From Actinomycetospora soli (GTDB taxonomy: Bacteria > Actinomycetota > Actinomycetes > Mycobacteriales > Pseudonocardiaceae), in contig NZ_JAJNDA010000014.1 in the NCBI RefSeq assembly GCF_021026295.1, positions 1 through 64,000 on the forward strand: a stretch of 64,000 bases of DNA, given 5' to 3'. The translations under genes and the position numbers were made by a program. Positions 1 to 64,000 of this stretch are shown here, one piece after another. Each line of letters begins with the position of its first letter. Positions within the stretch are counted from its first letter, which is position 1. The notes below the pieces were generated by a model, which saw nothing but the letters and a program-made list of their open reading frames with translations, was not told where the DNA came from and searched no databases.

Positions 1-91
1 GCTTCGAGTCCCCGTGATCACGCAACCGGTCCTCATACATGCGCACCGCACGAGCCCGGGTCTCCGGGTCGAACTTCCGAGGTGGGGCCAC
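1..91 (-). CDS. IS3-family transposase OrfA, N-terminal fragment
   Basis: A GTG start at 91, preceded by AAGGAG 9 bases upstream, opens a frame reading VAPPRKFDPETRARAVRMYE and onward off the left edge. The K-F/Y-x-P-E-x-R-x-R-A-V-R-M pattern is the beginning of the helix-turn-helix OrfA protein of IS3-type elements, which binds the element ends; the DDE catalytic OrfB would lie further left. Only about 30 residues are visible, so subgroup and integrity cannot be judged. Confidence 0.6.
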   Translation of the reverse strand, partial: MAPPRKFDPETRARAVRMYEDRLRDHGDSK

Positions 92-143
92 AGCAGCAGT
101 CTCCTTGCTACATCAGAGCCTCACCACCAGCCGGGGCGGTTCA
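1..143 (-). mobile_element. IS3-type insertion sequence, left end (cut by window edge)
   Basis: Seen: on the minus strand a terminal sequence beginning TGAACCGCCCCGG (143 down to 131) is followed by an AAGGAG ribosome site and the first 30 codons of a transposase A-type protein. TGAACC-type ends with a downstream orfA are usual for actinobacterial IS3-family elements (family knowledge). The outer tip abuts in-frame IS110 transposase sequence at 144-145, so this element appears to have landed inside the IS110 copy. The other end, and hence the target duplication, lies outside the window. Confidence 0.6.
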
Positions 144-897
144 CCTGCTGGCCTGCTTCCCTGCCGCGGTCGGCCTGTTCGCCGCCCTCGACAGCCCGAT
201 CAGCCTGCGGTTCCTGGCCCGCTTCCCAGGACCGAGCAAGGCCAGTTGGCTCTCCGCGAAGCGGATGAACGCCTGGCTAGCCGGAGCCGGCTACTGCGGA
301 CGCAAGACCGCCGAGGAACTTTTCGCCCACCTCGACCGCGCGCCGACCGGGATCACCGGCCCCGCCGAACACGCGATGACCGTGATCACCGAGCAGCTGG
401 TGGCGACGCTCCGCGACCTGCGCACCCGCATCGAGGTCCTCGACGGCCAAATCGCTGAGAGTCTCGCCCTGCACCCCGACGGTCCGACCTTCGCCAGCCT
501 GCCTCGCGCCGGGGTCAACCGCGCGGCGCTCCTGCTCGCCGAGATCGGCGACTGCCGATCCCGGTTCCCCGACGACACCGCGCTGGCAGCCGCGGCAGGC
601 GTTGCGCCCTCCACCCGCGCCAGCGGCAAGCGCCACCACGTCGCATTCCGCCACAGCTGCGACAAGAAACTGCGCGAAGCCCTCGTCGACTTCGCTGCCG
701 ACAGCCGACAAGCCAGCCCCTGGGCCCGCGACATCTACGACCGAGCCCGCGCCCGCGGCAAACGCCACCCCCACGCCGTCCGGATCCTCGCCCGAGCCTG
801 GCTACGGGTGATCTGGCGCTGCTGGAACGACCAGACCACCTACCAGCCCGAGCGCCACGGCGGCCTCCAGACCCTGCTCCCAGCCGCCCCGGCTTGA
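144..897 (+). pseudogene. IS110-family transposase, N-terminally truncated remnant
   Basis: The frame from about 145 encodes some 250 residues typical of the C-terminal two thirds of IS110/IS116/IS902 transposases: the L-F-A-x-L-D-S-P-I-x-L region, a helix-hairpin-helix-like Transposase_20 part near SLPRAGVNRAALLLAEIGD and the basic end with AWLRVIWRCW. The N-terminal DEDD catalytic domain is missing and replaced by the IS3-type end at 143. An open frame begins earlier at 82 but its first 20 codons are IS3 end sequence. In IS110 elements the guide (bridge) RNA lies in the non-coding left end, which is also gone, so this copy should be immobile. Confidence 0.75.
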
Positions 898-907
898 CAC
901 AGGGCTC

Positions 908-1846
908 TCAGGCCTGACCGTGGGCCCAGAGCAGGAACGCGGCCGCGTCGTCGAGGTCGGCGAAGCCCGCGCCGAGCGCGTCGACGAGCAGGTCGTTCGA
1001 GCCGCACGCCACCCGGCCGATCGTGTGGCGCCCGCGGTCGACCGGCGGGAGCTCCACGCCGAGCACCGAGGCCACGATCTCGCGCTTGCCCTCGCCGCCC
1101 GACCCGCCGTCGACGGTGAGGATCGGCAGGAACCGCTCCGGGCGGGCGACGGCGAGGACGTGGGTGAGCACCGACTCGCGCGCCCCGCCCATCGCGTGGG
1201 GGCTCGTCTGGTCCACGAGGGCGGTGAAGCGGTCCTCGAGCGGCGGGTCGTCCGGGGACTGCTCGTCGTCCCCGCTCTCGCCGCGCAGCAGGTACTCGAT
1301 CGCGTCGCGGAACCGCTGCGAGGCGTCGCGGTCGCCGAGCTTGCGCCACTCGCGGGAGAACGACGAGGTGTTGCCGGACAGGGCCAGGACGTCGGTGGTG
1401 ACGAAGTCCTTCAGCTGCCCCGGCTCGGCGTGCGGGAGCCCGGCGCGGCTGAACATCAGCTCGTACAGCCGCCGGAAGTCCGCGGCGTAGGGGTCGGGGC
1501 GCGGCCGCGCGCGGGGCCACGCGGCCTTCAGGGCGGCCAGGCGCTGCAGCGCCTCGCCGGGGACGTCGTCGAGCGTCGGGAACCGCCGCACCACCGGCGC
1601 GGCCGTGGCCGCAGGGGCCGGGGCCGGGCGCGTGGTCGTCGTCGTGGTTGCCGTCGCCCGGGGCGCGCGGGCGCGCGGCGCGGGCGTCTTCACGGGCTTC
1701 GGGGTCACCGCCCGGGGCGACACGGGGCGGGCGCCGTGCATCCAGTGGTGGCCGCACGACGTGCACCGCATCTCGTTGCGGCCGTCGTCCGCCATCCCGA
1801 CGTACTCCGCTGCTCCGACCTCGCAGCTCGGACACGCCAGCGCCAT
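908..1846 (-). CDS. Zinc-ribbon hypothetical protein
   Basis: 312 residues from the ATG at 1846, chosen because GAGGGAG lies just upstream; the frame stays open further but reads as non-coding. The N-terminus holds CPSC and CTSC pairs (about residues 5 and 28) forming a small zinc ribbon. A Pro/Ala/Thr-rich linker (about 45-85) follows, then a folded domain of about 220 residues with no motif I recognise, including a DPPLEDRFTALVDQTSPHAMGG segment interrupted here as DPPLEDRF and TSPHAMGG. No signal peptide or membrane segment. It lies immediately beyond the IS110 remnant and downstream of lhr on the same strand (85-base gap). Function unknown. Confidence 0.65.
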   Translation of the reverse strand: MALACPSCEVGAAEYVGMADDGRNEMRCTSCGHHWMHGARPVSPRAVTPKPVKTPAPRARAPRATATTTTTTRPAPAPAATAAPVVRRFPTLDDVPGEALQRLAALKAAWPRARPRPDPYAADFRRLYELMFSRAGLPHAEPGQLKDFVTTDVLALSGNTSSFSREWRKLGDRDASQRFRDAIEYLLRGESGDDEQSPDDPPLEDRFTALVDQTSPHAMGGARESVLTHVLAVARPERFLPILTVDGGSGGEGKREIVASVLGVELPPVDRGRHTIGRVACGSNDLLVDALGAGFADLDDAAAFLLWAHGQA

Positions 1847-1931
1847 CGGTCTCCCTCTCGTGAACGGCCTTGCCGGGTCCCATCTTGCCCGCCCCGGCCC
1901 GACCGCGCGCCCGGCCCCGCCGGCGGCCGGC

Positions 1932-4900
1932 TCACGCCCGGATGCGCAGGCCCTTCGGGCTGTTCCGGAACCCGGCCTCGCCCAGCGCCTCGGCGAGCAC
2001 ACCGTCCAGTGCGCTCGACCCGTCGGTGCGCTCCACCGACAACCCGCCGAGCGACCCGTCCCGGACGGCGGTGGTCAGCGCCGTCGCGGCCTCGGTCAGC
2101 CGGTCGCGGTCGTCGGTGAACGACAGCAGGGACTTCCCCCCGCGCTCGACGTAGATCGTCGGCTCCCCGTCGGTGAGCACCACGAGCGCGCCGGCCTTGC
2201 GACCCGGCCGGTGCCCGGTGGTGCCGTCCTGCGCCGCGCGGGTCGGCGGCCACTCCAGGGCGGCCCCCCACGGCTGGGCCGGGTCGGTGGCGGCGAGGAC
2301 CAGGGCCTGCTGGCCGCGGGCGGAGGCGTCGTCGTCGCGGGAGGTGGCGCGGAGCCGGTCGATCGCGCCGGGCACCGCGAACTGGGCCGCGCCGAGCCCC
2401 TCGACGACGTAGCCCCGGCGGCAGCGGCCCGACTCCTCCATCGCGCGCAGCACCGGGTAGATGCCGGCGAAGCCGCCGGTGATCCGCTCGGTGTCGAGGG
2501 CGCCGCGGGTGAGCACCCCGTGCCGTTCGAGGAACGACTCGGTCCGGGCCTGCGTGCGCCGGGTCGGGTCCGGCTCCCGCTCCGGCACCGCCGACCAGCG
2601 ACCCGCCACGGTCGGCGGGCCCGTGCGTGAGGGCATCTGCGGCCGCCCCACCCGCGCGTAGCGGCCGCGCGACGGCGCGCGGCGCTGCTTGTGCGCGGCC
2701 TTCGACCGGCCGCCGCCGCCCGCCACGAGCGCCCGGACCGGGGCGAGGGTGTCGTTCGTGGCGTGGCCCGCCCACACGAGGTCCCACAGCGCCTCGACCG
2801 TGGTCGGGTCGTCGGGGATCGTCTCACCGGCGTCGCGCAGGATCGTGCCCGCGCGGTCGGCCAGCGTGCGGAAGAACAGTGCGCCCCCGCCGTCGAGGGC
2901 CTCGAGCAGCGCCCGGTGCAGCGGCGACCCGTCCAACCCGTCGTCGGGCTCGGGCAGCATCAGGTCGGCGATGTCGGCCGGGGCGACCGCGAGCCACCCG
3001 TCCCCGCCCGAGAGCGTGCCGCAGCCGGTCCAGGTCACCTCGCCGGCGGTGGTGAGCTCGTCGAGCAGCGCGGGCGTGTAGCCGGGCAGCCGGGCCGGCA
3101 GCACCAGCGACTCCCACGCGCTCGCGGGCACCGGGGCGCCCGCGAGCTGCTCGATCACGTTGAGCACGTCGTCCGGGCTCGGCGCGCGGCGGCGGCGCCC
3201 GCCGATGCCGTGCCAGGACGGGAGGAACCGTCCGAGCGCCGCCGGCTCGACGGGCTCGACCTCCGCCCGCAGCCGGGCCAGCGACCCCCGCCGGATGCGG
3301 CGCAGCACCTCGGCGTCGCAGAAGTCGATCCCGCCGCCGTCGGCCGGTCCGGTGTCGCCCGGGATGGGCGGGGCGTCGGTCGGCCGCAGCTCCCCGCGCA
3401 CGAGCCGACCCGCGCCGGCCATGCGCTCCAGCACCGACGACACCACGGCCGGCCCGAGCCCGAAGCGCCGCGCGGCGGCCGACGCCGGGAACGGGCCGCG
3501 GGTGCGGGCGTACCGGGCGAGGAGGTCGCCCAGCGGGTCGGCGACCGGCTCGGTGAACGCCTCGGGGACGCCGACGGGCAGGCCGGCGCCGAGCGCGTCG
3601 CGCAGCCGCCCCGCGTCCTCGATGGCCACCCACCGCCGCTCCCCGGCGATCTTGACCCGGAGCGCCCGCCGGGCGGTCTCCAGCTCCGCGAGCCACTCCT
3701 CGCGCACCCCGCGCCCGGCGGCTTCCGCGGTCGTCAGGTCGCCGACGAAGCGGAGCAGGTCGGCGGTGCCCTCCACGTCGCGCACGTGGCGTTCGGGGTC
3801 GGTGCGCTGCAGCCCCGCCTCGACCTCGGCCAGGACCTCGACGTCGAGCAGCTCGCGGATGGCCTCCGACCCGAGCAGCTCGGCGAGCAGCGTCGAGTCC
3901 AGCGAGAGCGCCGCCGCCCGCCGTTCGGCCAGCGGGGCGTCCATCTCGTAGAGGAACATCCCGACGTAGCCGAACATCAGCGTGCGCGCGAACGGCGAGG
4001 CCGACGGCGTGGCGACGTCGACCACCTGCACCGCCCGCGACCGGACGTCGCGCATGAGCTCGACCAGCCCCGGCACGTCGTACACGTCCTGCAGGCACTC
4101 CCGGTAGGTCTCGAGCACGACCGGGAACTGCTCGTACTTCGAGGCCACCGACATCAGCTGGGCGGCCTTCTGCCGCTGCTGCCACAGCGGGGTGCGCCGC
4201 GTCGGATCGCGGCGGGGGAGCAGCAGCGACCGGGCTGCGCACTCCCGGAAGCGCGCGGCGAACAGCGCCGACCCGCTGACCTCGGCCGTCACCAGCTGGT
4301 CGACCTCGTCGGGGTCGAGCAGCACGTCCTCGGCGCCGGGGAGGATCTCCGCGCCCGTGTCGTCGAGGGTGTCGGGCAGCCGCAGCACGATCCCGTCGTC
4401 GGCCGAGGCCGCCGAGACCTCCAGCCCGCGCTGCTCGCGGAACCGCGCCGCGATCGCCAGTGCCCACGGGGCGTTGACCTGCGCCCCGAACGGCGAGTGC
4501 ACGACGATCCGCCAGTCGCCCAGCTCGTCGCGGAACCGCTCGACCACGATCGTGCGGTCGCTCGGGACGTGCCGCGTCGCGTCCCGCTGCTCACCGAGGT
4601 AGCCGACGAGGTTGTCCACCGCCCAGGCGTCGAGTCCCGCCGCGGCCGCGCGCTCCCGCGCCGCGGCGTCGTCGGCCCCGGCGATCTCGCGGACGAAGGC
4701 CCCCAGCGCGCGACCGAGCTCCAGCGGCCGGCCGAGCGCGTCGCCCTTCCAGAACGGCATCCGGCCCGGCACCCCAGGCGCGGGCTCGGCGATCACCCGG
4801 TCGCGCGTGATGTCGAGGACCCGCCAGGTGGTGGACCCCAGCAGGAACGTGTCGCCCGCCCGCGACTCGTAGACCATCTCCTCGTCGAGCTCGCCGACCC

Positions 4901-6668
4901 GCGAGCCGCCCGTGCCGTTCTCCCCGGAGCCGGGGGTGACGACGGTGTAGAGCCCGCGGTCGGGGATCGTGCCCCCGGAGGTCACCGCGAGGCGCTGGGC
5001 GCCCGGCCGGCCCGCCAGCTCGTCGGTGACCCGGTCCCACGTGATGCGCGGCCGCAGCTCGCCGAACTCCTCGCTCGGGTAGCGCCCCGCGAGCATGTCG
5101 AGCACCGAGGTCATCGCCGAGTCGGGCAGCCCGCTGAAGGGTGCGGCCCGCCGGACGAGCGCCGTCAGGTCGGACAGCGACCAGTTCTCCATCGCGGTCA
5201 TCGCGACGACGTGCTGGGCCAGGACGTCCAGCGGGTTGCGCGGGTAGCGCATCGCCTCGATCTTCCCGGCCGCCATACGCTCGGCCACGACCGCGCACGA
5301 GACGAGGTCGCCCCGGTACTTCGGGAACACCACGCCCTCGGACACGGCGCCGACCTGGTGGCCCGCGCGCCCGACCCGCTGCAGCCCGCTCGCCACCGAC
5401 GGCGGCGCCTCGACCTGCACCACGAGGTCCACCGCGCCCATGTCGATGCCGAGCTCCAGGCTCGACGTGGCGACCACGCACGGCAGCTGCCCGGACTTCA
5501 GCGCCTCCTCCACGAGCGTGCGCTGCGTGCGGCTCATCGAGCCGTGGTGCGCCCGCGCCACGATCACCTCGGCGGGCTCGGCCACGCCGGACTGCCCGAC
5601 CGCCTCCGCCGGGAAGGGTCCCCTCGTGACGACGGGTTCCTCGTCCGTCTCCTCGTCCGTCTCCTCGTCGAGGTCGACCGGCTCGGCCTCGGCCTGGGCC
5701 ACGGCCGCCCGTTCGGTGGCGAGCTCGTTGATCCGCGCCGTCAGCCGTTCGGCCAGCCGACGCGAGTTCGCGAAGACGATCGTGGAGCGGTGGGCCTCGA
5801 CGAGGTCGAGCACCTTCTCCTGCACCGCGGGCCAGATCGACGCCCGCTGCGCCGCACCGGCCGCCGAGCCCTCGACCTCCTCCTCGACCCCCGGGCCGCT
5901 CTGGTTGTCGCCGGCGTCCAGGGCGCTCATGTCCTCGACCGGGACGACCACGCCGACCTGCACGACCTTCGTGGACTCCGGCTGCACCACCCGCACCGGG
6001 CGCCCGCCCGCGAGGAAGGTCGACACCTCCTCGACCGGCCGCACGGTCGCCGACAGCCCGATCCGCTGCGCGGGCGCGTCGAGCAGCGCGTCGAGGCGTT
6101 CCAGCGACAGCGCGAGGTGCGCCCCGCGCTTCGAGGCCAGGACGGCGTGCACCTCGTCGACGATCACGGTGTCGACCCCGCGCAGCGACTCCCGCGCTGC
6201 GGACGTGAGCAGCAGGAACAGCGACTCCGGCGTGGTGACCAGGACGTCGGGCGGGGTCCGGTTGAAGGTGCGCCGCTCGTCGGCCGGGGTGTCGCCGGTG
6301 CGGGACCCGACGGTGATGTCGGGCTCCGGCAGCCCGAGCCGGTGCGTGGCCTGGCGCAGCCCGGCGAGGGGTGAGCGGAGGTTGCGCTGCACGTCGACGG
6401 TCAGCGCCTTCATCGGCGACACGTAGAGCACGCGGCAGCGCCGCGTCGGCTCCTCGGGCAGCGGGGCGGACGCCAGCCGGTCGAGCGCCCAGAGGAACGC
6501 CGCCAGCGTCTTGCCCGAGCCGGTGGGAGCGACGACCAGGGCGTGCTCCCCGTCGGCGACCGCGTCCCACGCGCCCGCCTGCGCGGCGGTCGGCTCACCG
6601 AAGGCCCCGGTGAACCAGTCCCGCGTGGCGGGGGAGAAGCGGTCGAGAACGGTCACAGCGTCATGCAT
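1932..6668 (-). CDS. lhr: ATP-dependent helicase Lhr (large helicase-related)
   Basis: 1578 residues, the usual size of the long actinobacterial Lhr. Superfamily 2 helicase: Walker A APTGSGKT at about 47-54, DEVH box at 171-174, motif III SAT at about 206, and a motif VI-like QRVGRAGHQ in the second RecA domain. The C-terminal half holds the winged-helix and long Lhr-CTD region. Lhr moves 3'-5' on single-stranded DNA and unwinds DNA and RNA:DNA hybrids; mycobacterial lhr is induced by DNA damage (family knowledge). An acidic EETDEETDEE stretch, encoded by a 12-bp tandem repeat at 5639-5670, is inserted in the first helicase half. Start is the ATG at 6668; a GTG four codons later is an alternative. 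Confidence 0.93.
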   Translation of the reverse strand: MHDAVTVLDRFSPATRDWFTGAFGEPTAAQAGAWDAVADGEHALVVAPTGSGKTLAAFLWALDRLASAPLPEEPTRRCRVLYVSPMKALTVDVQRNLRSPLAGLRQATHRLGLPEPDITVGSRTGDTPADERRTFNRTPPDVLVTTPESLFLLLTSAARESLRGVDTVIVDEVHAVLASKRGAHLALSLERLDALLDAPAQRIGLSATVRPVEEVSTFLAGGRPVRVVQPESTKVVQVGVVVPVEDMSALDAGDNQSGPGVEEEVEGSAAGAAQRASIWPAVQEKVLDLVEAHRSTIVFANSRRLAERLTARINELATERAAVAQAEAEPVDLDEETDEETDEEPVVTRGPFPAEAVGQSGVAEPAEVIVARAHHGSMSRTQRTLVEEALKSGQLPCVVATSSLELGIDMGAVDLVVQVEAPPSVASGLQRVGRAGHQVGAVSEGVVFPKYRGDLVSCAVVAERMAAGKIEAMRYPRNPLDVLAQHVVAMTAMENWSLSDLTALVRRAAPFSGLPDSAMTSVLDMLAGRYPSEEFGELRPRITWDRVTDELAGRPGAQRLAVTSGGTIPDRGLYTVVTPGSGENGTGGSRVGELDEEMVYESRAGDTFLLGSTTWRVLDITRDRVIAEPAPGVPGRMPFWKGDALGRPLELGRALGAFVREIAGADDAAARERAAAAGLDAWAVDNLVGYLGEQRDATRHVPSDRTIVVERFRDELGDWRIVVHSPFGAQVNAPWALAIAARFREQRGLEVSAASADDGIVLRLPDTLDDTGAEILPGAEDVLLDPDEVDQLVTAEVSGSALFAARFRECAARSLLLPRRDPTRRTPLWQQRQKAAQLMSVASKYEQFPVVLETYRECLQDVYDVPGLVELMRDVRSRAVQVVDVATPSASPFARTLMFGYVGMFLYEMDAPLAERRAAALSLDSTLLAELLGSEAIRELLDVEVLAEVEAGLQRTDPERHVRDVEGTADLLRFVGDLTTAEAAGRGVREEWLAELETARRALRVKIAGERRWVAIEDAGRLRDALGAGLPVGVPEAFTEPVADPLGDLLARYARTRGPFPASAAARRFGLGPAVVSSVLERMAGAGRLVRGELRPTDAPPIPGDTGPADGGGIDFCDAEVLRRIRRGSLARLRAEVEPVEPAALGRFLPSWHGIGGRRRRAPSPDDVLNVIEQLAGAPVPASAWESLVLPARLPGYTPALLDELTTAGEVTWTGCGTLSGGDGWLAVAPADIADLMLPEPDDGLDGSPLHRALLEALDGGGALFFRTLADRAGTILRDAGETIPDDPTTVEALWDLVWAGHATNDTLAPVRALVAGGGGRSKAAHKQRRAPSRGRYARVGRPQMPSRTGPPTVAGRWSAVPEREPDPTRRTQARTESFLERHGVLTRGALDTERITGGFAGIYPVLRAMEESGRCRRGYVVEGLGAAQFAVPGAIDRLRATSRDDDASARGQQALVLAATDPAQPWGAALEWPPTRAAQDGTTGHRPGRKAGALVVLTDGEPTIYVERGGKSLLSFTDDRDRLTEAATALTTAVRDGSLGGLSVERTDGSSALDGVLAEALGEAGFRNSPKGLRIRA

Positions 6669-6697
6669 ACCCCTCGGGTCCGACAGTCACCGCCCGC

Positions 6698-6832
6698 TCA
6701 CCGTCGCTGGGAGAACCACCAACGCAGCAGCACCACGAGCGCGGCGACGAGCCCGAGGACCGCCAGCACCGGTCCGAGCCACTCGTAGCCGGCCGGGGTC
6801 GGGAGGCCGATCTGCGCGAAGAGGACATCCAC
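6698..6832 (-). CDS. 44-residue single-pass membrane peptide
   Basis: A short frame from GTG 6832 to TGA 6698 reads VDVLFAQIGLPTPAGYEW followed by a hydrophobic run GPVLAVLGLVAALVVLL and a basic tail RWWFSQRR. This layout (short outside part, one membrane helix, Arg-rich inside end) is what a real small membrane protein would show. It sits in the gap between the response-regulator stop (6843) and the lhr start (6668) on the same strand. No good ribosome site is visible, so expression is uncertain and function unknown. Confidence 0.45.
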   Translation of the reverse strand: MDVLFAQIGLPTPAGYEWLGPVLAVLGLVAALVVLLRWWFSQRR

Positions 6833-6842
6833 GACACCGAGG

Positions 6843-7502
6843 CTACCGATCGGCGGCCACCGTCAGCCCGGCGTCGCGGGCCAGCAGCGCCAGCTGCGTC
6901 CGGTTCTCCAGGTCGAGCTTCGTGAGCGCCGCGGACAGGTAGGTCTTCACCGTCGACAGCGAGAGCAGCAGCTCGGCCGCGATCCGCGCGTTGCCCCAGC
7001 CCTGCCCGACCGCCGCGGCCACCGCCCGCTCCTGCTCGGAGAGCGCCGCGAGCCGCTCGGTCGCCTCCCGCGCGGGGTTCGGCCCGCCCGTGGCGGCGGA
7101 GATGACCCGCCGCGCCACGCCGGGCGACAGGCTCGGCTCGCCGCGCGCGGCCCGGCGCACCGCGTCCTCGATCTCGGCCGGGGCCGTGTCCTTGACCAGG
7201 TAGCCGACCGCGCCCGCGCGCAGGGCGTCCAGCACGTCGTCGTCGGTCTCGAAGGTGGTCAGCACGAGGACGGCGGGCGCCCCGGGGCGCGCGGCGAGTC
7301 CGGCGGTCGCGCGCACGCCGTCCACCCGGCGCATCCGCAGGTCCATCAGCACGACGTCGGGCGCGTGCTCGGCCACGGCGGCCGGGACCTCGTCGCCGTC
7401 CGCGGCCTCGCCGACCACCTCGAGGTCGTCGGCCCCGCCGAGCATCAGGCGCAGCCCGGACCGGACGAGGGGGTCGTCGTCCACGATCAGCACCGCGATC
7501 AC
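6843..7502 (-). CDS. NarL/LuxR-family response regulator
   Basis: 219 residues. The receiver domain begins VIAVLIVDDDP, with acidic pocket D9-D10, phosphoacceptor Asp in DVVLMDLRM and conserved Lys in YLVKDT. A LuxR-type helix-turn-helix occupies the end (LSEQERAVAAAVGQGWGNAR...LSLSTVKTYLS). The GTG start at 7502 overlaps the kinase stop (GTGA), so kinase and regulator are translationally coupled. It probably binds DNA as a phosphorylated dimer; targets are unknown, though the divergent glycosyltransferase and its own operon are the nearest candidates. Confidence 0.9.
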   Translation of the reverse strand: MIAVLIVDDDPLVRSGLRLMLGGADDLEVVGEAADGDEVPAAVAEHAPDVVLMDLRMRRVDGVRATAGLAARPGAPAVLVLTTFETDDDVLDALRAGAVGYLVKDTAPAEIEDAVRRAARGEPSLSPGVARRVISAATGGPNPAREATERLAALSEQERAVAAAVGQGWGNARIAAELLLSLSTVKTYLSAALTKLDLENRTQLALLARDAGLTVAADR

Positions 7503-8692
7503 GACGCGACCTCCGCCGCCCGGCGCACCGCGGCGGGCCAGGGGATGCGCACCGCGACGCGGAAGGACCCGCCGTCGGGACCGCAGGAGAGCACCTCGCC
7601 GCCCGCGAGCTCGACGCGTTCGGCGATGCCGACGAGGCCCGTGCCGCCCGGCCCGACGGGCACCGGCGCCGGCAGCGGGTTGGCGACCACCAGCTCCGCC
7701 GCGCCCCCGGCGCGGCCGTGCAGGCGCACCTCGACGGGGCACCCGGGAGCGTGCCGCGCGGCGTTCGTCAGCGCCTCCTGCGTGATCCGGTACAGGGTGC
7801 GCCCGCACTCGTCGGGGACGGCGGCGGCCCCGCCGACGAGGTCGTCGTGCAGGGCGATCTCGGCCCCGGCGGCGCGGACGCCGTCGACGAGCCGGTCGAG
7901 GTCGGCGAGCGTCGGTTGCGGGGCGCGCTCGGCGTCCGCGGCGTCCTCGCCCTCGGTGCGCAGGACGCCGAGGATCACCCGCAGGTCGTTCAGCGCGTCC
8001 TGCGCCCCGGTGCGGATGACCTCCAGCGCGTCGTCGATCTCGGCCGGGTCGACCGCCCGGCCGCCCCGCCGCCGGTGCGCGAGCGCCGCCGCGTGCATGG
8101 AGACCAGGGAGAGGCGGTGCCCGAGGACGTCGTGCATCTCGCGCGCGATGCGGGTCCGCTCGCCGGTGCGGGCCGCCTCGGCGCGCAGCGCGGCCTCCCG
8201 CTCGGCCCGCCGGGCCCGCTCGACGAGGGACTCGAGCAACTGGGCCCGGGCCCGCACGGCGGCGCCGGAGGCGATGACGGCGGCGGAGATGAGCACCGCC
8301 CAGCCGAGGGTGCCCCACGACGTCGAGTCGGGCCGGACGTCGCGGAACGTCCACTGCACGGGGCTGATCGCGAGCGAAACGCCGCTGAGCACGGCCGCCA
8401 CGGGCCACGGGCGGCGCACGGCGACCGCGAAGGTGGCGACGGCACCGGCGAGCCACGCGGTGGTGACGACGAGGCCGGTCAGCCCGATCGCCACCGCCAC
8501 CGCGACCGGTGCCCGCCGGCGGGCGAGGAGCAGACCGGTGGCCACGAGCCCGCCCGCGAGGTCGATCCACCACCAGGCCGGGGCCTCGGGGAAGACCGGG
8601 GGCGCCGGGCCGAGCGAGAGCCACACGCCGAGCAGCGCGATCGCGGCCGCGCCGCCGTCGAGCAGACGCGGGTGCAGCGTCGACGTCCTCAC
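7499..8692 (-). CDS. DesK/NarL-type sensor histidine kinase
   Basis: 397 residues from GTG 8692, an internal start in a longer open frame, chosen because the membrane part begins soon after. Four to five hydrophobic segments in the first 170 residues (for example AAAIALLGVWLSLG, VAVAVAIGLTGLVVTTAWLAG) anchor the sensor. A HisKA_3 domain follows with phospho-His in REMHDVLGHRLSLV, then a HATPase with N-box ALTNAARHAPG and glycine loop GTGLVGIAERV. No large outside domain is present, so the stimulus is likely sensed in or at the membrane. Confidence 0.88.
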   Translation of the reverse strand: MRTSTLHPRLLDGGAAAIALLGVWLSLGPAPPVFPEAPAWWWIDLAGGLVATGLLLARRRAPVAVAVAIGLTGLVVTTAWLAGAVATFAVAVRRPWPVAAVLSGVSLAISPVQWTFRDVRPDSTSWGTLGWAVLISAAVIASGAAVRARAQLLESLVERARRAEREAALRAEAARTGERTRIAREMHDVLGHRLSLVSMHAAALAHRRRGGRAVDPAEIDDALEVIRTGAQDALNDLRVILGVLRTEGEDAADAERAPQPTLADLDRLVDGVRAAGAEIALHDDLVGGAAAVPDECGRTLYRITQEALTNAARHAPGCPVEVRLHGRAGGAAELVVANPLPAPVPVGPGGTGLVGIAERVELAGGEVLSCGPDGGSFRVAVRIPWPAAVRRAAEVAS

Positions 8693-8825
8693 GACCGCCG
8701 ACGCTAGTGCCGACCCCCGACGGCGGGCCTCCTCCGAAGGTCGACGACCCGGTGACCGAAGGATGACCCGACCGGGCACGAACACCCGAGGCGCCCGACC
8801 GGCCGGTCGCGTGAGGCTGACCGCC

Positions 8826-10325
8826 ATGTCCACCGTCACCGCGCCGCCCCCTCCCGTCGGCACGCGGGCCGTCCCGCCGCTCGCGGCCGCCGCCGGGCTC
8901 GTGGCGGGACTGGTCGGCGTGGTCCAGTTCGTGCTGTCGGTCCCGGACGGCCGCTGGTTCGACGAGGTCCTCATGCTCGCCATCGGCCGCCACCACCTCG
9001 ACTGGGGCTCGGCCGACCAGCCCCCGGTCGCGCCGCTGCTCGCCGCGGCCGCCGACGCGATCGCGCCCGACCGGCAGTGGGTGATGCGGCTGCCCGTCGT
9101 CCTGGCCTCCGCGGGCGCGGTCCTGCTCGCCGCCCTGATCGCCCGGGAGCTCGGCGGGGACCGGCGGGCCCAGACGCTGGCCGCGACCGCGCAGGCGACG
9201 GGGATCTGGGCCACGCTCTTCGGCCACTGGCTCACGCCCTACGCGCTGGAGCCGGTGCAGTGGCTGGCGATCGGCTGGCTGCTCGTGCGATGGGTGCGGA
9301 CGCGCGACGACCGGCTGCTGGTGGCCCTGGGCCTCGTCGTCGGGATCGCGGCGCAGACCAAGTTCCAGGTGTTCGGACTGTGCGCGGCGCTCCTGGTCGC
9401 CGTGGCGCTCTGCGGCCCGCGGACGCTGCTCCGTCGCCCGCTGCTGTGGGTGGGCGCGCTGCTCGCCGCCGCGATCGCGGCGCCCACCCTGATCTGGCAG
9501 GCCGCCCACGGCTGGCCGCAGCTCGCGATGGGGGCGGTCGTCGCCGCCGAGGCCGGGCCGCTCTACGGCGGCCGGGCCGGCGTGGCCGCCGCGACGGTCG
9601 TGGGTGCGGGCCTGCTCGGCGCCCCGCTCGGCGCCTACGGCCTGGTCCGGCTGCTCCGGACCCCCGACCTGCGGTTCCTCGGCGTGACGACGGCGGTCGT
9701 CGCGCTCCTCGTCGTCCTCGCCCCGGGGCGGCCCTACTACCTCGCCGGCCTGTACGGGCTGCTCGCCGCGGCCGGTGCGGTCGGGCTCCAGGGGCGGCGC
9801 GAGGCGGGCCGCGCCCGGTTCCGGTGGGTCGCGTGGCCCGCGTCGGCCCTGGCCGTCGCGCTCGCCGCCGCGGTGCTGCACCTGTCGACCGCGCTGGCGA
9901 GCCCGGTGGTCCCCGACCGGATCGTGGCCGCGACCGCGACCGCGACCGCGACCGCGAACGCCCACGACGCCCTCCCGGCGCCGGAGCGGGACCGGACGGC
10001 GATCGTCGGGGGCTCGTACATCTACGCGGCCTACGTCGACGCGGCCCCCCGGGCCCTCGGCCTGCCGCCGGCGGCCTCGCTGAACCGCAGTTACGGGTAC
10101 TTCACCCCGCCGTCGGACGACCTCGACGCCGCGCTCTACGTCGGACCGGACCCGGGCGTGCTGCGGGGGTCGTTCGCGCAGGTCCGGCGGGTGGGCGAGA
10201 TCAGCGGCGACGGCGCCCGCGGGCTCGGCGGCGAGGACCTCGACACCCCCGTCTGGCTGCTCACCGGCCGCCAGGAGCCGTGGGCGGCGATCTGGGAGCG
10301 GGAGCGGACCCTCGTCGTCTCCTGA
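8826..10325 (+). CDS. GT-C fold glycosyltransferase, PMT/ArnT-like membrane protein
   Basis: 499 residues with about eleven hydrophobic segments. The first outside loop carries the acidic motif RWFDEVLMLAIGRHHLDWG, matching the catalytic Asp loop of GT39/GT83-type transferases that use a polyprenyl-phosphate sugar. About 110 residues at the C-terminus are soluble and probably outside. The donor and acceptor cannot be told from sequence. ATG at 8826 is chosen, 133 bases from the divergent kinase start. A GCGACC hexanucleotide repeat (9930-9959) encodes an Ala-Thr run just after the last helix. Confidence 0.8.
   Translation: MSTVTAPPPPVGTRAVPPLAAAAGLVAGLVGVVQFVLSVPDGRWFDEVLMLAIGRHHLDWGSADQPPVAPLLAAAADAIAPDRQWVMRLPVVLASAGAVLLAALIARELGGDRRAQTLAATAQATGIWATLFGHWLTPYALEPVQWLAIGWLLVRWVRTRDDRLLVALGLVVGIAAQTKFQVFGLCAALLVAVALCGPRTLLRRPLLWVGALLAAAIAAPTLIWQAAHGWPQLAMGAVVAAEAGPLYGGRAGVAAATVVGAGLLGAPLGAYGLVRLLRTPDLRFLGVTTAVVALLVVLAPGRPYYLAGLYGLLAAAGAVGLQGRREAGRARFRWVAWPASALAVALAAAVLHLSTALASPVVPDRIVAATATATATANAHDALPAPERDRTAIVGGSYIYAAYVDAAPRALGLPPAASLNRSYGYFTPPSDDLDAALYVGPDPGVLRGSFAQVRRVGEISGDGARGLGGEDLDTPVWLLTGRQEPWAAIWERERTLVVS
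9930..9959 (+). repeat. Hexanucleotide tandem repeat inside the glycosyltransferase
   Basis: Four perfect GCGACC units and a fifth with one change (GCGAAC). They encode alternating Ala-Thr just outside the last membrane helix. Loss or gain of units would keep the frame, so length variation between strains is plausible. Confidence 0.85.
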
Positions 10326-10333
10326 GGGGCCCG

Positions 10334-10350
10334 TTCCCGACGACGGGTCG
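10334..10350 (+). repeat. 17-bp dispersed motif, copy A (non-coding)
   Basis: TTCCCGACGACGGGTCG, exact copy, located between the glycosyltransferase stop and DUF3046. It ends 5 bases before the TACCCT -10 box and so covers the -35 region of the predicted DUF3046 promoter. Confidence 0.8.
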
Positions 10351-10355
10351 CCACC

Positions 10356-10361
10356 TACCCT
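10356..10361 (+). promoter_or_regulatory. -10 box of a probably leaderless DUF3046 transcript
   Basis: TACCCT followed by 7 bases and then the GTG start. This TANNNT-N7-start layout is the hallmark of actinobacterial leaderless promoters, and no Shine-Dalgarno sequence precedes the GTG. Confidence 0.55.
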
Positions 10362-10368
10362 CGACGGC

Positions 10369-10563
10369 GTGCGCCTGACCCACTTCCGGCAGCTGATGGA
10401 GGACGAGTTCGGCGCCGTGCGCGCGTCCTCGATCGCCCGGGACCACGTGTTCTCCGCGCTCGCGGGCCGGACGGTGGAGCAGGCGCTGGAGGACGGCGAG
10501 GAACCGCGCGAGGTCTGGCGGGCGGTGTGCGCCGAGTTCGACGTGCCGGCGTCCCGCCGGTGA
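10369..10563 (+). CDS. DUF3046 family protein
   Basis: 64 residues beginning MRLTHFRQLMEDEFGAVRA and containing the family signature GRTVEQALEDG and VWRAVC...DVP.SRR at the end. DUF3046 proteins are small, actinobacterial and almost always encoded just before recA. Function is unknown; the position suggests a link to DNA repair or to recA expression, but nothing in the sequence (no metal site, no membrane segment) shows how. GTG start, apparently leaderless. Confidence 0.9.
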   Translation: MRLTHFRQLMEDEFGAVRASSIARDHVFSALAGRTVEQALEDGEEPREVWRAVCAEFDVPASRR

Positions 10564-10600
10564 GACCGCCCGGGGGTGACCGGCGTGTCCCCCTCCTGGA

Positions 10601-10616
10601 TCGAACACGTGTTCGT
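10601..10616 (+). promoter_or_regulatory. LexA (SOS) box upstream of recA
   Basis: TCGAACACGTGTTCGT matches the actinobacterial SOS consensus TCGAAC-N4-GTTCGA at all but the last base. It lies 146 bases before the recA start and 37 bases after the DUF3046 stop, so recA should have a damage-inducible promoter of its own. Confidence 0.88.
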
Positions 10617-10666
10617 CTAGTCTGAACGCCGGAGGCGGTCGTCCACACCGGCACCGGCCGCCCGCG

Positions 10667-10675
10667 TTGTCCACA
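10667..10675 (+). promoter_or_regulatory. DnaA-box match in the recA leader
   Basis: TTGTCCACA, an exact match to the high-affinity actinobacterial DnaA box, 86 bases upstream of recA. A single site by itself may be chance; it is listed because a cluster of similar sites precedes nrdR. Confidence 0.35.
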
Positions 10676-10761
10676 GCCGAAGACCTGCTCGTGCGATGTT
10701 GTCGGACCCCTGTCCTACCGTCGCCGCCGAAGACCACACCCGTCCCGAGGGGGAACCCCGA

Positions 10762-11808
10762 ATGCCTCAGGCCCCGGATCGCGACAAGGCGCTCGAGCTC
10801 GCCCTGGCGCAGATCGACAAGCAGTTCGGCAAGGGCTCGGTGATGCGGCTGGGCGACGAGGGCCGCGCGCCGATCAGCGTCATCCCGACCGGCTCCATCG
10901 CCCTGGACGTCGCCCTCGGCGTCGGCGGGCTGCCGCGAGGCCGCGTCGTCGAGATCTACGGCCCGGAGTCCTCCGGGAAGACGACCGTCACGCTGCACGC
11001 GGTCGCCCAGGCGCAGGCCCAGGGCGGCGTCGCGGCGTTCATCGACGCCGAGCACGCGCTGGACCCGGAGTACGCGAAGGCGCTCGGCGTCGACACCGAC
11101 GCCCTCCTGGTCGCGCAGCCGGACACCGGCGAGCAGGCGCTCGAGATCATGGACATGCTGATCCGCTCGAACGCGCTCGACATCATCGTCGTCGACTCCG
11201 TCGCCGCGCTCGTGCCCCGCGCCGAGATCGAGGGCGACATGGGGGACAGCCACGTCGGCCTGCAGGCCCGCCTGATGAGCCAGGCGCTGCGCAAGATCAC
11301 CGGTGCGCTGAACCACTCCGGCACCACGGCGATCTTCATCAACCAGCTGCGCGAGAAGGTCGGCGTCATGTTCGGCTCGCCGGAGACCACCACCGGTGGC
11401 CGCGCGCTGAAGTTCTACTCGTCGGTGCGCCTGGACATCCGGCGGATCGAGACGCTCAAGGACGGCACCGACGCGGTCGGCAACCGGACGCGCGTCAAGG
11501 TCGTGAAGAACAAGGTCGCGCCGCCGTTCAAGCAGGCCGAGTTCGACATGATCTACGGCCAGGGCATCTCCAAGGAGGGCTCGCTGATCGACGTCGGCGT
11601 CGAGCAGGGCTTCGTCCGCAAGTCGGGCGCCTGGTACACCTACGACGGCGACCAGCTCGGCCAGGGCAAGGAGAACGCCCGGAAGTTCCTGCGGGAGAAC
11701 CCGGACGTCGCGGGCGAGATCGAGAAGCGGATCAAGGAGAAGCTCGGGATCGGGCCGAAGCTCGACGCCGACGAGACCCAGCCGGCGCCGGCCCCGGTCG
11801 ACTTCTGA
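10762..11808 (+). CDS. recA: Recombinase RecA
   Basis: 348 residues, full length. Forms filaments on single-stranded DNA, performs strand exchange and triggers LexA self-cleavage. Walker A GPESSGKT at residues 67-74, MAW-type N-terminus ([22 protein letters not shown]), loop L2 region ([19 protein letters not shown] in shortened form) and the acidic C-terminal tail are all present; no intein. The internal ATG at 10762 is preferred over an earlier one at 10696 because GAGGGGG lies 8 bases upstream and homologues start here. recX overlaps the stop codon (TGATG). Confidence 0.98.
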
Positions 11809-12386
11809 TGGCCCTCGGGCAGCGGCCGCGGCGCCGCGCCCGGGAGGAACCGGAGCGGGAGGGTCCGCCCGAGCCGCCCGCCGACCCGGAGTCGGTGGCC
11901 AGCACGATCTGCCTGAACCTCCTCACGATCCGGGCGCGCACGCGGGCCGAGCTGGCCACCGAGCTGGCCCGGCGGGACGTCGACGACGACGTGGCCGCCG
12001 CGGTGCTCGACCGGCTCGAGGAGGTGCGCCTGCTCGACGACACGGCGTTCGCCGAGCAGTGGGTCGACTCCCGGCACCGCCACCGGGGGCTCGGGCGTCG
12101 GGCGCTCTCGCAGGAGCTGCGCCGCAAGGGGGTCGACGCGGAGACCACGAGCGCCGCGGTCGCCGAGCTCGACCCGGAGTCGGAGCGGGCCAAGGCCGTC
12201 GAGCTGGTCCGGCGCCGTCTGCGCTCCCTGGACCGGGTGGAGCCCGAGGCGGCGGCCCGGCGACTCGTCGGGATGCTCGCCCGCAAGGGCTACGGCGCGG
12301 GCCTGGCCTACGAGGTCGTCCGCACCGAGATGGCGGGTCGGGGCGCGGAGCTCGACGACACGGTTCCGGACGACGAGGCGCTCTGA
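11808..12386 (+). CDS. recX: Regulatory protein RecX
   Basis: 192 residues. RecX binds RecA filaments and restrains recombinase and coprotease activity. The three-helix repeats are visible (LLDDTAFAEQWVDSR, GRRALSQELRRKGVD, ARRLVGMLARKGYG). The N-terminus is an Arg/Glu/Pro-rich extension of about 25 residues. The ATG shares its A with the recA stop (TGATG), so the two are translationally coupled and expected to be co-induced by the SOS response. Confidence 0.93.
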   Translation: MALGQRPRRRAREEPEREGPPEPPADPESVASTICLNLLTIRARTRAELATELARRDVDDDVAAAVLDRLEEVRLLDDTAFAEQWVDSRHRHRGLGRRALSQELRRKGVDAETTSAAVAELDPESERAKAVELVRRRLRSLDRVEPEAAARRLVGMLARKGYGAGLAYEVVRTEMAGRGAELDDTVPDDEAL

Positions 12387-12417
12387 CGACTGGGGATGAC
12401 GCTCCGCCGCCGCTCGG

Positions 12418-12431
12418 GTGACGGGGATCAC
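12418..12431 (+). promoter_or_regulatory. CRP/GlxR-like operator before sdhC
   Basis: GTGACGGGGATCAC is a perfect GTGA-N6-TCAC inverted repeat, the core of the cyclic-AMP receptor protein consensus. It lies 155 bases upstream of the sdhC start, just after recX. Regulators of this family commonly control succinate dehydrogenase in actinobacteria (family knowledge). Confidence 0.45.
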
Positions 12432-12479
12432 GACAACATCACCTGTGACCCGGACGACAGCCGGGAATGCCTGGTCGTA

Positions 12480-12510
12480 GTGTGCTGCGCACCACACGGC
12501 GTGACGCCGT
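12480..12510 (+). promoter_or_regulatory. Palindrome plus hairpin in the sdh leader
   Basis: GTGTGCTGCGCACCACAC (12480-12497) is an 18-bp palindrome with one mismatched pair. It overlaps ACGGCG-TGA-CGCCGT (12496-12510), a perfect 6-bp hairpin with a 3-base loop. Either could be an operator or an mRNA structure in front of sdhCAB; the two cannot form fully together. Confidence 0.4.
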
Positions 12511-12585
12511 GCCGAGGTGCGCCCCTCCGCCACGGGGACGCGGCACCGGCCGTCACGCGAGCCCCGTCGACGAGGACCGGTGCGA

Positions 12586-13422
12586 GTGACCACCACAGCG
12601 CACGACCCCGGAGCGCCATCGGCCGACAACCCCGGCCGCGCGGACATCCGGGCCCGAACCCTCCGCCGCGACCGCTGGTGGCTGGCGCCACTGGTGAACG
12701 CCCTCGGGCTGGCCACGTTCGTCGTGTACGCGACGATCCGGTCGTTCTGGGGATCGGCGTACTACGTGTCGGAGTACCACTACCTCTCGCCGTTCTACTC
12801 GCCGTGCTTCTCGGCGAGCTGCGTGCCGGGGTCGAGCCACTTCGGGACGTTCCTGCCGGAGTTCCCGCCGTGGCTCCCGCTCGCGCTGCTGTCGCTGCCG
12901 TTCCTGCTCGGCTTCCGGCTCACCTGCTACTACTACCGGAAGTCGTACTACCGGGCGTTCTGGATGTCGCCGCCCGCCTGCGCGGTGTCCGAGCCGCACG
13001 GCAAGTACACGGGTGAGACGCGCTTCCCGCTGATCCTGCAGAACGCGCACCGCTACTTCTTCTACTTTGCGGTCCTGATCTCGCTGATCAACACCTACGA
13101 CATGCTGGTCGCGTTCCAGAGCGACGCCCCCGACGGCTCGGCCCGGTTCGGGATCGGTCTCGGCAACGTCATCCTGCTGGTCAACGTGATCGGGCTGTGG
13201 CTCTACACGCTGTCGTGCCACTCCTGCCGCCACATCACCGGCGGGCGGCTCAAGCACTTCTCGCGGCACCCGGTGCGCTACCGGATCTGGACCGGGATCT
13301 CGGCGCTGAACACGCGGCACATGCTCTTCGCGTGGATCACGATCGGGACGCTGATCCTCACCGACCTCTACATCATGCTCGTCGCGAGCGGCACCATCTC
13401 CGACCTGAGGATCGTGAACTGA
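12586..13422 (+). CDS. sdhC: Succinate dehydrogenase membrane anchor (SdhC, Rv0249c type)
   Basis: About 278 residues. Membrane subunit carrying quinone reduction and haem, anchoring SdhAB. Five to six hydrophobic segments are visible (WWLAPLVNALGLATFVVYA; WLPLALLSLPFLLGF; YFFYFAVLISLINTY; GNVILLVNVIGLWLYTLSC; AWITIGTLILTDLYIMLVA) with several His candidates for haem ligands (QNAHRYFFY, SCHSCRHITGG, NTRHMLFAW). Length and order match the Rv0247c-Rv0249c (Sdh1) type rather than split SdhC/SdhD. GTG at 12586 is preferred (GAGGA 9 bases upstream) over GTG at 12580. The stop overlaps the sdhA start. Confidence 0.87.
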   Translation: MTTTAHDPGAPSADNPGRADIRARTLRRDRWWLAPLVNALGLATFVVYATIRSFWGSAYYVSEYHYLSPFYSPCFSASCVPGSSHFGTFLPEFPPWLPLALLSLPFLLGFRLTCYYYRKSYYRAFWMSPPACAVSEPHGKYTGETRFPLILQNAHRYFFYFAVLISLINTYDMLVAFQSDAPDGSARFGIGLGNVILLVNVIGLWLYTLSCHSCRHITGGRLKHFSRHPVRYRIWTGISALNTRHMLFAWITIGTLILTDLYIMLVASGTISDLRIVN

Positions 13423-15344
13423 TGGCCGACACCTCCGGGACGCCCGACGTCGTCCACCACACCTACGACGTCCTCGTGATCGGCGCCGGCGGCGCGGGCC
13501 TGCGCGCGGCGATCGAGGCCCGGATGCGGGGCAAGCGGGTCGCGATCCTGTCGAAGTCGCTGTTCGGCAAGGCGCACACGGTGATGGCCGAGGGCGGGAT
13601 CGCCGCGTCGATGGGGAACGCGAACCCCCGCGACAACTGGGAGGTCCACTACCGCGACACCATGCGCGGCGGGAAGTTCCTCAACAACTGGCGGATGGCC
13701 GAGCTGCACGCCAAGGAGGCGCCGCAGCGCGTCTGGGAGCTCGAGACCTACGGCGCGCTGTTCGACCGCACGCCCGAGGGCAAGATCAGCCAGCGCAACT
13801 TCGGCGGCCACCAGTTCCCGCGTCTCGCGCACGTCGGCGACCGCACCGGGCTCGAGCTGATCCGCACCCTGCAGCAGAAGATCGTCTCGCTGCAGCAGGA
13901 GGACCACGCCCGCACCGGCGACCACGAGTCCGACCTGAAGGTCTTCCACGAGTTCACCGTCACCGAGCTGTTCAAGGACGGCGACCGCATCGCCGGCGCC
14001 TTCGGCTACCGCCGGCCGACGGGGGAGTACCTCTGCTTCCACGCCCCGGCGGTCGTGCTCGCCACCGGCGGGATCGGCAAGTCGTTCAAGGTCACCAGCA
14101 ACTCCTGGGAGTACACCGGCGACGGCCACGCCCTGGCGCTCCGCGCGGGCGCCCGCCTGATCAACATGGAGTTCGTCCAGTTCCACCCGACGGGGATGGT
14201 CTGGCCGCCCAGCGTGAAGGGCATCCTCGTCACCGAGTCCGTCCGCGGCGACGGCGGCGTCCTCAAGAACTCCGAGGGCGAGCGGTTCATGTTCCGCTAC
14301 GTCCCCGACGTGTTCCGCGAGCAGTACGCGACCAGCGAGGACGAGGGGGACCGCTGGTACACCGACGCCGACAACAACCGGCGGCCCCCCGAGCTGCTGC
14401 CGCGCGACGAGGTGGCCCGGGCGATCAACAACGAGGTCAAGGAGGGGCGCGGGTCGCCGGCCGGCGGGGTCTACCTGGACATCGCCAGCCGCCGCTCCAC
14501 GGAGTTCATCCGCAAGCGCCTGCCGTCGATGTACCACCAGTTCAAGGAGCTGGCCGACGTCGACATCACCGCCGAGCCGATGGAGGTCGGCCCGACCTGC
14601 CACTACGTGATGGGCGGGGTCGAGGTCGACCCGGACACGGCCGCGACGGTGGTGCCCGGACTGTTCGCGGCCGGTGAGGTCGCGGGCGGGATGCACGGCT
14701 CCAACCGCCTGGGCGGCAACTCGCTGTCCGACCTGCTCGTCTTCGGCTGCCGCGCCGGGGCGGGGGCGGCGGAGTACCTCGACGGCCTGACCGGCGCGCC
14801 CGCCGTCACGGACGCGGCCGTCGACGCGGCGCTCGCGGAGTCGGAGAAGCCGTTCGCGGTCCGCGGCGAGGAGAACGCGTACACGCTGCACCAGGAGCTG
14901 CAGCAGACGATGAACGACCTGGTGGGGATCATCCGCCGGGCCGACGAGATGGAGATGGCGCTCAAGCGGCTCGCGGAGCTGCGTGACCGCATCCCGCGGG
15001 TCGGGGTCTCCGGCGGCCGGGCGTACAACCCGGGCTGGCACCTCGCGATGGACCTGCGCAACATGCTGATGGTCAGCCAGTGCATCGCGATGGCCGCGCT
15101 GGAGCGGCAGGAGAGCCGCGGCGGCCACACCCGCGACGACTACCCGGCGATGGACGAGAACTGGCGGCGCGAGCTGCTCAACTGCTCCCTCGTCGACGGG
15201 CCCGACGGTCCGCAGGTGGAGCTGAACCACCAGCCCCAGCCGGCGATGCGCCCGGACCTGTTCGACCTCTTCGAGCTCGACGAGCTGAAGAAGTACTACA
15301 CCGGCGACGAACTGGGCGGCCACCGCGCGGATCGGGGGATGTGA
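13422..15344 (+). CDS. sdhA: Succinate dehydrogenase flavoprotein subunit
   Basis: 640 residues. Oxidises succinate to fumarate through covalently bound FAD. FAD-binding GAGGAGLRAAIEA near residues 23-35, the flavin-linking His region (SLFGKAHTVMAEGGIAASMG: K-A-H-T, with the AEGG motif), substrate-binding QFHPTG and catalytic R in RLGGNSLSDL. Length and the insertion EGDRWYTDADNNRR match the Sdh1-type flavoprotein. The start shares bases with the sdhC stop (TGATG) and sdhB follows after 3 bases, so sdhCAB is one operon. Confidence 0.95.
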   Translation: MADTSGTPDVVHHTYDVLVIGAGGAGLRAAIEARMRGKRVAILSKSLFGKAHTVMAEGGIAASMGNANPRDNWEVHYRDTMRGGKFLNNWRMAELHAKEAPQRVWELETYGALFDRTPEGKISQRNFGGHQFPRLAHVGDRTGLELIRTLQQKIVSLQQEDHARTGDHESDLKVFHEFTVTELFKDGDRIAGAFGYRRPTGEYLCFHAPAVVLATGGIGKSFKVTSNSWEYTGDGHALALRAGARLINMEFVQFHPTGMVWPPSVKGILVTESVRGDGGVLKNSEGERFMFRYVPDVFREQYATSEDEGDRWYTDADNNRRPPELLPRDEVARAINNEVKEGRGSPAGGVYLDIASRRSTEFIRKRLPSMYHQFKELADVDITAEPMEVGPTCHYVMGGVEVDPDTAATVVPGLFAAGEVAGGMHGSNRLGGNSLSDLLVFGCRAGAGAAEYLDGLTGAPAVTDAAVDAALAESEKPFAVRGEENAYTLHQELQQTMNDLVGIIRRADEMEMALKRLAELRDRIPRVGVSGGRAYNPGWHLAMDLRNMLMVSQCIAMAALERQESRGGHTRDDYPAMDENWRRELLNCSLVDGPDGPQVELNHQPQPAMRPDLFDLFELDELKKYYTGDELGGHRADRGM

Positions 15345-15347
15345 GCC

Positions 15348-16202
15348 ATGGGCTACCGGGCGAAGTTCGAGGTCTGGCGCGGCGACGCCTCCGGCGAGGG
15401 CGCGCTGCAGCCGTTCGAGGTCGACGTCAACGAGGGCGAGGTCGTCCTCGACATCGTGCACCGGCTGCAGGCCACCCAGGCCGGTGACCTCGCGGTGCGC
15501 TGGAACTGCAAGGCCGGCAAGTGCGGCAGCTGCTCGGCGGAGATCAACGGCCGCCCGCGGCTGATGTGCATGACGCGCATGTCGACGTTCGACGAGCAGG
15601 AGACGGTGACGATCACGCCGCTGCGGACCTTCCCGGTGATCCGGGACCTCGTCACCGACGTCGACTTCAACTACGTCAAGGCCCGCGAGATCCCCTCGTT
15701 CGCGCCGCCGGAGGACCTGGCGCCGGGCGAGTACCGGATGAGCCAGGTCGACGTGGAGCGGCCGCAGGAGTTCCGCAAGTGCATCGAGTGCTACCTGTGC
15801 CAGAACACCTGCCACGCGGTGCGCGACCACGAGGAGAACAAGGAGGAGTTCGCCGGCCCGCGCTACCTGATGCGGGTCTCCGAGCTCGACATGCACCCGC
15901 TCGACGTCCGCGACCGCAAGGACGCCGCGCAGGACGACCACGGCCTCGGCTACTGCAACATCACCAAGTGCTGCACCGAGGTCTGCCCCGAGCACATCAA
16001 GATCACCGACAACGCGCTCATCCCGATGAAGGAACGCGTGGTCGACACGAAGTACGACCCGCTGGTGTGGCTCGGGCGGAAGATCTTCAAGCGCGAGGAC
16101 CTGGAGGCGAAGCACGCCACCGGGCGGCGCTCGCTCGACGACGCGGGCCCGGACAACGGCTCGCCGCTGCCGGCCGACTCGATCGGCCCGGTCGGCGGCT
16201 GA
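15348..16202 (+). CDS. sdhB: Succinate dehydrogenase iron-sulfur subunit
   Basis: 284 residues. Passes electrons from FAD to quinone. The 2Fe-2S site is CKAGKCGSCSAEI...C at about 60-75, the 4Fe-4S site CIECYLCQNTC and the 3Fe-4S/C-terminal site CTEVCPEHI, together with the second set CNITKCC. The Asp-rich C-terminal tail after residue 265 is not conserved in the family. ATG follows GAGCC directly after sdhA. Confidence 0.95.
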   Translation: MGYRAKFEVWRGDASGEGALQPFEVDVNEGEVVLDIVHRLQATQAGDLAVRWNCKAGKCGSCSAEINGRPRLMCMTRMSTFDEQETVTITPLRTFPVIRDLVTDVDFNYVKAREIPSFAPPEDLAPGEYRMSQVDVERPQEFRKCIECYLCQNTCHAVRDHEENKEEFAGPRYLMRVSELDMHPLDVRDRKDAAQDDHGLGYCNITKCCTEVCPEHIKITDNALIPMKERVVDTKYDPLVWLGRKIFKREDLEAKHATGRRSLDDAGPDNGSPLPADSIGPVGG

Positions 16203-16218
16203 GGACCGGGAGGGGCGC

Positions 16219-17646
16219 GTGACCGGCGATCCCGCGCCCCGGCACGGCCCGGACGGGCGCCTGCTGTGGTCCCGGTCGTCGGAGCTGACCGGCTTCGAGG
16301 CGCTGATGTGGCGGGTCGAGGCGGACCCGAGGATGCGCTCGACGGTGGTCATCGTCGAGACGCTCGACCGGGAGCCGGACTGGGACCGGATGGTCGCGGC
16401 CACCGACTGGGCCTCGCGGGTGGTGCCCCGGCTCCGGGAACGGATCGTGGCGCCGTTCCTCGGGGCCGGGACCCCGTTCTGGTCGCTGGACCCGGACTTC
16501 GACCTGCACTACCACCTGCGCCGGCTGCGGCTGCACGACGGCGCATCAGGCGCCGACCTGTTCCGGGCGGCCGAGCAGGTCGCGATGACCCCGCTCGACC
16601 CGTCGCGTCCCCTGTGGGAGGCGACGATCGTCGGCGGGCTGCCCGACGGCGGCGCGGCGCTGCTGTTCAAGCTCAGCCACGTCCTCTCCGACGGGATGGG
16701 CCTCGCGCAGCTGCTCGCCGGGCTGCACTCCCGGACCCGCGAGCCGACCCCCGACAAGCCCCAGCCGCCCGCACCCGAACCGACCCCGACCGGCCCGGTC
16801 GAGGCGCTGGTCCGGCAGGCGCGCACGGACCTCGGCCTGGTCACCGGGGTCGCGCGCGGTCTTCTCGGGGGCGCGTCCGCACTCGTGCGACCCGACCGGG
16901 CCCTGCGGGACGCCGCGGGCTACGTCGCCTCCGCGGTCCGGGTGCTGTCCCCGCCCACGGCCCCGCCGCTGCCGGTGCTGGCGCGGCGCAGCCCGTCGTG
17001 GCGCTTCCGCGCGCGCGACGTGCCGTTCGCGGAGCTGCGGGCCGCGGGCCGCGCGGGGGGCGGCTCGGTGAACAGCGCCTTCGTGGCGGCGCTGCTCGCG
17101 GCCTTCCGCCGCTACTCCGCCCGGTGCGGCGAGCCGCTGCCGTCCGACCGGCTGATGCCGGTGACCATGCCGGTGTCGGTGCGCCGCGAGGAGCACGAGG
17201 CGGGCGGCAACCACTTCGCCCCGGCCCGGCTCTCGGCGCCGGTCGGGCTCGTCGACCCGGCCGCGCGGATCGCCGACGTGCACCACCGGGTCGCGACGGC
17301 CCGGGCGGAGCCGGCGCTGGAGAGCGTCGAGCTCGTCGCCCCGCTGCTGGTCCGGCTGCCCGGCGCGCTGGTGGCCCGCTTCGGCGGCAGCACCACCGGC
17401 GCGAACGACCTGCAGGCCAGCAGCATCCCCGGCCTGCAGGGCGACGTGTACCTCGCGGGTGCGCGGATCGTGCGCAGCTACCCCTTCGCGCCGCTGCCCG
17501 GCTGCGCGGCGATGATCGCCATGATCACCCACGGGGACGTCTGCTGCGTCGCGGCAAACCTCGACGCGGCGGCGATCACCGACCTCGCGGGCTTCGAGCA
17601 GGACCTCGCCGACGGGTTCGACGAGGTCCTGGCTCTCGCCCGGTGA
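16219..17646 (+). CDS. Wax ester synthase / diacylglycerol acyltransferase (WS/DGAT)
   Basis: 475 residues. Transfers an acyl group from acyl-CoA to diacylglycerol or a fatty alcohol, making storage lipid. Features: SRPLWE motif before the active site, catalytic SHVLSDG at about residues 153-159 (the family consensus is HHxxxDG; the first His is Ser here, the catalytic second His and Asp-Gly are kept), and the SNVPGP-equivalent region TTGANDLQASSIPG. GTG start with GGGAGGGG upstream. It follows sdhB by 16 bases and may be read with it, although no functional link is known. Confidence 0.88.
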   Translation: MTGDPAPRHGPDGRLLWSRSSELTGFEALMWRVEADPRMRSTVVIVETLDREPDWDRMVAATDWASRVVPRLRERIVAPFLGAGTPFWSLDPDFDLHYHLRRLRLHDGASGADLFRAAEQVAMTPLDPSRPLWEATIVGGLPDGGAALLFKLSHVLSDGMGLAQLLAGLHSRTREPTPDKPQPPAPEPTPTGPVEALVRQARTDLGLVTGVARGLLGGASALVRPDRALRDAAGYVASAVRVLSPPTAPPLPVLARRSPSWRFRARDVPFAELRAAGRAGGGSVNSAFVAALLAAFRRYSARCGEPLPSDRLMPVTMPVSVRREEHEAGGNHFAPARLSAPVGLVDPAARIADVHHRVATARAEPALESVELVAPLLVRLPGALVARFGGSTTGANDLQASSIPGLQGDVYLAGARIVRSYPFAPLPGCAAMIAMITHGDVCCVAANLDAAAITDLAGFEQDLADGFDEVLALAR

Positions 17647-17649
17647 GCC

Positions 17650-18498
17650 CTACACGGCGCCGTCGACGACGGGGGCCGGTGCGGGGGAGGTGCGCCGCGT
17701 GCGGGCCTCGAGCCGATTGGCCAGCAGCGTGAGCAGCAGGCACAGCGTGATGTAGACGATCGCCACCACGAACGCCACCGGCAGCAGCGGCCGGCCGAGC
17801 TGCCCGGACGAGCCGAGCACGCGGGCCTGGTAGAGCAGCTCGGGGTAGAGGATGAGGAACCCGAGCGCGGAGTCCTTCAGCAGCACCACGAGCTGGCTGA
17901 CGATCGTCGGCAGCATGGAGCGCACCGCCTGCGGCAGCAGGACGAACCGCATGACGGCGGACTTGCGCATCCCCAGCGCGTACGCCGCCTCCGACTGCCC
18001 GCGCGGCACCGCCTGCACCCCGGACCGGAAGATCTCCGCGAGCACGGACCCGTTGTAGAGGGTCAGCCCGACGACGACCGCGGTGAAGGTCGAGACGGTG
18101 ACGCCGACCGAGGGCATGCCGAAGTAGAAGATGAACATCAGCACGACCAGCGGCACGGCCCGGAAGAACTCGACGATCCCCGTGGAGACCGCCCGCAGCC
18201 AGGCGTGGTCGGAGAGCCGCCCGAGGGCGAACACCGCCCCGAACACCAGCGCCAGCACGGCGCCGGCCGCGAAGGCCCGCAGCGTGTTGACCAGCCCTTC
18301 GAGGAGGGCGAGCTGGATGTTCTCGTAGAGGATCCACTCCCAGACGCGACCCTCGAACTGGCCGGTGGCGACCAGTCGGACGATCACGTAGGCGAGCAGG
18401 GCGGCGACCACGATCACCGCGACGACCCCGAGCACGCCGTTGCGGGCCCGGGCCTTCGGACCGGGGACGTCGAACAGGACGGCGGTGGGAGCGCTCAT
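17650..18498 (-). CDS. Glutamate-type ABC transporter permease (GluD-like)
   Basis: 282 residues, HisM/GluD family. Inner-membrane half of an amino acid importer with about five to six helices and the EAA-loop G in EAAYALGMRKSAVMRFVLLPQA, which contacts the ATPase. ATG at 18498, internal to a longer open frame, overlaps the preceding permease stop by 4 bases (ATGA). Last gene of the gluABCD-like operon; its stop lies 3 bases from the stop of the convergent acyltransferase gene. Confidence 0.88.
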   Translation of the reverse strand: MSAPTAVLFDVPGPKARARNGVLGVVAVIVVAALLAYVIVRLVATGQFEGRVWEWILYENIQLALLEGLVNTLRAFAAGAVLALVFGAVFALGRLSDHAWLRAVSTGIVEFFRAVPLVVLMFIFYFGMPSVGVTVSTFTAVVVGLTLYNGSVLAEIFRSGVQAVPRGQSEAAYALGMRKSAVMRFVLLPQAVRSMLPTIVSQLVVLLKDSALGFLILYPELLYQARVLGSSGQLGRPLLPVAFVVAIVYITLCLLLTLLANRLEARTRRTSPAPAPVVDGAV

Positions 18499-19169
18499 CG
18501 GGCACCTGCCTTGACCGCACCGCCCGAGGAGGCCGACCAGCGGCGTTCCAGGGAGCGCTGCAGCAACGTCAGAGGGGTGATCAGGATGACGAAGCCGAGG
18601 GCGACCCACAGCAGGCCGACCAGCGTGGAGTAGCCGCGCTCGGAGAGCACCTGGTAGATGCCGCCCGCCTCGACGACCGAGAAGCCCGCGGCCACCGTGG
18701 TGTTCTTGAGCAGCGCGATCTGCACGCTCGTCAGCGGCGGCACCACCGCACGGATCGCCTGCGGCAGGATGATCAGCGACAGGGACTGGCCGAAGCCGAG
18801 CCCCAGGGCCCGGGCCGCCTCGGCCTGGCCGGGCGGCACCGTCGTGATGCCGGCGCGCACCGTCTCGCAGACGAACGCCGCGGTGTAGAGCGACAGCGAG
18901 ACGACGGCCAGCGTGAAGAAGCTGAGGTCGGCGATCTCGAGCAACGGGAAGCCGAACGCGAAGAAGAAGAACACGAGCGTCAGCGGCGTGTTCCGCAGCA
19001 GGGTCACGTAGGCGGTGCCCGCGACCCGCATGGCGGGGACGGGGCTCACCCGCATCGCGGCGAGGACGGTGCCGAGCACCAGCGACGCGACCGCGGACAG
19101 CACGAACAGTTCGACGGTGCCGAGGAAGCGGCTGCCGAACTCACCGAGGTTGTCGAGCAGGACGTTCAT
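18495..19169 (-). CDS. Glutamate-type ABC transporter permease (GluC-like)
   Basis: 224 residues, same HisM family as its neighbour but without the N-terminal extension. EAA loop reads EAARALGLGFGQSLSLIILPQA. Pairs with the GluD-like permease to form the membrane channel. Starts 58 bases after the binding-protein stop, with a strong hairpin in that gap. Confidence 0.9.
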   Translation of the reverse strand: MNVLLDNLGEFGSRFLGTVELFVLSAVASLVLGTVLAAMRVSPVPAMRVAGTAYVTLLRNTPLTLVFFFFAFGFPLLEIADLSFFTLAVVSLSLYTAAFVCETVRAGITTVPPGQAEAARALGLGFGQSLSLIILPQAIRAVVPPLTSVQIALLKNTTVAAGFSVVEAGGIYQVLSERGYSTLVGLLWVALGFVILITPLTLLQRSLERRWSASSGGAVKAGAR

Positions 19170-19187
19170 CGAGGTCTCCCCAGGGAA

Positions 19188-19219
19188 CGGCAGGGCCCGG
19201 CTCGCACCGGGCCCTGCCG
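19188..19219 (-). terminator. 13-bp hairpin between binding protein and permease genes
   Basis: CGGCAGGGCCCGG, a 6-base loop and its exact complement (19207-19219). No T-run follows. Such stem-loops after a binding-protein gene usually act as partial terminators or 3'-end protectors, giving more binding protein than permease. Confidence 0.7.
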
Positions 19220-19226
19220 CACGCGA

Positions 19227-20114
19227 TCAGTACCGCTGGATGGCCGGCGGGGTGGCCGGCGTGCCCGACTTGCCGAGGGTGGCGTCGTAGATGCGCTGCC
19301 ACGTCCCGTCGGTCTCGGCCTGCTGCAGCAGGTCGTTCACCTTGTTGCGGAAGGCCACGTCGTCCCGGGGGACGCCGATGCCGTAGGGCTCCTGGGAGAA
19401 GACCTGGCCGACGACCTTCAGCTGCTGCGGGTCCTGCGCGGCGAAGCCCTTGAGGATGGCGTCGTCGGTGGTGACGGCGTCGACCTGGCGGGCGATCAGC
19501 TGGTTCACGCACTGCGAGTAGGTCTGGAACTCGACCACGTTCTCGGGCTGGGTCAGGTTCTGCTGCCGCACCCGCTGGATCGGCGTGGAGCCGGTGACCG
19601 AGCAGACCTTCTTGCCCATCAGGGTCTGCGGGCCGGTGATGGAGGTGTCGTCGGCGCGGACGAGCAGGTCCTGGCCGGCCTGGTAGTACGGCCCGGCGAA
19701 GCCGACGCGCTGCTTGCGGTTGTCGTTGATCGTGTAGGTGCCGACGTAGTAGTCGACGTCGCCGCGGGAGATCGCGTCCTCCCGGGCGGCCGACGGGACG
19801 ACGACGTAGTCGATGCGGTCGGCGGGGACCCCGAGGCCCGCGGCGATCATGCGGCCCATCTCGATGTCGAAGCCGGTGTACTGACCGGTGGTCGGGTCCT
19901 GCACGCCGAGACCGGGCTGGTCGTTCTTGACGCCCATCTTGACCCGGCCGGCCTGCTGGATCTTGGCGAAGGTCGCCGAGCCCGGGACCTGCACGTTCTG
20001 GGCGACCGGGAAGGTGAGCTGCTCGCTCGGGGTCTGCCCCGGGCCCCCCTCGCGCCCACAACCGGCGAGCACGAGGGCCGCGAGGGCCACCAGGATGACG
20101 CTGACGCGCCTCAT
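19227..20114 (-). CDS. Glutamate-type solute-binding lipoprotein (GluB-like)
   Basis: 295 residues. Signal sequence MRRVSVILVALAALVLAGC with lipobox LAGC and lipidated Cys19, then an SBP_bac_3 domain (GVKNDQPGLGVQDPTTGQYTG, FDIEMGRMIAAGLG). Captures an amino acid, likely glutamate or aspartate, and delivers it to GluCD. ATG at 20114 is preferred over the GTG two codons earlier because AAGGAG lies 5 bases upstream. Confidence 0.9.
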   Translation of the reverse strand: MRRVSVILVALAALVLAGCGREGGPGQTPSEQLTFPVAQNVQVPGSATFAKIQQAGRVKMGVKNDQPGLGVQDPTTGQYTGFDIEMGRMIAAGLGVPADRIDYVVVPSAAREDAISRGDVDYYVGTYTINDNRKQRVGFAGPYYQAGQDLLVRADDTSITGPQTLMGKKVCSVTGSTPIQRVRQQNLTQPENVVEFQTYSQCVNQLIARQVDAVTTDDAILKGFAAQDPQQLKVVGQVFSQEPYGIGVPRDDVAFRNKVNDLLQQAETDGTWQRIYDATLGKSGTPATPPAIQRY

Positions 20115-20123
20115 GAACACTCC

Positions 20124-20861
<738 letters not shown>

Positions 20862-20930
20862 CAGTGGTCCTCCTCACATCGACCCGACGGCGGGGAACCT
20901 TGCCGGGGGATTGACGGGGCGAGAAGGGGT

Positions 20931-20963
20931 CTTGAGGAAGGCTTAGGGTTGTCTTGACACGGC
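20931..20963 (+). promoter_or_regulatory. Three 11-bp direct repeats, candidate OmpR-type operator
   Basis: CTTGAGGAAGG, CTTAGGGTTGT and CTTGACACGGC follow each other head-to-tail with exactly 11-base spacing, the arrangement bound by tandem OmpR/PhoP-family regulators. The array ends 18 bases before the response-regulator start and lies 70-100 bases from the gluA-like start on the other side. Confidence 0.5.
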
Positions 20964-20981
20964 CGAAACGAGGTGACGCGG

Positions 20982-21638
20982 GTGCGCATCCTGCTGGTGG
21001 AGGACGACGACCGCGTCGCCGCCGCCCTGCGGACGGCGCTCGCCCGCCAGCAGATCGAGGTCACCCGCCTCGCCACGGGGCGGGACGTCGTCGCCCACCT
21101 CCCGGGCACCGACGTGGTCCTGCTCGACCTCGGGCTGCCCGACGTCGACGGCATCGACGTCTGCCGCCGCATCCGCGAGGCCGGCGACACCCCGGTGATC
21201 GTCGTGAGCGCCCGCGGCGAGGTCGACGACCGCATCCTCGGCCTGCACTCCGGGGCGGACGACTACCTGGTCAAGCCCTACGACGCCGGCGAGCTGCTGG
21301 CCCGCATCCACACCGTGCTGCGGCGGCGTCGCCCCGAGCCGTCCGCGGACGTCGTCGACCTGGGTGCCGGGCTCGTCGTCGACCTCGCCCGGCGGGAGGT
21401 CCGCGACGGCGGTGAGCCCGTGGCGCTGAGCCGCAAGGAGTTCGCGGTGCTCGCGCAGCTGGCCCGGGCCGACGGCGCGGTGTGCACCCGCGACCGCATC
21501 GTCGCCGAGGTCTGGGGCCGCACCTGGCCGGGCGCCAACCGCACCCTCGACGTCCACGTGGCCACGCTGCGCACGAAGCTCGGCCGCCCCGACGTCGTGA
21601 CCACCGTCCGCGGCGTCGGGTACCGCCTGGCGCGCTGA
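20982..21638 (+). CDS. OmpR-family response regulator
   Basis: 218 residues. Receiver domain VRILLVEDDDR with phosphoacceptor Asp in DVVLLDLGLPD and Lys in YLVKPYD; C-terminal winged helix with LSRKEFAVLAQLARADG and TLDVHVATLRTKLG...VRGVGYRLAR. GTG at 20982 is preferred over GTG at 20973 because the CGAGG site then sits 8 bases upstream. Followed after 16 bases by its kinase. Probably binds the 11-bp repeats just upstream and so controls itself and perhaps the gluABCD-like operon. Confidence 0.9.
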   Translation: MRILLVEDDDRVAAALRTALARQQIEVTRLATGRDVVAHLPGTDVVLLDLGLPDVDGIDVCRRIREAGDTPVIVVSARGEVDDRILGLHSGADDYLVKPYDAGELLARIHTVLRRRRPEPSADVVDLGAGLVVDLARREVRDGGEPVALSRKEFAVLAQLARADGAVCTRDRIVAEVWGRTWPGANRTLDVHVATLRTKLGRPDVVTTVRGVGYRLAR

Positions 21639-21654
21639 TGGGGCGGGAGAGCTG

Positions 21655-23058
21655 ATGCGCACCCGCCTGCTCGTCGTCGTGTCCGTGCTGGTCGTCGCGG
21701 TGGTGCTCGGGCTGGGGATCCCGCTCGCGATGGCGGCCGCCGCGGCGTCGACCGCGGAGATGTTCACCGACCGCCTCGGCGACACCACCCGGTTCGCGGC
21801 GCTGGCCCAGCGACCGGTCACCGACTCCGACACCGCCGCGCTGGGCACGGAGCTCGCCCGCTACGACGAGCTCTACGACGCCCCGGCCGCCGTCCTCGAC
21901 CGGCAGGGCGAGGTGCTCGTCGCCTCCCGCCCGTCGGTGGCGGCGAGCATCGCGGAGGCCGACGACGAGGCGCGGATCGCCCTCGCGCTCGCCGGTCGAC
22001 GCTCGCCGACCCACACCACGATCTGGCCCTGGGACACCCGCCCGATGCTGCTCGCCGAGCCGGTCCTCGTCGGCGGCGAGGTCCGGGGCGCCGCGGTGAC
22101 GATCTCGCCGACCGGGTCGGTCCGCGGCGCGGTGCTGCTCGTCTGGGGTGTGCTCGCGGCGGTCGGCGCGGTGGCGCTCGCGGTCGGGGCCCTCGCCGCG
22201 CTGCCGCTGGTGCGCTGGATCCTCTCCCCGGTCGAGGAGCTCGACGCCGGGACGGCCCGGGTGGCCGCCGCGGTCCGCGCCGGTCGCCCGGCCGAGCCGA
22301 TCGGCGGCGACCACGGGCCGCCCGAGCTGCGTCGCCTCACCCGCGACTTCGACGCGATGGCCGCGACCGTGTCGGCCACGCTCGAGGCGCAGCGCTCCTT
22401 CGTCGCCGACGCCGGGCACCAGCTGCGCAACCCGCTGACCGCCCTGCGGCTGCGCCTGGCCACGCATGCCGAGGACCTGGTCGACGCGCCGGTCCCGGCC
22501 GAGGTCCGCGAGGGCCCGGGCGCCGCGCTCGAGGAGATCGACCGGCTCACCGCGGTCCTCGACGCCCTGCTCGCCCTCGCGCGCACCGAGGGCCGGGTCG
22601 CGCCGCCGGTGGAGGTCGGGCTCGACCGGGTCCTCGACGAGCGCGTCGGGACGTGGTCGGTGCTCGCCGAGTTCGAGGGCCTCGAGCTCCGCCGCGCGGG
22701 TGCCCGCGGTCTCGTCGTGCACTCCGACCCCGTCACGGTGACCACCGTCCTGGACGCCGTGCTCGACAACGCCGTCAAGTACGCGCCGCGCGGTTCGGCC
22801 GTGGAGCTGACGACGGCGCGCGTGGAGGGCACGGTCGAGGTCGCCGTCCGCGACCACGGCCCGGGCCTGGACCCCGACGAGCTCGAGCGCGCCACGGAGC
22901 GGTTCTGGCGCAAGTCCGGGCACGACGGCGGGTCCGGGCTCGGCCTGGCCATCGCCGCCCGCGGCGCCGAGCGGGCGGGCGCCGCGCTCTCGCTGGAGCT
23001 GCCCGACGACGGCGGGTTGCGGGTGGTCCTGCGGTGGCCGCCGGTCAGTACGGCTTGA
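21655..23058 (+). CDS. Sensor histidine kinase (OmpR partner)
   Basis: 467 residues. N-terminal helix LLVVVSVLVVAVVLGLGIPLAMAA, about 130 residues outside the membrane, second helix near residue 160-180, HAMP-like linker, HisKA with FVADAGHQLRNPLTAL (phospho-His), N-box DNAVKYA and glycine box GGSGLGLAIA. The C-terminal end overlaps the convergent TAXI gene by 14 bases. The stimulus is unknown; the outside domain could meet the TAXI lipoprotein. Confidence 0.88.
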   Translation: MRTRLLVVVSVLVVAVVLGLGIPLAMAAAAASTAEMFTDRLGDTTRFAALAQRPVTDSDTAALGTELARYDELYDAPAAVLDRQGEVLVASRPSVAASIAEADDEARIALALAGRRSPTHTTIWPWDTRPMLLAEPVLVGGEVRGAAVTISPTGSVRGAVLLVWGVLAAVGAVALAVGALAALPLVRWILSPVEELDAGTARVAAAVRAGRPAEPIGGDHGPPELRRLTRDFDAMAATVSATLEAQRSFVADAGHQLRNPLTALRLRLATHAEDLVDAPVPAEVREGPGAALEEIDRLTAVLDALLALARTEGRVAPPVEVGLDRVLDERVGTWSVLAEFEGLELRRAGARGLVVHSDPVTVTTVLDAVLDNAVKYAPRGSAVELTTARVEGTVEVAVRDHGPGLDPDELERATERFWRKSGHDGGSGLGLAIAARGAERAGAALSLELPDDGGLRVVLRWPPVSTA

Positions 23059-23983
23059 GCGCCCGGTAGGCCTCGGCGGCACCGGCGTGCAGGGCCACCG
23101 GTTGTGTCCCGATGGCGGTGCGGGGGTCGACGGCGCGACCCGCCGGGTCGGCGGCGACGAGGGCGTCGACCCGGTCGAGCAGGACGCGCGTGAGCCCGCG
23201 CGCGGTCGGCGCCGACATCGCCGCGGTGACGAGCAGGACGTTGCGCACGGCCACCGTCGTCACCGGGTCCCCGATGCCGTAGGTGCGGGCGGGCACCGTC
23301 GTGACGTCGTAGACCGGGTAGGCACGGCGCAGCGCGTCGACCTCGACGGTCAGGTCCAGCAGCCGCAGCGGCACCGACCGCGCCAGGTCCTCCACACCCG
23401 CCGTCGGGACCCCGCCGGACCAGAAGAACGCGTCGATCCGGCCCGCGCGCAGCGCCGCGATCGACTCGCCGAGCCCGAGCTGCACCGCCGTCAGCCCGGT
23501 CTCCGGGAACAGCCCGACCGTGGCGAGCAGGCGCGGGGCGATGACCAGCACCCCGGAGTTGGGGGCACCGACCGAGACACGGCGGCCGCGCAGGTCGGCG
23601 AGGCGCCGGACGTCGGAGGACGCGGGGACGACGACGTGGATCGCGTCGTCGTGCATCCGGGCGAGGGCCTGCAGCGGACGGTCGGGCCGCGCGCCGTCGA
23701 CCGCCCCGTCGGCGGCCACGTCGAGGGCGCAGAACGCGACGTCGGCGAGCCCGGACGCGAGCATCCCGACGTTGTCGACCGAGCCCTGGCTGTCGAGCAG
23801 GGTCGTCCGGGCGCCGAGGTCGGAGCGCCACACGTCGACGAGGGCGGCGCCGAGCCGGTGGTAGACCCCGGCCGGGGTGCCGCTCGCGAGGGCCACCGGG
23901 GCGCCCGCGCCGTCCCCGGCGCACGCCGCGGTCCCGAGGGTCAACGCCCCGGCGCCGAGGAGCACCGCACGTCGACCGACCAC
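23045..23983 (-). CDS. TAXI-family solute-binding lipoprotein (orphan)
   Basis: 312 residues from GTG 23983, with GGGAGG 8 bases upstream. N-terminal [19 protein letters not shown] is a signal sequence with a lipobox-like TAAC, possibly Tat-type (RR). The rest is the TRAP-TAXI periplasmic binding fold ([55 protein letters not shown]). No TRAP membrane subunits are nearby, so it probably does not feed a local transporter. Its convergent overlap with a histidine kinase suggests a sensing role, which is inference. Confidence 0.8.
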
Positions 23984-24009
23984 GGGGACATCCTCCCAGT
24001 CGGCGGGCC

Positions 24010-24015
24010 TACCCT
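24010..24015 (+). promoter_or_regulatory. -10 box close to the miaB start
   Basis: TACCCT ends 8 bases before the miaB ATG, so the transcript would be leaderless or nearly so. GGAG in the gap could still serve as a weak ribosome site on a slightly longer transcript. Confidence 0.4.
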
Positions 24016-24023
24016 GGAGCACG

Positions 24024-25526
24024 ATGACCAGGACCTTCGCCATCCGCACCCACGGGTGCCAGATGAACGTGCACGACTCCGAGCGCCTGGCGGGCGTCCT
24101 CGTCGAGGCGGGCTGGGAGCCGGCGCCCGACGGGCAGGCCGTCGAGGACGCCGACCTGGTCGTGTTCAACACCTGCGCGGTGCGCGAGAACGCCGACAAC
24201 AAGCTCTACGGGCAGCTCGGACGCCTCGCCCCGGTGAAGGCGGCCCGCCCCGACCAGCAGATCGCGGTCGGCGGCTGCCTCGCCCAGAAGGACCGCTCCA
24301 CCGTCACCGCGAAGGCCCCCTGGGTCGACGTCGTGTTCGGCACGCACAACGTCGGCTCGCTGCCGGCGCTGCTCGAGCGCGCCCGGCACAACGGCGAGGC
24401 GCAGGTGGAGATTCTCGAGGCGCTCGAGACGTTTCCCTCCCACCTGCCCGCGCGGCGCGACTCGGCCTACTCGGGCTGGGTGTCGATCTCGGTGGGCTGC
24501 AACAACACCTGCACGTTCTGCATCGTGCCCTCGCTGCGGGGCAAGGAGGTCGACCGGCGCCCGGGGGAGATCCTCGGCGAGGTCGAGGCGCTGGTCGCCG
24601 AGGGCGTGCTCGAGGTGACCCTGCTCGGGCAGAACGTCAACGCCTACGGCGTGGACTTCGCCGACCGGGCGACCGGGCGGACCGCGTTCGCCGACCTGCT
24701 GCGGGCCTGCGGCGAGGTCGAGGGCCTCGAGCGGGTCCGGTTCACCAGCCCGCACCCGCGGGACTTCACCTCCGACGTCATCGCCGCGATGGCCGAGACC
24801 CCGAACGTCTGCCCGCAGCTGCACATGCCGCTGCAGTCCGGCTCGGACCGCGTGCTGCGTGCGATGCGCCGGTCCTACCGCGCGCGGCGCTACCTCGACA
24901 TCGTCTCCGAGGTCCGCGCGGCGATGCCCGACGCGGCCCTGACCACCGACATCATCGTCGGCTTCCCCGGCGAGACCGAGGAGGACTTCGTCGAGACCCT
25001 GCGGGTCGTCGAGGAGTCCCGGTTCGCCCAGGCGTTCACCTTCCAGTACTCGCCGCGGCCCGGGACGCCGGCGGCGACGCTGCCCGACCAGGTGCCGAAG
25101 GCCGTCGTCCAGGAGCGCTACGAGCGGCTGGTCGCGCTGCAGGAGGAGATGTCGCTCGCGGGCAACCGGGAGCAGGTGGGTCGCGAGCTGGAGCTGCTCG
25201 TGGCCACCGGCGAGGGGCGCAAGGACGCGGCGACCCGCCGGATGTCCGGCCGGGCGCGTGACGGCCGGCTCGTGCACTTCACCCCCACCGGGGTCGAGGG
25301 GCCGATCCGCCCCGGGGACGTCGTCACCGTCCGGGCCACCTACGGCGCCCCGCACCACGTCGTCGCCGACGGCGACGTCCTGGCCCACCGCCGCACCCGC
25401 GCCGGGGACGCGCACGAGGCGGGGACCCGCCCGACGACGCCCCGCGTCGGGTTGGGCCTGCCGGGCGTGGGTAAGCCGCAGGAACAGCCGGTGGAGACCG
25501 GATGCACCGTCGGGAGCCGCGCGTGA
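24024..25526 (+). CDS. miaB: tRNA-2-methylthio-N6-dimethylallyladenosine synthase MiaB
   Basis: 500 residues. Adds the methylthio group to i6A37 of tRNAs, after MiaA. N-terminal MTTase domain with three Cys ([28 protein letters not shown]), radical-SAM motif CNNTCTFC binding the SAM-coordinating cluster, and C-terminal TRAM domain. The first 49 codons of the open frame are upstream of the true ATG. A 35-residue extension after the TRAM domain is Arg/Thr-rich. The stop overlaps the next start (GTGA). Confidence 0.96.
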
Positions 25527-25978
25527 ACCCCTTCGACCACGACACCGAGACCGAGCGGTCGGAGCCCGCCCGCCCGGCGATCTCCCGCGAGGTCGACTTC
25601 GGGCCGAAGGTCCTCGTCGTCGCGATCGCGATCTTCGTCCTGCTCGTGGCTGCGATCCTGCGCTGGACCGCGTCCGGGGCGACCGGGTGGCAGGTGGTGT
25701 CCGGCGACCCGGGCGTCACCGCGCTCCCGCGGCTGTTCTCCGTCCTGGCGCTCGTCTTCGGTGTCGGTCTGTCCGTCGCGTCGGTGATGACGCGGCGCTG
25801 GGTCCTCGTCTTCGTCACGGCGGCCGGGTGCGCGGTCACCTCGGTGACCGGCGTGTGGGCAGTGTGGTCGCAGAACACCGTGCCCGGGGGCGGTCCGGGG
25901 TTCGGCCTGGTCCTCGCGCTCCTCGCGATGGTGGTGCTCACCGGCCGCTGGGCCGGCTGGGCCTTCTCCCGGACCTGA
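25523..25978 (+). CDS. Four-helix membrane protein (Rv2732c-like)
   Basis: 151 residues from the GTG that overlaps the miaB stop, with GGGAG 6 bases upstream; an ATG seven codons earlier lies inside miaB. A charged N-terminus ([14 protein letters not shown]) is followed by four hydrophobic segments. A membrane protein of this size follows miaB in many actinobacteria, including Rv2732c in Mycobacterium tuberculosis, so this is read as its orthologue from size, topology and position. Function unknown. Confidence 0.75.
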
Positions 25979-25979
25979 G

Positions 25980-27923
25980 TCAGAGCTCCATCGTCGAGCC
26001 CATCACGACGGTGCGGGCCACCGGCAGCTTGAACGAGCTGGCCGGGGAGGCGGCGTTGTGGGCGAGCCCGACGAACAGGCGCTTGCGCCACGCGGGCATC
26101 CCGGGCGCGTCGCCGCGCTCGATCATGACGCGGGAGATGTAGTAGTACGCCGTCTCCGGGTCCGCCCCCTCGAGCTCGGGGGAGAGCCCGCAGGCCAGAC
26201 GCAGGACGTCGGGCACGTTCTGCCGGTCCTGGAAGCCGAAGCGGGCGCGGACGTGCACCACGCCGTCGTGCGAGTGCTGGAGGTCGTCGACGGTCACCCG
26301 CCCCTCCCGGGGCACGTGCGGGACGTCGACCGCCTCCAGCGAGACGATCACGACCCGCTCGTGCAGCACGTGGTTGAACTCCACGTTCGCGCGCAGGGCC
26401 AGCGGCGCCGTCTCGTTCGTCGGGTGCGGGAAGACGGCCGTGCCCGGCACGCGGGGGACGTCCGTCAGCTCGTCGAGGAACTCGTGCAGCGGACCCTCGA
26501 GGGAGGTCCGGCGCTGCGTGATCACGCGGCGCCCGCTCTGCCACGTCGTCATCGTGACGACGACGACCGCCGCGACCAGCAGGGGCAGCCAGCCCCCGGA
26601 CACGATCTTGACGACGTTCGCGCCGAAGTACAGCAGCTCGATCGTCCCGAAGAGCACCCCGAGGCCGATCACCTGCCACCACGCCCACCGCCACGTGGTG
26701 CGGGCGTGCAGCAGGAACAGCGTGGTCGAGATGAGCAGGGTGCCGGTGACCGCGAGCCCGTAGGCGGTGGCGAGGCTCGCCGAGGACCGGAAGGTGGCGA
26801 CGAGGATCAGCACCCCGCCGAAGAGCAGCCAGTTCACCGCGGGCACGTAGACCTGCCCGCTCTCGCGCGTCGAGGTGTGCAGCACCGTGAGCCGGGGCAG
26901 GTAGCCGAGCCGCATCGCCTGCAGCGAGACCGAGTAGGCGCCGGAGATGACGGCCTGCGAGGCGATCACGGTGGCCGCGGTGGCGAGCACGATCAGCGGG
27001 ATCCGCGCCCAGCCCGGGGCGAGCAGGTAGAAGGGGCTGGAGACGGCCGCCGGGTCGTGCAGGACCAGGGCGCCCTGGCCCAGGTAGTTGATGATCAGGG
27101 CCGGGAAGACGGCCCAGAACCAGGCCATCCGGATCGGGCGGCGCCCGAAGTGGCCCATGTCGGCGTAGAGGGCCTCGGCGCCGGTGATGGACAGGACGAC
27201 GGCGCCCATCGCGATGAACGCGGTGTACGGGTGGTCGGCGATGAAGGCGACGATGTAGGTGGGGGACAGGCCGAGGAGCACGTCCGGGTGCTCGACGACG
27301 TGCGGCAGCCCGAGGACCGCCAGCACCAGGAACCACACGGCCATCACCGGGCCGAACAACCGCCCGACCCGCTCGGTGCCGCCGCGCTGCACCACGAACA
27401 GCAGCGCGAGGATCACCGCGCCGATCGGCAGGACGGCCTCGGCGAGCTCGGGGCGGACCACCTCGACGCCCTCGACGGCGGAGAGCACCGAGATCGCCGG
27501 CGTGATCAGCGAGTCGCCGTAGAACAGGGCCGCCCCGAGGACGCCCAGACCGATCGCGAAGGTCGACGCGCGCCCGCGCAGCGCGCTGCGGACCAGCGCG
27601 GCCAGCGCCATGACGCCGCCCTCGCCGTCGTTGTCGGCGCGCAGCATGAACACGACGTACTTGATCGTCACGATCACCAGCACGGACCAGAAGATCAGCG
27701 AGATGACGCCGTAGACGTCGCCCGGCGTGGGGCTGACCGCGCCGTCGTCGATCGAGAACACCGTCTGCATCGCGTAGAGCGGGCTGGTGCCGATGTCGCC
27801 GAAGACGACGCCGAGCGCGCCCAGCGCCAGTCCGGCCGCGCCGGTCCGACCGAGCGTCGCGGGGTGGTCGGCGCCCGTGGAGCGTCCGCGCGGGGTGGCG
27901 ACGCCGTCGACCGCCTGAGTCAT
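25980..27923 (-). CDS. kup: Potassium uptake protein of the KUP family
   Basis: 647 residues. Proton-coupled K+ importer. Signature GALGVVFGDIGTSPLYA near residue 36, about twelve membrane segments in the first 440 residues (for example VYGVISLIFWSVLVIVTIKYV followed by RADNDGEGG), then a cytoplasmic C-terminal domain. It ends 2 bases from the stop of the Rv2732c-like gene (convergent). First gene of the accessory segment; divergent from the NRAMP gene with 91 bases between starts. Confidence 0.93.
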   Translation of the reverse strand: MTQAVDGVATPRGRSTGADHPATLGRTGAAGLALGALGVVFGDIGTSPLYAMQTVFSIDDGAVSPTPGDVYGVISLIFWSVLVIVTIKYVVFMLRADNDGEGGVMALAALVRSALRGRASTFAIGLGVLGAALFYGDSLITPAISVLSAVEGVEVVRPELAEAVLPIGAVILALLFVVQRGGTERVGRLFGPVMAVWFLVLAVLGLPHVVEHPDVLLGLSPTYIVAFIADHPYTAFIAMGAVVLSITGAEALYADMGHFGRRPIRMAWFWAVFPALIINYLGQGALVLHDPAAVSSPFYLLAPGWARIPLIVLATAATVIASQAVISGAYSVSLQAMRLGYLPRLTVLHTSTRESGQVYVPAVNWLLFGGVLILVATFRSSASLATAYGLAVTGTLLISTTLFLLHARTTWRWAWWQVIGLGVLFGTIELLYFGANVVKIVSGGWLPLLVAAVVVVTMTTWQSGRRVITQRRTSLEGPLHEFLDELTDVPRVPGTAVFPHPTNETAPLALRANVEFNHVLHERVVIVSLEAVDVPHVPREGRVTVDDLQHSHDGVVHVRARFGFQDRQNVPDVLRLACGLSPELEGADPETAYYYISRVMIERGDAPGMPAWRKRLFVGLAHNAASPASSFKLPVARTVVMGSTMEL

Positions 27924-27979
27924 GGTCGACAGTGTGCTCCGCGCGGACGAGCACGGCGGGTCGAACCCCGCAGCACGGG

Positions 27980-28008
27980 TTGACGGACGGTCCGGCGATT
28001 CCTACCGT
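27980..28008 (+). promoter_or_regulatory. Promoter of the NRAMP gene, probably leaderless
   Basis: TTGACG (27980-27985), 17 bases, TACCGT (28003-28008), then 6 bases to the ATG. Good sigma-70 type spacing; transcription would start at or next to the A of the start codon. Confidence 0.6.
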
Positions 28009-28014
28009 GCCCGG

Positions 28015-29232
28015 ATGGCCGAGGACGAGGCGCGGCCGACCGTCGACGTGAAGCGCAGCCTCGCCGTCGCGGGCGCCATGTTCCTCATGGCGATGTCGGC
28101 GGCCGGACCCGGCTTCATCTCGCAGACCGGCACGTTCACGGCGCAGTACGGGGCGTCGTTCGCCGCCGCGATCGTCGCGAGCGTGCTGGTCGACATCGCC
28201 ATCCAGCTCAACGTCTGGCGCATCATCGGGCTCTCCGGCATGCGCGCCCAGGACCTGGCCAACCGCGTGCTCCCGTACTCCGGGCACGTGCTCGCGTTCC
28301 TCGTCGTGCTCGGCGGGCTCGTGTTCGGCATCGGGAACATCAGCGCGGCGGGCCTCGGGTTGTACGACGCCACCGGGCTCGACCTCCGGCTCGGCGCGGT
28401 GCTCAGCGCCGTCCTCGCGATCCTGATCTTCCACTACCGCGCGCTCGAGGGGACGGTCGACCGGGCGGTGCTCGTGCTCGGCGTCCTCAAGATCGGCCTG
28501 ATCGCGGTCGTCGCGGTGGTCACCGGGCCGCCCGTCGGCGAGGCGGCCCTGCGCACCGTCGCCCCCGTCGGGCTCGACTTCCTGCCGATCCTCACGCTGA
28601 TCGGCGGCACCGTCGGCGGCTACATCACCTACGCGGGCGCGCACCGCCTCATCGAGTCCGGCACCACCGGGCCGGAGCACCTGGGCACGATCAGCCGTGG
28701 GTCGGTCAACGGCATCCTCGTCACGGGCGTGCTGCGCATCCTGCTCTTCCTCGGGATCCTCGGCGCCGTCGCCGCGGGCGCCCGGCTCTCCGACGCCGAC
28801 CCGGCGGGCTCCGCCTTCGAGTTCGCCCTCGGCCCGGTCGGGCTGCAGCTGTTCGGGGTCGTGCTCTGGACGGCGGGCATGACGTCCACGATCGGCGCCT
28901 CGTTCACCTCGGCGACCTTCCTGCGGACGCTCTCCGGGGTGGTCGACCGCCGGTTCAACCTGACGATCTCGGCCTTCATCACGGTCTGCACCGTCGCGTT
29001 CCTGCTGCTGGGGCAGACCCCCTCGGCGCTGCTCGTGTTCGCCGGCGCCTTCAACGGGCTGATCCTGCCGTTCGGGCTCGCGATCCTGCTCTGGATCGGC
29101 TGGCGGCGCCGTGACCTGCTGGCCGGGCTGCGCCAGCCGGTCTGGCTGCTCCTGATCGGGCTCGCCGCGTTCGTGTTCACCCTTGTCGCGAGCGTGCAGT
29201 CGCTCGCCAAGCTGCCCACCATCTTCGGGTGA
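28015..29232 (+). CDS. NRAMP-family carrier linked to 5-oxoprolinase genes
   Basis: 405 residues, about eleven hydrophobic segments. The N-terminal SAAGPGFISQTGTFTAQYG corresponds to the helix-1 region of NRAMP proteins, where metal transporters carry DPGN; that motif is absent here, so divalent-metal transport is doubtful. In Bacillus an NRAMP-family gene (ycsG) sits with ycsF-kipI-kipA, the pxpA-pxpB-pxpC set. The overlap with pxpB here (TGATG) supports a carrier for 5-oxoproline or a related compound. This substrate is inference. Confidence 0.75.
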   Translation: MAEDEARPTVDVKRSLAVAGAMFLMAMSAAGPGFISQTGTFTAQYGASFAAAIVASVLVDIAIQLNVWRIIGLSGMRAQDLANRVLPYSGHVLAFLVVLGGLVFGIGNISAAGLGLYDATGLDLRLGAVLSAVLAILIFHYRALEGTVDRAVLVLGVLKIGLIAVVAVVTGPPVGEAALRTVAPVGLDFLPILTLIGGTVGGYITYAGAHRLIESGTTGPEHLGTISRGSVNGILVTGVLRILLFLGILGAVAAGARLSDADPAGSAFEFALGPVGLQLFGVVLWTAGMTSTIGASFTSATFLRTLSGVVDRRFNLTISAFITVCTVAFLLLGQTPSALLVFAGAFNGLILPFGLAILLWIGWRRRDLLAGLRQPVWLLLIGLAAFVFTLVASVQSLAKLPTIFG

Positions 29233-29837
29233 TGCACACCCGACCCTGCGGGGACACCGGCCTGCTCGTCGAGCTCGACTCGCTCGACGACGTCCTCGCC
29301 CTGCACGCGGACCTGGCCGCGGACCCGCCGTCGGGAACGGTGGACCTCGTGCCGGCGGCGCGCACGGTGCTGGTCCGCGTCCGCGCCGCGACCGACCTGG
29401 CGGCCGTGGCGGCCGACGTGCTGGCGCGGACGCCGGAGCCGGCGTCGACGCGGGGCGGCGACACGGTCGAGATCGCGGTGACCTACGACGGCGAGGACCT
29501 CGACGAGGTCGCCCGGCACACCGGGCTGGCCCCCGAGGAGGTGGTCGAGGCGCACACCGGGCAGACCTGGACGGTCGCCTTCGCCGGGTTCACCCCCGGG
29601 TTCGGCTACCTCGTCGGGGCCGACGACCGGCTCCACGTGCCGCGCCGGGAGTCCTCGCGCACCCGCGTCCCGGCCGGGGCGGTCGGCCTCGCGGGCGAGT
29701 TCAGCGGCGTCTACCCGCGGGAGTCGCCGGGCGGGTGGCAGCTGATCGGGCGCACCGACCACGTGCTGTGGGACCTCGACCGCGACCCGCCCGCCGTGCT
29801 GCGCCCCGGCACCCGCGTCCGTTTCTCGCGCGCATGA
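29232..29837 (+). CDS. pxpB: 5-oxoprolinase subunit PxpB (KipI-like)
   Basis: 201 residues. With PxpC (and PxpA) converts 5-oxoproline plus ATP to glutamate. The family signature GFTPGFGYLVG and VPRRESSRTRVPAGAVGLAG are present. ATG overlaps the NRAMP stop; a GTG one codon earlier is possible. The pxpC start overlaps its stop (ATGA), so carrier, pxpB and pxpC form one coupled operon. Confidence 0.9.
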   Translation: MHTRPCGDTGLLVELDSLDDVLALHADLAADPPSGTVDLVPAARTVLVRVRAATDLAAVAADVLARTPEPASTRGGDTVEIAVTYDGEDLDEVARHTGLAPEEVVEAHTGQTWTVAFAGFTPGFGYLVGADDRLHVPRRESSRTRVPAGAVGLAGEFSGVYPRESPGGWQLIGRTDHVLWDLDRDPPAVLRPGTRVRFSRA

Positions 29838-30703
29838 TCACCGTCCTCGCCGCGGGCCCGCAGACCACCGTGCAGGACGTCCGCGGGCGGCCCGGCCGCG
29901 CCGACCTCGGCGTCGGGGTCTCCGGCGCCGCCGACCGCCGCGCCCTCGCGCTCGCGAACCGGCTCGTCGGCAACGACGCCTCGGCCGCCGGCCTCGAGAT
30001 CACCCTCGGGGGCTTCGCCGCTGCGTTCCCGACAGAGCGGTCGAGCACGCCGATCGGGGGTGTGGTCGCCCTAACGGGCGCCCCCGCGCCGCTCACGATC
30101 GGCGGCCGCGCGGCGGACCCGTACCGACCCGTCGCCGTGCCGGCGGGCGCGGAGCTGCGGCTCGGGACCCCGCCGACCGGCCTGCGCAGCTACCTGGCCG
30201 TGCGCGGCGGGATCGCCGTGGAGCCGGTGCTGGGGAGCCGGGCGACCGACGTCGTCGCCGGGCTCGGACCCGCCGTCGTGACCGAGGGCGACGAGCTACC
30301 GGTCGGGCCGGCACCCGCGCGCCCCGTGCCGGCGGTCGACCTCGCGCCGCCACCGCGGGCGGACGGGACGCTGCGGGTGGTCCTGGGTCCCCGCGCGGAC
30401 TGGTTCGCCGGCCCGGGCCTGCTGCTGCACCGCCCGTGGACCGTCACCGACGACCTCAACCGCGTCGGGTTCCGGCTCGACGGTCCGGAGCTGGCGCGGG
30501 CCGAGGGGTTCGCGGGCGTCGAGCTGCCGAGCGAGGGGGTGATCCGGGGGAGCGTGCAGGTGCCGCCGTCGGGCCGGCCCACGGTGTTCCTCGCCGACCA
30601 CCCGGTCACCGGCGGGTACCCCGTGATCGCCGTCGTCCTCGACGCCGACACCGACGCGGCGGGGCAGCTGCGACCGGGCGAGCAGGTGCGGTTCCGGCTC
30701 TAG
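29834..30703 (+). CDS. pxpC: 5-oxoprolinase subunit PxpC (KipA-like)
   Basis: 289 residues, biotin-dependent-carboxylase-like fold. Typical N-terminus GPQTTVQDVRGRPGRADLG and GVSGAADRRALALANRLVGN; near the end FLADHPVTGGYPVIAVV. Pairs with PxpB to activate 5-oxoproline by phosphorylation. PxpA (LamB/YcsF), needed for ring opening, is not encoded in this window. The stop (TAG) overlaps the TetR gene's stop on the other strand. Confidence 0.9.
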   Translation: MITVLAAGPQTTVQDVRGRPGRADLGVGVSGAADRRALALANRLVGNDASAAGLEITLGGFAAAFPTERSSTPIGGVVALTGAPAPLTIGGRAADPYRPVAVPAGAELRLGTPPTGLRSYLAVRGGIAVEPVLGSRATDVVAGLGPAVVTEGDELPVGPAPARPVPAVDLAPPPRADGTLRVVLGPRADWFAGPGLLLHRPWTVTDDLNRVGFRLDGPELARAEGFAGVELPSEGVIRGSVQVPPSGRPTVFLADHPVTGGYPVIAVVLDADTDAAGQLRPGEQVRFRL

Positions 30704-31281
30704 CGGTGGGCGAGTGCGCTCGCCGCCGTCGCGAGCTCCGCGACGTGGGCTGCGACCCGCTGCGGCGGGTGCAGCGGGAGCACGACGTGGCTGACCGTGA
30801 GCCGGGTGACGGTCTCCGCGACCGGGGTGAGGACCCGCGGGTCGAGGTCGGGGTGGTGGCCGCCCAGGGTCGCGACGAGCCGGTCGCGGGCCCGGATGAT
30901 CACCGGGGCGCCGTCGCTCGTCAGCAGCGGCAGGAACTCGTCGCTGCTCGTGCCGACGAGCACCGCCGTGAGCAGGGGGTCGGAGGCCGCCGTCTCGAGC
31001 GTGTGGAGCACGGCCGCCTCCCACTGGTCCCGCAGCGTGTCCCGCGCGGCGATCGCGGCGTCGATCCCGGTGAGGAACCGGTCGAGCAGGCGGTGGACCA
31101 GCGCCTCGGCCACGCCGTGCTTGTCGCCGAAGGCGTTGTAGACGGTCTGACGGCTGACCCCGGCCCGCGTGGCCACGGTGCGGACCTGCAGGCCGTCCCA
31201 GCCGTGGGCGATGACCTCCTCGGCGGCGACGTCCAGCACCGCGTCGCGCAGCTGTTGCCGAGCCGTGTCGCGAGGAGCCAC
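30700..31281 (-). CDS. TetR-family transcriptional regulator
   Basis: 193 residues from GTG 31281. N-terminal helix-turn-helix VRTVATRAGVSRQTVYNAFGDKHGVAEAL (conserved core here is VSRQTVYNAFGDK) and a helical ligand domain. Divergent from the P450 gene with 96 bases between, so it most likely represses the P450 and itself. Longer starts upstream would run across the predicted P450 promoter. Confidence 0.88.
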   Translation of the reverse strand: MAPRDTARQQLRDAVLDVAAEEVIAHGWDGLQVRTVATRAGVSRQTVYNAFGDKHGVAEALVHRLLDRFLTGIDAAIAARDTLRDQWEAAVLHTLETAASDPLLTAVLVGTSSDEFLPLLTSDGAPVIIRARDRLVATLGGHHPDLDPRVLTPVAETVTRLTVSHVVLPLHPPQRVAAHVAELATAASALAHR

Positions 31282-31314
31282 GGGACGGAGCCTACCTGGA
31301 CACTCGTCCCTCTT

Positions 31315-31347
31315 GTGTTTGACACTTCGAGCCGATGTGTCCATAGT
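31315..31347 (+). promoter_or_regulatory. P450 promoter with overlapping TetR operator candidate
   Basis: TTGACA (31319-31324), 17 bases, CATAGT (31342-31347). The -35 box lies inside GTGT-TTG-ACAC (31315-31325), a short perfect inverted repeat. Wider TGGACAC (31297-31303) and GTGTCCA (31337-31343) arms flank it. A repressor bound here would block RNA polymerase. Confidence 0.5.
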
Positions 31348-31377
31348 TCGGGTCGTCGCCGCCACAGGAGGTCACCG

Positions 31378-32673
31378 ATGACCCAGCACACGACCAGCAC
31401 CGCCAGCGGGAACCCGGACCGCCCCCACGACGTCGAGGACATCTCCTCGAAGGCGTTCTGGTCCGCCACCGGCGAGGAGCGCGAGCGGACGTTCGCGCGG
31501 CTGCGGGCCCGCGGGACCATCACGTGGCACCCGCCCATGGAGGACTCGCTGCTCGACGACCCGGAGGACTTCGGGTTCTGGGCGGTGACGACCTACGACG
31601 ACCTGGTCGAGGTGACCCGCCGTCCGGACGACTTCCTCTCCGGGCCGGGCATCCTCATGGAGAGCGCGCCGCACGAGTTCGTCGAGGCCGCGCAGTCGAT
31701 CATCGGGATGGACCCGCCCCGGCACACGAAGATGCGCCGGCTGGTCTCGGCAGCCTTCACGCCGAAGCAGATGCGGCGGATCGACGACCGGATCGCGGCG
31801 AACGCCCGCACGGTCGTCGACAACCTCCTCGAGCGGGCCGAGGCCGGCGGCGGCACCGCGGAGTTCGTCGCCGAGTGCGCCGAACTGCTCCCGATGCACA
31901 ACATCAACGACATGATGGGCGTGCCGGACGGGGACCGGCAGGAGGCCAACCGCGAGATGAAGGTGCTCGTCGGGTGGCAGGACCCGGAGCTGGTCGGGAC
32001 CACCCAGGAGGAGCGCCTGGGCCGGATGTTCCAGGCGATCGTCACCACCCACCAGCTCTGCACCCGGCTCGCCAACGAGCGTCGGGAGGAGCCGCAGGAC
32101 GACCTCATCACCGCGCTCGTGGAGGCCGAGGTCGACGGCGAGAAGCTGACCGACGCCGACATCGCGGCCTTCTTCTGCCTCCTCACCATCGCGGGCACCG
32201 ACACCACGCGGCAGTCGACGAGCCACGGGCTGCGGGCCCTCACCGACCACCCGGACCAGCGCGCGTGGCTGCTCGAGGACCTGGAGAACCGGGTCGCGCC
32301 CGCTGTCGAGGAGATCGTGCGCTGGGCGACGCCGATCATGACGTTCCGGCGGACCGCCGCCCGCGACCTCGAGTTCCGGGGACAGCAGGTCACCGCGGGG
32401 GACAAGGTCGTCATGTTCTACAGCTCGGCCAACCGGGACGAGACCCGCATCGAGCGCCCGCACGAGCTCGACCTGTCCCGGCACCCGAACCCGCACGTGA
32501 GCTTCGGCGGCGGCGGCATCCACCACTGCCTCGGCAACCAGCTGGCCCGGTTCCAGCTCCGTGCCCTGTTCACCGAGCTGCTCACCCGGGCCCCGCACAT
32601 CGCCGCGGGCGAGCCGGAGCTCATGCCGGGCAACTTCTTCCACGTGGTCAAGCGGATGCCGGCGCACCTGTAG
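31378..32673 (+). CDS. Cytochrome P450, CYP124/125/142-like
   Basis: 431 residues. I-helix AGTDTTR (272-278), K-helix E312-x-x-R315, haem-binding FGGGGIHHCLG with thiolate Cys384. The N-terminal pattern around FWAVTTYDDLVEVTRRPDDF and the end HVVKRMPAHL resemble the actinobacterial CYP124/125/142 group, which hydroxylates terminal carbons of methyl-branched lipids or sterol side chains; assignment within the group is uncertain. AGGAGG precedes the ATG. No ferredoxin gene is adjacent. Confidence 0.9.
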   Translation: MTQHTTSTASGNPDRPHDVEDISSKAFWSATGEERERTFARLRARGTITWHPPMEDSLLDDPEDFGFWAVTTYDDLVEVTRRPDDFLSGPGILMESAPHEFVEAAQSIIGMDPPRHTKMRRLVSAAFTPKQMRRIDDRIAANARTVVDNLLERAEAGGGTAEFVAECAELLPMHNINDMMGVPDGDRQEANREMKVLVGWQDPELVGTTQEERLGRMFQAIVTTHQLCTRLANERREEPQDDLITALVEAEVDGEKLTDADIAAFFCLLTIAGTDTTRQSTSHGLRALTDHPDQRAWLLEDLENRVAPAVEEIVRWATPIMTFRRTAARDLEFRGQQVTAGDKVVMFYSSANRDETRIERPHELDLSRHPNPHVSFGGGGIHHCLGNQLARFQLRALFTELLTRAPHIAAGEPELMPGNFFHVVKRMPAHL

Positions 32674-32711
32674 GCCGAACCGCTCGTGGGCGCCCGCCCG
32701 AACCGAGTCCC

Positions 32712-32978
32712 GTGACCGACGACGGCGGGCGGCCCCTGGACGGCCGGGAGCAGGTGGAGTTCGAGGCCATCCTCTCCGGCTACCGCCGCACCGCCCGCCG
32801 CCCCGGCGACGCGCCCGCCCCCGCGGCGGTGGCCGCGGTGCTCGCCGGCGCGCTGCTCGTCGCGGTGGCCACGGCGCTCCTCCCGGCCCCGCTCAACCTG
32901 TGGGCACCCGTCGTCGTGCTGGCCCTCGTGGCGGGGCTGGCGCTGCTGCGCGGAGTGTCGGAGGCCTCTCGACGTTAG
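32712..32978 (+). CDS. Small membrane protein, DUF3040-like layout
   Basis: 88 residues from GTG 32712. A short acidic N-terminal part (LDGREQVEFEAILSGYRR) precedes two hydrophobic segments (AAVAAVLAGALLVAVATALL and LWAPVVVLALVAGLALL). The order resembles DUF3040 proteins but the similarity is weak. It follows the P450 by 38 bases on the same strand. Function unknown. Confidence 0.6.
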   Translation: MTDDGGRPLDGREQVEFEAILSGYRRTARRPGDAPAPAAVAAVLAGALLVAVATALLPAPLNLWAPVVVLALVAGLALLRGVSEASRR

Positions 32979-33106
32979 GTCCGGAGTTCCCGGGGTAGCC
33001 CTTCCACCGAGGAACCTCGTCCGTCGTCCGGTGGCCACCGGCGTCGGCTCCCACGCACCCGACGCGGAGACGACCGTCTCCCCGCCATCACAGGAGCGGC
33101 TGACCC

Positions 33107-33769
33107 GTGACCTCTGCGATCTTCTTCGGCTCGATCTCGACGGTGGTCGACACCTCCGAGCTGCAGCGCAAGGCCTTCAACCGGGCCTTCGCGGAGCACG
33201 ATCTCGACTGGGAGTGGAGCCGCGAGGACTACCTCGCGATGCTCGAGAGCAACGGTGGGGCCCAGCGGGTCGCGGACTTCGCGGCCCAGCACGGCCAGTC
33301 GGTCGACGCCGACGCGGTGCACGCGACGAAGTCGCGCATCTTCCAGGAGTCGCTCGCGACCGAGCAGACCGCTCCGCGGCCCGGCGTGCTCGACGTCGTG
33401 CGCGGGGCCAAGGAGTCCGGCCTGAAGCTGGGCCTCGTCACGACGACGAGCCGGGACAACGTGCGCGCGCTGCTCGACGCGCTCGAGCCCGACATCCGGT
33501 CCGCCGACTTCGACGTCATCGAGGACACCTCCCGGGTCCAGAACGTCAAGCCCGACCCCGAGGTGTACCGCACGGCGCTGCGCGAGACCGGCCTCGAGCC
33601 CGGCGACGTCGTCGCCATCGAGGACAACGTGGGCGGCGTCGCCGCCGCCAAGGGCGCCGGCATCACCACGGTCGCCTTCCCGAACGCCAACACCGCGGGC
33701 CACGACTTCTCCGCCGCCGACACGCAGGTGGACGAGCTGAACCTCGCCCAGCTGCGCGCGCTCGCGTAG
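33107..33769 (+). CDS. HAD-superfamily protein lacking the catalytic aspartates
   Basis: 220 residues. The overall fold is a beta-phosphoglucomutase/phosphatase-like HAD: cap domain, motif II LVTTTS, motif III Lys in NVKPDPEVY, motif IV VVAIEDN. Motif I should read F-D-x-D-G but reads FFGSIST (residues 6-12), so the nucleophile Asp is Gly8 and the acid/base Asp is Ile10. It cannot act as a normal phosphatase. It precedes the MAA operon by 85 bases with a hairpin between. GTG start with AGGAG upstream. A binding or regulatory role in the pathway is possible but unproven. Confidence 0.82.
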
Positions 33770-33792
33770 CGGCCCCCGACCTCTCGTTCGAC

Positions 33793-33816
33793 CGGCCCGG
33801 CGGTCCCGCCGGGCCG
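33793..33816 (+). terminator. 11-bp hairpin between the HAD-like gene and mysA
   Basis: CGGCCCGGCGG, two loop bases and the exact complement (33806-33816). No T-run. It could end or weaken transcription from the HAD-like gene before mysA, or cap the mys transcript. Confidence 0.55.
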
Positions 33817-33854
33817 TGATTCGACCTGCCCGGAAGAACCCAGGAGCCCAAGCC

Positions 33855-35069
33855 ATGGTCGCCCCTCAGCCCACGTTGACCAGTACCGAGACCGCGTTCC
33901 ACGTCGAGGCCTACGAGAAGATCGACTACTCGCTGGTCTACGTCGACGGCGTGTTCGACCCCGCCAACACCCAGCTCGCCGACACCTACCGGCCCTACGG
34001 TCGCGCCCTGATGATCGTGGACCGCACCGTCCACGAGCTCTACGGCGAGCAGATGCGCGCCTACTTCGACCACCACGGCCTCGAGCTCACGACGTTCCCG
34101 ATCCTCATCCGCGAGCCGGACAAGACGCTGGCGACCGTGGAGAAGATCGTCGACGCGTTCGGCGACTTCGGGCTGAACCGCACCGAGCCGGTGCTGGTGG
34201 TCGGCGGCGGCCTCATGACCGACGTGACCGGCACCGCGTGCTCGCTCTTCCGCCGCTCCACGCCCTACATCCGCATCCCCACCACGCTCATCGGGCTGAT
34301 CGACGCCAGCGTGGCGATCAAGGTCGCGGTCAACCACGGCAAGAACAAGAACCGCCTCGGGTCGTTCCACGCCTCGCAGCAGGTCATCCTCGACTTCTCG
34401 TTCCTGAGGACGCTGCCGGTGGACCAGGTCCGCAACGGCATGGCCGAGCTGGTCAAGATCTCGACGGTCGGGAACTCCGGCATCTTCGAGCTGCTCGAGA
34501 AGTACGGCGAGGACCTGCTCCACACCCACTTCGGGCACGTCGACGGCACCCCCGAGCTGCGCGAGATCGCCCACCGGCTCACCTACGACGCGATCCGCAC
34601 GATGCTCGAGCTCGAGGTGCCGAACCTCTGGGAACTCGACCTCGACCGCGTCATCGCCTTCGGGCACACGTGGAGCCCGACCATCGAGCTGACGCCGTTC
34701 CCGCCGTACTTCCACGGGCACGCGATCTCGATCGACATGGCGCTCTCGACGACGCTCGCCGAGCGCCGCGGGTACATCTCGGTCAGCGAGCGCGACCGCA
34801 TCTTCTGGCTGATGAGCCGCATCGGGCTGACCCTGACGAGCCCGTACCTCACGCCGGACCTGCTGGCGAAGGCCACCGACTCGATCACCCAGACCCGCAA
34901 CGGCCAGCTGCGCGCGGCGGTCCCGCGGCCGATCGGGGCCTGCTACTTCATCAACGACCTGACTCCCGAGGAGCTCGCCGAGACGGTCGGGACGCACAAC
35001 GAGGTCGTCCGGTCCTACCCGCGCCAGGGCGAGGGCGAGGACATGTTCGTGGTGCCGGAGGAGGCGTGA
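33855..35069 (+). CDS. mysA: Demethyl-4-deoxygadusol synthase (sedoheptulose 7-phosphate cyclase)
   Basis: 404 residues. Cyclises sedoheptulose 7-phosphate to demethyl-4-deoxygadusol, the MAA core, using NAD+ and a metal ion. Dehydroquinate-synthase fold: [20 protein letters not shown] (NAD region), [29 protein letters not shown] and metal-ligand region AFGHTWSP. The string NGMAELVKI and the [20 protein letters not shown] context match cyanobacterial MysA more closely than 2-epi-5-epi-valiolone synthases. ATG with AGGAG 9 bases upstream; first gene of the coupled operon. Confidence 0.92.
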
Positions 35070-35851
35070 CGAAGACGGCGCCCGGCGCCGCCCGCCCGGT
35101 CACGCCCGCGTCGATCCTCGCCGCCCGCCTCGAGACCCTCCTCGAGCGGGCGGCCGGGAGCGGGCTGGAGGACGAGCTGCGCGCGGCGCGCGACCTCGCC
35201 GTCGGGCTGGACCCGTACGTCGAGTCGATGACCTCGCCGGAGTCGCCCGACCTCGCCGCCCTCGCCGAGGCGACGGCGGCGTACGACTGGCGCGACGCCG
35301 CCGGGTCGCTCGAGCAGGAGATGCTCTCCGGGCACGTCGAGGGGCGCTTCCTCGCGCTGCTCGCGCACGTCACGCGGGCCCGGCGGGTGCTCGAGGTCGG
35401 GATGTTCACCGGCTACTCGGCGCTCGCGCTCGCGGAGGCCCTTCCCGACGACGGGTCGGTGGTCGCCCTGGAGATCGATCCCGAGGTGGCCGCGTTCGCC
35501 CGCGAGCAGTTCGCCGGATCGGCGGCCGGGCGTCGCATCGACGTCCGGGTCGGTCCCGCGGGCGAGACGCTGGCCGCGCTCGCCGGCGAGTCGTTCGACC
35601 TCGTGTTCATCGACGCCGACAAGACCGGCTACGCCGACTACCTGGAGACGATCCTGACGACGGGTCTGCTCGCTCCCGGTGGCCTCGTCGCGGTGGACAA
35701 CACCCTGATGCAGGGGCAGCCGTGGGCCGGGCCGGACACGGTGAACGGGCGGGCGATCGCCGAGTTCAACGCGGCGGTGGCGGCCGACCCTCGCGTCGAG
35801 CAGGTGGTCGTGCCGCTGCGCGACGGCATCACCCTCATCAGGGTGCTCTGA
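35066..35851 (+). CDS. mysB: O-methyltransferase of MAA synthesis
   Basis: 261 residues. SAM-dependent methyltransferase (CCoAOMT-like) that turns demethyl-4-deoxygadusol into 4-deoxygadusol. SAM site [20 protein letters not shown], acidic VALEID, metal/catalytic region [14 protein letters not shown] and DNTLMQG. GTG overlaps the mysA stop (GTGA). Contains an exact copy of the 17-bp dispersed motif at 35442-35458. Confidence 0.92.
35442..35458 (+). repeat. 17-bp dispersed motif, copy B (in mysB)
   Basis: TTCCCGACGACGGGTCG, exact. Encodes L-P-D-D-G-S with the rare codon CTT. The identity with copy C extends to 20 bases. Confidence 0.8.
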
Positions 35852-37161
35852 TGAACCGCGTCCTGCGCAACGTCGGCATGCAGGCCCTGCTGGCGGCGGC
35901 GCTCCCCGCGAACCTCGCGGTGACCGGGGGCGCCCTGCTGTGGAGCGCGGTCGTCGGGAAGCCCGAGCGGGAGCGGCCCGACCGGCGCCGGACCGTGATG
36001 CTGAGCGGCGGGAAGATGACGAAGGCGCTCGCGCTCGCGCGGGCGTTCCACGCGGCGGGGCACCGGGTGGTGCTCGTCGAGGCGGCGCGGTACCGCTGGA
36101 CCGGACACCGCTTCTCGACGGCGGTGGACGCGTTCCACGTCGTCCCGCCGCCGGACGACCCCGGCTACGCGCAGGCCCTGGTCGACGTGGTGCGCGCGGA
36201 GGGCGTCGACGTCTACGTCCCGGTGTGCAGCCCCGCGTCGAGCTGGTACGACGCGCTCGCGAAGCCGCTGCTCGAGCAGTACTGCGAGGTCGTGCACGGG
36301 GACGCCGACGACATCGGCACCGTCGACGACAAGGGGGCCTTCGCGGCGGCCGCGTCCGAGGTGGGGCTGCCGGTGCCGGACACGCACCGCGTCACGTCGG
36401 CGGACGAGGTGGCGGCGTTCGACTTCCCGCCCGGGGCGACGTACGTGCTCAAGTCGATCCCCTACGACTCGGTGAACCGGCTCGACCTGACGCCGCTCCC
36501 GCGCAGGTCGGCGGCGGAGACGCGCGCGTTCGCGGCGTCGAAGCCGATGTCGTCCGAGCGGCCGTGGATCCTGCAGGAGTTCGTGCGCGGCACGGAGTAC
36601 TGCACGCACGGGACAGCGCGCGACGGGGTGCTGACGGTGTACTGCTGCTGCGAGTCCTCGGCGTTCCAGCTCAACTACGACCACGTCGACGTCCCCGCGA
36701 TCGAGGACTGGGTGACGCGGTTCGTCGCCGACCGGAAGCTCACGGGGCAGTACTCGTTCGACTTCATCGTCGGCGAGGACGGTGCGGTGCGGGCGATCGA
36801 GTGCAACCCGAGGACGCACTCGGCGATCACGATGTTCTACGACCGGGAGCCGGCGCTGGCGCAGGCGTACCTGTCCGACGACGTCGCCGCGACGCTGCGC
36901 CCGACCCCGGAGAGCCGGCCCACCTACTGGCTCTACCAGGAGCTGTGGCGGCTGCTGTCCGACCCGGCCTCGGTGGGCGAGCGGTTGAGCACGCTGTGGG
37001 AGGGCACCGACGCGATCTTCTCGGTGCACGACCCGCTGCCGTTCCTGCTGGTCCACCACCTGCAGATCCCGTCCCTGCTGCTCGAGAACCTGCTGGCGGG
37101 GCGGGACTGGGTCAAGATCGACGTCAACATCGGCAAGCTGGTGGAGGTGGGCGGCGATTAG
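35851..37161 (+). CDS. mysC: ATP-grasp ligase making mycosporine-glycine
   Basis: 436 residues. Couples glycine to 4-deoxygadusol. ATP-grasp fold with Rossmann-like start TVMLSGGKMTKALALARAF, ATP-binding ATYVLKSIPYD and WILQEFVRGTEY, and metal site AIECNPRTHSAITMFY. The first 35 residues are hydrophobic (MQALLAAALPANLAVTGGALLW), suggesting membrane association. ATG shares bases with the mysB stop (TGATG); the stop overlaps the mysD start. Confidence 0.92.
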   Translation: MNRVLRNVGMQALLAAALPANLAVTGGALLWSAVVGKPERERPDRRRTVMLSGGKMTKALALARAFHAAGHRVVLVEAARYRWTGHRFSTAVDAFHVVPPPDDPGYAQALVDVVRAEGVDVYVPVCSPASSWYDALAKPLLEQYCEVVHGDADDIGTVDDKGAFAAAASEVGLPVPDTHRVTSADEVAAFDFPPGATYVLKSIPYDSVNRLDLTPLPRRSAAETRAFAASKPMSSERPWILQEFVRGTEYCTHGTARDGVLTVYCCCESSAFQLNYDHVDVPAIEDWVTRFVADRKLTGQYSFDFIVGEDGAVRAIECNPRTHSAITMFYDREPALAQAYLSDDVAATLRPTPESRPTYWLYQELWRLLSDPASVGERLSTLWEGTDAIFSVHDPLPFLLVHHLQIPSLLLENLLAGRDWVKIDVNIGKLVEVGGD

Positions 37162-38164
37162 GGCTCTGCACCTGGTCGGGTCGCCGACCGACGAGTTCTT
37201 CGCCGACCTCTCCCGGCTCTACGCGCGGGGGGCGCTGTCGGCGGTGGGCGGCCCGGGCGACGCCGTCGCGCACGTCTCGCCCGACGGCCGCTGGCGCTTC
37301 CCGCGGGACCTGTCGCCGGAGGCCCTCGAGGCGGCCCCGCCGGTGGACCTGGCGGGGGCCGTGGGGCACCTGACCGCGCTCGCCCCCGACGTGATGGTCC
37401 CGCAGATGTTCTGCCCGGCCGGCATGACCGCCTACCGGGGTCTCTTCGACGTGCTCGGTGTGCCCTACGTCGGGAACCCGCCCGAGGTCATGGCGGCCTC
37501 CATGGTCAAGCCGCGGGCGAACGCGCTGGTGGCGGCGGCGGGCGTCGACGTGCCCGCCTCGGAGGTGCTGGCGGCGGGGGAGTCGCCGGGTCTCGAGCCA
37601 CCCGTCGTCGTGAAGCCCGCGGACGCGGACAACTCGGTGGGGACGACGCTCGTGCGGGCGGCGGGGCAGTACCCGGACGCGCTCGCCGCGGCGTTCGAGC
37701 ACTCGTCGTCGGCGCTCGTCCAGACGTTCGTGCCGGCGGGCCGGGAGGTGCGCTGCGGGGTGCTCGACCGCGGGCACGGGCTCGAGTGCCTGCCGCTCGA
37801 GGAGTACCCGGTGGGCGATCTCGCCCCGATCCGCGGGGAGGCCGACAAGCTGGCGCGGTCCGACTCGGGGCAGCTCGGGCTGGTGGCCAAGGGCGAGGGC
37901 CGGGCGTGGATCGTCGACGTCGCCGACCCGGTGGTCGACGCCGTGTGGGAGGCCTCGCGGCGCTGCTACACGGCCCTGGGCTGCCGGGACTACGGGTTGT
38001 TCGACTTCCGGATCGACCCGGACGGCCGCCCGTGGTTCCTGGAGGCGGGCCCGTACTGCTCGTTCAGTCCGTCGAGCGTGGTGGCGATGATGGCCGCGGC
38101 CGGCGGGATCGAGCTGCCGACGTTGTACGGCGACCTGCTGGCGCGCGCCGTCGCCCGGGGGTGA
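37157..38164 (+). CDS. mysD: D-Ala-D-Ala ligase-like enzyme making disubstituted MAAs
   Basis: 335 residues. Adds a second amino acid to mycosporine-glycine, giving shinorine-type products. ATP-grasp motifs VVVKPADADNSVGTTLV, REVRCGVL, and FDFRIDPDGRPWFLEAGPYC at the metal site. The first ATG/GTG in frame is at 37244, but that would delete the conserved RALHLVGSPTDEFFADLSRL region. An ATT at 37157 lies 9 bases after GGAGG and overlaps the mysC stop (ATTAG), so the start is probably ATT. GTG overlap with the next gene (GTGA). Confidence 0.88.
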   Translation: MRALHLVGSPTDEFFADLSRLYARGALSAVGGPGDAVAHVSPDGRWRFPRDLSPEALEAAPPVDLAGAVGHLTALAPDVMVPQMFCPAGMTAYRGLFDVLGVPYVGNPPEVMAASMVKPRANALVAAAGVDVPASEVLAAGESPGLEPPVVVKPADADNSVGTTLVRAAGQYPDALAAAFEHSSSALVQTFVPAGREVRCGVLDRGHGLECLPLEEYPVGDLAPIRGEADKLARSDSGQLGLVAKGEGRAWIVDVADPVVDAVWEASRRCYTALGCRDYGLFDFRIDPDGRPWFLEAGPYCSFSPSSVVAMMAAAGGIELPTLYGDLLARAVARG

Positions 38165-38595
38165 CACTGCGGTCCGTGATCAGGCCGCTGGTGCTGGGCG
38201 TGGTGCGTCGGGGGGACGACCTCCTGGTGCTCGAGGGACACGACACCGTCACGGGCGAAACCTTCTACCGGCCGCTCGGTGGGGGCATCGAGTTCGGTGA
38301 GCTCTCCGAGCAGGCGCTGCACCGGGAGTTCCGCGAGGAGCTCGACGTGTCGCTGACGGGCGTCGCGCGTCTCGGGGTGCTCGAGAACGTCTTCGAGCAC
38401 GAGGGCGTCCCGGGCCACGAGATCGTGGTGCTCTACACGGCCTCGATCACCGACCCGGCCTTCTCCCAGCGCGCCGACCCGGGGCCGATCCTGGACGAGG
38501 GCACTCCGGTGCGCTGGCTGCCGTTGCGCGACGTCGTCGCGGGGCGGGCCGTGCTGTACCCGACGGGTCTGCTCGAGCTCCTCACCGGTCAGTAG
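38161..38595 (+). CDS. NUDIX hydrolase, last gene of the MAA operon
   Basis: 144 residues. NUDIX box at 41-63: G-x5-E47-x7-REFREELDV, complete in its metal-binding Glu residues (the usual GU is DV here). Hydrolyses a nucleoside diphosphate linked to another group; the substrate is unknown. GTG overlaps the mysD stop, so it is translated with the pathway. NUDIX proteins are not a standard part of MAA synthesis. The end overlaps the convergent DUF222 gene by 14 bases. Confidence 0.88.
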   Translation: MTLRSVIRPLVLGVVRRGDDLLVLEGHDTVTGETFYRPLGGGIEFGELSEQALHREFREELDVSLTGVARLGVLENVFEHEGVPGHEIVVLYTASITDPAFSQRADPGPILDEGTPVRWLPLRDVVAGRAVLYPTGLLELLTGQ

Positions 38596-40546
38596 GGCGG
38601 GTCGTCGTCGTTCTCGGGGGTGGGGTGGCGACGCGTCGGATGGGGCGGCGGGCGAGGAGGTATTCGACGGTGGCGAGGGCGGCGGTGGTGATGCGGCCGT
38701 CGGGGGTGGGTCTCGGGGTGTAGTCCGTGGTGGTCGGTGCGGGCTGGTGGACCGGCGTGTGGTGGTGGGCGGGCAGCGGGTCGGGCAGGGGGCGGACGAC
38801 GCGGCTTCGGGTGTGGTGGACGGTGCCGGTGGGGTCGGTGATCTCGAAGTGGCCGGGGGTGGGTTGGTGGTAGGTCCAGCCGCGGCGGTGCTTGGCGGCG
38901 TGGTGGGCGGGGCAGAGGTTGGCGAGGCCGTCGGCGCGGGTGCGGCCGCCGTGGTGCCAGTCGAGGGTGTGGTCGTGTTCGCAGCGGCGGGCGAGCGCGG
39001 TGCAGCCGGGGGCGACGCAGACGGGGTCGCGGGCGTCGATCCAGCGGGCGAGGGCGGCGCCGGGCAGGCGGCGGTCGGCGTCGCGGTCGGTGGTGGCGGG
39101 GTGGTCCTCGGGTGCGGCGGCGCGGGAGCGGCGGTGGGCGGTGAGCAGGTCGGCCAGCCACGGGTCGTGTGTGGCGGTGGTGTCGAGTTCGTCGAGCAGT
39201 GTCTCGGGGGCGGTGATCTCGACGGTGCGGCGGTGGTGGCGGGGGTCGTGGTGGGCCCCGGGTGGGGCACGGTGGACGAGCAGGTGGGTCAGTCGGCCCT
39301 GGTGGTCGTGGACGAGGACGTGCCAGCGGGCGGCGCCGAGGTCGTGGGCGCGGCGGCGGGCGATCTCGGGGAGGGTGCCGCCGAGGCCGGGGAGTTCGGC
39401 GGGTCGTTCGTCGTGTCCGAGCAGGGTCGACAGGCGCATCCGCAACGCGACCCCGGCCGGGTGCGGCACCACCACCGGCGCCGGGTCGGTCGCTGAAGTG
39501 GCACCGCCGCTGCCATCCGGGGCGCTGCCGTCCGGGGCGCTGCCGTCCGGGGCGCTGCCATCTGAGGCGCTGCCATCCGTGCCGCCGCCGAGGTCGTCGC
39601 TCCCCGGTCCGCTGTCGTCCGGCCCGCTGCTGTCCGGGTCGTCCGGCCGGTCCGGGTCGTCCGGGTCGTCGTCGGGGCCGTTGTCGTCGGGATCGTTGTC
39701 GTCGGGGTTGCTGTCCGGGTGGCCGGCGAACTCGGCCACCACGGCGTCGGTGACCGCGGAGTCGTCGAGCCCGGCCAGGGTGCCGTCGAGGAGCCGGGTG
39801 AAGATCCGGGCGCAGAGGAACCCGACCCCCAGATCGACCCCGAGGACCGCCAACCGGGCCTGCACCGCGACCGCCAGCGCGTCCAGATGCGACTTGGCGT
39901 CCTGGGCGAGGTCGGGGCGCAGGTCGTAGCCACACAGGTCGACCGCCCCCGACGGGGAGGTCCGCGCCGCCACCCGCGCCCGCGCGACCGCGGCCGCGAG
40001 CCGCCCCGCCGCCCACTCCGGGTCCAGCGCGCGGGCGACCTCGAGGATCCGTTCGCGCAGCGCCTGGTAGGCCAACCCGGGCGCCTCGGGCAGCACGATC
40101 CGGACCACCTCGGCGACCTGGTGGTCCTCCAGCCCCTCGGTCGCGGAGTCGAAGATGTCGGCCTTGCGTTCCTCCAGCAGCCCCGCGTACATCGCCTCGC
40201 CCAACGCCGGCTGGGCATCCAGCACGAAACACGCCAACCCGTATCGGGCCGACGCCGTGATCGGCGACCAGCCCAGGTTCGCCGCCGCGGCCTTCGGGGC
40301 GAACCCGTCGTCGAGGACGCGGCGGCAGTCGTCGGCGCGGGCCCGGCAGGTCTGACGCAGCGCGTCGAGGAACACCACGTCGTCGTGGTTGCGCTGCCGG
40401 AACGCCGCCCGCATCCACGCCGCGGCGTGCTGCCCGGTCAACTCGGCCGGCGACACCTGCGCCAGCGCGGCCGCGAGCCCCGGACCAGCAGGGATCCCCG
40501 CGAACGGGTCCCCACCCGGGGTCTCGACGCCCACCACCGCTGCCAT
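38582..40546 (-). CDS. DUF222 / HNH endonuclease protein (13E12-repeat type)
   Basis: 654 residues. N-terminal DUF222 domain (about 1-270), an Asp/Pro/Ser-rich linker with tandem DGSAP units (about 280-345), a second DUF222-like part, and an HNH nuclease domain at 510-553 with metal-binding Cys pairs (CVAPGC, LCPAHH) and core HDHTLDWHHGG. Mycobacterial 13E12 proteins share this layout and are LexA-regulated; a LexA-like box lies 3 bases upstream of this start. The biological role of the family is not settled. ATG at 40546. Confidence 0.85.
   Translation of the reverse strand: MAAVVGVETPGGDPFAGIPAGPGLAAALAQVSPAELTGQHAAAWMRAAFRQRNHDDVVFLDALRQTCRARADDCRRVLDDGFAPKAAAANLGWSPITASARYGLACFVLDAQPALGEAMYAGLLEERKADIFDSATEGLEDHQVAEVVRIVLPEAPGLAYQALRERILEVARALDPEWAAGRLAAAVARARVAARTSPSGAVDLCGYDLRPDLAQDAKSHLDALAVAVQARLAVLGVDLGVGFLCARIFTRLLDGTLAGLDDSAVTDAVVAEFAGHPDSNPDDNDPDDNGPDDDPDDPDRPDDPDSSGPDDSGPGSDDLGGGTDGSASDGSAPDGSAPDGSAPDGSGGATSATDPAPVVVPHPAGVALRMRLSTLLGHDERPAELPGLGGTLPEIARRRAHDLGAARWHVLVHDHQGRLTHLLVHRAPPGAHHDPRHHRRTVEITAPETLLDELDTTATHDPWLADLLTAHRRSRAAAPEDHPATTDRDADRRLPGAALARWIDARDPVCVAPGCTALARRCEHDHTLDWHHGGRTRADGLANLCPAHHAAKHRRGWTYHQPTPGHFEITDPTGTVHHTRSRVVRPLPDPLPAHHHTPVHQPAPTTTDYTPRPTPDGRITTAALATVEYLLARRPIRRVATPPPRTTTTRPTDR
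39509..39583 (-). repeat. 15-bp tandem repeat, five units
   Basis: Units of GCTGCCGTCCGGGGC with up to four changes, in the linker of the DUF222/HNH gene. On the coding strand each unit gives five residues of the DGSAP type. Unit number can vary without frameshift. Confidence 0.85.
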
Positions 40547-40549
40547 GAT

Positions 40550-40565
40550 TCGAACACTAGTACGA
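40550..40565 (-). promoter_or_regulatory. LexA-like box at the DUF222/HNH start
   Basis: TCGAACACTAGTACGA (written on the plus strand) matches TCGAAC-N4-GTTCGA with one mismatch. It ends 3 bases before the start codon, where LexA binding would block transcription start or an early step. Confidence 0.65.
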
Positions 40566-40594
40566 AGGTCCGACAGTCACGGCCCGTCACGACC

Positions 40595-41335
40595 TCAGCC
40601 CGACTCGGGGTCCTGCCCCTGCGCGGCCCGGCCGCCGTCCACGGGCAGCACCGCTCCGGAGACGAAGGACGCCGCGTCGGAGAGCAGGAACGCGACGACG
40701 TCGGCGACCTCCGCACCTCGGCCGAGGCGCCCCAGGGGATGCAGCGCCGCGATCTGTCGGTCGAACTCCGCCGGGTCGGAGAGGCCGTCGCGATGGGCGT
40801 GCGACCGCTCGGTCCCGATCGAGCCCAGGGCCACGGCGTTGACCCGGATGCCGTCCGGACCGTGGTCCACCGCGGCCGCGCGGACGAGGCCCTCGACCGC
40901 GGCCTTGGCCGTCGCGTACGGCAGCGCACCGCGGACGGCCCGCTGCGCCTGGTGGCTGGACACGGTCACGACGGAGCCGGCCCGACCCGCCGTCCGGAAA
41001 TGGCCCACGGCGACCGAGGTCCCGACGACCGCGGGCGCGAGGTTGGCCAGGACCAGGTCGAGCACGGCGCCGGCGCCGGCGACGAGACCGGCGTCCCGGA
41101 AGACCGCCGCGTTGTTGACCCAGCCGACGAGGGGCGCGTGGTGCTCGGCGAGCTCCGCCGCGCCGACCATGGTCTCCTCGTCGGCGGCGTCCCCCACGAA
41201 CGGGACCACGTCGTCGAACTGCGCGAGCGCGTCCGCGTCGAGGTCCACGGCGACGACCGTGTGCTCGCGAGCGAGCCGTTCGGCGATCGCGCGCCCGACC
41301 CCGCGGCCCGCACCGGTGACGACGACGGAGGTCAT
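40595..41335 (-). CDS. Short-chain dehydrogenase/reductase
   Basis: 246 residues. NAD(P)-binding VVVTGAGRGVGRAIAERLA; an Asp at the end of strand 2 (VVAVDLDAD) favours NAD+. Active-site Ser in VVTVSSHQ and YATAK. Ends VSGAVLPVDGG as usual for the family. The substrate is unknown. Divergent from the VOC gene with 38 bases between the starts, which suggests shared control. Confidence 0.9.
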   Translation of the reverse strand: MTSVVVTGAGRGVGRAIAERLAREHTVVAVDLDADALAQFDDVVPFVGDAADEETMVGAAELAEHHAPLVGWVNNAAVFRDAGLVAGAGAVLDLVLANLAPAVVGTSVAVGHFRTAGRAGSVVTVSSHQAQRAVRGALPYATAKAAVEGLVRAAAVDHGPDGIRVNAVALGSIGTERSHAHRDGLSDPAEFDRQIAALHPLGRLGRGAEVADVVAFLLSDAASFVSGAVLPVDGGRAAQGQDPESG

Positions 41336-41373
41336 GGACCGACGATGTCAGACCCCTGGGGCATGGTGACGCC

Positions 41374-41811
41374 ATGGTCGACCACCCGATCCTGCGCCAG
41401 ACCGTCCTCGACGCCGTGGACGCCCGCGGCATCGCCGAGTTCTACCGGCAGCTCCTCGGGCTGCGGTACCGGATCGGCGACGACCCGCCCGCCGACGGCG
41501 GCCCCGACCGGCAGGCGCAGGAGTGGCTCGCCCTGCGCGACGAGCACGGGATGCCGGTGCTGGCCGTCCAGCCCGTCAGCGAGCTGCCGCCGGTCGACTG
41601 GCCTTCCGGGCACCAACGGGTGCACCTCGACCTGACGGTGCCCACCGTCGAGGACCTCGAACGGCAGCAGCGCCGTGCCCTCGACCTCGGCGCGACGCTG
41701 CTGCTCGACCGGTCCGACGACGAGCACGAACCGCTCTACGTCGACGCCGACCCGGCCGGGCACCCGTTCTGCCTCTTCGTCGCGCCCGGCACCCCGGACG
41801 ACGGGCACTAG
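41374..41811 (+). CDS. VOC-family (glyoxalase-like) protein
   Basis: 145 residues with two beta-alpha-beta-beta-beta modules (FYRQLLGLRYRIGDD; HLDLTVPTVEDLERQ; DPAGHPFCLFV). Metal-ligand positions H84-type and the final E are not clearly conserved, so catalysis is uncertain. Its TAG stop and the DUF349 stop on the other strand share the CTAG palindrome at 41808-41811. Confidence 0.85.
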   Translation: MVDHPILRQTVLDAVDARGIAEFYRQLLGLRYRIGDDPPADGGPDRQAQEWLALRDEHGMPVLAVQPVSELPPVDWPSGHQRVHLDLTVPTVEDLERQQRRALDLGATLLLDRSDDEHEPLYVDADPAGHPFCLFVAPGTPDDGH

Positions 41812-43496
41812 CCCGTCGCGCGCTCCGCGGCGGCCAGCCACTCCCGCCACGTCGAGGCCTGCTGCTCGGCCTCCTTGGCGCGGCGCTCGTCCCCGGCGGC
41901 TCGGGCCTTTGCGGCCTGGGCCTCGTAGGCTTCCACGCGCTCCCGGAACTGCCCGACGCGGGCCTCCTTCTCCGGGTCGGTGCGCGACCAGCGCCGGTCG
42001 ACGGCCGCGCGCACGCGGTCCTCGACCTCCTTGAGCCGGTTCTGGAACTCGCGCACCCGCTCGCGGGGCACCTTGCCGATCTCGTCCCACCGCTCCTGCA
42101 GCGAGCGCAGGGCGGCACGGGCGGAATCGGTGTCAGACAGGTCGATGGCTGCGCCCTCCTTGAGGAGCGCCTCCTTGGCCGTCGCGTTCTGCGTGAACTC
42201 CGCGTCGCGGGCGTCGAACGTGGCCGACCGGCGGGAGAAGAAGTGGTCCTGCGCACCGCGGAAGCGGGCCCAGAGGGCGTCGTCGGTGTCCTTCGACGTC
42301 CGCCCGGCCGCCTTCCACTCCGTCATGAGCTCCTTGTAGCGCCCGGCGGTGGCGCCCCAGTCGTCCGAGTCCTGCAGCGACTCGGCCTCGACGACGAGCT
42401 CCTCCTTGCGGGCCTTCGCGGTCGCCCGCGCCCGGTCGAGCTCGGCGAAGTGGGCCCCACGACGACGGGTGAAGGTCTCACGGGCCTTGGCGAAGCGCTT
42501 CCACAGCGCGTCGTCGGTCTTGCGGTCGATCCCGCGGATCGTCTTCCACTCCTCGAGCATCGCCGAGAAGCGGTCGCCTGCGTGCTTCCACCGCGTGGTC
42601 TCCTCGGCGAGGGTCTCCGCCTCGCCGATGAGCGCCTCCTTGCGCGCGACCGCCTGGTCGCGGGCGCCGGCCTTGGCCGTCTTCTCGGCCTTCCCGGCCT
42701 GCTCGGCGGCGGTGATCACGGCGTCGAGCCGCACGACGAGGCCGGGGAGGTCCCCGACGACCGCCGCGACGTCGAGCCGCTCGCGCAGGACGGTCGCGCT
42801 GCGCAGCACGTTCGCCGCGTCGCCGCGGCCGGAGTGCAGGCGCCGGACGAGGAGGTCGGCCTCGGTGCGCAGGTCGTCGAAGCGTCGCGCGTAGTGGGCC
42901 AGGCCCTCGACGGCGTCGCCCGCCTGCCAGGAGCCGACGGCCCGCTCGCCCTCGGGTGCCACGGTGTAGACGGTGCCGTCGGTGTCGACGCGGCCCCACT
43001 GTGCGGGGTCGTCGGTCGCGGCCGGGACGGTCGGCAGTTCCGCGACCTCGGCGGCCGGAGCCGCCGGAGCCGCCGGCTGCGCCGGGCCGGCCGGAGCCGC
43101 GGCGGGGTCCTGGGGCTCCGCGTCGGGGGCGCCGGGCGGGGGACCGGGCGCCGGCACCGCGGGCGCCGACTCCGCGGGGGCCTGCGCCGCCTCGTCGGCC
43201 GCGGCGTCGTCGGCGGTCGCGTCGTCCGGCGCCACCGCGGCCGGGGACACCGACACCATCGCGTCCCCGGAGGTCGCGGGCACCGGCTCGTCGGGCGCCG
43301 TGGCCACCGGGGCCGTGCCCGGTGCCGCCTCCGGGACGGACTCCGGGTCCTCCGCGGCCACCGCAGCGGGGGAGACCTGCACCTGCTCCACCCCGTCGGG
43401 CTCGTTCGTCGTGGTCTCCTGCTCCGTCACGTCGTCCGTCGCCCCGCTCGTCCCCGGGACCGCGCCGGCCACCCCCGTGGCCTGCTCGTCGGCCAT
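41808..43496 (-). CDS. DUF349 repeat protein (Rv2731-like)
   Basis: 562 residues. The first 200 or so are Ala/Pro/Glu-rich and probably disordered (repeated [14 protein letters not shown] / [13 protein letters not shown]). The rest is helical with several DUF349 repeats marked by W-K-x-x-G and D-D-A-L-W-x-R-F ([42 protein letters not shown]). A protein like this (Rv2731) sits in the miaB-miaA block of mycobacteria. Role unknown. ATG at 43496, internal to a longer frame, since homologues begin with this Ala/Glu-rich part. Confidence 0.85.
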
Positions 43497-43639
43497 GCGC
43501 CGCACACCTCCCGCTCCGATCGTGCGGGCATTCAAACAGTAGACCCGGCGGTGCCGCACCCCCGACCTGCGACGACCCGCTCACGGGGGCACGACCCCGC
43601 CCGCCCCGGGACCCCGCCCGGCGCGGGATCATGGCCTCG

Positions 43640-44554
43640 ATGACCAGGCCGATCGCCCTCGTCGGGCCCACCGCCACGGGCAAGTCCGACCTCGCGCTCG
43701 AGCTGGCCGAGCGCCTGGACGGCGAGGTCGTCAACACCGACGCCATGCAGCTCTACCGGGGCATGGACATCGGCACCGCGAAGCTCCCGGTCGCCGAGCG
43801 CCGCGGCGTCCCGCACCACCTCCTCGACGTCCTGGACGTGACCGAGACCGCCTCCGTCGCCGCCTACCAGCGGGACGCGCGGGCGGCGGTCGACGCCACC
43901 CGCCGTCGGGAACGGACCCCGATCGCCGTGGGCGGATCGGGCCTCTACGTCCAGGCGCTGCTCGACGACCTCGCGTTCCCGGGGACCGACCCGACGCTGC
44001 GCGCGCGGCTCGAGTCGGAGCTCGCCGAGGTCGGCCCGGGGGCGCTGCACGGTCGGCTCGCGGGCGTCGACCCCGACGCCGCCGCGACCATCCTGCCCAG
44101 CAACGGGCGGCGGATCGTGCGGGCGCTGGAGGTCGTCGAGCTCACCGGGCGACCCTTCGCGGCGAGCCTCCCGCGGCCGGGCCGGCCCCGTCACGACACG
44201 CTGCTCGTGGGCCTGGACCGCGACACCGCGGAGCTCGACGCCCGCATCGGGACGCGGGTCGACGTCATGTTCGACGCCGGGCTCGTCGACGAGGTCCGCG
44301 CGCTCGAGGCGCGCGGGCTGCGCGAGGGCGAGACCGCGTCCCGCGCGGTCGGCTACCGGGAGCTCCTCGAGGTCCTTCCCGACGACGGGTCGGAGCAGCT
44401 CGCCGAGGCCCGTCGCCGGATCGTCGTCGCCACCCGTCGACTCGTGCGCCGCCAGCGGTCCTGGTTCCGCCGGGACGACCGGGTGCGGTGGTTCGACGCG
44501 GCGTCGCCCACGCTCGTCGACGAGGTGCTCTCCCTGGTCCGGACGACTTCGTAG
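43640..44554 (+). CDS. miaA: tRNA dimethylallyltransferase MiaA
   Basis: 304 residues. Transfers dimethylallyl to A37 of tRNAs reading UNN codons; MiaB (24024) completes the modification. P-loop [11 protein letters not shown] at 8-18, substrate loop [30 protein letters not shown] and C-terminal [15 protein letters not shown]. An ATG three codons upstream (43631) is possible; 43640 fits family starts better. Contains an exact copy of the 17-bp motif. dapF follows after 10 bases. Confidence 0.96.
44376..44392 (+). repeat. 17-bp dispersed motif, copy C (in miaA)
   Basis: TTCCCGACGACGGGTCG, exact. Encodes L-P-D-D-G-S with the rare codon CTT, in a variable loop near the C-terminus of MiaA. Confidence 0.8.
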
Positions 44555-44557
44555 GCT
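44552..44557 (+). promoter_or_regulatory. -10 box of a probable leaderless dapF transcript
   Basis: TAGGCT followed by 7 bases and the dapF ATG. The first three bases are also the miaA stop codon. No Shine-Dalgarno sequence precedes dapF. Confidence 0.5.
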
Positions 44558-44564
44558 GGGCGCC

Positions 44565-45407
44565 ATGGAGTACGTCCTCGGCCACGGCACGGAGAACGAC
44601 TTCGTCCTGCTGCCCGACCCCGACGGTCGCCTCGACCTCACCGCCGCCGCCGTCCGCGCCCTGTGCCACCGCCGGCGCGGCCTCGGCGCGGACGGGGTGC
44701 TGCGGGTGGCGCCGTCCGAGGACCCCGGCGCGACGTGGTTCATGGACTACCGCAACGGCGACGGCTCGCTCGCCGAGATGTGCGGCAACGGCGTCCGGGT
44801 CTTCGCCCGCTACCTCGTCGAGGCGGGCCTGGAGCCCGGACCCGAGTTCGACGTCGCCACCCGGGCCGGGCTGCGGCACGTCCGGGCCGGCGGGGACGAG
44901 GTGACCGTGGACATGGGCCCGGCGCGGGTGGGCGCGGAGTCGACGGCGGTCGTCGGGGCGGGGACCTCGTTCCCGGGCCTCGCGGTCGACGTCGGCAACC
45001 CGCACCTCGCCTGCGTGACGACGGCCGACCTCGATGCGATCGACCTCTCGGTCGCCCCCGGCCACGACCCGGCGCTCTTCCCGCACGGGGTGAACGTCGA
45101 GTTCCTCGCCCCGCTGACCGACGACCTCGCCACCCGGTTGCGGGTCCACGAGCGCGGCTCGGGCGAGACCCGGTCGTGCGGGACGGGCACGGTCGCCGGC
45201 GCGGTGGCCGGGCTGCGCGCGGCCGGGCGCACGGAGGGCACGGTCACGGTCACGACGCCGGGTGGGGTGCTGCGGGTGGGCGTCGAGCGTGCGACGACCA
45301 CGCTGACCGGTCCGGCCGTGCTCGTCGCCCGGGGCGAGGTCGAGCTCGGCGGGTCGGCCGACGCGCCGTACGCGTTCACCCGCGTGGCCCAGGTGGCGCG
45401 CGCGTAG
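44565..45407 (+). CDS. dapF: Diaminopimelate epimerase
   Basis: 280 residues. Converts LL- to meso-diaminopimelate for lysine and peptidoglycan. Two-Cys mechanism: EMCGNGVRVFARY and SCGTGTVAGAVA supply the catalytic pair; HGTENDF at the N-terminus and GNPHLAC bind substrate. Full length. Gene order miaA-dapF-hflX is typical of actinobacteria. Confidence 0.96.
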   Translation: MEYVLGHGTENDFVLLPDPDGRLDLTAAAVRALCHRRRGLGADGVLRVAPSEDPGATWFMDYRNGDGSLAEMCGNGVRVFARYLVEAGLEPGPEFDVATRAGLRHVRAGGDEVTVDMGPARVGAESTAVVGAGTSFPGLAVDVGNPHLACVTTADLDAIDLSVAPGHDPALFPHGVNVEFLAPLTDDLATRLRVHERGSGETRSCGTGTVAGAVAGLRAAGRTEGTVTVTTPGGVLRVGVERATTTLTGPAVLVARGEVELGGSADAPYAFTRVAQVARA

Positions 45408-45462
45408 CAGCCGTCGATAAGACGTGGTGAGGCGCCCCGCGGCGTGGGACAGTGGAGTCAAG

Positions 45463-47013
45463 ATGACTGAACCTGCACCCGCCCGTCCCGCCGCGTCCCC
45501 CGACCCTCGTCCCGTCGGGCGGCCGATCCGCCTCGACGACCAGGACGTCCCCGTCGAGCCCACCGACGTCACCACCGGGTCGATGGAGCTCGAGGAGCGG
45601 AGTTCGCTCCGCCGGGTCCCCGGCCTCACCGGGGCGTCCACCGAGCTCCAGGACGTCACCGAGGTCGAGTACCGGCAGCTGCGCCTCGAGCGCGTCGTGC
45701 TCGTCGGCGTCTGGACGAGCGGCACCGCCGCGGCCGCCGACGCCTCGATGGTCGAGCTCGCGCGGCTCGCCGAGACGGCCGGCTCCGAGGTCCTCGACGG
45801 CCTCGTCCAGCGGCGCTCCTCGCCCGACCCGGCGACCTTCGTGGGCTCCGGCAAGGTCGCCGAGCTGCGCGAGACCGTGCAGTCGACCGGCGCGGACACC
45901 GTGATCGCGGACGGCGAGCTCTCGCCCGGCCAGCTGCGGCAGCTGGAGGAGAAGCTGAAGGTCAAGGTCGTCGACCGGACGGCGCTGATCCTCGACATCT
46001 TCGCCCAGCACGCGCGGTCGCGGGAGGGCAAGGCCCAGGTCGAGCTCGCCCAGCTGCGCTACTTCCTGCCCCGCCTGCGCGGCTGGGGCGAGTCGATGTC
46101 GCGCCAGGGCGGTGGCGCGGGCGGCGGTGCCGGCGGCGGCGTCGGCACCCGTGGTCCCGGTGAGACCAAGCTGGAGACCGACCGTCGGCGCATCCACCAG
46201 CGGATCGCGAAGCTGCGCCGCGAGCTCGAGGGCATGAAGACCGTCCGCGACACCCAGCGCGACCGCCGTCGCCGTCGGGACGTCCCGGCCGTCGCGATCG
46301 CCGGCTACACCAACGCGGGCAAGTCCTCGCTGCTCAACGCCATCACCGACGCCGGCGTGCTGGTCGAGGACGCCCTGTTCGCGACCCTCGACCCGACCAC
46401 CCGCCGGTGGGAGACCGCGGACGGCCGCGTCGCGACGCTGACCGACACCGTCGGCTTCGTGCGGCACCTGCCCCACCAGCTCGTCGAGGCGTTCCGGTCG
46501 ACGCTGGAGGAGGTCGGGGACGCCGACCTGATCGTGCACGTCGTCGACGGCTCCGACCCGTCGGCGCTCGAGCAGATCGCCGCGGTCCGCGAGGTGATCG
46601 CCGAGATCGGGCACGACCCCGACGAGCCGCGCCCGCCGTCGCGCGGGGACGACCCGCAGCGGGCCCTCCCCACGCCGCCCGAGCTGCTCGTGGTGAACAA
46701 GGTCGACGACGCCGACCCGATGGCCCTCGCGCAGCTCCGCGCGACCCTGTCCGGCGCGGTGTTCGTCTCCGCCCGCACGGGGGAGGGCATCGACCTGCTC
46801 CGCCGGCGGATCGCCGAGGCGCTGCCGCGCCCGGAGGTCGAGGTGGAGGTCGTCCTGCCGTACACCGAGGGCGCGCTCGTGGCCCGGGTGCACACCGAGG
46901 GCGAGGTGCTGAGCGAGCGGCACGTCGCCGAGGGGACCGTGCTGCACGCCCGCGTGTCGTCCGAGCTGGCCGCCGCGGTCACCGAGGCGGCGGTCCCGGT
47001 CGCGGTCTCCTGA
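45463..47013 (+). CDS. hflX: GTPase HflX
   Basis: 516 residues. Ribosome-associated GTPase that splits stalled 70S ribosomes. N-terminal HflX domain (FVGSGKVAELRE; ALILDIFAQHARSREGKAQVELAQ), glycine-rich linker before GPGETKLE, then the G domain: AGYTNAGKSSLLN (G1), DTVGFVRHLP (G3), NKVD (G4). An extra N-terminal segment of about 60 residues is not conserved. ATG at 45463 with GGAG upstream is preferred over the GTG at 45424. Confidence 0.95.
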   Translation: MTEPAPARPAASPDPRPVGRPIRLDDQDVPVEPTDVTTGSMELEERSSLRRVPGLTGASTELQDVTEVEYRQLRLERVVLVGVWTSGTAAAADASMVELARLAETAGSEVLDGLVQRRSSPDPATFVGSGKVAELRETVQSTGADTVIADGELSPGQLRQLEEKLKVKVVDRTALILDIFAQHARSREGKAQVELAQLRYFLPRLRGWGESMSRQGGGAGGGAGGGVGTRGPGETKLETDRRRIHQRIAKLRRELEGMKTVRDTQRDRRRRRDVPAVAIAGYTNAGKSSLLNAITDAGVLVEDALFATLDPTTRRWETADGRVATLTDTVGFVRHLPHQLVEAFRSTLEEVGDADLIVHVVDGSDPSALEQIAAVREVIAEIGHDPDEPRPPSRGDDPQRALPTPPELLVVNKVDDADPMALAQLRATLSGAVFVSARTGEGIDLLRRRIAEALPRPEVEVEVVLPYTEGALVARVHTEGEVLSERHVAEGTVLHARVSSELAAAVTEAAVPVAVS

Positions 47014-48038
47014 TCCTCGACCTGGTCCTGACGGCGGCCCTGGTCGCCCTCCCCGGTGGCAGCAACGCGTCGTCGCCGTCGTCCGGTGGCAGTTCCGCCG
47101 CATCGTCGATCGACTGCGCGCTGACCGACCCGCGGCTGGCGGAGGTGTCGGGGCTGGCCGTCGGTCCGGCCGGACCCGTCGTCGTGAACGACAGCGGGAA
47201 CGCGACCGTGGTGTACACGCTGCGCCCCGACTGTTCCGTGGCCTCGGCCCGCCCCGTGGGCGTGCGGGGGCGCGACGTGGAGGACCTGGCCCGGGGCGCG
47301 GACGGGACCCTGTGGCTCGCCGACGTCGGCGACAACGACCGTGAACGGTCGACCGTGGCGCTGATCCGGCTCCCGACGACGGGTCCCGGTACCGTGGTGC
47401 GGTTGTCCTACCCCGACGGGGCGCACGACGCGGAGGCGTTGCTGCTGGCCGCGGACCGGCGGCCGGTGGTCGTCACGAAGGAGGGCGGCGGGTTCGGCCG
47501 GGTCTACACGACCGACCGGCCCCTGCCCGACGAGTCGTCGGCGCCCGTGCCGCTGCGGGCCGCGGGCGAGGTGCGCCTGCCCCCGTCGACGACGGACGGC
47601 GGCCCGGCGAGCTTCCTCGGGCGCGGCCTGATCACGGGCGGGGCCGTGTCGGACGACGGCCGCACGGTGGCCCTGCGGACCTACACCGACGCGTGGCTCT
47701 TCCCGGTGGACGGTCCGACCGCGGACGACGTCGTCGCGGGTCTGCGGGCCGCGCCGACCCAGGTGCCGCTGCCGGGCGAGCCGCAGGGGGAGGCCGTCGC
47801 GTTCACCGCGGACGGGGGCCTGCTCTCGGCGGGGGAGTCCCCGTCGGGCGGTCCGGCGGCACGGCTGCGCGAGGTGGTGGTCCCGGCGCCCGCGTCCACC
47901 GTCCCGGCCCCGGTCGAGGGGCGGGCTCCGGCCGCGCCGGACACCGACCGTCGCGGGACGGTCGTCGCGGCCGCGGTGCTGGGGGTGCTCGTCGTCGCGT
48001 CGGGCGGGGTGCTGCTCGCGCGCCGGCGGCGCCGTTAG
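47010..48038 (+). CDS. Membrane-anchored extracytoplasmic protein, beta-propeller-like
   Basis: About 342 residues. A hydrophobic N-terminal segment ([16 protein letters not shown]) acts as signal sequence; the body has repeated strand-rich segments typical of propellers ([50 protein letters not shown]). A C-terminal helix [21 protein letters not shown] with an Arg cluster anchors it. No ATG/GTG/TTG lies before the signal segment; a CTG at 47010 overlaps the hflX stop (CTGA) and is the likely start. Ligand unknown. Confidence 0.7.
47371..47385 (+). repeat. 17-bp dispersed motif, partial copy E
   Basis: TCCCGACGACGGGTC, 15 of 17 bases, in a different reading frame (L-P-T-T-G-P) from copies B-D. 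Confidence 0.6.
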
Positions 48039-48817
48039 AGCCGGCGCAGGACCGCGGTGACCTTGCCCAGCACCGTCGCCTCGTCGCCGGGGATCGGCTC
48101 GTAGGCCTCGTTCGCCGGGAGCAGCCAGACGTGGCCGTCCTTGCGCTTGTAGGTCTTCACGGTGGCCTCGTTGTCGAGCATCGCGGCCACGATCTCGCCG
48201 TTCTCGGCGTTCGGCTGCTGGCGCACGACCACCCAGTCCCCGTCGGTGATCGCGGCGTCGACCATGGAGTCGCCCACGACCTTGAGCAGGAACAGCGAGC
48301 CCTCGCCGACGAGCTCCTTCGGGAGCGGGAAGACGTCCTCCACGGCCTGCTCGGCCAGGATCGGCCCACCGGCGGCGATGCGGCCCACGACGGGCACGTA
48401 GGACGGCGTCGGCCGGTCCGCGCGCACGCCCTCGGTCTCGGAGCCGCCGCCGAGCTCGGGGTCGAGCTCCTCGGGCATGAAGACCTCGAGCGCCCGGGGC
48501 CGGCTCGCGTTGCGGCGCAGGAACCCCTTCTTCTCGAGCACCTTCATCTGGTGCGCCACCGACGAGGTGGAGGTCAGCCCGGCCGCGTCGCCGATCTCCC
48601 GCACGCTCGGCGGGTAGCCCACCCGGTCCATGTAGTCGCGGATGACCTCGAGGACCTTGCGCTGGCGCGGGGTGAGCGCGGGCGTGCCGGAGGCCGAGGG
48701 CTCCGGTTCCCGGTCGGGGAAGGCGTGCACCTCGGCGGTGACGGCCGTGGCGATCCCGGCCGCCTCGCCGTCGGCGGCCGGCGGGTCGGGCGTGCCGTCG
48801 CGTCCGCGTCCGGTCAT
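48035..48817 (-). CDS. lexA: SOS repressor LexA
   Basis: 260 residues. Winged-helix DNA-binding domain ([29 protein letters not shown]) then S24 self-cleaving domain: cleavage site Ala149-Gly150 (GRIAAGGPI), catalytic Ser184 in GDSM and Lys221 in TVKTYKR. It carries about 45 extra residues before the DNA-binding domain, common in this order. GAGGAGG precedes the ATG. It should control recA, itself, the divergent LysM gene and the DUF222/HNH gene through the boxes in this window. Confidence 0.96.
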
Positions 48818-48926
48818 GGCGTCCTCCTCGGGTCGAAGCGTGAGCCCGGCGGCGTGCCGACCGCGGTCGGTCGGCGGTGACGCTGCGTGCTCCCGCCCGT
48901 GAAGGTAGCGCCGAGCGCGCGACGGA

Positions 48927-48942
48927 TCAAACACGTGTTCGA
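48927..48942 (-). promoter_or_regulatory. LexA box of the lexA gene
   Basis: TCAAACACGTGTTCGA; its reverse complement TCGAACACGTGTTTGA matches the consensus with one mismatch. It lies 109 bases upstream of lexA and gives autoregulation. Confidence 0.85.
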
Positions 48943-48991
48943 AGGACACGCCGGTCGGTCCTTCGACGTTGTCGGGGGTCGGTGCTAGACA

Positions 48992-49023
48992 TCGCACAGG
49001 CGTTCGATCGAACGTCTGTGCGA
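48992..49023 (+). promoter_or_regulatory. Two abutting LexA-like boxes forming a 32-bp palindrome
   Basis: 48992-49007 (TCGCACAGGCGTTCGA) and 49008-49023 (TCGAACGTCTGTGCGA) are reverse complements apart from one base in the spacer. Each matches TCGAAC-N4-GTTCGA with one mismatch. They end 16 bases before the LysM gene start and would hold two LexA dimers side by side. Confidence 0.7.
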
Positions 49024-49039
49024 GGGAAGAAGGTGCCCG

Positions 49040-49627
49040 ATGAGCTCTCCGACTCCGGTGCGGTCGCGGATCGCGGCCGCCGGGCCCGACGCGGCGTCCG
49101 AGCAGGTCACCCGGGGTGTCGACGCCGGGTGGGGCGGTCGTCCCGCCGCCCGGACGCGCCCCGCGGGGCGGGCCGTCACCGGCTCGCCGGCCCGCCCGGC
49201 GCCCCGGCGGGACACCACCCGGCCCGCCGGTCGGCCCGCGGCGCTGGTGGTCCCGCCGGCCCCGCCGCTGCCGTCCGTCGAGCGGGTGAATTGCAGCGAT
49301 GTGATTCATGTCGCTCCGGCGATCGCCGTGGTGCGGCGGCGCCGGGCCGTCGCGGTGGTCGTGCTGGCCGTCGTGCTGGTGGGCCTGGTCGCCCTCGCGG
49401 TGCGCCTCGGCGGCGCGGCCGCCGGTCCGGCCGCACCGGCCGGTTCCGTGCCGGCGGGCACCGCGGTGACCGTCGTGGCCCCGGGGGAGACGCTGCTCGA
49501 CGTGGCCGCCCGGGTGGCCCCGGGGGCCGAGCGCTCCGCGGTCGTCGACCGGATCCGCGCGGCGAACGACCTCTCCTCGTCCCTCGTCACTCCCGGTCGT
49601 CCCCTCGTGGTGCCCGCGGCGCCCTGA
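49040..49627 (+). CDS. Single-pass LysM protein, ChiZ/DivS-like, SOS-controlled
   Basis: 195 residues. About 105 cytoplasmic residues rich in Arg, Pro and Ala, one membrane helix ([21 protein letters not shown]), then a LysM domain ([22 protein letters not shown]...IRAANDL) that binds peptidoglycan. In mycobacteria (Rv2719c, ChiZ) and corynebacteria (DivS) the gene divergent from lexA encodes such a protein, which stops division after DNA damage. Position, topology and LexA boxes support the same role. ATG with GAAGAAGG upstream. Confidence 0.82.
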
Positions 49628-50022
49628 GCCGCCGTGGGGGTGGTGTCGCCGCGTCACCCACGCGTGCGCTCACCGGCACCACACGCGCCCGCCGGGCGCG
49701 CGAGGGTGCCGCTCGCCGAGGGCGTCGCCGGTCCAGGGGATCCGAGTTGCACCGCTTCCTCGGGTGTCGCTAGCGTCCCGCCCCAACATCTTGTGGTTAC
49801 ATCGATGTAGTTAGTCCACAGGTTGTGTGTGCAGGTGGAGCGTTGTCCACAGGGTCCCGCACAGGATCCGGTCGGCGCTCCACCGAGGTCGGTGGTTCGT
49901 CCACCGGCGGCGCACCCGGGTCCACACCCGGGAGCGTCCTGGTCCACAGCGGTGTCCCCAGGCGGTGTCCGGGGAGGCCGTTCATCCACAGGCCGAGCCG
50001 GCCGGCGAGGAAGGAGAACCGG
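49628..50022 (+). other. Intergenic control region of nrdR-nrdJ
   Basis: No protein is called although three forward frames are open across it. Contents: ACATCTTGT (49786-49794) and CACAGGTTGTG (49817-49827), candidate NrdR boxes whose centres are 32 bases (three turns) apart; a perfect 12-bp palindrome TACATCGATGTA between them (49798-49809); one exact DnaA box TTGTCCACA (49843-49851); and near matches TAGTCCACA (49812), GGGTCCACA (49917), TGGTCCACA (49940), TCATCCACA (49982). No cobalamin riboswitch was recognised. Confidence 0.45.
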
Positions 50023-50532
50023 GTGCGCTGCCCGTTCTGCCGCAACGACGACTCCCGGGTCGTCGACTCGCGCGAGGCCGACGAGGGCCAGGCGATCCGT
50101 CGCCGCCGCTCCTGCACCGCGTGCGGGAAGCGGTTCACCACCGTCGAGGAGGCCGTCCTCGCGGTGGTCAAGCGCAGTGGGGTCACCGAGCCGTTCAGCC
50201 GCGACAAGGTCGTGCGCGGGGTGGCCCGGGCCTGTCAGGGTCGTCCGGTCGATCCGGACGCGCTGGCGCTCCTGGCGCACAGGGTGGAGGAGACGGTGCG
50301 GGCGTCGGGCACGGCCGAGGTGCCGAGCCACGAGGTCGGGATGGCGATCCTGGGACCGCTGCGGGAGCTGGACGCCGTGGCCTACCTCCGGTTCGCCAGC
50401 GTCTACCGGAACTTCTCCTGCGTGGCCGACTTCGAGGCCGAGATCGCGGACCTCCGGGAACGGACGACGGAGCACGAGGCAGTCGACGCAGTCGACGAGG
50501 ACGACGGCCGGTTGACCGGCGCCGGTCGTTGA
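50023..50532 (+). CDS. nrdR: Transcriptional repressor NrdR
   Basis: 169 residues. Represses ribonucleotide reductase genes when dATP is high. N-terminal zinc ribbon (CPFCRNDD...CTACGKRF) and ATP-cone ([24 protein letters not shown]). GTG start with AAGGAG 6 bases upstream; an open frame extends far upstream but is not coding. Lies 70 bases before nrdJ, its expected target, so one promoter with NrdR boxes upstream of nrdR would control both. Confidence 0.96.
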
Positions 50533-50602
50533 TGGTCGGGGAAACGATGCCGGGTCGTGGGGAAGCGTCCCCGGCACACGCGAGCACGAGGGGATTGAGC
50601 GG

Positions 50603-53449
50603 ATGACGGAGACCGTCGGGTCCGACACGAGCACGAACGGTTCGGCGCCGGAGGGCGCGGCCGGTCGCGGCCTGTCGATCACGCGCGTGCACACCACCGA
50701 GGGGGTCCACCCGTACGACGGGGTGGAGTGGGAGCGCCGCGACGTCGTCATGACCAACTGGCGCGACGGCTCGGTGAACTTCGAGCAGCGCGGCGTCGAG
50801 TTCCCCTCGACGTGGTCGGTGAACGCGACGAACATCGTCACCAGCAAGTACTTCCGCGGTGCGGTCGGGACGCCGCAGCGGGAGTCGAGCCTGCGTCAGC
50901 TGATCGACCGCGTGGTGCGCAGCTACACCGAGGCCGGCCGCACGCACGGGTACTTCGCGACGCCCGCCGACGCGGAGATCTTCTCCGACGAGCTGACCTG
51001 GATGCTGCTGCACCAGTACTTCAGCTTCAACTCGCCGGTCTGGTTCAACGTCGGGACGGCGTCGCCGCAGCAGGTCAGCGCCTGCTTCATCCTCGCCGTG
51101 GACGACACCATGGAGTCGATCCTCAACTGGTACCGCGAGGAGGGGCTGATCTTCAAGGGCGGCTCCGGCGCCGGCCTGAACCTCTCGCGCATCCGCTCCT
51201 CGAAGGAGCTGCTCTCCTCCGGCGGCACGGCCTCCGGTCCGGTGTCGTTCATGCGCGGCGCCGACGCGTCCGCCGGCACGATCAAGTCCGGCGGGGCGAC
51301 GCGGCGGGCCGCGAAGATGGTCGTCCTCGACGTCGACCACCCCGACATCGCCGAGTTCGTCGAGACCAAGCGGGCCGAGGAGAAGAAGATCCGCGTCCTG
51401 CGGGACGCGGGCTTCGACATGGACCTCGGCGGCGCCGACATCGCGTCCGTGCAGTACCAGAACGCCAACAACTCGGTGCGCGTCACCGACGAGTTCATGC
51501 GGGCCGTGCAGTCGGGCGGGCAGTTCGGCCTCCGGGCGCGGATGACCGGTGAGGTCATCGAGTCCGTCGACGCCAAGGGCCTGTTCCGGCAGATGGCCGA
51601 GGCGGCCTGGGAGTGCGCCGACCCGGGCCTGCAGTACGACGACACGATCAACGACTGGCACACCTCGCCGGAGTCCGGTCGCATCACCGCGTCGAACCCC
51701 TGCTCGGAGTACCTGCACCTGGACAACTCCAGCTGCAACCTCGCGTCGCTGAACCTCATGAAGTTCCTCGGCGACGACGGGCGCTTCGACGTCGACGGCT
51801 TCACGCGCTCGGTCGAGCTCGTCATCACCGCGATGGACATCTCGATCTGCTTCGCGGACTTCCCGACGCCGGAGATCGGCGACACCACGCGCGCCTTCCG
51901 GCAGCTGGGCATCGGCTACGCCAACCTGGGCGCGCTGCTGATGGCGACCGGCCACGCGTACGACTCCGCGGGGGGCCAGGCGCTCGCCGCCGCCATCACC
52001 TCGCTGATGACCGGCACCGCCTACCGCCGCTCCGCCGAGCTCGCCGGGGCCGTCGCGCCCTACGACGGCTACGCCCGCAACGCCGACGCGCACCGCCGCG
52101 TCATGCGCAAGCACGCCGCGGCGAACGACGCGATCCGCACGCTGCACCGCGAGGACGCCCGCGTCCGCGACGCGGCGACGAAGCAGTGGCAGGACGGCCT
52201 CGAGATCGGCGCCCGCAATGGGTGGCGCAACGCGCAGGCCAGCGTGCTCGCCCCCACGGGGACGATCGGCTTCATGATGGACTGCGACACCACCGGGGTG
52301 GAGCCGGACTTCTCGCTGGTCAAGTTCAAGAAGCTGGTCGGCGGCGGCTCGATGCAGATCGTCAACCAGACCGTGCCGCGCGCGCTCGCAGCCCTCGGCT
52401 ACCAGGGCGAGCAGATCGAGGCGATCGTCGAGTTCATCGCCGAGCACGGCCACGTGGTCGACGCCCCGGGCCTGCGCCCGGAGCACTACGAGGTCTTCGA
52501 CTGCGCCATGGGCGAGCGGGCCATCGCGCCGATGGGCCACGTGCGGATGATGGCGGCCGTCCAGCCGTTCATCTCCGGTGCCATCTCCAAGACGGTGAAC
52601 ATGCCCGAGCGGGCCACCGTCGAGGAGGTCGAGGAGATCTACTTCGAGTCCTGGAAGATGGGGCTCAAGGCGCTCGCGATCTACCGCGACAACTGCAAGG
52701 TCGGCCAGCCGCTGTCCACCGGCAAGTCGAGCGGGTCCACGGCGGAGTCGAGCACCGGCGCCGAGGTCGCGACCACCGACCACCGCCCCGTGCGCAAGCG
52801 GCTGCCGAAGAAGCGCCCGAGCGAAACCGTGTCGTTCGCGGTCGCGGGCGCCGAGGGCTACATGACCGCCGGCTCCTACCCGGATGACGGCCTCGGCGAG
52901 ATCTTCGTCAAGATGTCGAAGCAGGGGTCGACCCTCGCCGGCGTCATGGACGCGTTCTCGATGGCGATCTCCATCGCGCTGCAGTACGGGGTGCCGCTGG
53001 AGACCTACGTGTCGAAGTTCGTGAACATGCGCTTCGAGCCCGCCGGCATGACCGACGACCCCGACGTGCGGATGGCGACGAGCATCGTCGACTACCTGTT
53101 CCGTCGCATCGCGCTCGACCACCTGCCGTACGAGAAGCGGGCCCAGCTCGGCATCTTCTCGGCGGACGAGCGGACCGCGCAGGTCGCGAACGACTACGGC
53201 CAGGCCCCCGCGGCCCCGGTCGAGGTCGTGGAGGAGCTCCGGACGACCGTCGACGCAGTGGAGGAGCCGGTCACCACGACCGGCACCCGCAAGGCCGACA
53301 TCTCGGTCGGCAGCTCCACCGAGCTGCTCGAGCTGCAGCAGGGCAAGGCGGCCGACGCGCCGCTGTGCCTGACCTGCGGCACGAAGATGCGGCCCGCCGG
53401 CTCGTGCTACGTCTGCGAGGGCTGCGGCTCCACCAGCGGCTGCAGCTGA
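50603..53449 (+). CDS. nrdJ: Adenosylcobalamin-dependent ribonucleotide reductase (class II)
   Basis: 948 residues. Reduces ribonucleotides to deoxyribonucleotides with a B12 radical, independent of oxygen. FNSPVWFNVG, FKGGSGAGLNLSRIRS, active-site NPCSEYLHLDNSSCNLASLNL region (shortened here), PTGTIGFMMDCDTTGVEP, and a C-terminal Cys-rich zinc-ribbon tail (CLTCGTK...CYVCEGCGSTSGCS) that passes reducing equivalents. No intein. ATG at 50603; followed by a strong hairpin. Confidence 0.95.
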   Translation: MTETVGSDTSTNGSAPEGAAGRGLSITRVHTTEGVHPYDGVEWERRDVVMTNWRDGSVNFEQRGVEFPSTWSVNATNIVTSKYFRGAVGTPQRESSLRQLIDRVVRSYTEAGRTHGYFATPADAEIFSDELTWMLLHQYFSFNSPVWFNVGTASPQQVSACFILAVDDTMESILNWYREEGLIFKGGSGAGLNLSRIRSSKELLSSGGTASGPVSFMRGADASAGTIKSGGATRRAAKMVVLDVDHPDIAEFVETKRAEEKKIRVLRDAGFDMDLGGADIASVQYQNANNSVRVTDEFMRAVQSGGQFGLRARMTGEVIESVDAKGLFRQMAEAAWECADPGLQYDDTINDWHTSPESGRITASNPCSEYLHLDNSSCNLASLNLMKFLGDDGRFDVDGFTRSVELVITAMDISICFADFPTPEIGDTTRAFRQLGIGYANLGALLMATGHAYDSAGGQALAAAITSLMTGTAYRRSAELAGAVAPYDGYARNADAHRRVMRKHAAANDAIRTLHREDARVRDAATKQWQDGLEIGARNGWRNAQASVLAPTGTIGFMMDCDTTGVEPDFSLVKFKKLVGGGSMQIVNQTVPRALAALGYQGEQIEAIVEFIAEHGHVVDAPGLRPEHYEVFDCAMGERAIAPMGHVRMMAAVQPFISGAISKTVNMPERATVEEVEEIYFESWKMGLKALAIYRDNCKVGQPLSTGKSSGSTAESSTGAEVATTDHRPVRKRLPKKRPSETVSFAVAGAEGYMTAGSYPDDGLGEIFVKMSKQGSTLAGVMDAFSMAISIALQYGVPLETYVSKFVNMRFEPAGMTDDPDVRMATSIVDYLFRRIALDHLPYEKRAQLGIFSADERTAQVANDYGQAPAAPVEVVEELRTTVDAVEEPVTTTGTRKADISVGSSTELLELQQGKAADAPLCLTCGTKMRPAGSCYVCEGCGSTSGCS

Positions 53450-53460
53450 GTCCGCTCCCC

Positions 53461-53490
53461 GGGGTGGGAGGGCGAGCGCCCTCCCACCCC
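53461..53490. terminator. Perfect 13-bp hairpin, two-way terminator
   Basis: GGGGTGGGAGGGC, loop GAGC, exact complement. It lies 11 bases after the nrdJ stop and 12 bases from the convergent VOC stop, so it can end transcription from both sides. No T-run, as is common in actinobacteria. Confidence 0.8.
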
Positions 53491-53501
53491 ACGAGCGGGG
53501 C

Positions 53502-53906
53502 TCAGTCGGCCGGAGGGGCGTCGACGACCACGACGACGTTCCCGTCGGGGTCGCGCAGCATGAACATCAGCGGGGCGCCCGGGGTCTCCTCGGGTGCCGC
53601 GTCGAGGTCGACGCCGCCGAGGGCGGACAGGCGCCGGTGCTCGCCCAGCACGTCGGTGGTCTCGACCCCGATCGAGGAGCCGCCGGGCTCGTCGAACATC
53701 GGCGGGTTCAGGGCCAGGCGGGTCCGGGAGCCGGGCGGAGCGACCTCCACCCACCGGTGCTCGCCGTGCTCGCCGAACGACGTGTCGCCGCGGAGCTCCC
53801 AGCCGAGGGTGTCCCGGTAGAACGCGATCGCGGCGTCCTGGTCGGCGACGGTGAACATGACGACCCCGATGTTGGTGACGGTGGTCGAGGTGGGCGGCGC
53901 GGACAC
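53502..53906 (-). CDS. VOC-family (glyoxalase-like) protein
   Basis: 134 residues from GTG 53906, with AGGAGG 5 bases upstream. Two VOC modules (NIGVVMFTVADQDAAIAFYRDTLGWEL; SIGVETTDVLGEHRRL; MFMLRDPDGNVVVVVD). The closing R-D-P-D-G-N is shared with glyoxalase/bleomycin-resistance proteins. Substrate unknown. Divergent from the SARP-type regulator by 80 bases. Confidence 0.88.
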   Translation of the reverse strand: MSAPPTSTTVTNIGVVMFTVADQDAAIAFYRDTLGWELRGDTSFGEHGEHRWVEVAPPGSRTRLALNPPMFDEPGGSSIGVETTDVLGEHRRLSALGGVDLDAAPEETPGAPLMFMLRDPDGNVVVVVDAPPAD

Positions 53907-53973
53907 GGATCCTCCTGCGGGTCGGGTGCCTCGGTACGGTAGAGCTATGTCGTGGTTCTCTTCAAGGACCACC

Positions 53974-53979
53974 TAGGCT
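53974..53979 (+). promoter_or_regulatory. -10 box of a probable leaderless regulator transcript
   Basis: TAGGCT, then 7 bases, then the GTG of the SARP-type gene, the same arrangement as at dapF. Confidence 0.5.
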
Positions 53980-53986
53980 GGCGGTC

Positions 53987-56900
53987 GTGCTCCGCGTCGA
54001 CGTGCTCGGCGACGTCCGCGCGACGATCGACGGCCGGACGCTCGACCTCGGCGGCCCGCGGCAACGGGCGGTCCTGGGCATGCTCGTCGCGGCGGACGGG
54101 CGGGTCGTCTCCACCGACCGGTTCCTGGAGGACCTGTGGGCGGGCAGCCCGCCGCCGAAGGCCCTCGGCGCCCTCCAGGCCTACGTCTCGCACCTGCGGC
54201 GCCGGCTCGAGCCCGACCGGGCGCCGCGGACCCCGGCGACCGTGCTGGTCAGCGTGGCGCCCGGGTACCGGCTCACGCTGCCGGACCAGCAGGTGGACGC
54301 CTGGGAGGTCGCCCGGCTCGTCGACGACGCGCGCACGGCTCCGCCCGCCGAGGCGATGACGCTCGCGTCCCGGGTCCTGGCCCGCTGGACCGGCGCCCCG
54401 TTCGCCGCCTACCGCGACGAGCCCTGGGCCGCGAGCGCGGCCGACCGCCTCGTCGAGCTGCACGCCGCCGCCGCGGAGATCGCGGGGGAGGCGGCGCTCG
54501 CGCTCGGTCGGCCCGCCGAGGTACTGGCGGCGCTGGGCGAGCTCGTCCGCGCCGAGCCGCTGCGCGAGAGCGCGGCGGCCCTGCTCGCCCGCACGCTCGT
54601 CGCGGTCGGTCGCCCGGGCGACGCGCTGGCGGTCCTGCGCGACGTCCGCGCCCGGCTCGCCGACGAGCTCGGACTGGACCCGGGCGAGGCCTGGCACGAC
54701 GCGCAGCAGGCCGTCCTGGCCCCGGCCCCCGTGCCCACCCGCCGTCGGGAGGACCCGCCGGCGCCCGAGACCGACGACGGTTTCCTCGGACGCACCGAGG
54801 AGCTCACCCGTTTGCGCCGGGCGGGGGAGGAGACCGGCGCGCGGGCCGGGGTGGTGTGGGTCGCCGCCGGGGCCGGGACGGGGAAGTCGGCGCTCGTCGA
54901 CCGGTTCGCGCAGGAGGTGACGGGGCGTCGCGTGCTCCGCGCCCGCTGCCCCGAGGCGGCCGGTGCGCCGCCGGGCTGGGCGTGGCGGGACCTCGTCACG
55001 CGCGCGACCGGGACGGCGCCGACCGCGACCGACCCGTTCGCGCTGGCCGCCGCCGTGGCGCCGGTGCTCGCCGGGCCGACGACCCTCGTGGTCGAGGACG
55101 TGCACGGCGCCGACGGGGAGACCCTGCAGGTGCTGCGCCACCTGGTCGCGAACGGTGGCGGCGCACTGCTCGTCGTGGCGACCTACCGCGACGACGAGGT
55201 CTCCGACGACCTGCGGGCCACCCTCGCGCTGCTGGCCGCGCAGACCCGTGACCGGGTCCGGCTCGGCGGGCTCGACGCCGCGTCGGCGCGCCGGCTGCTG
55301 CGCCGGCACGCCGGCCGCGAGCTCGGCGAGCACACGTGGCGGGCCCTGCTCGACCGCGCCGCCGGCAACGCCCTCTTCCTGCGGGAGCTCGGCGACCTCG
55401 CCCGGACCGAGGGCGACGACGTGGCGACGCGGGACCTCCCCGCCGGGGTCGCCGACGTCCTCGACCGGCGGCTCGCCCGCCTGCCCGCCCGGGCCGTCGC
55501 GACCCTCACGCGGGCCGCGGTCCTCGGCCGCGAGGTCGACGTGGACCTGATGCTCGAGGTCGACGTCCTGCGCGGACCGCTCGACGAGGACGACCTGCTC
55601 GACGACCTCGACACCGGCGTCGTCGCCGGCCTGCTCGAGGGCGGGAGCACGCTGCGGTTCAGCCACGCCCTCGTCCGCGACGCCGTCGCCGCGCGCATGC
55701 CCCCGCTGCGGCGCGCGCGTCTGCACCGGGCGCTGCTCGACACGCTGGCGGTCCGACATCCCGAGCGGGTCCACGCCCTGGCCCACCACGCGGAGCTGGC
55801 CCTCGACGCCACGACCGCCGCCCGCGCCCTCCCGTCCCTCACCGCCGGTGCCGCCGCGGCGCAGGAGGCGGGTGCGGTCGGGGAGGCGGTCCGCTGGCGA
55901 CGCGCCGCGGTGCGGGCGCACGACCTCGGTGCCGGCGACACCGCGAGCCGACTCCGTGCCCACCGGGACCTGGTCCGCGCGCTCGCCGCCGCCGGCGACC
56001 TGACCGCCGCGCTGGCCGAGCGGGAGCGCTCGGTCGCGCTGGCCCGGCGCCTCGGCGACGCCACCGACGAGGCGTGGGCCTGGAGCTGGGACGTCGTGAC
56101 CCTCTGGGCCACGCGGCCCGCTCTCGACGACCAGGACGCCGCGATCGCGCGGGTGCAGGAGCTGCTCGGCGTCGTCGACCGGACCGACCGGCGCCTCCGG
56201 GCGGAACTGCTGTTGGCGCTCGCACACGAGTCGCAGCCGTGGCTCGTCGACCTCGGTCGCGCGGCGGGCGACGAGGCCCTGGGCCTCGCCCGCGAGCTGG
56301 ACGACCCGCGCCTGCTCTGCCGGGCGCTCGGCGTCGCCCACCTGCACACCTTCGCGGTGGCCGACCCGGACCACCAGCGCCGCGTCGGCGAGGAGATGCT
56401 CGCCGTCGCCACCCGGGCCCACCTCGGCGACCACGTCGCCCTCGCACACCTCGTGCTCTCCGCGGCCGCGGTCGGGCGCGGCGACCTCGACGCGGCCCGC
56501 AGCCACCTCGACGGCGCCACCGCGACCGCCGGCGCGGGCCAGCTCCCGGTGCTGGCGCTGTGCGTCGCGGTCTTCGCCGCGACCCTCGACCTCGTCGCGG
56601 GCCGCATCGACGCCGCCCGCGCGGCGTTCGACGAGCTCTCCGCCCGGATCACCGCCTCCGGGGATCCGAACGGCGGCGCGATCCGGGCCTGGATCCTGAC
56701 GACGGTGGCGGCGGTCGCCGGGGACACCTCGAGCGCGCTGGACGAGCTCGAGGCGATCGCGACGGCCGGTGGGTCCGACGTCGTCGCCGTGCTGCGGGTC
56801 CTCGCGCGGCTCGACGCCGGACGGGAGGACGAGGCCCGCGCGCTCTGGCCGCTCCCGCCGTACCCGCGGGAGGCCACCTGGCAGCTGGAGACCGCGTTCC

Positions 56901-57154
56901 AGTGCCTCGCCGCCTGCCGGCTCGCCGACGCCGAGGTCGTGCGCCGCACCCGCGACGACCTGCGGCCCTGGGCGGGCCAGCTCGTCCGGACCGGCAACGG
57001 ACAGCTCGTCCTCGGCCCGGTCGACCTCGTCCTCGCCCACGCCGCCGTCGTGCTCGGCGAGGACCCCCGCCCGCACGCCGAGGCCGCCGCAGCACTCGCC
57101 CGCCGGCTCGGGGCGCCGCACTGGCTCGCGGCGGCGGAGGGCCTGCTCGGCTGA
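53987..57154 (+). CDS. SARP-type transcriptional regulator with AAA/NB-ARC-like ATPase and TPR-like repeats
   Basis: 1055 residues. OmpR-like winged helix at about 1-95 (LRVDVLGDVRATIDGRTLDLGGPRQRAVLGML in the family pattern, ALGALQAYVSHLRRRLEP), bacterial transcriptional activation domain at about 100-250 (ELGLDPGEAW), P-loop AAGAGTGKSALVDRF near 290-305, Walker B-like LVVEDVHGAD, then about 500 residues of helical, Ala-rich repeats. Regulators like AfsR activate secondary metabolism or stress genes in Streptomyces. No biosynthetic cluster adjoins; the next gene encodes a membrane protein. Confidence 0.88.
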   Translation: MLRVDVLGDVRATIDGRTLDLGGPRQRAVLGMLVAADGRVVSTDRFLEDLWAGSPPPKALGALQAYVSHLRRRLEPDRAPRTPATVLVSVAPGYRLTLPDQQVDAWEVARLVDDARTAPPAEAMTLASRVLARWTGAPFAAYRDEPWAASAADRLVELHAAAAEIAGEAALALGRPAEVLAALGELVRAEPLRESAAALLARTLVAVGRPGDALAVLRDVRARLADELGLDPGEAWHDAQQAVLAPAPVPTRRREDPPAPETDDGFLGRTEELTRLRRAGEETGARAGVVWVAAGAGTGKSALVDRFAQEVTGRRVLRARCPEAAGAPPGWAWRDLVTRATGTAPTATDPFALAAAVAPVLAGPTTLVVEDVHGADGETLQVLRHLVANGGGALLVVATYRDDEVSDDLRATLALLAAQTRDRVRLGGLDAASARRLLRRHAGRELGEHTWRALLDRAAGNALFLRELGDLARTEGDDVATRDLPAGVADVLDRRLARLPARAVATLTRAAVLGREVDVDLMLEVDVLRGPLDEDDLLDDLDTGVVAGLLEGGSTLRFSHALVRDAVAARMPPLRRARLHRALLDTLAVRHPERVHALAHHAELALDATTAARALPSLTAGAAAAQEAGAVGEAVRWRRAAVRAHDLGAGDTASRLRAHRDLVRALAAAGDLTAALAERERSVALARRLGDATDEAWAWSWDVVTLWATRPALDDQDAAIARVQELLGVVDRTDRRLRAELLLALAHESQPWLVDLGRAAGDEALGLARELDDPRLLCRALGVAHLHTFAVADPDHQRRVGEEMLAVATRAHLGDHVALAHLVLSAAAVGRGDLDAARSHLDGATATAGAGQLPVLALCVAVFAATLDLVAGRIDAARAAFDELSARITASGDPNGGAIRAWILTTVAAVAGDTSSALDELEAIATAGGSDVVAVLRVLARLDAGREDEARALWPLPPYPREATWQLETAFQCLAACRLADAEVVRRTRDDLRPWAGQLVRTGNGQLVLGPVDLVLAHAAVVLGEDPRPHAEAAAALARRLGAPHWLAAAEGLLG

Positions 57155-57216
57155 GCGCAAGTCGATCGCAAGTGGCGTCGGGCAGCGTGCGCGGCACCAC
57201 CGATCGAGGAGTCACC

Positions 57217-57906
57217 ATGACCGTCACCCACCGCCACCTGCTCGCCCTCGGCGGCGCCGCGCTCGCGCTGTCCGGGATCACCGGTCTCGTGGGCGGGATG
57301 CTGCACCCCGTCGTCGACGGGCAGTCCCATTCCGTCGCGTCGATCACCGCACCGGGCGGTCCACCGGCCTATCTGCTGCTCTACGGCGGCGCGATCCTGC
57401 TGATGCTGGGGCTGCCCGCCGTCACGGCGTGGCTCGCGCCGCGGGTCGGGGTGCTCGGCGTCGTCGGCCTCACGCTGTACTTCGTGGGCAACGCGCTCTC
57501 CGCGCAGTCGCACCTCGTCGTCGAGGGCTTCGTCGCCCGGGAGGTGCCGCAGGCCATTCCCGACGACGGGTCGATCGTCGCCTCGGGCTCGTTCGCGCTG
57601 CTGCAGGTGGTCGGCGGGCTCGTCTTCGTCGCCGGGGTGCTGCTGACCGGGATCGCGCTGCTCCGCCGCGGGTCCGGCGTCCCGTGGTGGATCGGCGCCG
57701 CCTTCGTGCTCTCCGCGCTCGGCGTGCTGGTGCCGCTGCCCGAGGCACCGGTGCTGACCGGACTGCAGGTCGAGCTGTTCGAGGCGGTCGGGACCGTCGG
57801 GCTCGGTCTGCTCGCGGTCCGGGCGGCGCGCAGCGCTCAGCCGGCGCCCGCCGGGTCGCCGTACCGGGCGGCCGCGTGGACGGCCTCGACGGAGAAGGTC
57901 ACGTGA
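57217..57906 (+). CDS. Six-helix membrane protein
   Basis: 229 residues from ATG 57217 with GAGGA upstream, internal to a longer open frame. Six hydrophobic segments (for example LLALGGAALALSGITGLVGG, AYLLLYGGAILLMLGLPAV, FALLQVVGGLVFVAGVLLTG). No transporter or enzyme motif recognised. 62 bases after the SARP-type regulator on the same strand, a likely target or partner. Contains an exact copy of the 17-bp motif. Confidence 0.75.
   Translation: MTVTHRHLLALGGAALALSGITGLVGGMLHPVVDGQSHSVASITAPGGPPAYLLLYGGAILLMLGLPAVTAWLAPRVGVLGVVGLTLYFVGNALSAQSHLVVEGFVAREVPQAIPDDGSIVASGSFALLQVVGGLVFVAGVLLTGIALLRRGSGVPWWIGAAFVLSALGVLVPLPEAPVLTGLQVELFEAVGTVGLGLLAVRAARSAQPAPAGSPYRAAAWTASTEKVT
57557..57573 (+). 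repeat. 17-bp dispersed motif, copy D (in membrane protein)
   Basis: TTCCCGACGACGGGTCG, exact. Encodes I-P-D-D-G-S with the rare codon ATT, in an outside loop. Confidence 0.8.
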
Positions 57907-57920
57907 CCGACGGCCACCGC

Positions 57921-57960
57921 GGGCCACGTCCGCGGCGGCCACCCGGGCCACGTCCGCGGC
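57921..57960 (+). repeat. 16-bp direct repeat, two copies
   Basis: GGGCCACGTCCGCGGC at 57921-57936 and again at 57945-57960 (24-base period), between the convergent membrane-protein and metallo-hydrolase genes. No function is apparent. Confidence 0.8.
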
Positions 57961-57996
57961 ACGGCACCGACCGTGCGACCCGGAGCGCGGTCGAGG

Positions 57997-58941
57997 TCAA
58001 GCCAGGCAGGTCAACGGGCGCCCGCCGTTCCACGTGACCATGTCGCCGAGGGCCGCCATCACGTCGATCGCCCCGCCGCGCGGCGTCCCGTCGAGCTCCG
58101 CGTAGGCGCGGTGCAGGTTCCCGACGATGCGCTCGGCGTCCGGCCAGTCGGCGAACCGGCCGAGATCGGTGTCCTGCGCGGCGGCCAGCGGGGACAGCCC
58201 CGCCGCCCGTCCCCGCTCGGCGACGTCGAGCACGAACCGCAGGTAGTCCAGCGTGGCGTCGAGCGGGGCCCGGTCGTGGAACACGGGGCCGTGCCCGGGC
58301 ACCGTCGTCGTCGCGCCCAGCGGGGCGACGACCTGCTCGAGGACGTCGATCGCGCCGGTCACCGAGCCCATCAGCAGGAACGGCGTCCCGCCGTTGAACA
58401 CGAGGTCGCCGCAGAACAGCGTCGACCGCTCCGGGAACCACACCAGGGAGTCGTTGGTGGTGTGGGCGGGCGTGCCCACGTGCAGGACCTCGGCCCGCAG
58501 ATCCCCGACGTGGAGCGCGACGCGGTCGGTGAACGTGAGGAACGGCGGGTCCAGGGGCAGCGTGCCCCACTCCGGGTTCTCCCAGAACGGCAGCTCCCGC
58601 GGCGGCCCGAACGCGATCATCTCCTCGCGGGCGCGCTCGTGGGCCACGATCGTCGCGGTGCAGAAGAGCGCGTTGCCCCAGGTGTGGTCGCCGTGGTGGT
58701 GGGTGTTGACCAGGGTCCGGACCGGGGCGGACGTGACCGAGGCGATGGCGTCGACGAAGGCGCGGGTGCGGCGTTCGGTCGAGCAGGAATCGACGGCGAC
58801 GACGCCCTGCGGTCCGACCGCGAAGCCGGTGTTGTTGATCCACCACGTGCCGTCGGGCTGGACGTAGGCGTGGATCCCGTCGGAGACCTCCTCCAGCCGC
58901 GGCGGGCCGGGGACGGTGATGTCGTGGGTGTGGGCACTCAC
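57997..58941 (-). CDS. Metallo-beta-lactamase fold hydrolase
   Basis: 314 residues. Metal motif THHHGDHTWG at about 80, further ligands in GTPAHTTND, LFCGDLVF and VPGHGPV, complete for a di-zinc MBL enzyme. No signal peptide. Start GTG overlaps the FAH gene stop (GTGA), so both are made together and may handle successive steps of one catabolic route. Confidence 0.9.
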   Translation of the reverse strand: MSAHTHDITVPGPPRLEEVSDGIHAYVQPDGTWWINNTGFAVGPQGVVAVDSCSTERRTRAFVDAIASVTSAPVRTLVNTHHHGDHTWGNALFCTATIVAHERAREEMIAFGPPRELPFWENPEWGTLPLDPPFLTFTDRVALHVGDLRAEVLHVGTPAHTTNDSLVWFPERSTLFCGDLVFNGGTPFLLMGSVTGAIDVLEQVVAPLGATTTVPGHGPVFHDRAPLDATLDYLRFVLDVAERGRAAGLSPLAAAQDTDLGRFADWPDAERIVGNLHRAYAELDGTPRGGAIDVMAALGDMVTWNGGRPLTCLA

Positions 58942-59855
58942 CGGGTGTTCTCCTCGCGCAGGGGACGGACGGGGGCGCCCGCGACGATCGGCGCGTCGAC
59001 GGCGCCGAGGCCGTCGACCTCGAGCCGGACCCGGTCGCCGGGGCCGAGATAGGTGTAGGCGTCCGCGCCGTGCACCCGCGAGAGCTCGAGGATGCAGCCG
59101 GTGCCCACCGTGCCGCTGCCGATCAGGTCGCCGGGGACCACCCGCGTGCCACGCGAGGCGTAGGCGATCATCTCGCCGAACGACCAGTACAGGGCGTCGA
59201 GGCGGCCCGCGCTGTAGGGCGTCCCGTTGACCGCGGCGCGCATGGCGGCGGCGGCCGGCAGCTCGTCGGGCGTGAGCATCCAGGGCCCGCAGCTCGACGC
59301 CGAGTCCTTGCCCTTGGCGGGGCCGAGGTTCAGCTTCATCTCCTCGCCCTGCAGGTCGCGGGCGCTCCAGTCGCAGAACAGCACGTAGCCGGCGACGTGG
59401 TCGACGGCCTCGTCGGGATCGAGGTCGGAACCCTCCCGGCCGATCACCGCCGCGACCTCGAGCTCGTAGTCGAACGCGGCGCTGCCGGGGGAGACCGGGA
59501 CGGGCTCGTGGGGCCCGCGCAGCGACGCCGGGTTGGTGAAGTAGAAGACCGGCTGCTGATACCAGAGCGGGTCGACCGTCAGGCCGATCGCGGCGCTCGC
59601 GGTGACCACGTGCTCCTCGAAGGCCATGAAGTCCCGGATCGACGGGGGCCGGGGCACCGGGGGCAGCAGGGTCACCGTGCCGGGGTCGACCTCGGGTGCC
59701 GCCAGCGCGGCGTCGGCCGCCGTGCGCAGCCGCGTGCCGTCGTCACCGAGCAGGTCCACCAGCGCGGTGGCGCCCGGCACCGGGTGCAGGACCTCGTCCC
59801 GCCAGACCGCGGTCCGGACGGTCCCATCGGCCTCGGAGTAACTGCTCCAGCGCAT
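58938..59855 (-). CDS. Fumarylacetoacetate hydrolase-family protein
   Basis: 305 residues. FAH catalytic domain with metal ligands in DYELEVAAVIG and FCDWSARDLQGEEMKLNLGPAKGKD (E, D, D set) and GTVGTGCILE near the end. Enzymes of this family cleave C-C bonds of acylpyruvates or isomerise aromatic-degradation products. First gene of a two-gene operon with the metallo-hydrolase; a LysR gene lies upstream on the same strand (48-base gap). Confidence 0.9.
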   Translation of the reverse strand: MRWSSYSEADGTVRTAVWRDEVLHPVPGATALVDLLGDDGTRLRTAADAALAAPEVDPGTVTLLPPVPRPPSIRDFMAFEEHVVTASAAIGLTVDPLWYQQPVFYFTNPASLRGPHEPVPVSPGSAAFDYELEVAAVIGREGSDLDPDEAVDHVAGYVLFCDWSARDLQGEEMKLNLGPAKGKDSASSCGPWMLTPDELPAAAAMRAAVNGTPYSAGRLDALYWSFGEMIAYASRGTRVVPGDLIGSGTVGTGCILELSRVHGADAYTYLGPGDRVRLEVDGLGAVDAPIVAGAPVRPLREENTR

Positions 59856-59903
59856 CCACGCTCCCCTCGTCGGCGGCCAGTCTGCGGCGGGCGCCGTGGT
59901 AGA

Positions 59904-60782
59904 TCATGGACCGATCCGGTTGCGGTCGAGGCCCGCCACGGCGCGCGCCGCGGCCCGGACGACGGCCACGGGGTCGCGGTGGTCGCCGGGGCGGCTCGCG
60001 ACGGCGACGGTGGCCGGGGGTCCGTCGACCGGCACGTAGCGCACCCCGGGGTGCGGGAAGAACCGTCGGGCGGGTTCCGCGTGCAGCCCGAGCCGCCCGC
60101 TCGTCGCCACCGCCGTCGCGACCCCGGCGGGGGAGCGCACCGTCACCCGGCCCCGACCGCCGGCGCCCTCGCCCCACTCCGCGAGCCCCGCGGAGGCGCC
60201 GACCGGGGAGACCAGCCGCTGCCCGGCGACGTCGGCGCGGGTGAGCCGGTCGGCCCGGGCGAACTCGGAGCGGACCGGGACGACCGCGACGCGCTCGGAC
60301 GTCAGCACCCGGTCCAGCGTGGGGTCGTCCGCGCCGCCCACGTCGTGGACCAGCGCGAGGTCGACCTCCCCGGAGCGGACGGCGTCGTACTGGTCGGCCC
60401 AGGTCAGCTCGACGGTGTCCACCGCGAGGTCCGGGTACCGGGCCGCGACCAGGTCCCACACGTCGGGCCAGAGGTCGGCCAGCCCGAAGCCGAGCACGCC
60501 GATGCGCAGCACGCCGGGCACGTCGCGACGGGCGTCGACCTGGTCGACCAGCGCGTCCAGCCCCGCCAGCGCCTGCCGGGCGCGGGGGACGAAGCGTTCG
60601 CCGGCGGGGGTGAGGGCGACCCGGCGGCTGGTGCGGGCGAACAGCCGGGTGCCGAGCTCGCGCTCGAGTGCCTGGATCCGGCGACCGAAGGGTTGCGCGG
60701 CGATGAAGTGGGCCTGCGCCGCGCGGCCGAAGTGCAGGGTGTCCGCGAGCGTCACGGCGTACCGCAGGGCCCGGACGTCCAT
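59904..60782 (-). CDS. LysR-family transcriptional regulator
   Basis: 292 residues. N-terminal winged helix ([39 protein letters not shown] in family pattern), linker helix, and an effector-binding domain from about 90. Divergent from the broken amidohydrolase with 152 bases between, and upstream of the FAH/metallo-hydrolase pair; either could be the target. ATG at 60782. Confidence 0.9.
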
Positions 60783-60836
60783 GTCCCACCACCTCGCCGT
60801 GCACCGGGGCGCCGTCGGGCGATGCTACGGCGCGCG

Positions 60837-60851
60837 GACCCGTCGTCGGGA
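60837..60851 (-). repeat. 17-bp dispersed motif, partial copy F (non-coding, minus strand)
   Basis: GACCCGTCGTCGGGA on the plus strand is the reverse complement of the 15-base core shared with the other copies. It lies between the LysR and amidohydrolase genes. Confidence 0.55.
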
Positions 60852-60865
60852 TGGTCGATCGGAAC

Positions 60866-60884
60866 CGGAACGGGACATGTTCCG
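60866..60884. promoter_or_regulatory. Inverted repeat, candidate LysR operator
   Basis: CGGAAC, 7 bases, GTTCCG: perfect 6-bp arms in the divergent gap, 51 bases before the amidohydrolase start. Confidence 0.45.
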
Positions 60885-60934
60885 CGGCGCGCGCGCTCCG
60901 ATGCTGGCCCGGAACCCAGCCACGAGGAGGCACC

Positions 60935-62431
60935 ATGGCACGCACCCTGATCCGGGGCGGTCACGTCCTGACGATGGACCCCGCGCTCGGCGACCTGCCG
61001 ACCGGCGACGTCCTCGTCGACGACGGGGTGATCACGGCGGTCGCCCCGTCGCTGCCCGACACCGACGCCGAGGTGCTCGACGCCCGGGGGCACCTGGTCC
61101 TGCCCGGGCTGATCGACACCCACCGGCACACGTGGCAGTCGCTCGCCCGCGGCATCTGCGGCGACTGGACGCTCGGCGACTAATACTTCGGCATCCGGCT
61201 CGCGATCTCACCCGCGTTCACCGCCGACGACGTGGCGCTGGGACAGCGGCTCGGCGCCCTGGACGCGCTGAACGCGGGCGTGACGACCCTGCTCGACTTC
61301 TCGCACTGCAACAACACCCCCGACCACAGCGACGCGGCCGTGCTCGGGCTGCGCGACGCCGGGATCCGGGCGGCGTTCTGCTACGGCTTCTTCGAGAGCT
61401 CGCCGGAGGCGTCGCGCTTCGGGGACCACGACGCGCGGCTCGCCGACTTCCACCGTGTCGCCGACACCCACTTCGCCGGCGGCGACGACCTGCTCACCCT
61501 CGGCGTCTCGCTCTCCGAGCTGTTCGGCCTGCCCTTCGACCGGTCCGTCGCCGAGCTGGCGGCCGCCCGCGAGCGGCGCGCCCTGGTCGTCAACCACACG
61601 GGCTGCGTCTGGGGCAGCGTGCTGACCGGCGGGATCCCCGAGCTGGACGCCCTCGGGCTGCTCGGCCCGGACATGGTCCACGTGCACGGCAACACCCTCG
61701 GCGACGCGGAGTGGGAGGCCGTGGCCCGCAGCGGCGGCAAGATCTCGATCTCCGTCGAGACCGAGCTGAACATGGGGATGGGCCGCCCGGTGTTCGAGCG
61801 GTGCCGCCGCCACGGCCTGGCGCCGACCCTGTCCGCCGACGTCATCTCGCTCAACTCCGGCGACCTCTGGCACGAGATGCGTTTCGGGCTCGGGTTCACG
61901 CGGTGGGAGGCGACCGAGGCGGTCAACCGCGCGGGCGCGATGCCGGAGCGGGTGACCACCCTCGCGCAGGAGGCGCTCACCTGGACCACGGTGAACGCCG
62001 CCGACGCGCTCGGCCTCGGGGACCGGGTCGGCTCGCTGACCCCGGGCGAGCGCGCCGACCTGCAGCTCGTGGGTGGCGGCGCGCTCGAGCAGCACCCGCG
62101 GATCGACCCCTACGCGACGCTGGTCTTCCAGACGACCGCCGCCGACGTCGCGACCGTGCTCGTGGACGGCCGCGTCGTGAAGCGCGACGGCGTGCTCACC
62201 GGGGTGGACCTGCCGCGGCTGACGGCCGAGGCCGACCGCGCCGCCGACGCGATCCTGGGCCGAATCCGCGACGCCGGGCGGGCGCTGCCGGGCACCCCGC
62301 CCGGCGCCTTCGAGGCCCTCGAGCCCGTGGCCCGCGGCTTCCACGCCGAGGCGGTGCGGGCCGCGGCGGGAGCTCAGCCGTCCCGACGTGCCATGCGCCA
62401 GGACGTCACGCCCACGCCGAGCACGACGTAG
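60935..62431 (+). pseudogene. Amidohydrolase (cytosine deaminase-like) with in-frame TAA
   Basis: ATG 60935 with GAGGAGG upstream. The first 82 codons give the N-terminal half-barrel with metal motif DTHRHTWQS; codon 83 (61181-61183) is TAA; the same frame then runs 415 codons through the rest of the family (FGIRLAISPAF, TTLLDFSHCNNTPDHSDAAV, VHVHGNTL, LSADVISLNSGD, TVNAADALGLGDRVGSLTPGERADL). One base change (TAC to TAA, the next codon also being TAC) would explain it. The last 19 codons overlap the convergent permease gene. Either a recent pseudogene, a sequencing error or read-through. Confidence 0.8.
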
Positions 62432-63201
62432 ACCAGCGCCCGCAGCGTGGACGACGCCAGGCCGTCGAGCGGCAGCGGATCCCGGAGCACGTCCGTGCCG
62501 GCCCCGAAGCCGCTCGTGAGCAGCAGCGGCTGCAGCCAGTCGAGCGCGGGGATCGCCCCGAGCACGCCGAACACGATCAGGCCGCCGAGCACGCACGCCA
62601 GGACGACGAGCGGGTGCTCGGTGAACGTCGAGATCGCGAGCGCCACGGCCCCGACGGCGAGCAGCTGCCCGACCGTCCACGCCGCCACCAGTGCGATCCG
62701 ACCGAGGGCCTCGCCGACGCCGAGGGTGGTCCCGGAGAGCGTGATCAGCGAGCCCGGCCCGCCGACCACCAGGGCGCCCGCGATCATCCCGACGACCGCG
62801 ATGATCGCGACGGCGAGCACCGCCACCGTGATCACCCCGGCCGCCTTCATGACGACGAAGCGGGCCCGGCCGACCGGCGCGACCAGCAACCCGCGCAGCG
62901 TGCCGGACCCCGCCTCGCCGGCCACCGCGTCCGCGGCGGCCGACGCCACCGCGAGCGGCAGCAGCAGGGTGAGGGCCAGCCCGAGGGCCGCCACGGGCAG
63001 GACGAACCCGTTGCCCGCGACCTGGGCGATCAGCCCGCGGCCGCCCCGCCCGGCCACCGCGATGCCGATCGCCACGGCCACCGGGATCAGGGCCAGCAGG
63101 CCGAGCACCACGAGGGTGCGCGGGCGCCGGAGCACCCACCGGATCTCGGCGCCGACCACGCGGCCGAGGGAGGCGTGGGTCCTCTCGAGTACGGCGGTCA
63201 C
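62374..63201 (-). CDS. ABC-2 type transporter permease
   Basis: 275 residues from GTG 63201, overlapping the ATPase stop by 4 bases. Six hydrophobic segments; the first is VVLGLLALIPVAVAIGIAVAG. An AVAGEAGSGTLRGLLVAPV segment is typical of NatB/BcrB-like export permeases. Works with the ATPase to export a drug, peptide or ion; the substrate is unknown. Confidence 0.88.
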   Translation of the reverse strand: MTAVLERTHASLGRVVGAEIRWVLRRPRTLVVLGLLALIPVAVAIGIAVAGRGGRGLIAQVAGNGFVLPVAALGLALTLLLPLAVASAAADAVAGEAGSGTLRGLLVAPVGRARFVVMKAAGVITVAVLAVAIIAVVGMIAGALVVGGPGSLITLSGTTLGVGEALGRIALVAAWTVGQLLAVGAVALAISTFTEHPLVVLACVLGGLIVFGVLGAIPALDWLQPLLLTSGFGAGTDVLRDPLPLDGLASSTLRALVYVVLGVGVTSWRMARRDG

Positions 63202-64000
63202 GCGTCCTCCTCGGTCAGCCGTGCGAAGAGCTCCTCGAGGTGCGCCCGGCGTCGGGACACCTCCCAGACCCCGACCCCCGCGTGCACCAGCGCGGCCACG
63301 ACCGCCGGCGGGTCGACCTCGGTCACCGCCAGGGCATCGTCGCGCCGGTAGGCCTGGAAGCCGGCGGCCCGCAGGGCCGCGAGCCCGCGGTCCGCGTCGT
63401 CGACGGTGAGGGCGAGCTCGCCGTCGGAGGCCAGCAGCGTCGCGAGCTCGCCCGACACCAGCAGCGACCCCTTCGCGAGCACCGCCACGTGGGTGCACAC
63501 GGCCTCGACCTCCGCGAGCAGGTGCGAGGACAGCAGCACCGTGGTGCCCGCCTCGTGCAGCTCGGCGATCACGCGTCGGACGTCCCGCGTGCCGGCCGGG
63601 TCGAGCCCGTTCGTCGGCTCGTCGAGCACGACCAGCCGTCGCGGCACGAGCAGCGCCGCGGCCAGCCCGAGGCGCTGCTTCATGCCCAATGAGTAGCCCC
63701 GGTAGCGACGCCGGGCGGCGTCGGTGAGCCCGACCCGCTCCAGCGCCGCGTCGACCGGGACCCGGAGGTCGCCGTCCAGCCGCGGCTCGCACGCCGCGGC
63801 GCGGAGCAGGTTGTCCCGCCCCGACAGGAACGGGTGGAAGCCCGGGCCCTCGACGAGCGCCCCGACGTCGGGCAGGGCCCGCTCGAGCTGCGTGCCGTCG
63901 TGCCCGAGCAGCTCGACCCGGCCCGCCGTCGGCGGGGTCAGGCCGAGCAGCATCCGGATCAGCGTCGTCTTGCCCGAGCCGTTCGGGCCGAGGAGTCCGA
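63198..64000 (-). CDS. ABC transporter ATPase, NatA/BcrA type (5' end outside window)
   Basis: About 267 residues visible; the frame is open through the window edge at 64000, so the N-terminal 25-30 residues are missing. Walker A GPNGSGKTTLIRMLLG right at the edge, signature YSLGMKQRLGLAAALL, Walker B LVVLDEPTNGLDP, H-loop LLSSHLL. The C-terminal 80 residues form the regulatory part usual for this subfamily. Coupled to the permease by a GTGA overlap. Confidence 0.92.
   Translation of the reverse strand, partial: GLLGPNGSGKTTLIRMLLGLTPPTAGRVELLGHDGTQLERALPDVGALVEGPGFHPFLSGRDNLLRAAACEPRLDGDLRVPVDAALERVGLTDAARRRYRGYSLGMKQRLGLAAALLVPRRLVVLDEPTNGLDPAGTRDVRRVIAELHEAGTTVLLSSHLLAEVEAVCTHVAVLAKGSLLVSGELATLLASDGELALTVDDADRGLAALRAAGFQAYRRDDALAVTEVDPPAVVAALVHAGVGVWEVSRRRAHLEELFARLTEEDA

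Follow-up and report, generated by a model that had tools for sequence, protein, structure and literature searches.

The window, by which we mean the whole 64,000-nucleotide stretch of Actinomycetospora soli DNA analysed here, contains what its genes predict to be a standard mysABCD cluster for the production of a mycosporine-like amino acid (MAA), with a gene for a HAD-like protein in front of it and a NUDIX hydrolase gene behind it (Table 1). All six frames are complete and lie on the plus strand. The original prediction that mysA to mysD are intact with overlapping starts and stops, and that this coupling runs on into the NUDIX gene, is borne out to the letter: translational coupling spans positions 33855-38595 through the overlaps GTGA, TGATG, ATTAG and GTGA. 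The HAD-like gene was likewise correctly placed just upstream; its stop lies 85 bp before the mysA ATG and it does not take part in the coupling. The mysD overlap offers no ATG, GTG or TTG and the frame starts with ATT, while at the loci L032 and L034 a GTG is found one codon earlier. A scan for sigma-70-type promoters and terminators returned no site. Of two flanking genes, the one upstream encodes a P450 (Pfam), and the product of the one downstream has no Pfam match. The order mysA-B-C-D is common to the relatives and recurs across Actinomycetota, so that the arrangement is not a matter of chance.

Table 1. Features of the cluster and the basis of their assignment (positions in the window).
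Feature	Positions	Strand	Basis
HAD-like protein, 220 aa	33107-33769	+	Pfam HAD_2, alignment, predicted structure
HAD-mysA gap, 85 bp	33770-33854	+	read directly; perfect G+C-rich inverted repeat with 10-base arms
mysA, sugar-phosphate cyclase of the 2-demethyl-4-deoxygadusol synthase type	33855-35069	+	DHQ_synthase, PDB match
mysB, O-methyltransferase	35066-35851	+	Pfam Methyltransf_3
mysC, presumed ATP-grasp ligase type	35851-37161	+	NCBIfam NF005315
mysD, D-Ala-D-Ala-ligase-like	37157-38164	+	Dala_Dala_lig_C; first codon of the frame is ATT, within the overlap with the mysC stop
NUDIX hydrolase gene, coupled to mysD	38161-38595	+	Pfam NUDIX; added in one clade, not conserved among the clusters

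MysA exceeds the Pfam cut-off for DHQ_synthase and matches PDB entry 5tpr, which we take to be the Anabaena desmethyl-4-deoxygadusol synthase, with 592 bits over residues 7-400, compared with a far lower 286 bits for the cyclase 4p53. Given this identity of 5tpr, the MAA-type cyclase is the closest relative of MysA, ahead of other sugar-phosphate cyclases. MysB (Methyltransf_3, 164.6 bits) and MysD (Dala_Dala_lig_C, 69.3 bits) are also above their cut-offs. MysC, presumably the ATP-grasp ligase, found no match in Pfam or in the PDB; it reaches the NCBIfam model NF005315, titled 'hypothetical protein', with 411.9 bits against a cut-off of 406. The actinobacterial mysABCD clusters for MAAs, reportedly described by Miyamoto in 2014, have the same mysA-mysD content and order, and the window differs from them in the HAD gene upstream, the NUDIX gene downstream and the lack of a gene for a TauD dioxygenase.

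The HAD gene is a real part of the cluster. Its expected co-occurrence with the mys genes turned out to be very strong: among 249 genomes of the family, all 19 close HADs adjoin mysC and 19 of the 25 mysC genomes have one, with a Fisher p of about 1e-23 that overstates independence because the sampled genomes are related, and in a class sample of 394 genomes the pairing was 10 of 10 in both directions (MysC searches at E 1e-30 for the family and 1e-50 for the class). The two unselected samples (window, family and class) together count 34 mysC clusters, of which 28 contain the HAD. A mys gene was present in the locus for 77 of 80 HAD relatives (80 of the 230 found), loci which, having been found via their HAD, are uninformative on HAD-free mys clusters; one of the three exceptions lies at a contig end, with the mysA of that genome near the end of another contig. 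The HAD is encoded on the strand of mysA in 100 of the 102 loci with both genes and no more than 300 bp upstream in 95, the median gap in the 100 same-strand loci being 31 bp. Three mysABCD clusters of the family (L050-L052) have no HAD, and the sole mys-type HAD match in 214 cyanobacteria was in the centre genome, so the protein is not essential. Nor is the HAD required for the steps up to mycosporine-glycine: according to the available part of PMC11284840, Streptomyces albidoflavus formed this compound from nothing more than the mysABC sequences of Rhodococcus fascians.

The association itself is already known. A 2025 preprint (GATOR-GC, PMC11888242) describes, in the part available to us, the HAD as conserved in the MAA clusters of actinobacteria, with Pseudonocardia alni as the example and TauD as a second gene in such clusters, and also names MAA clusters from Pseudomonadota and Bacillota. 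The preprint further states that both genes are absent from Cyanobacteriota, whereas we found seven cyanobacterial HAD loci, six of them with TauD adjacent to the HAD. Its main text makes no mention of inactive, nucleophil, pseudoenzyme, aspartate, CbbY or nudix. What is new here is the loss of the catalytic pair, the cyanobacterial HAD-TauD pairs and the retention of the HAD in clusters without TauD.

The window HAD is above the Pfam HAD_2 cut-off and CbbY-like along its whole length, by Pfam and by its predicted structure (pLDDT 96), which among PDB entries fits CbbY D10N in complex with xylulose bisphosphate best (TM 0.90). It shares with the CbbY xylulose-1,5-bisphosphate phosphatase (4uar, 4uat, 4uau) the fold, motifs II-IV and 36-37% identity, but D8, D10, E17 and H20 are all replaced. 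Motif I reads FGSIST in place of FDVDGT, the catalytic DxD having become G-S-I, and the description of the protein as inactive is, at the sequence level, vindicated. The nucleophilic Asp is missing in 107 of 107 mys-type HADs of the fetched loci (ten loci are duplicates). In all 60 that were aligned, D8 is replaced by G, the general acid D10 by I or L, E17 by S and H20 by Q; G8, S9, S17 and Q20 are found in every one of them, where 13 active-type proteins have D, V/L/C/M, E and H. Motifs II-IV are kept (T112, K148 and E172-D173, 60 of 60), as are some residues between motifs I and II, and N25, W37, Y42, G50, G51, R54, K75, R91, K148, E172 and D173 are invariant in both sets. Nucleophile-less and active types are split in the tree with an SH-aLRT of 99. 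Kin lacking the nucleophile also occur away from mys genes, on a Roseobacter plasmid and in one cyanobacterium, which suggests that the residues were lost before the link with MAA synthesis arose. An ordinary pathway phosphatase can be rejected since the nucleophile and acid of motif I are gone, and a decaying pseudogene because dN/dS is 0.08-0.22 for the HAD in the TauD-free window clade (0.10-0.21 for mysA-D), indicating purifying selection. With its catalytic residues replaced, and its fold and the phosphate-site residues T112 and K148 kept, the protein should bind a ligand without hydrolysing it, a sugar phosphate being the most likely candidate.

The usual partner of the HAD is a TauD dioxygenase. 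Among 224 genomes of the order, all 17 MAA-type TauDs adjoin both the HAD and mysC, and TauD is present in 21 of 28 mysC loci with a HAD and in none of six without (p 0.0013, the genomes being related). This neighbour in related clusters belongs to the TauD family by PF02668; the palythine dioxygenases include MysI (TauD/TfdA, Nostoc sp. UHCC 0926) and MysH. In contrast to the MysI/MysH palythine clusters, the window has no TauD dioxygenase gene: none was detected between positions 25001 and 45000, and the best TauD matches of the genome are generic, with 31-34% identity. Several loci have the HAD but no TauD, namely those of the window clade (L032-L035), L043, L133 and L209, which weakens the idea that the HAD is a mere TauD helper. 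We tentatively prefer a reading to which we give not quite an even chance, namely that the HAD is a dedicated pseudophosphatase that serves the pathway as a subunit for ligand-dependent regulation or scaffolding, that it would ancestrally have worked with a TauD thought to form palythines, and that a second, TauD-independent task is what would remain in the window clade, the NUDIX gene being a local addition. A wider scenario, conceivable if on the doubtful side, is that a CbbY-like lineage lost the catalytic pair once (D8, D10, E17 and H20 together) and became a non-hydrolytic sugar-phosphate sensor, which Actinobacteria and, via transfer, some cyanobacteria wired together with TauD into sunscreen synthesis, so that output would follow the pentose-phosphate state.

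The HAD might instead still be an enzyme, one that has acquired a chemistry other than that of a phosphatase and acts on an MAA intermediate bearing a carboxylate; it could, for example, aid the C-N cleavage that follows hydroxylation of the amino-acid side chain by TauD on the route to palythines. The constant company of MAA-type TauDs, the invariance of several replacement residues and the cyanobacterial pairs, two of which (L101 and L134) stand in loci without a mys gene with MysC elsewhere in the genome, would fit such an activity. However, the retention of the HAD without TauD and its purifying selection in the window clade do not, and in the MysI proposal, as given in the available part of PMC10510106, the hydroxylated residue would leave spontaneously; we consider this explanation unlikely. 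The position of the HAD gene just upstream of mysA on the same strand could also point to a sedoheptulose-7-phosphate carrier or sensor working with MysA only, and in the 78 loci holding all six proteins, a set that leaves out TauD-free loci, HAD distances track MysA best (r 0.72, followed by MysC 0.71, MysB 0.67, TauD 0.62 and MysD 0.61). The partial correlations are 0.36 for MysA and 0.35 for TauD. Within these 78 loci, the distance correlations point to no single partner among TauD and the Mys proteins. Two clusters keep the HAD in genomes in which no MAA-type mysA was found (L047 and L081), evidence against a function bound to MysA or to the substrate of MysA. With the HAD also paired with TauD away from mysA at L101 and L134, an exclusive partnership with MysA is distinctly unlikely. 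Finally, the HAD might have retained some phosphatase activity if the nucleophile had migrated, for instance to the invariant Ser9, an idea to which the conserved T112, K148, E172 and D173 might lend themselves. This is highly improbable with nucleophile and general acid both absent, and we know of no HAD that uses a Ser at position 9 as nucleophile.

A dedicated pseudophosphatase of the kind we prefer would add a bacterial example to the metabolic pseudophosphatases, and the natural experiments at hand (HAD without TauD; HAD-TauD away from mysABCD) make its role testable. MAAs are sought as bio-based sunscreens, and a disabled yet strongly conserved HAD in 28 of 34 clusters points to an auxiliary step that would be missing from mysABCD constructs.

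The NUDIX protein scores 41.1 bits against Pfam NUDIX (cut-off 21.1) and has the Nudix box. Its predicted co-occurrence with the mys genes did not hold up: its mys-linked copies are confined to the window and four of its close relatives, a single clade that accounts for 5 of the 25 family genomes with mysC, and the gene stands in 3 of the 80 HAD loci, on which grounds a general pathway enzyme can be rejected. It could still be a true MAA enzyme of the window clade, clearing for instance a nucleotide or sugar-nucleotide by-product, as its place beside mysD in five species, the GTGA coupling and the presence of the Nudix box would allow. Any NUDIX relative is also commoner in MysC genomes (6 of 25 versus 11 of 224 others, p 0.003), but this enrichment stems mostly from one clade, and 12 further relatives with 54-63% identity are unlinked to mys, 11 of these belonging to genomes in which MysC found no match. 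Such a clade-specific enzyme thus appears quite improbable. By its linkage, the NUDIX gene is a recent local addition behind mysD; it would have no general role in the pathway and probably serves a house-cleaning function. Its dN/dS (0.20-0.31) is on average the highest of the six cluster genes, and one of the five mys-linked copies (L032) is broken across frames.

The original prediction that a HAD-like protein and a NUDIX hydrolase both co-occur with mys genes holds for the HAD gene, which is linked to the genes for mycosporine-like amino acids (MAA), and fails for the NUDIX gene, which adjoins them in five genomes of a single clade. Among 249 genomes of the family, 25 of them with MysC, the HAD search gave 19 matches at 53–100% identity, the next ones lying at or below 41%, and all 19 are within ~5 kb of mysC. 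By locus, a close HAD sits beside mysC in the window and in 18 of the 24 other family mysC loci, all of which were fetched; the six without it are three mysABCD clusters (L050–L052) and three divergent mysC-A-B clusters (L053–L055). In the class sample (394 genomes) MysC and the close HAD occur in the same ten genomes (10 of 10), side by side in nine fetched loci and the window, and two weaker HAD matches (36–39%) with an intact DxD belong to genomes without a MysC match. A scan of species genomes yielded 230 loci with HAD relatives, and 77 of the best 80 contain a mys gene. The remaining three are L097, where the contig stops 59 bases past the HAD gene and mysA lies ~200 bp from the end of another contig, and the cyanobacterial L101 and L134, both with MysC elsewhere in the genome. 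In two clusters (L206 and L093) mysA, mysC and mysD are present while mysB was not found, the mysA-mysC spacing being only about 100 and 235 bp, respectively.

NUDIX relatives (E up to 1e-20) occur in 17 of the 249 family genomes. Those beside mys genes belong to the window and four genomes of the same genus; 12 lie elsewhere, 11 of these in genomes that gave no MysC match and belong to a single different genus. A relative is found anywhere in the genome in 6 of 25 genomes with MysC versus 11 of 224 without (p 0.003), an enrichment in which five of the six represent the window's clade. It is present in 3 of the best 80 of the 230 HAD loci, and the copy in L032, a close relative of the window, is broken across frames. 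The NUDIX gene is thus a clade addition.

The six genes of the window are complete and on the same strand. As predicted, every start from mysA to the NUDIX gene overlaps the preceding stop. The HAD stop lies 85 bp before mysA. An inverted repeat in this gap could keep mys expression apart from that of HAD. At the coupled mysD start there is no ATG, GTG or TTG; the window has GCG where L032 and L034 carry GTG, and the nearest start codon left is an ATT downstream of a GGAGG stretch. MysA belongs with the MAA-type cyclases, the Pfam hits of MysB and MysD are to the families expected of them, and NF005315 is the sole match of MysC in Pfam, NCBIfam and PDB. The genome comprises 6.5 Mb in 69 contigs, and the named HADs closest to that of the window (85–97% identity, best 80 of 230 loci) are from Actinomycetospora.

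Features of the window and of fetched loci
Feature	Location	Positions	Strand	Basis
Cytochrome P450 gene, upstream of HAD	window	31405-32673	+	Pfam p450
HAD	window	33107-33769	+	
Perfect G+C-rich inverted repeat, 10-base arms, HAD-mysA gap	window	33770-33854		read directly
mysA	window	33855-35069	+	
mysB	window	35066-35851	+	
mysC	window	35851-37161	+	
mysD	window	37157-38164	+	
mysD coupled start	window	37154-37159		
NUDIX	window	38161-38595	+	
Long frame converging on NUDIX gene, overlapping its end	window	38582-40546	-	no Pfam match
mysA-mysC spacing	L206	8134-8230		
mysA-mysC spacing	L093	11907-12142		
HAD, TauD, mysC-mysD	L047	7225-10334	-	
HAD, TauD, mysC-mysD	L081	10001-13913		
GSIG-type HAD	L136	14989-15657		
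GSIG-type HAD	L210	7352-8053		

The prediction that the HAD is inactive agrees with an alignment of 60 mys-type and 13 active-type proteins, in which the nucleophile D8 is G in all 60 mys-type HADs and D10 is I in 57 and L in three. E17 is likewise replaced by S and H20 by Q in all 60, which retain T112, K148, E172 and D173 as well as N25, W37, Y42, R54, K75 and R91. Motif I reads [FL]GS in 107 of 107 mys-type HADs of fetched loci, ten loci being duplicates from genomes reached by two routes. CbbY, described in an excerpt of PMC10212915 as removing xylulose bisphosphate, is the best solved match of the window HAD (E 3.6e-40), and Foldseek places CbbY D10N with xylulose bisphosphate on top for the AlphaFold2 model (pLDDT 96, TM 0.90), which points to a CbbY-like fold. 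The HAD may bind a sugar phosphate and have a regulatory or scaffolding role. By title and abstract start, no paper on the missing catalytic residues was found among the matches listed in one open library. A quick-method tree of 98 HADs, which carries a long-branch warning, separates nucleophile-less from active types (SH-aLRT 99) and the mys-type group from two outside kin with an SH-aLRT of only 79. HADs of a GSIG type, also without the nucleophile, are encoded on a plasmid of Roseobacter litoralis (L136) and in a cyanobacterium (L210, with a neighbour read as ADP-glucose pyrophosphorylase), neither with mys genes nearby, so the family extends beyond MAA clusters.

The usual HAD partner outside the window's clade is the dioxygenase TauD. 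The excerpted text of PMC11888242 calls both conserved in MAA clusters, considers the role of HAD unvalidated and mentions unpublished production of shinorine and palythines in Streptomyces from a Rhodococcus fascians operon carrying the two genes; an excerpt of PMC10510106 proposes the TauD-family MysI for palythine formation in cyanobacteria, and one of PMC9789016 describes an MAA cluster of Nakamurella. The order HAD-mysA-B-C-D-TauD is seen in 53 and HAD-mysA-B-TauD-C-D in 22 of the 113 HAD or mys loci that were fetched. The 106 loci with mysC, duplicates and cut contigs included, comprise 88 with HAD and TauD, 12 with HAD alone and six with neither. In 224 genomes of the order, all 17 TauD matches (54–66%) adjoin HAD and mysC. 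TauD was not found in L032–L035 (the window's clade), L043, L133 and L209, all of which have 4 kb or more of sequence on each flank. Since L043 and L133 neighbour the TauD-bearing L042 and L129, respectively, in the tree, TauD was most simply lost more than once with HAD retained. Between the window and L033–L035, dN/dS is low for HAD (0.08–0.22; mysA-D 0.10–0.21, NUDIX 0.20–0.31), indicating that HAD is maintained in this TauD-less clade. Because mysABC alone make mycosporine-glycine (PMC11284840, in excerpt) and some clusters lack HAD, the protein is auxiliary. Two clusters (L047 and L081) combine HAD and TauD with mysC-mysD and contain neither mysA nor mysB; genome-wide, MAA-type mysA was found in neither, the first genome (G082) giving no match and the second (G249) just one of 29%, and the ring precursor may be taken up or borrowed.

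The same excerpt of PMC11888242 reports HAD and TauD as not present in Cyanobacteriota; however, we found seven cyanobacterial HAD loci (L090, L101, L103, L105, L127, L128 and L134). Their HADs are nested inside the actinobacterial ones in the tree, suggesting acquisition by transfer, and their G+C content (0.43–0.51 versus 0.63 in two Rhodococcus loci) makes actinobacterial contamination unlikely. HAD and TauD are adjacent in six of the seven; in L127 the contig ends shortly past HAD. In L105 the pair lies ahead of a divergent mysA (37%).
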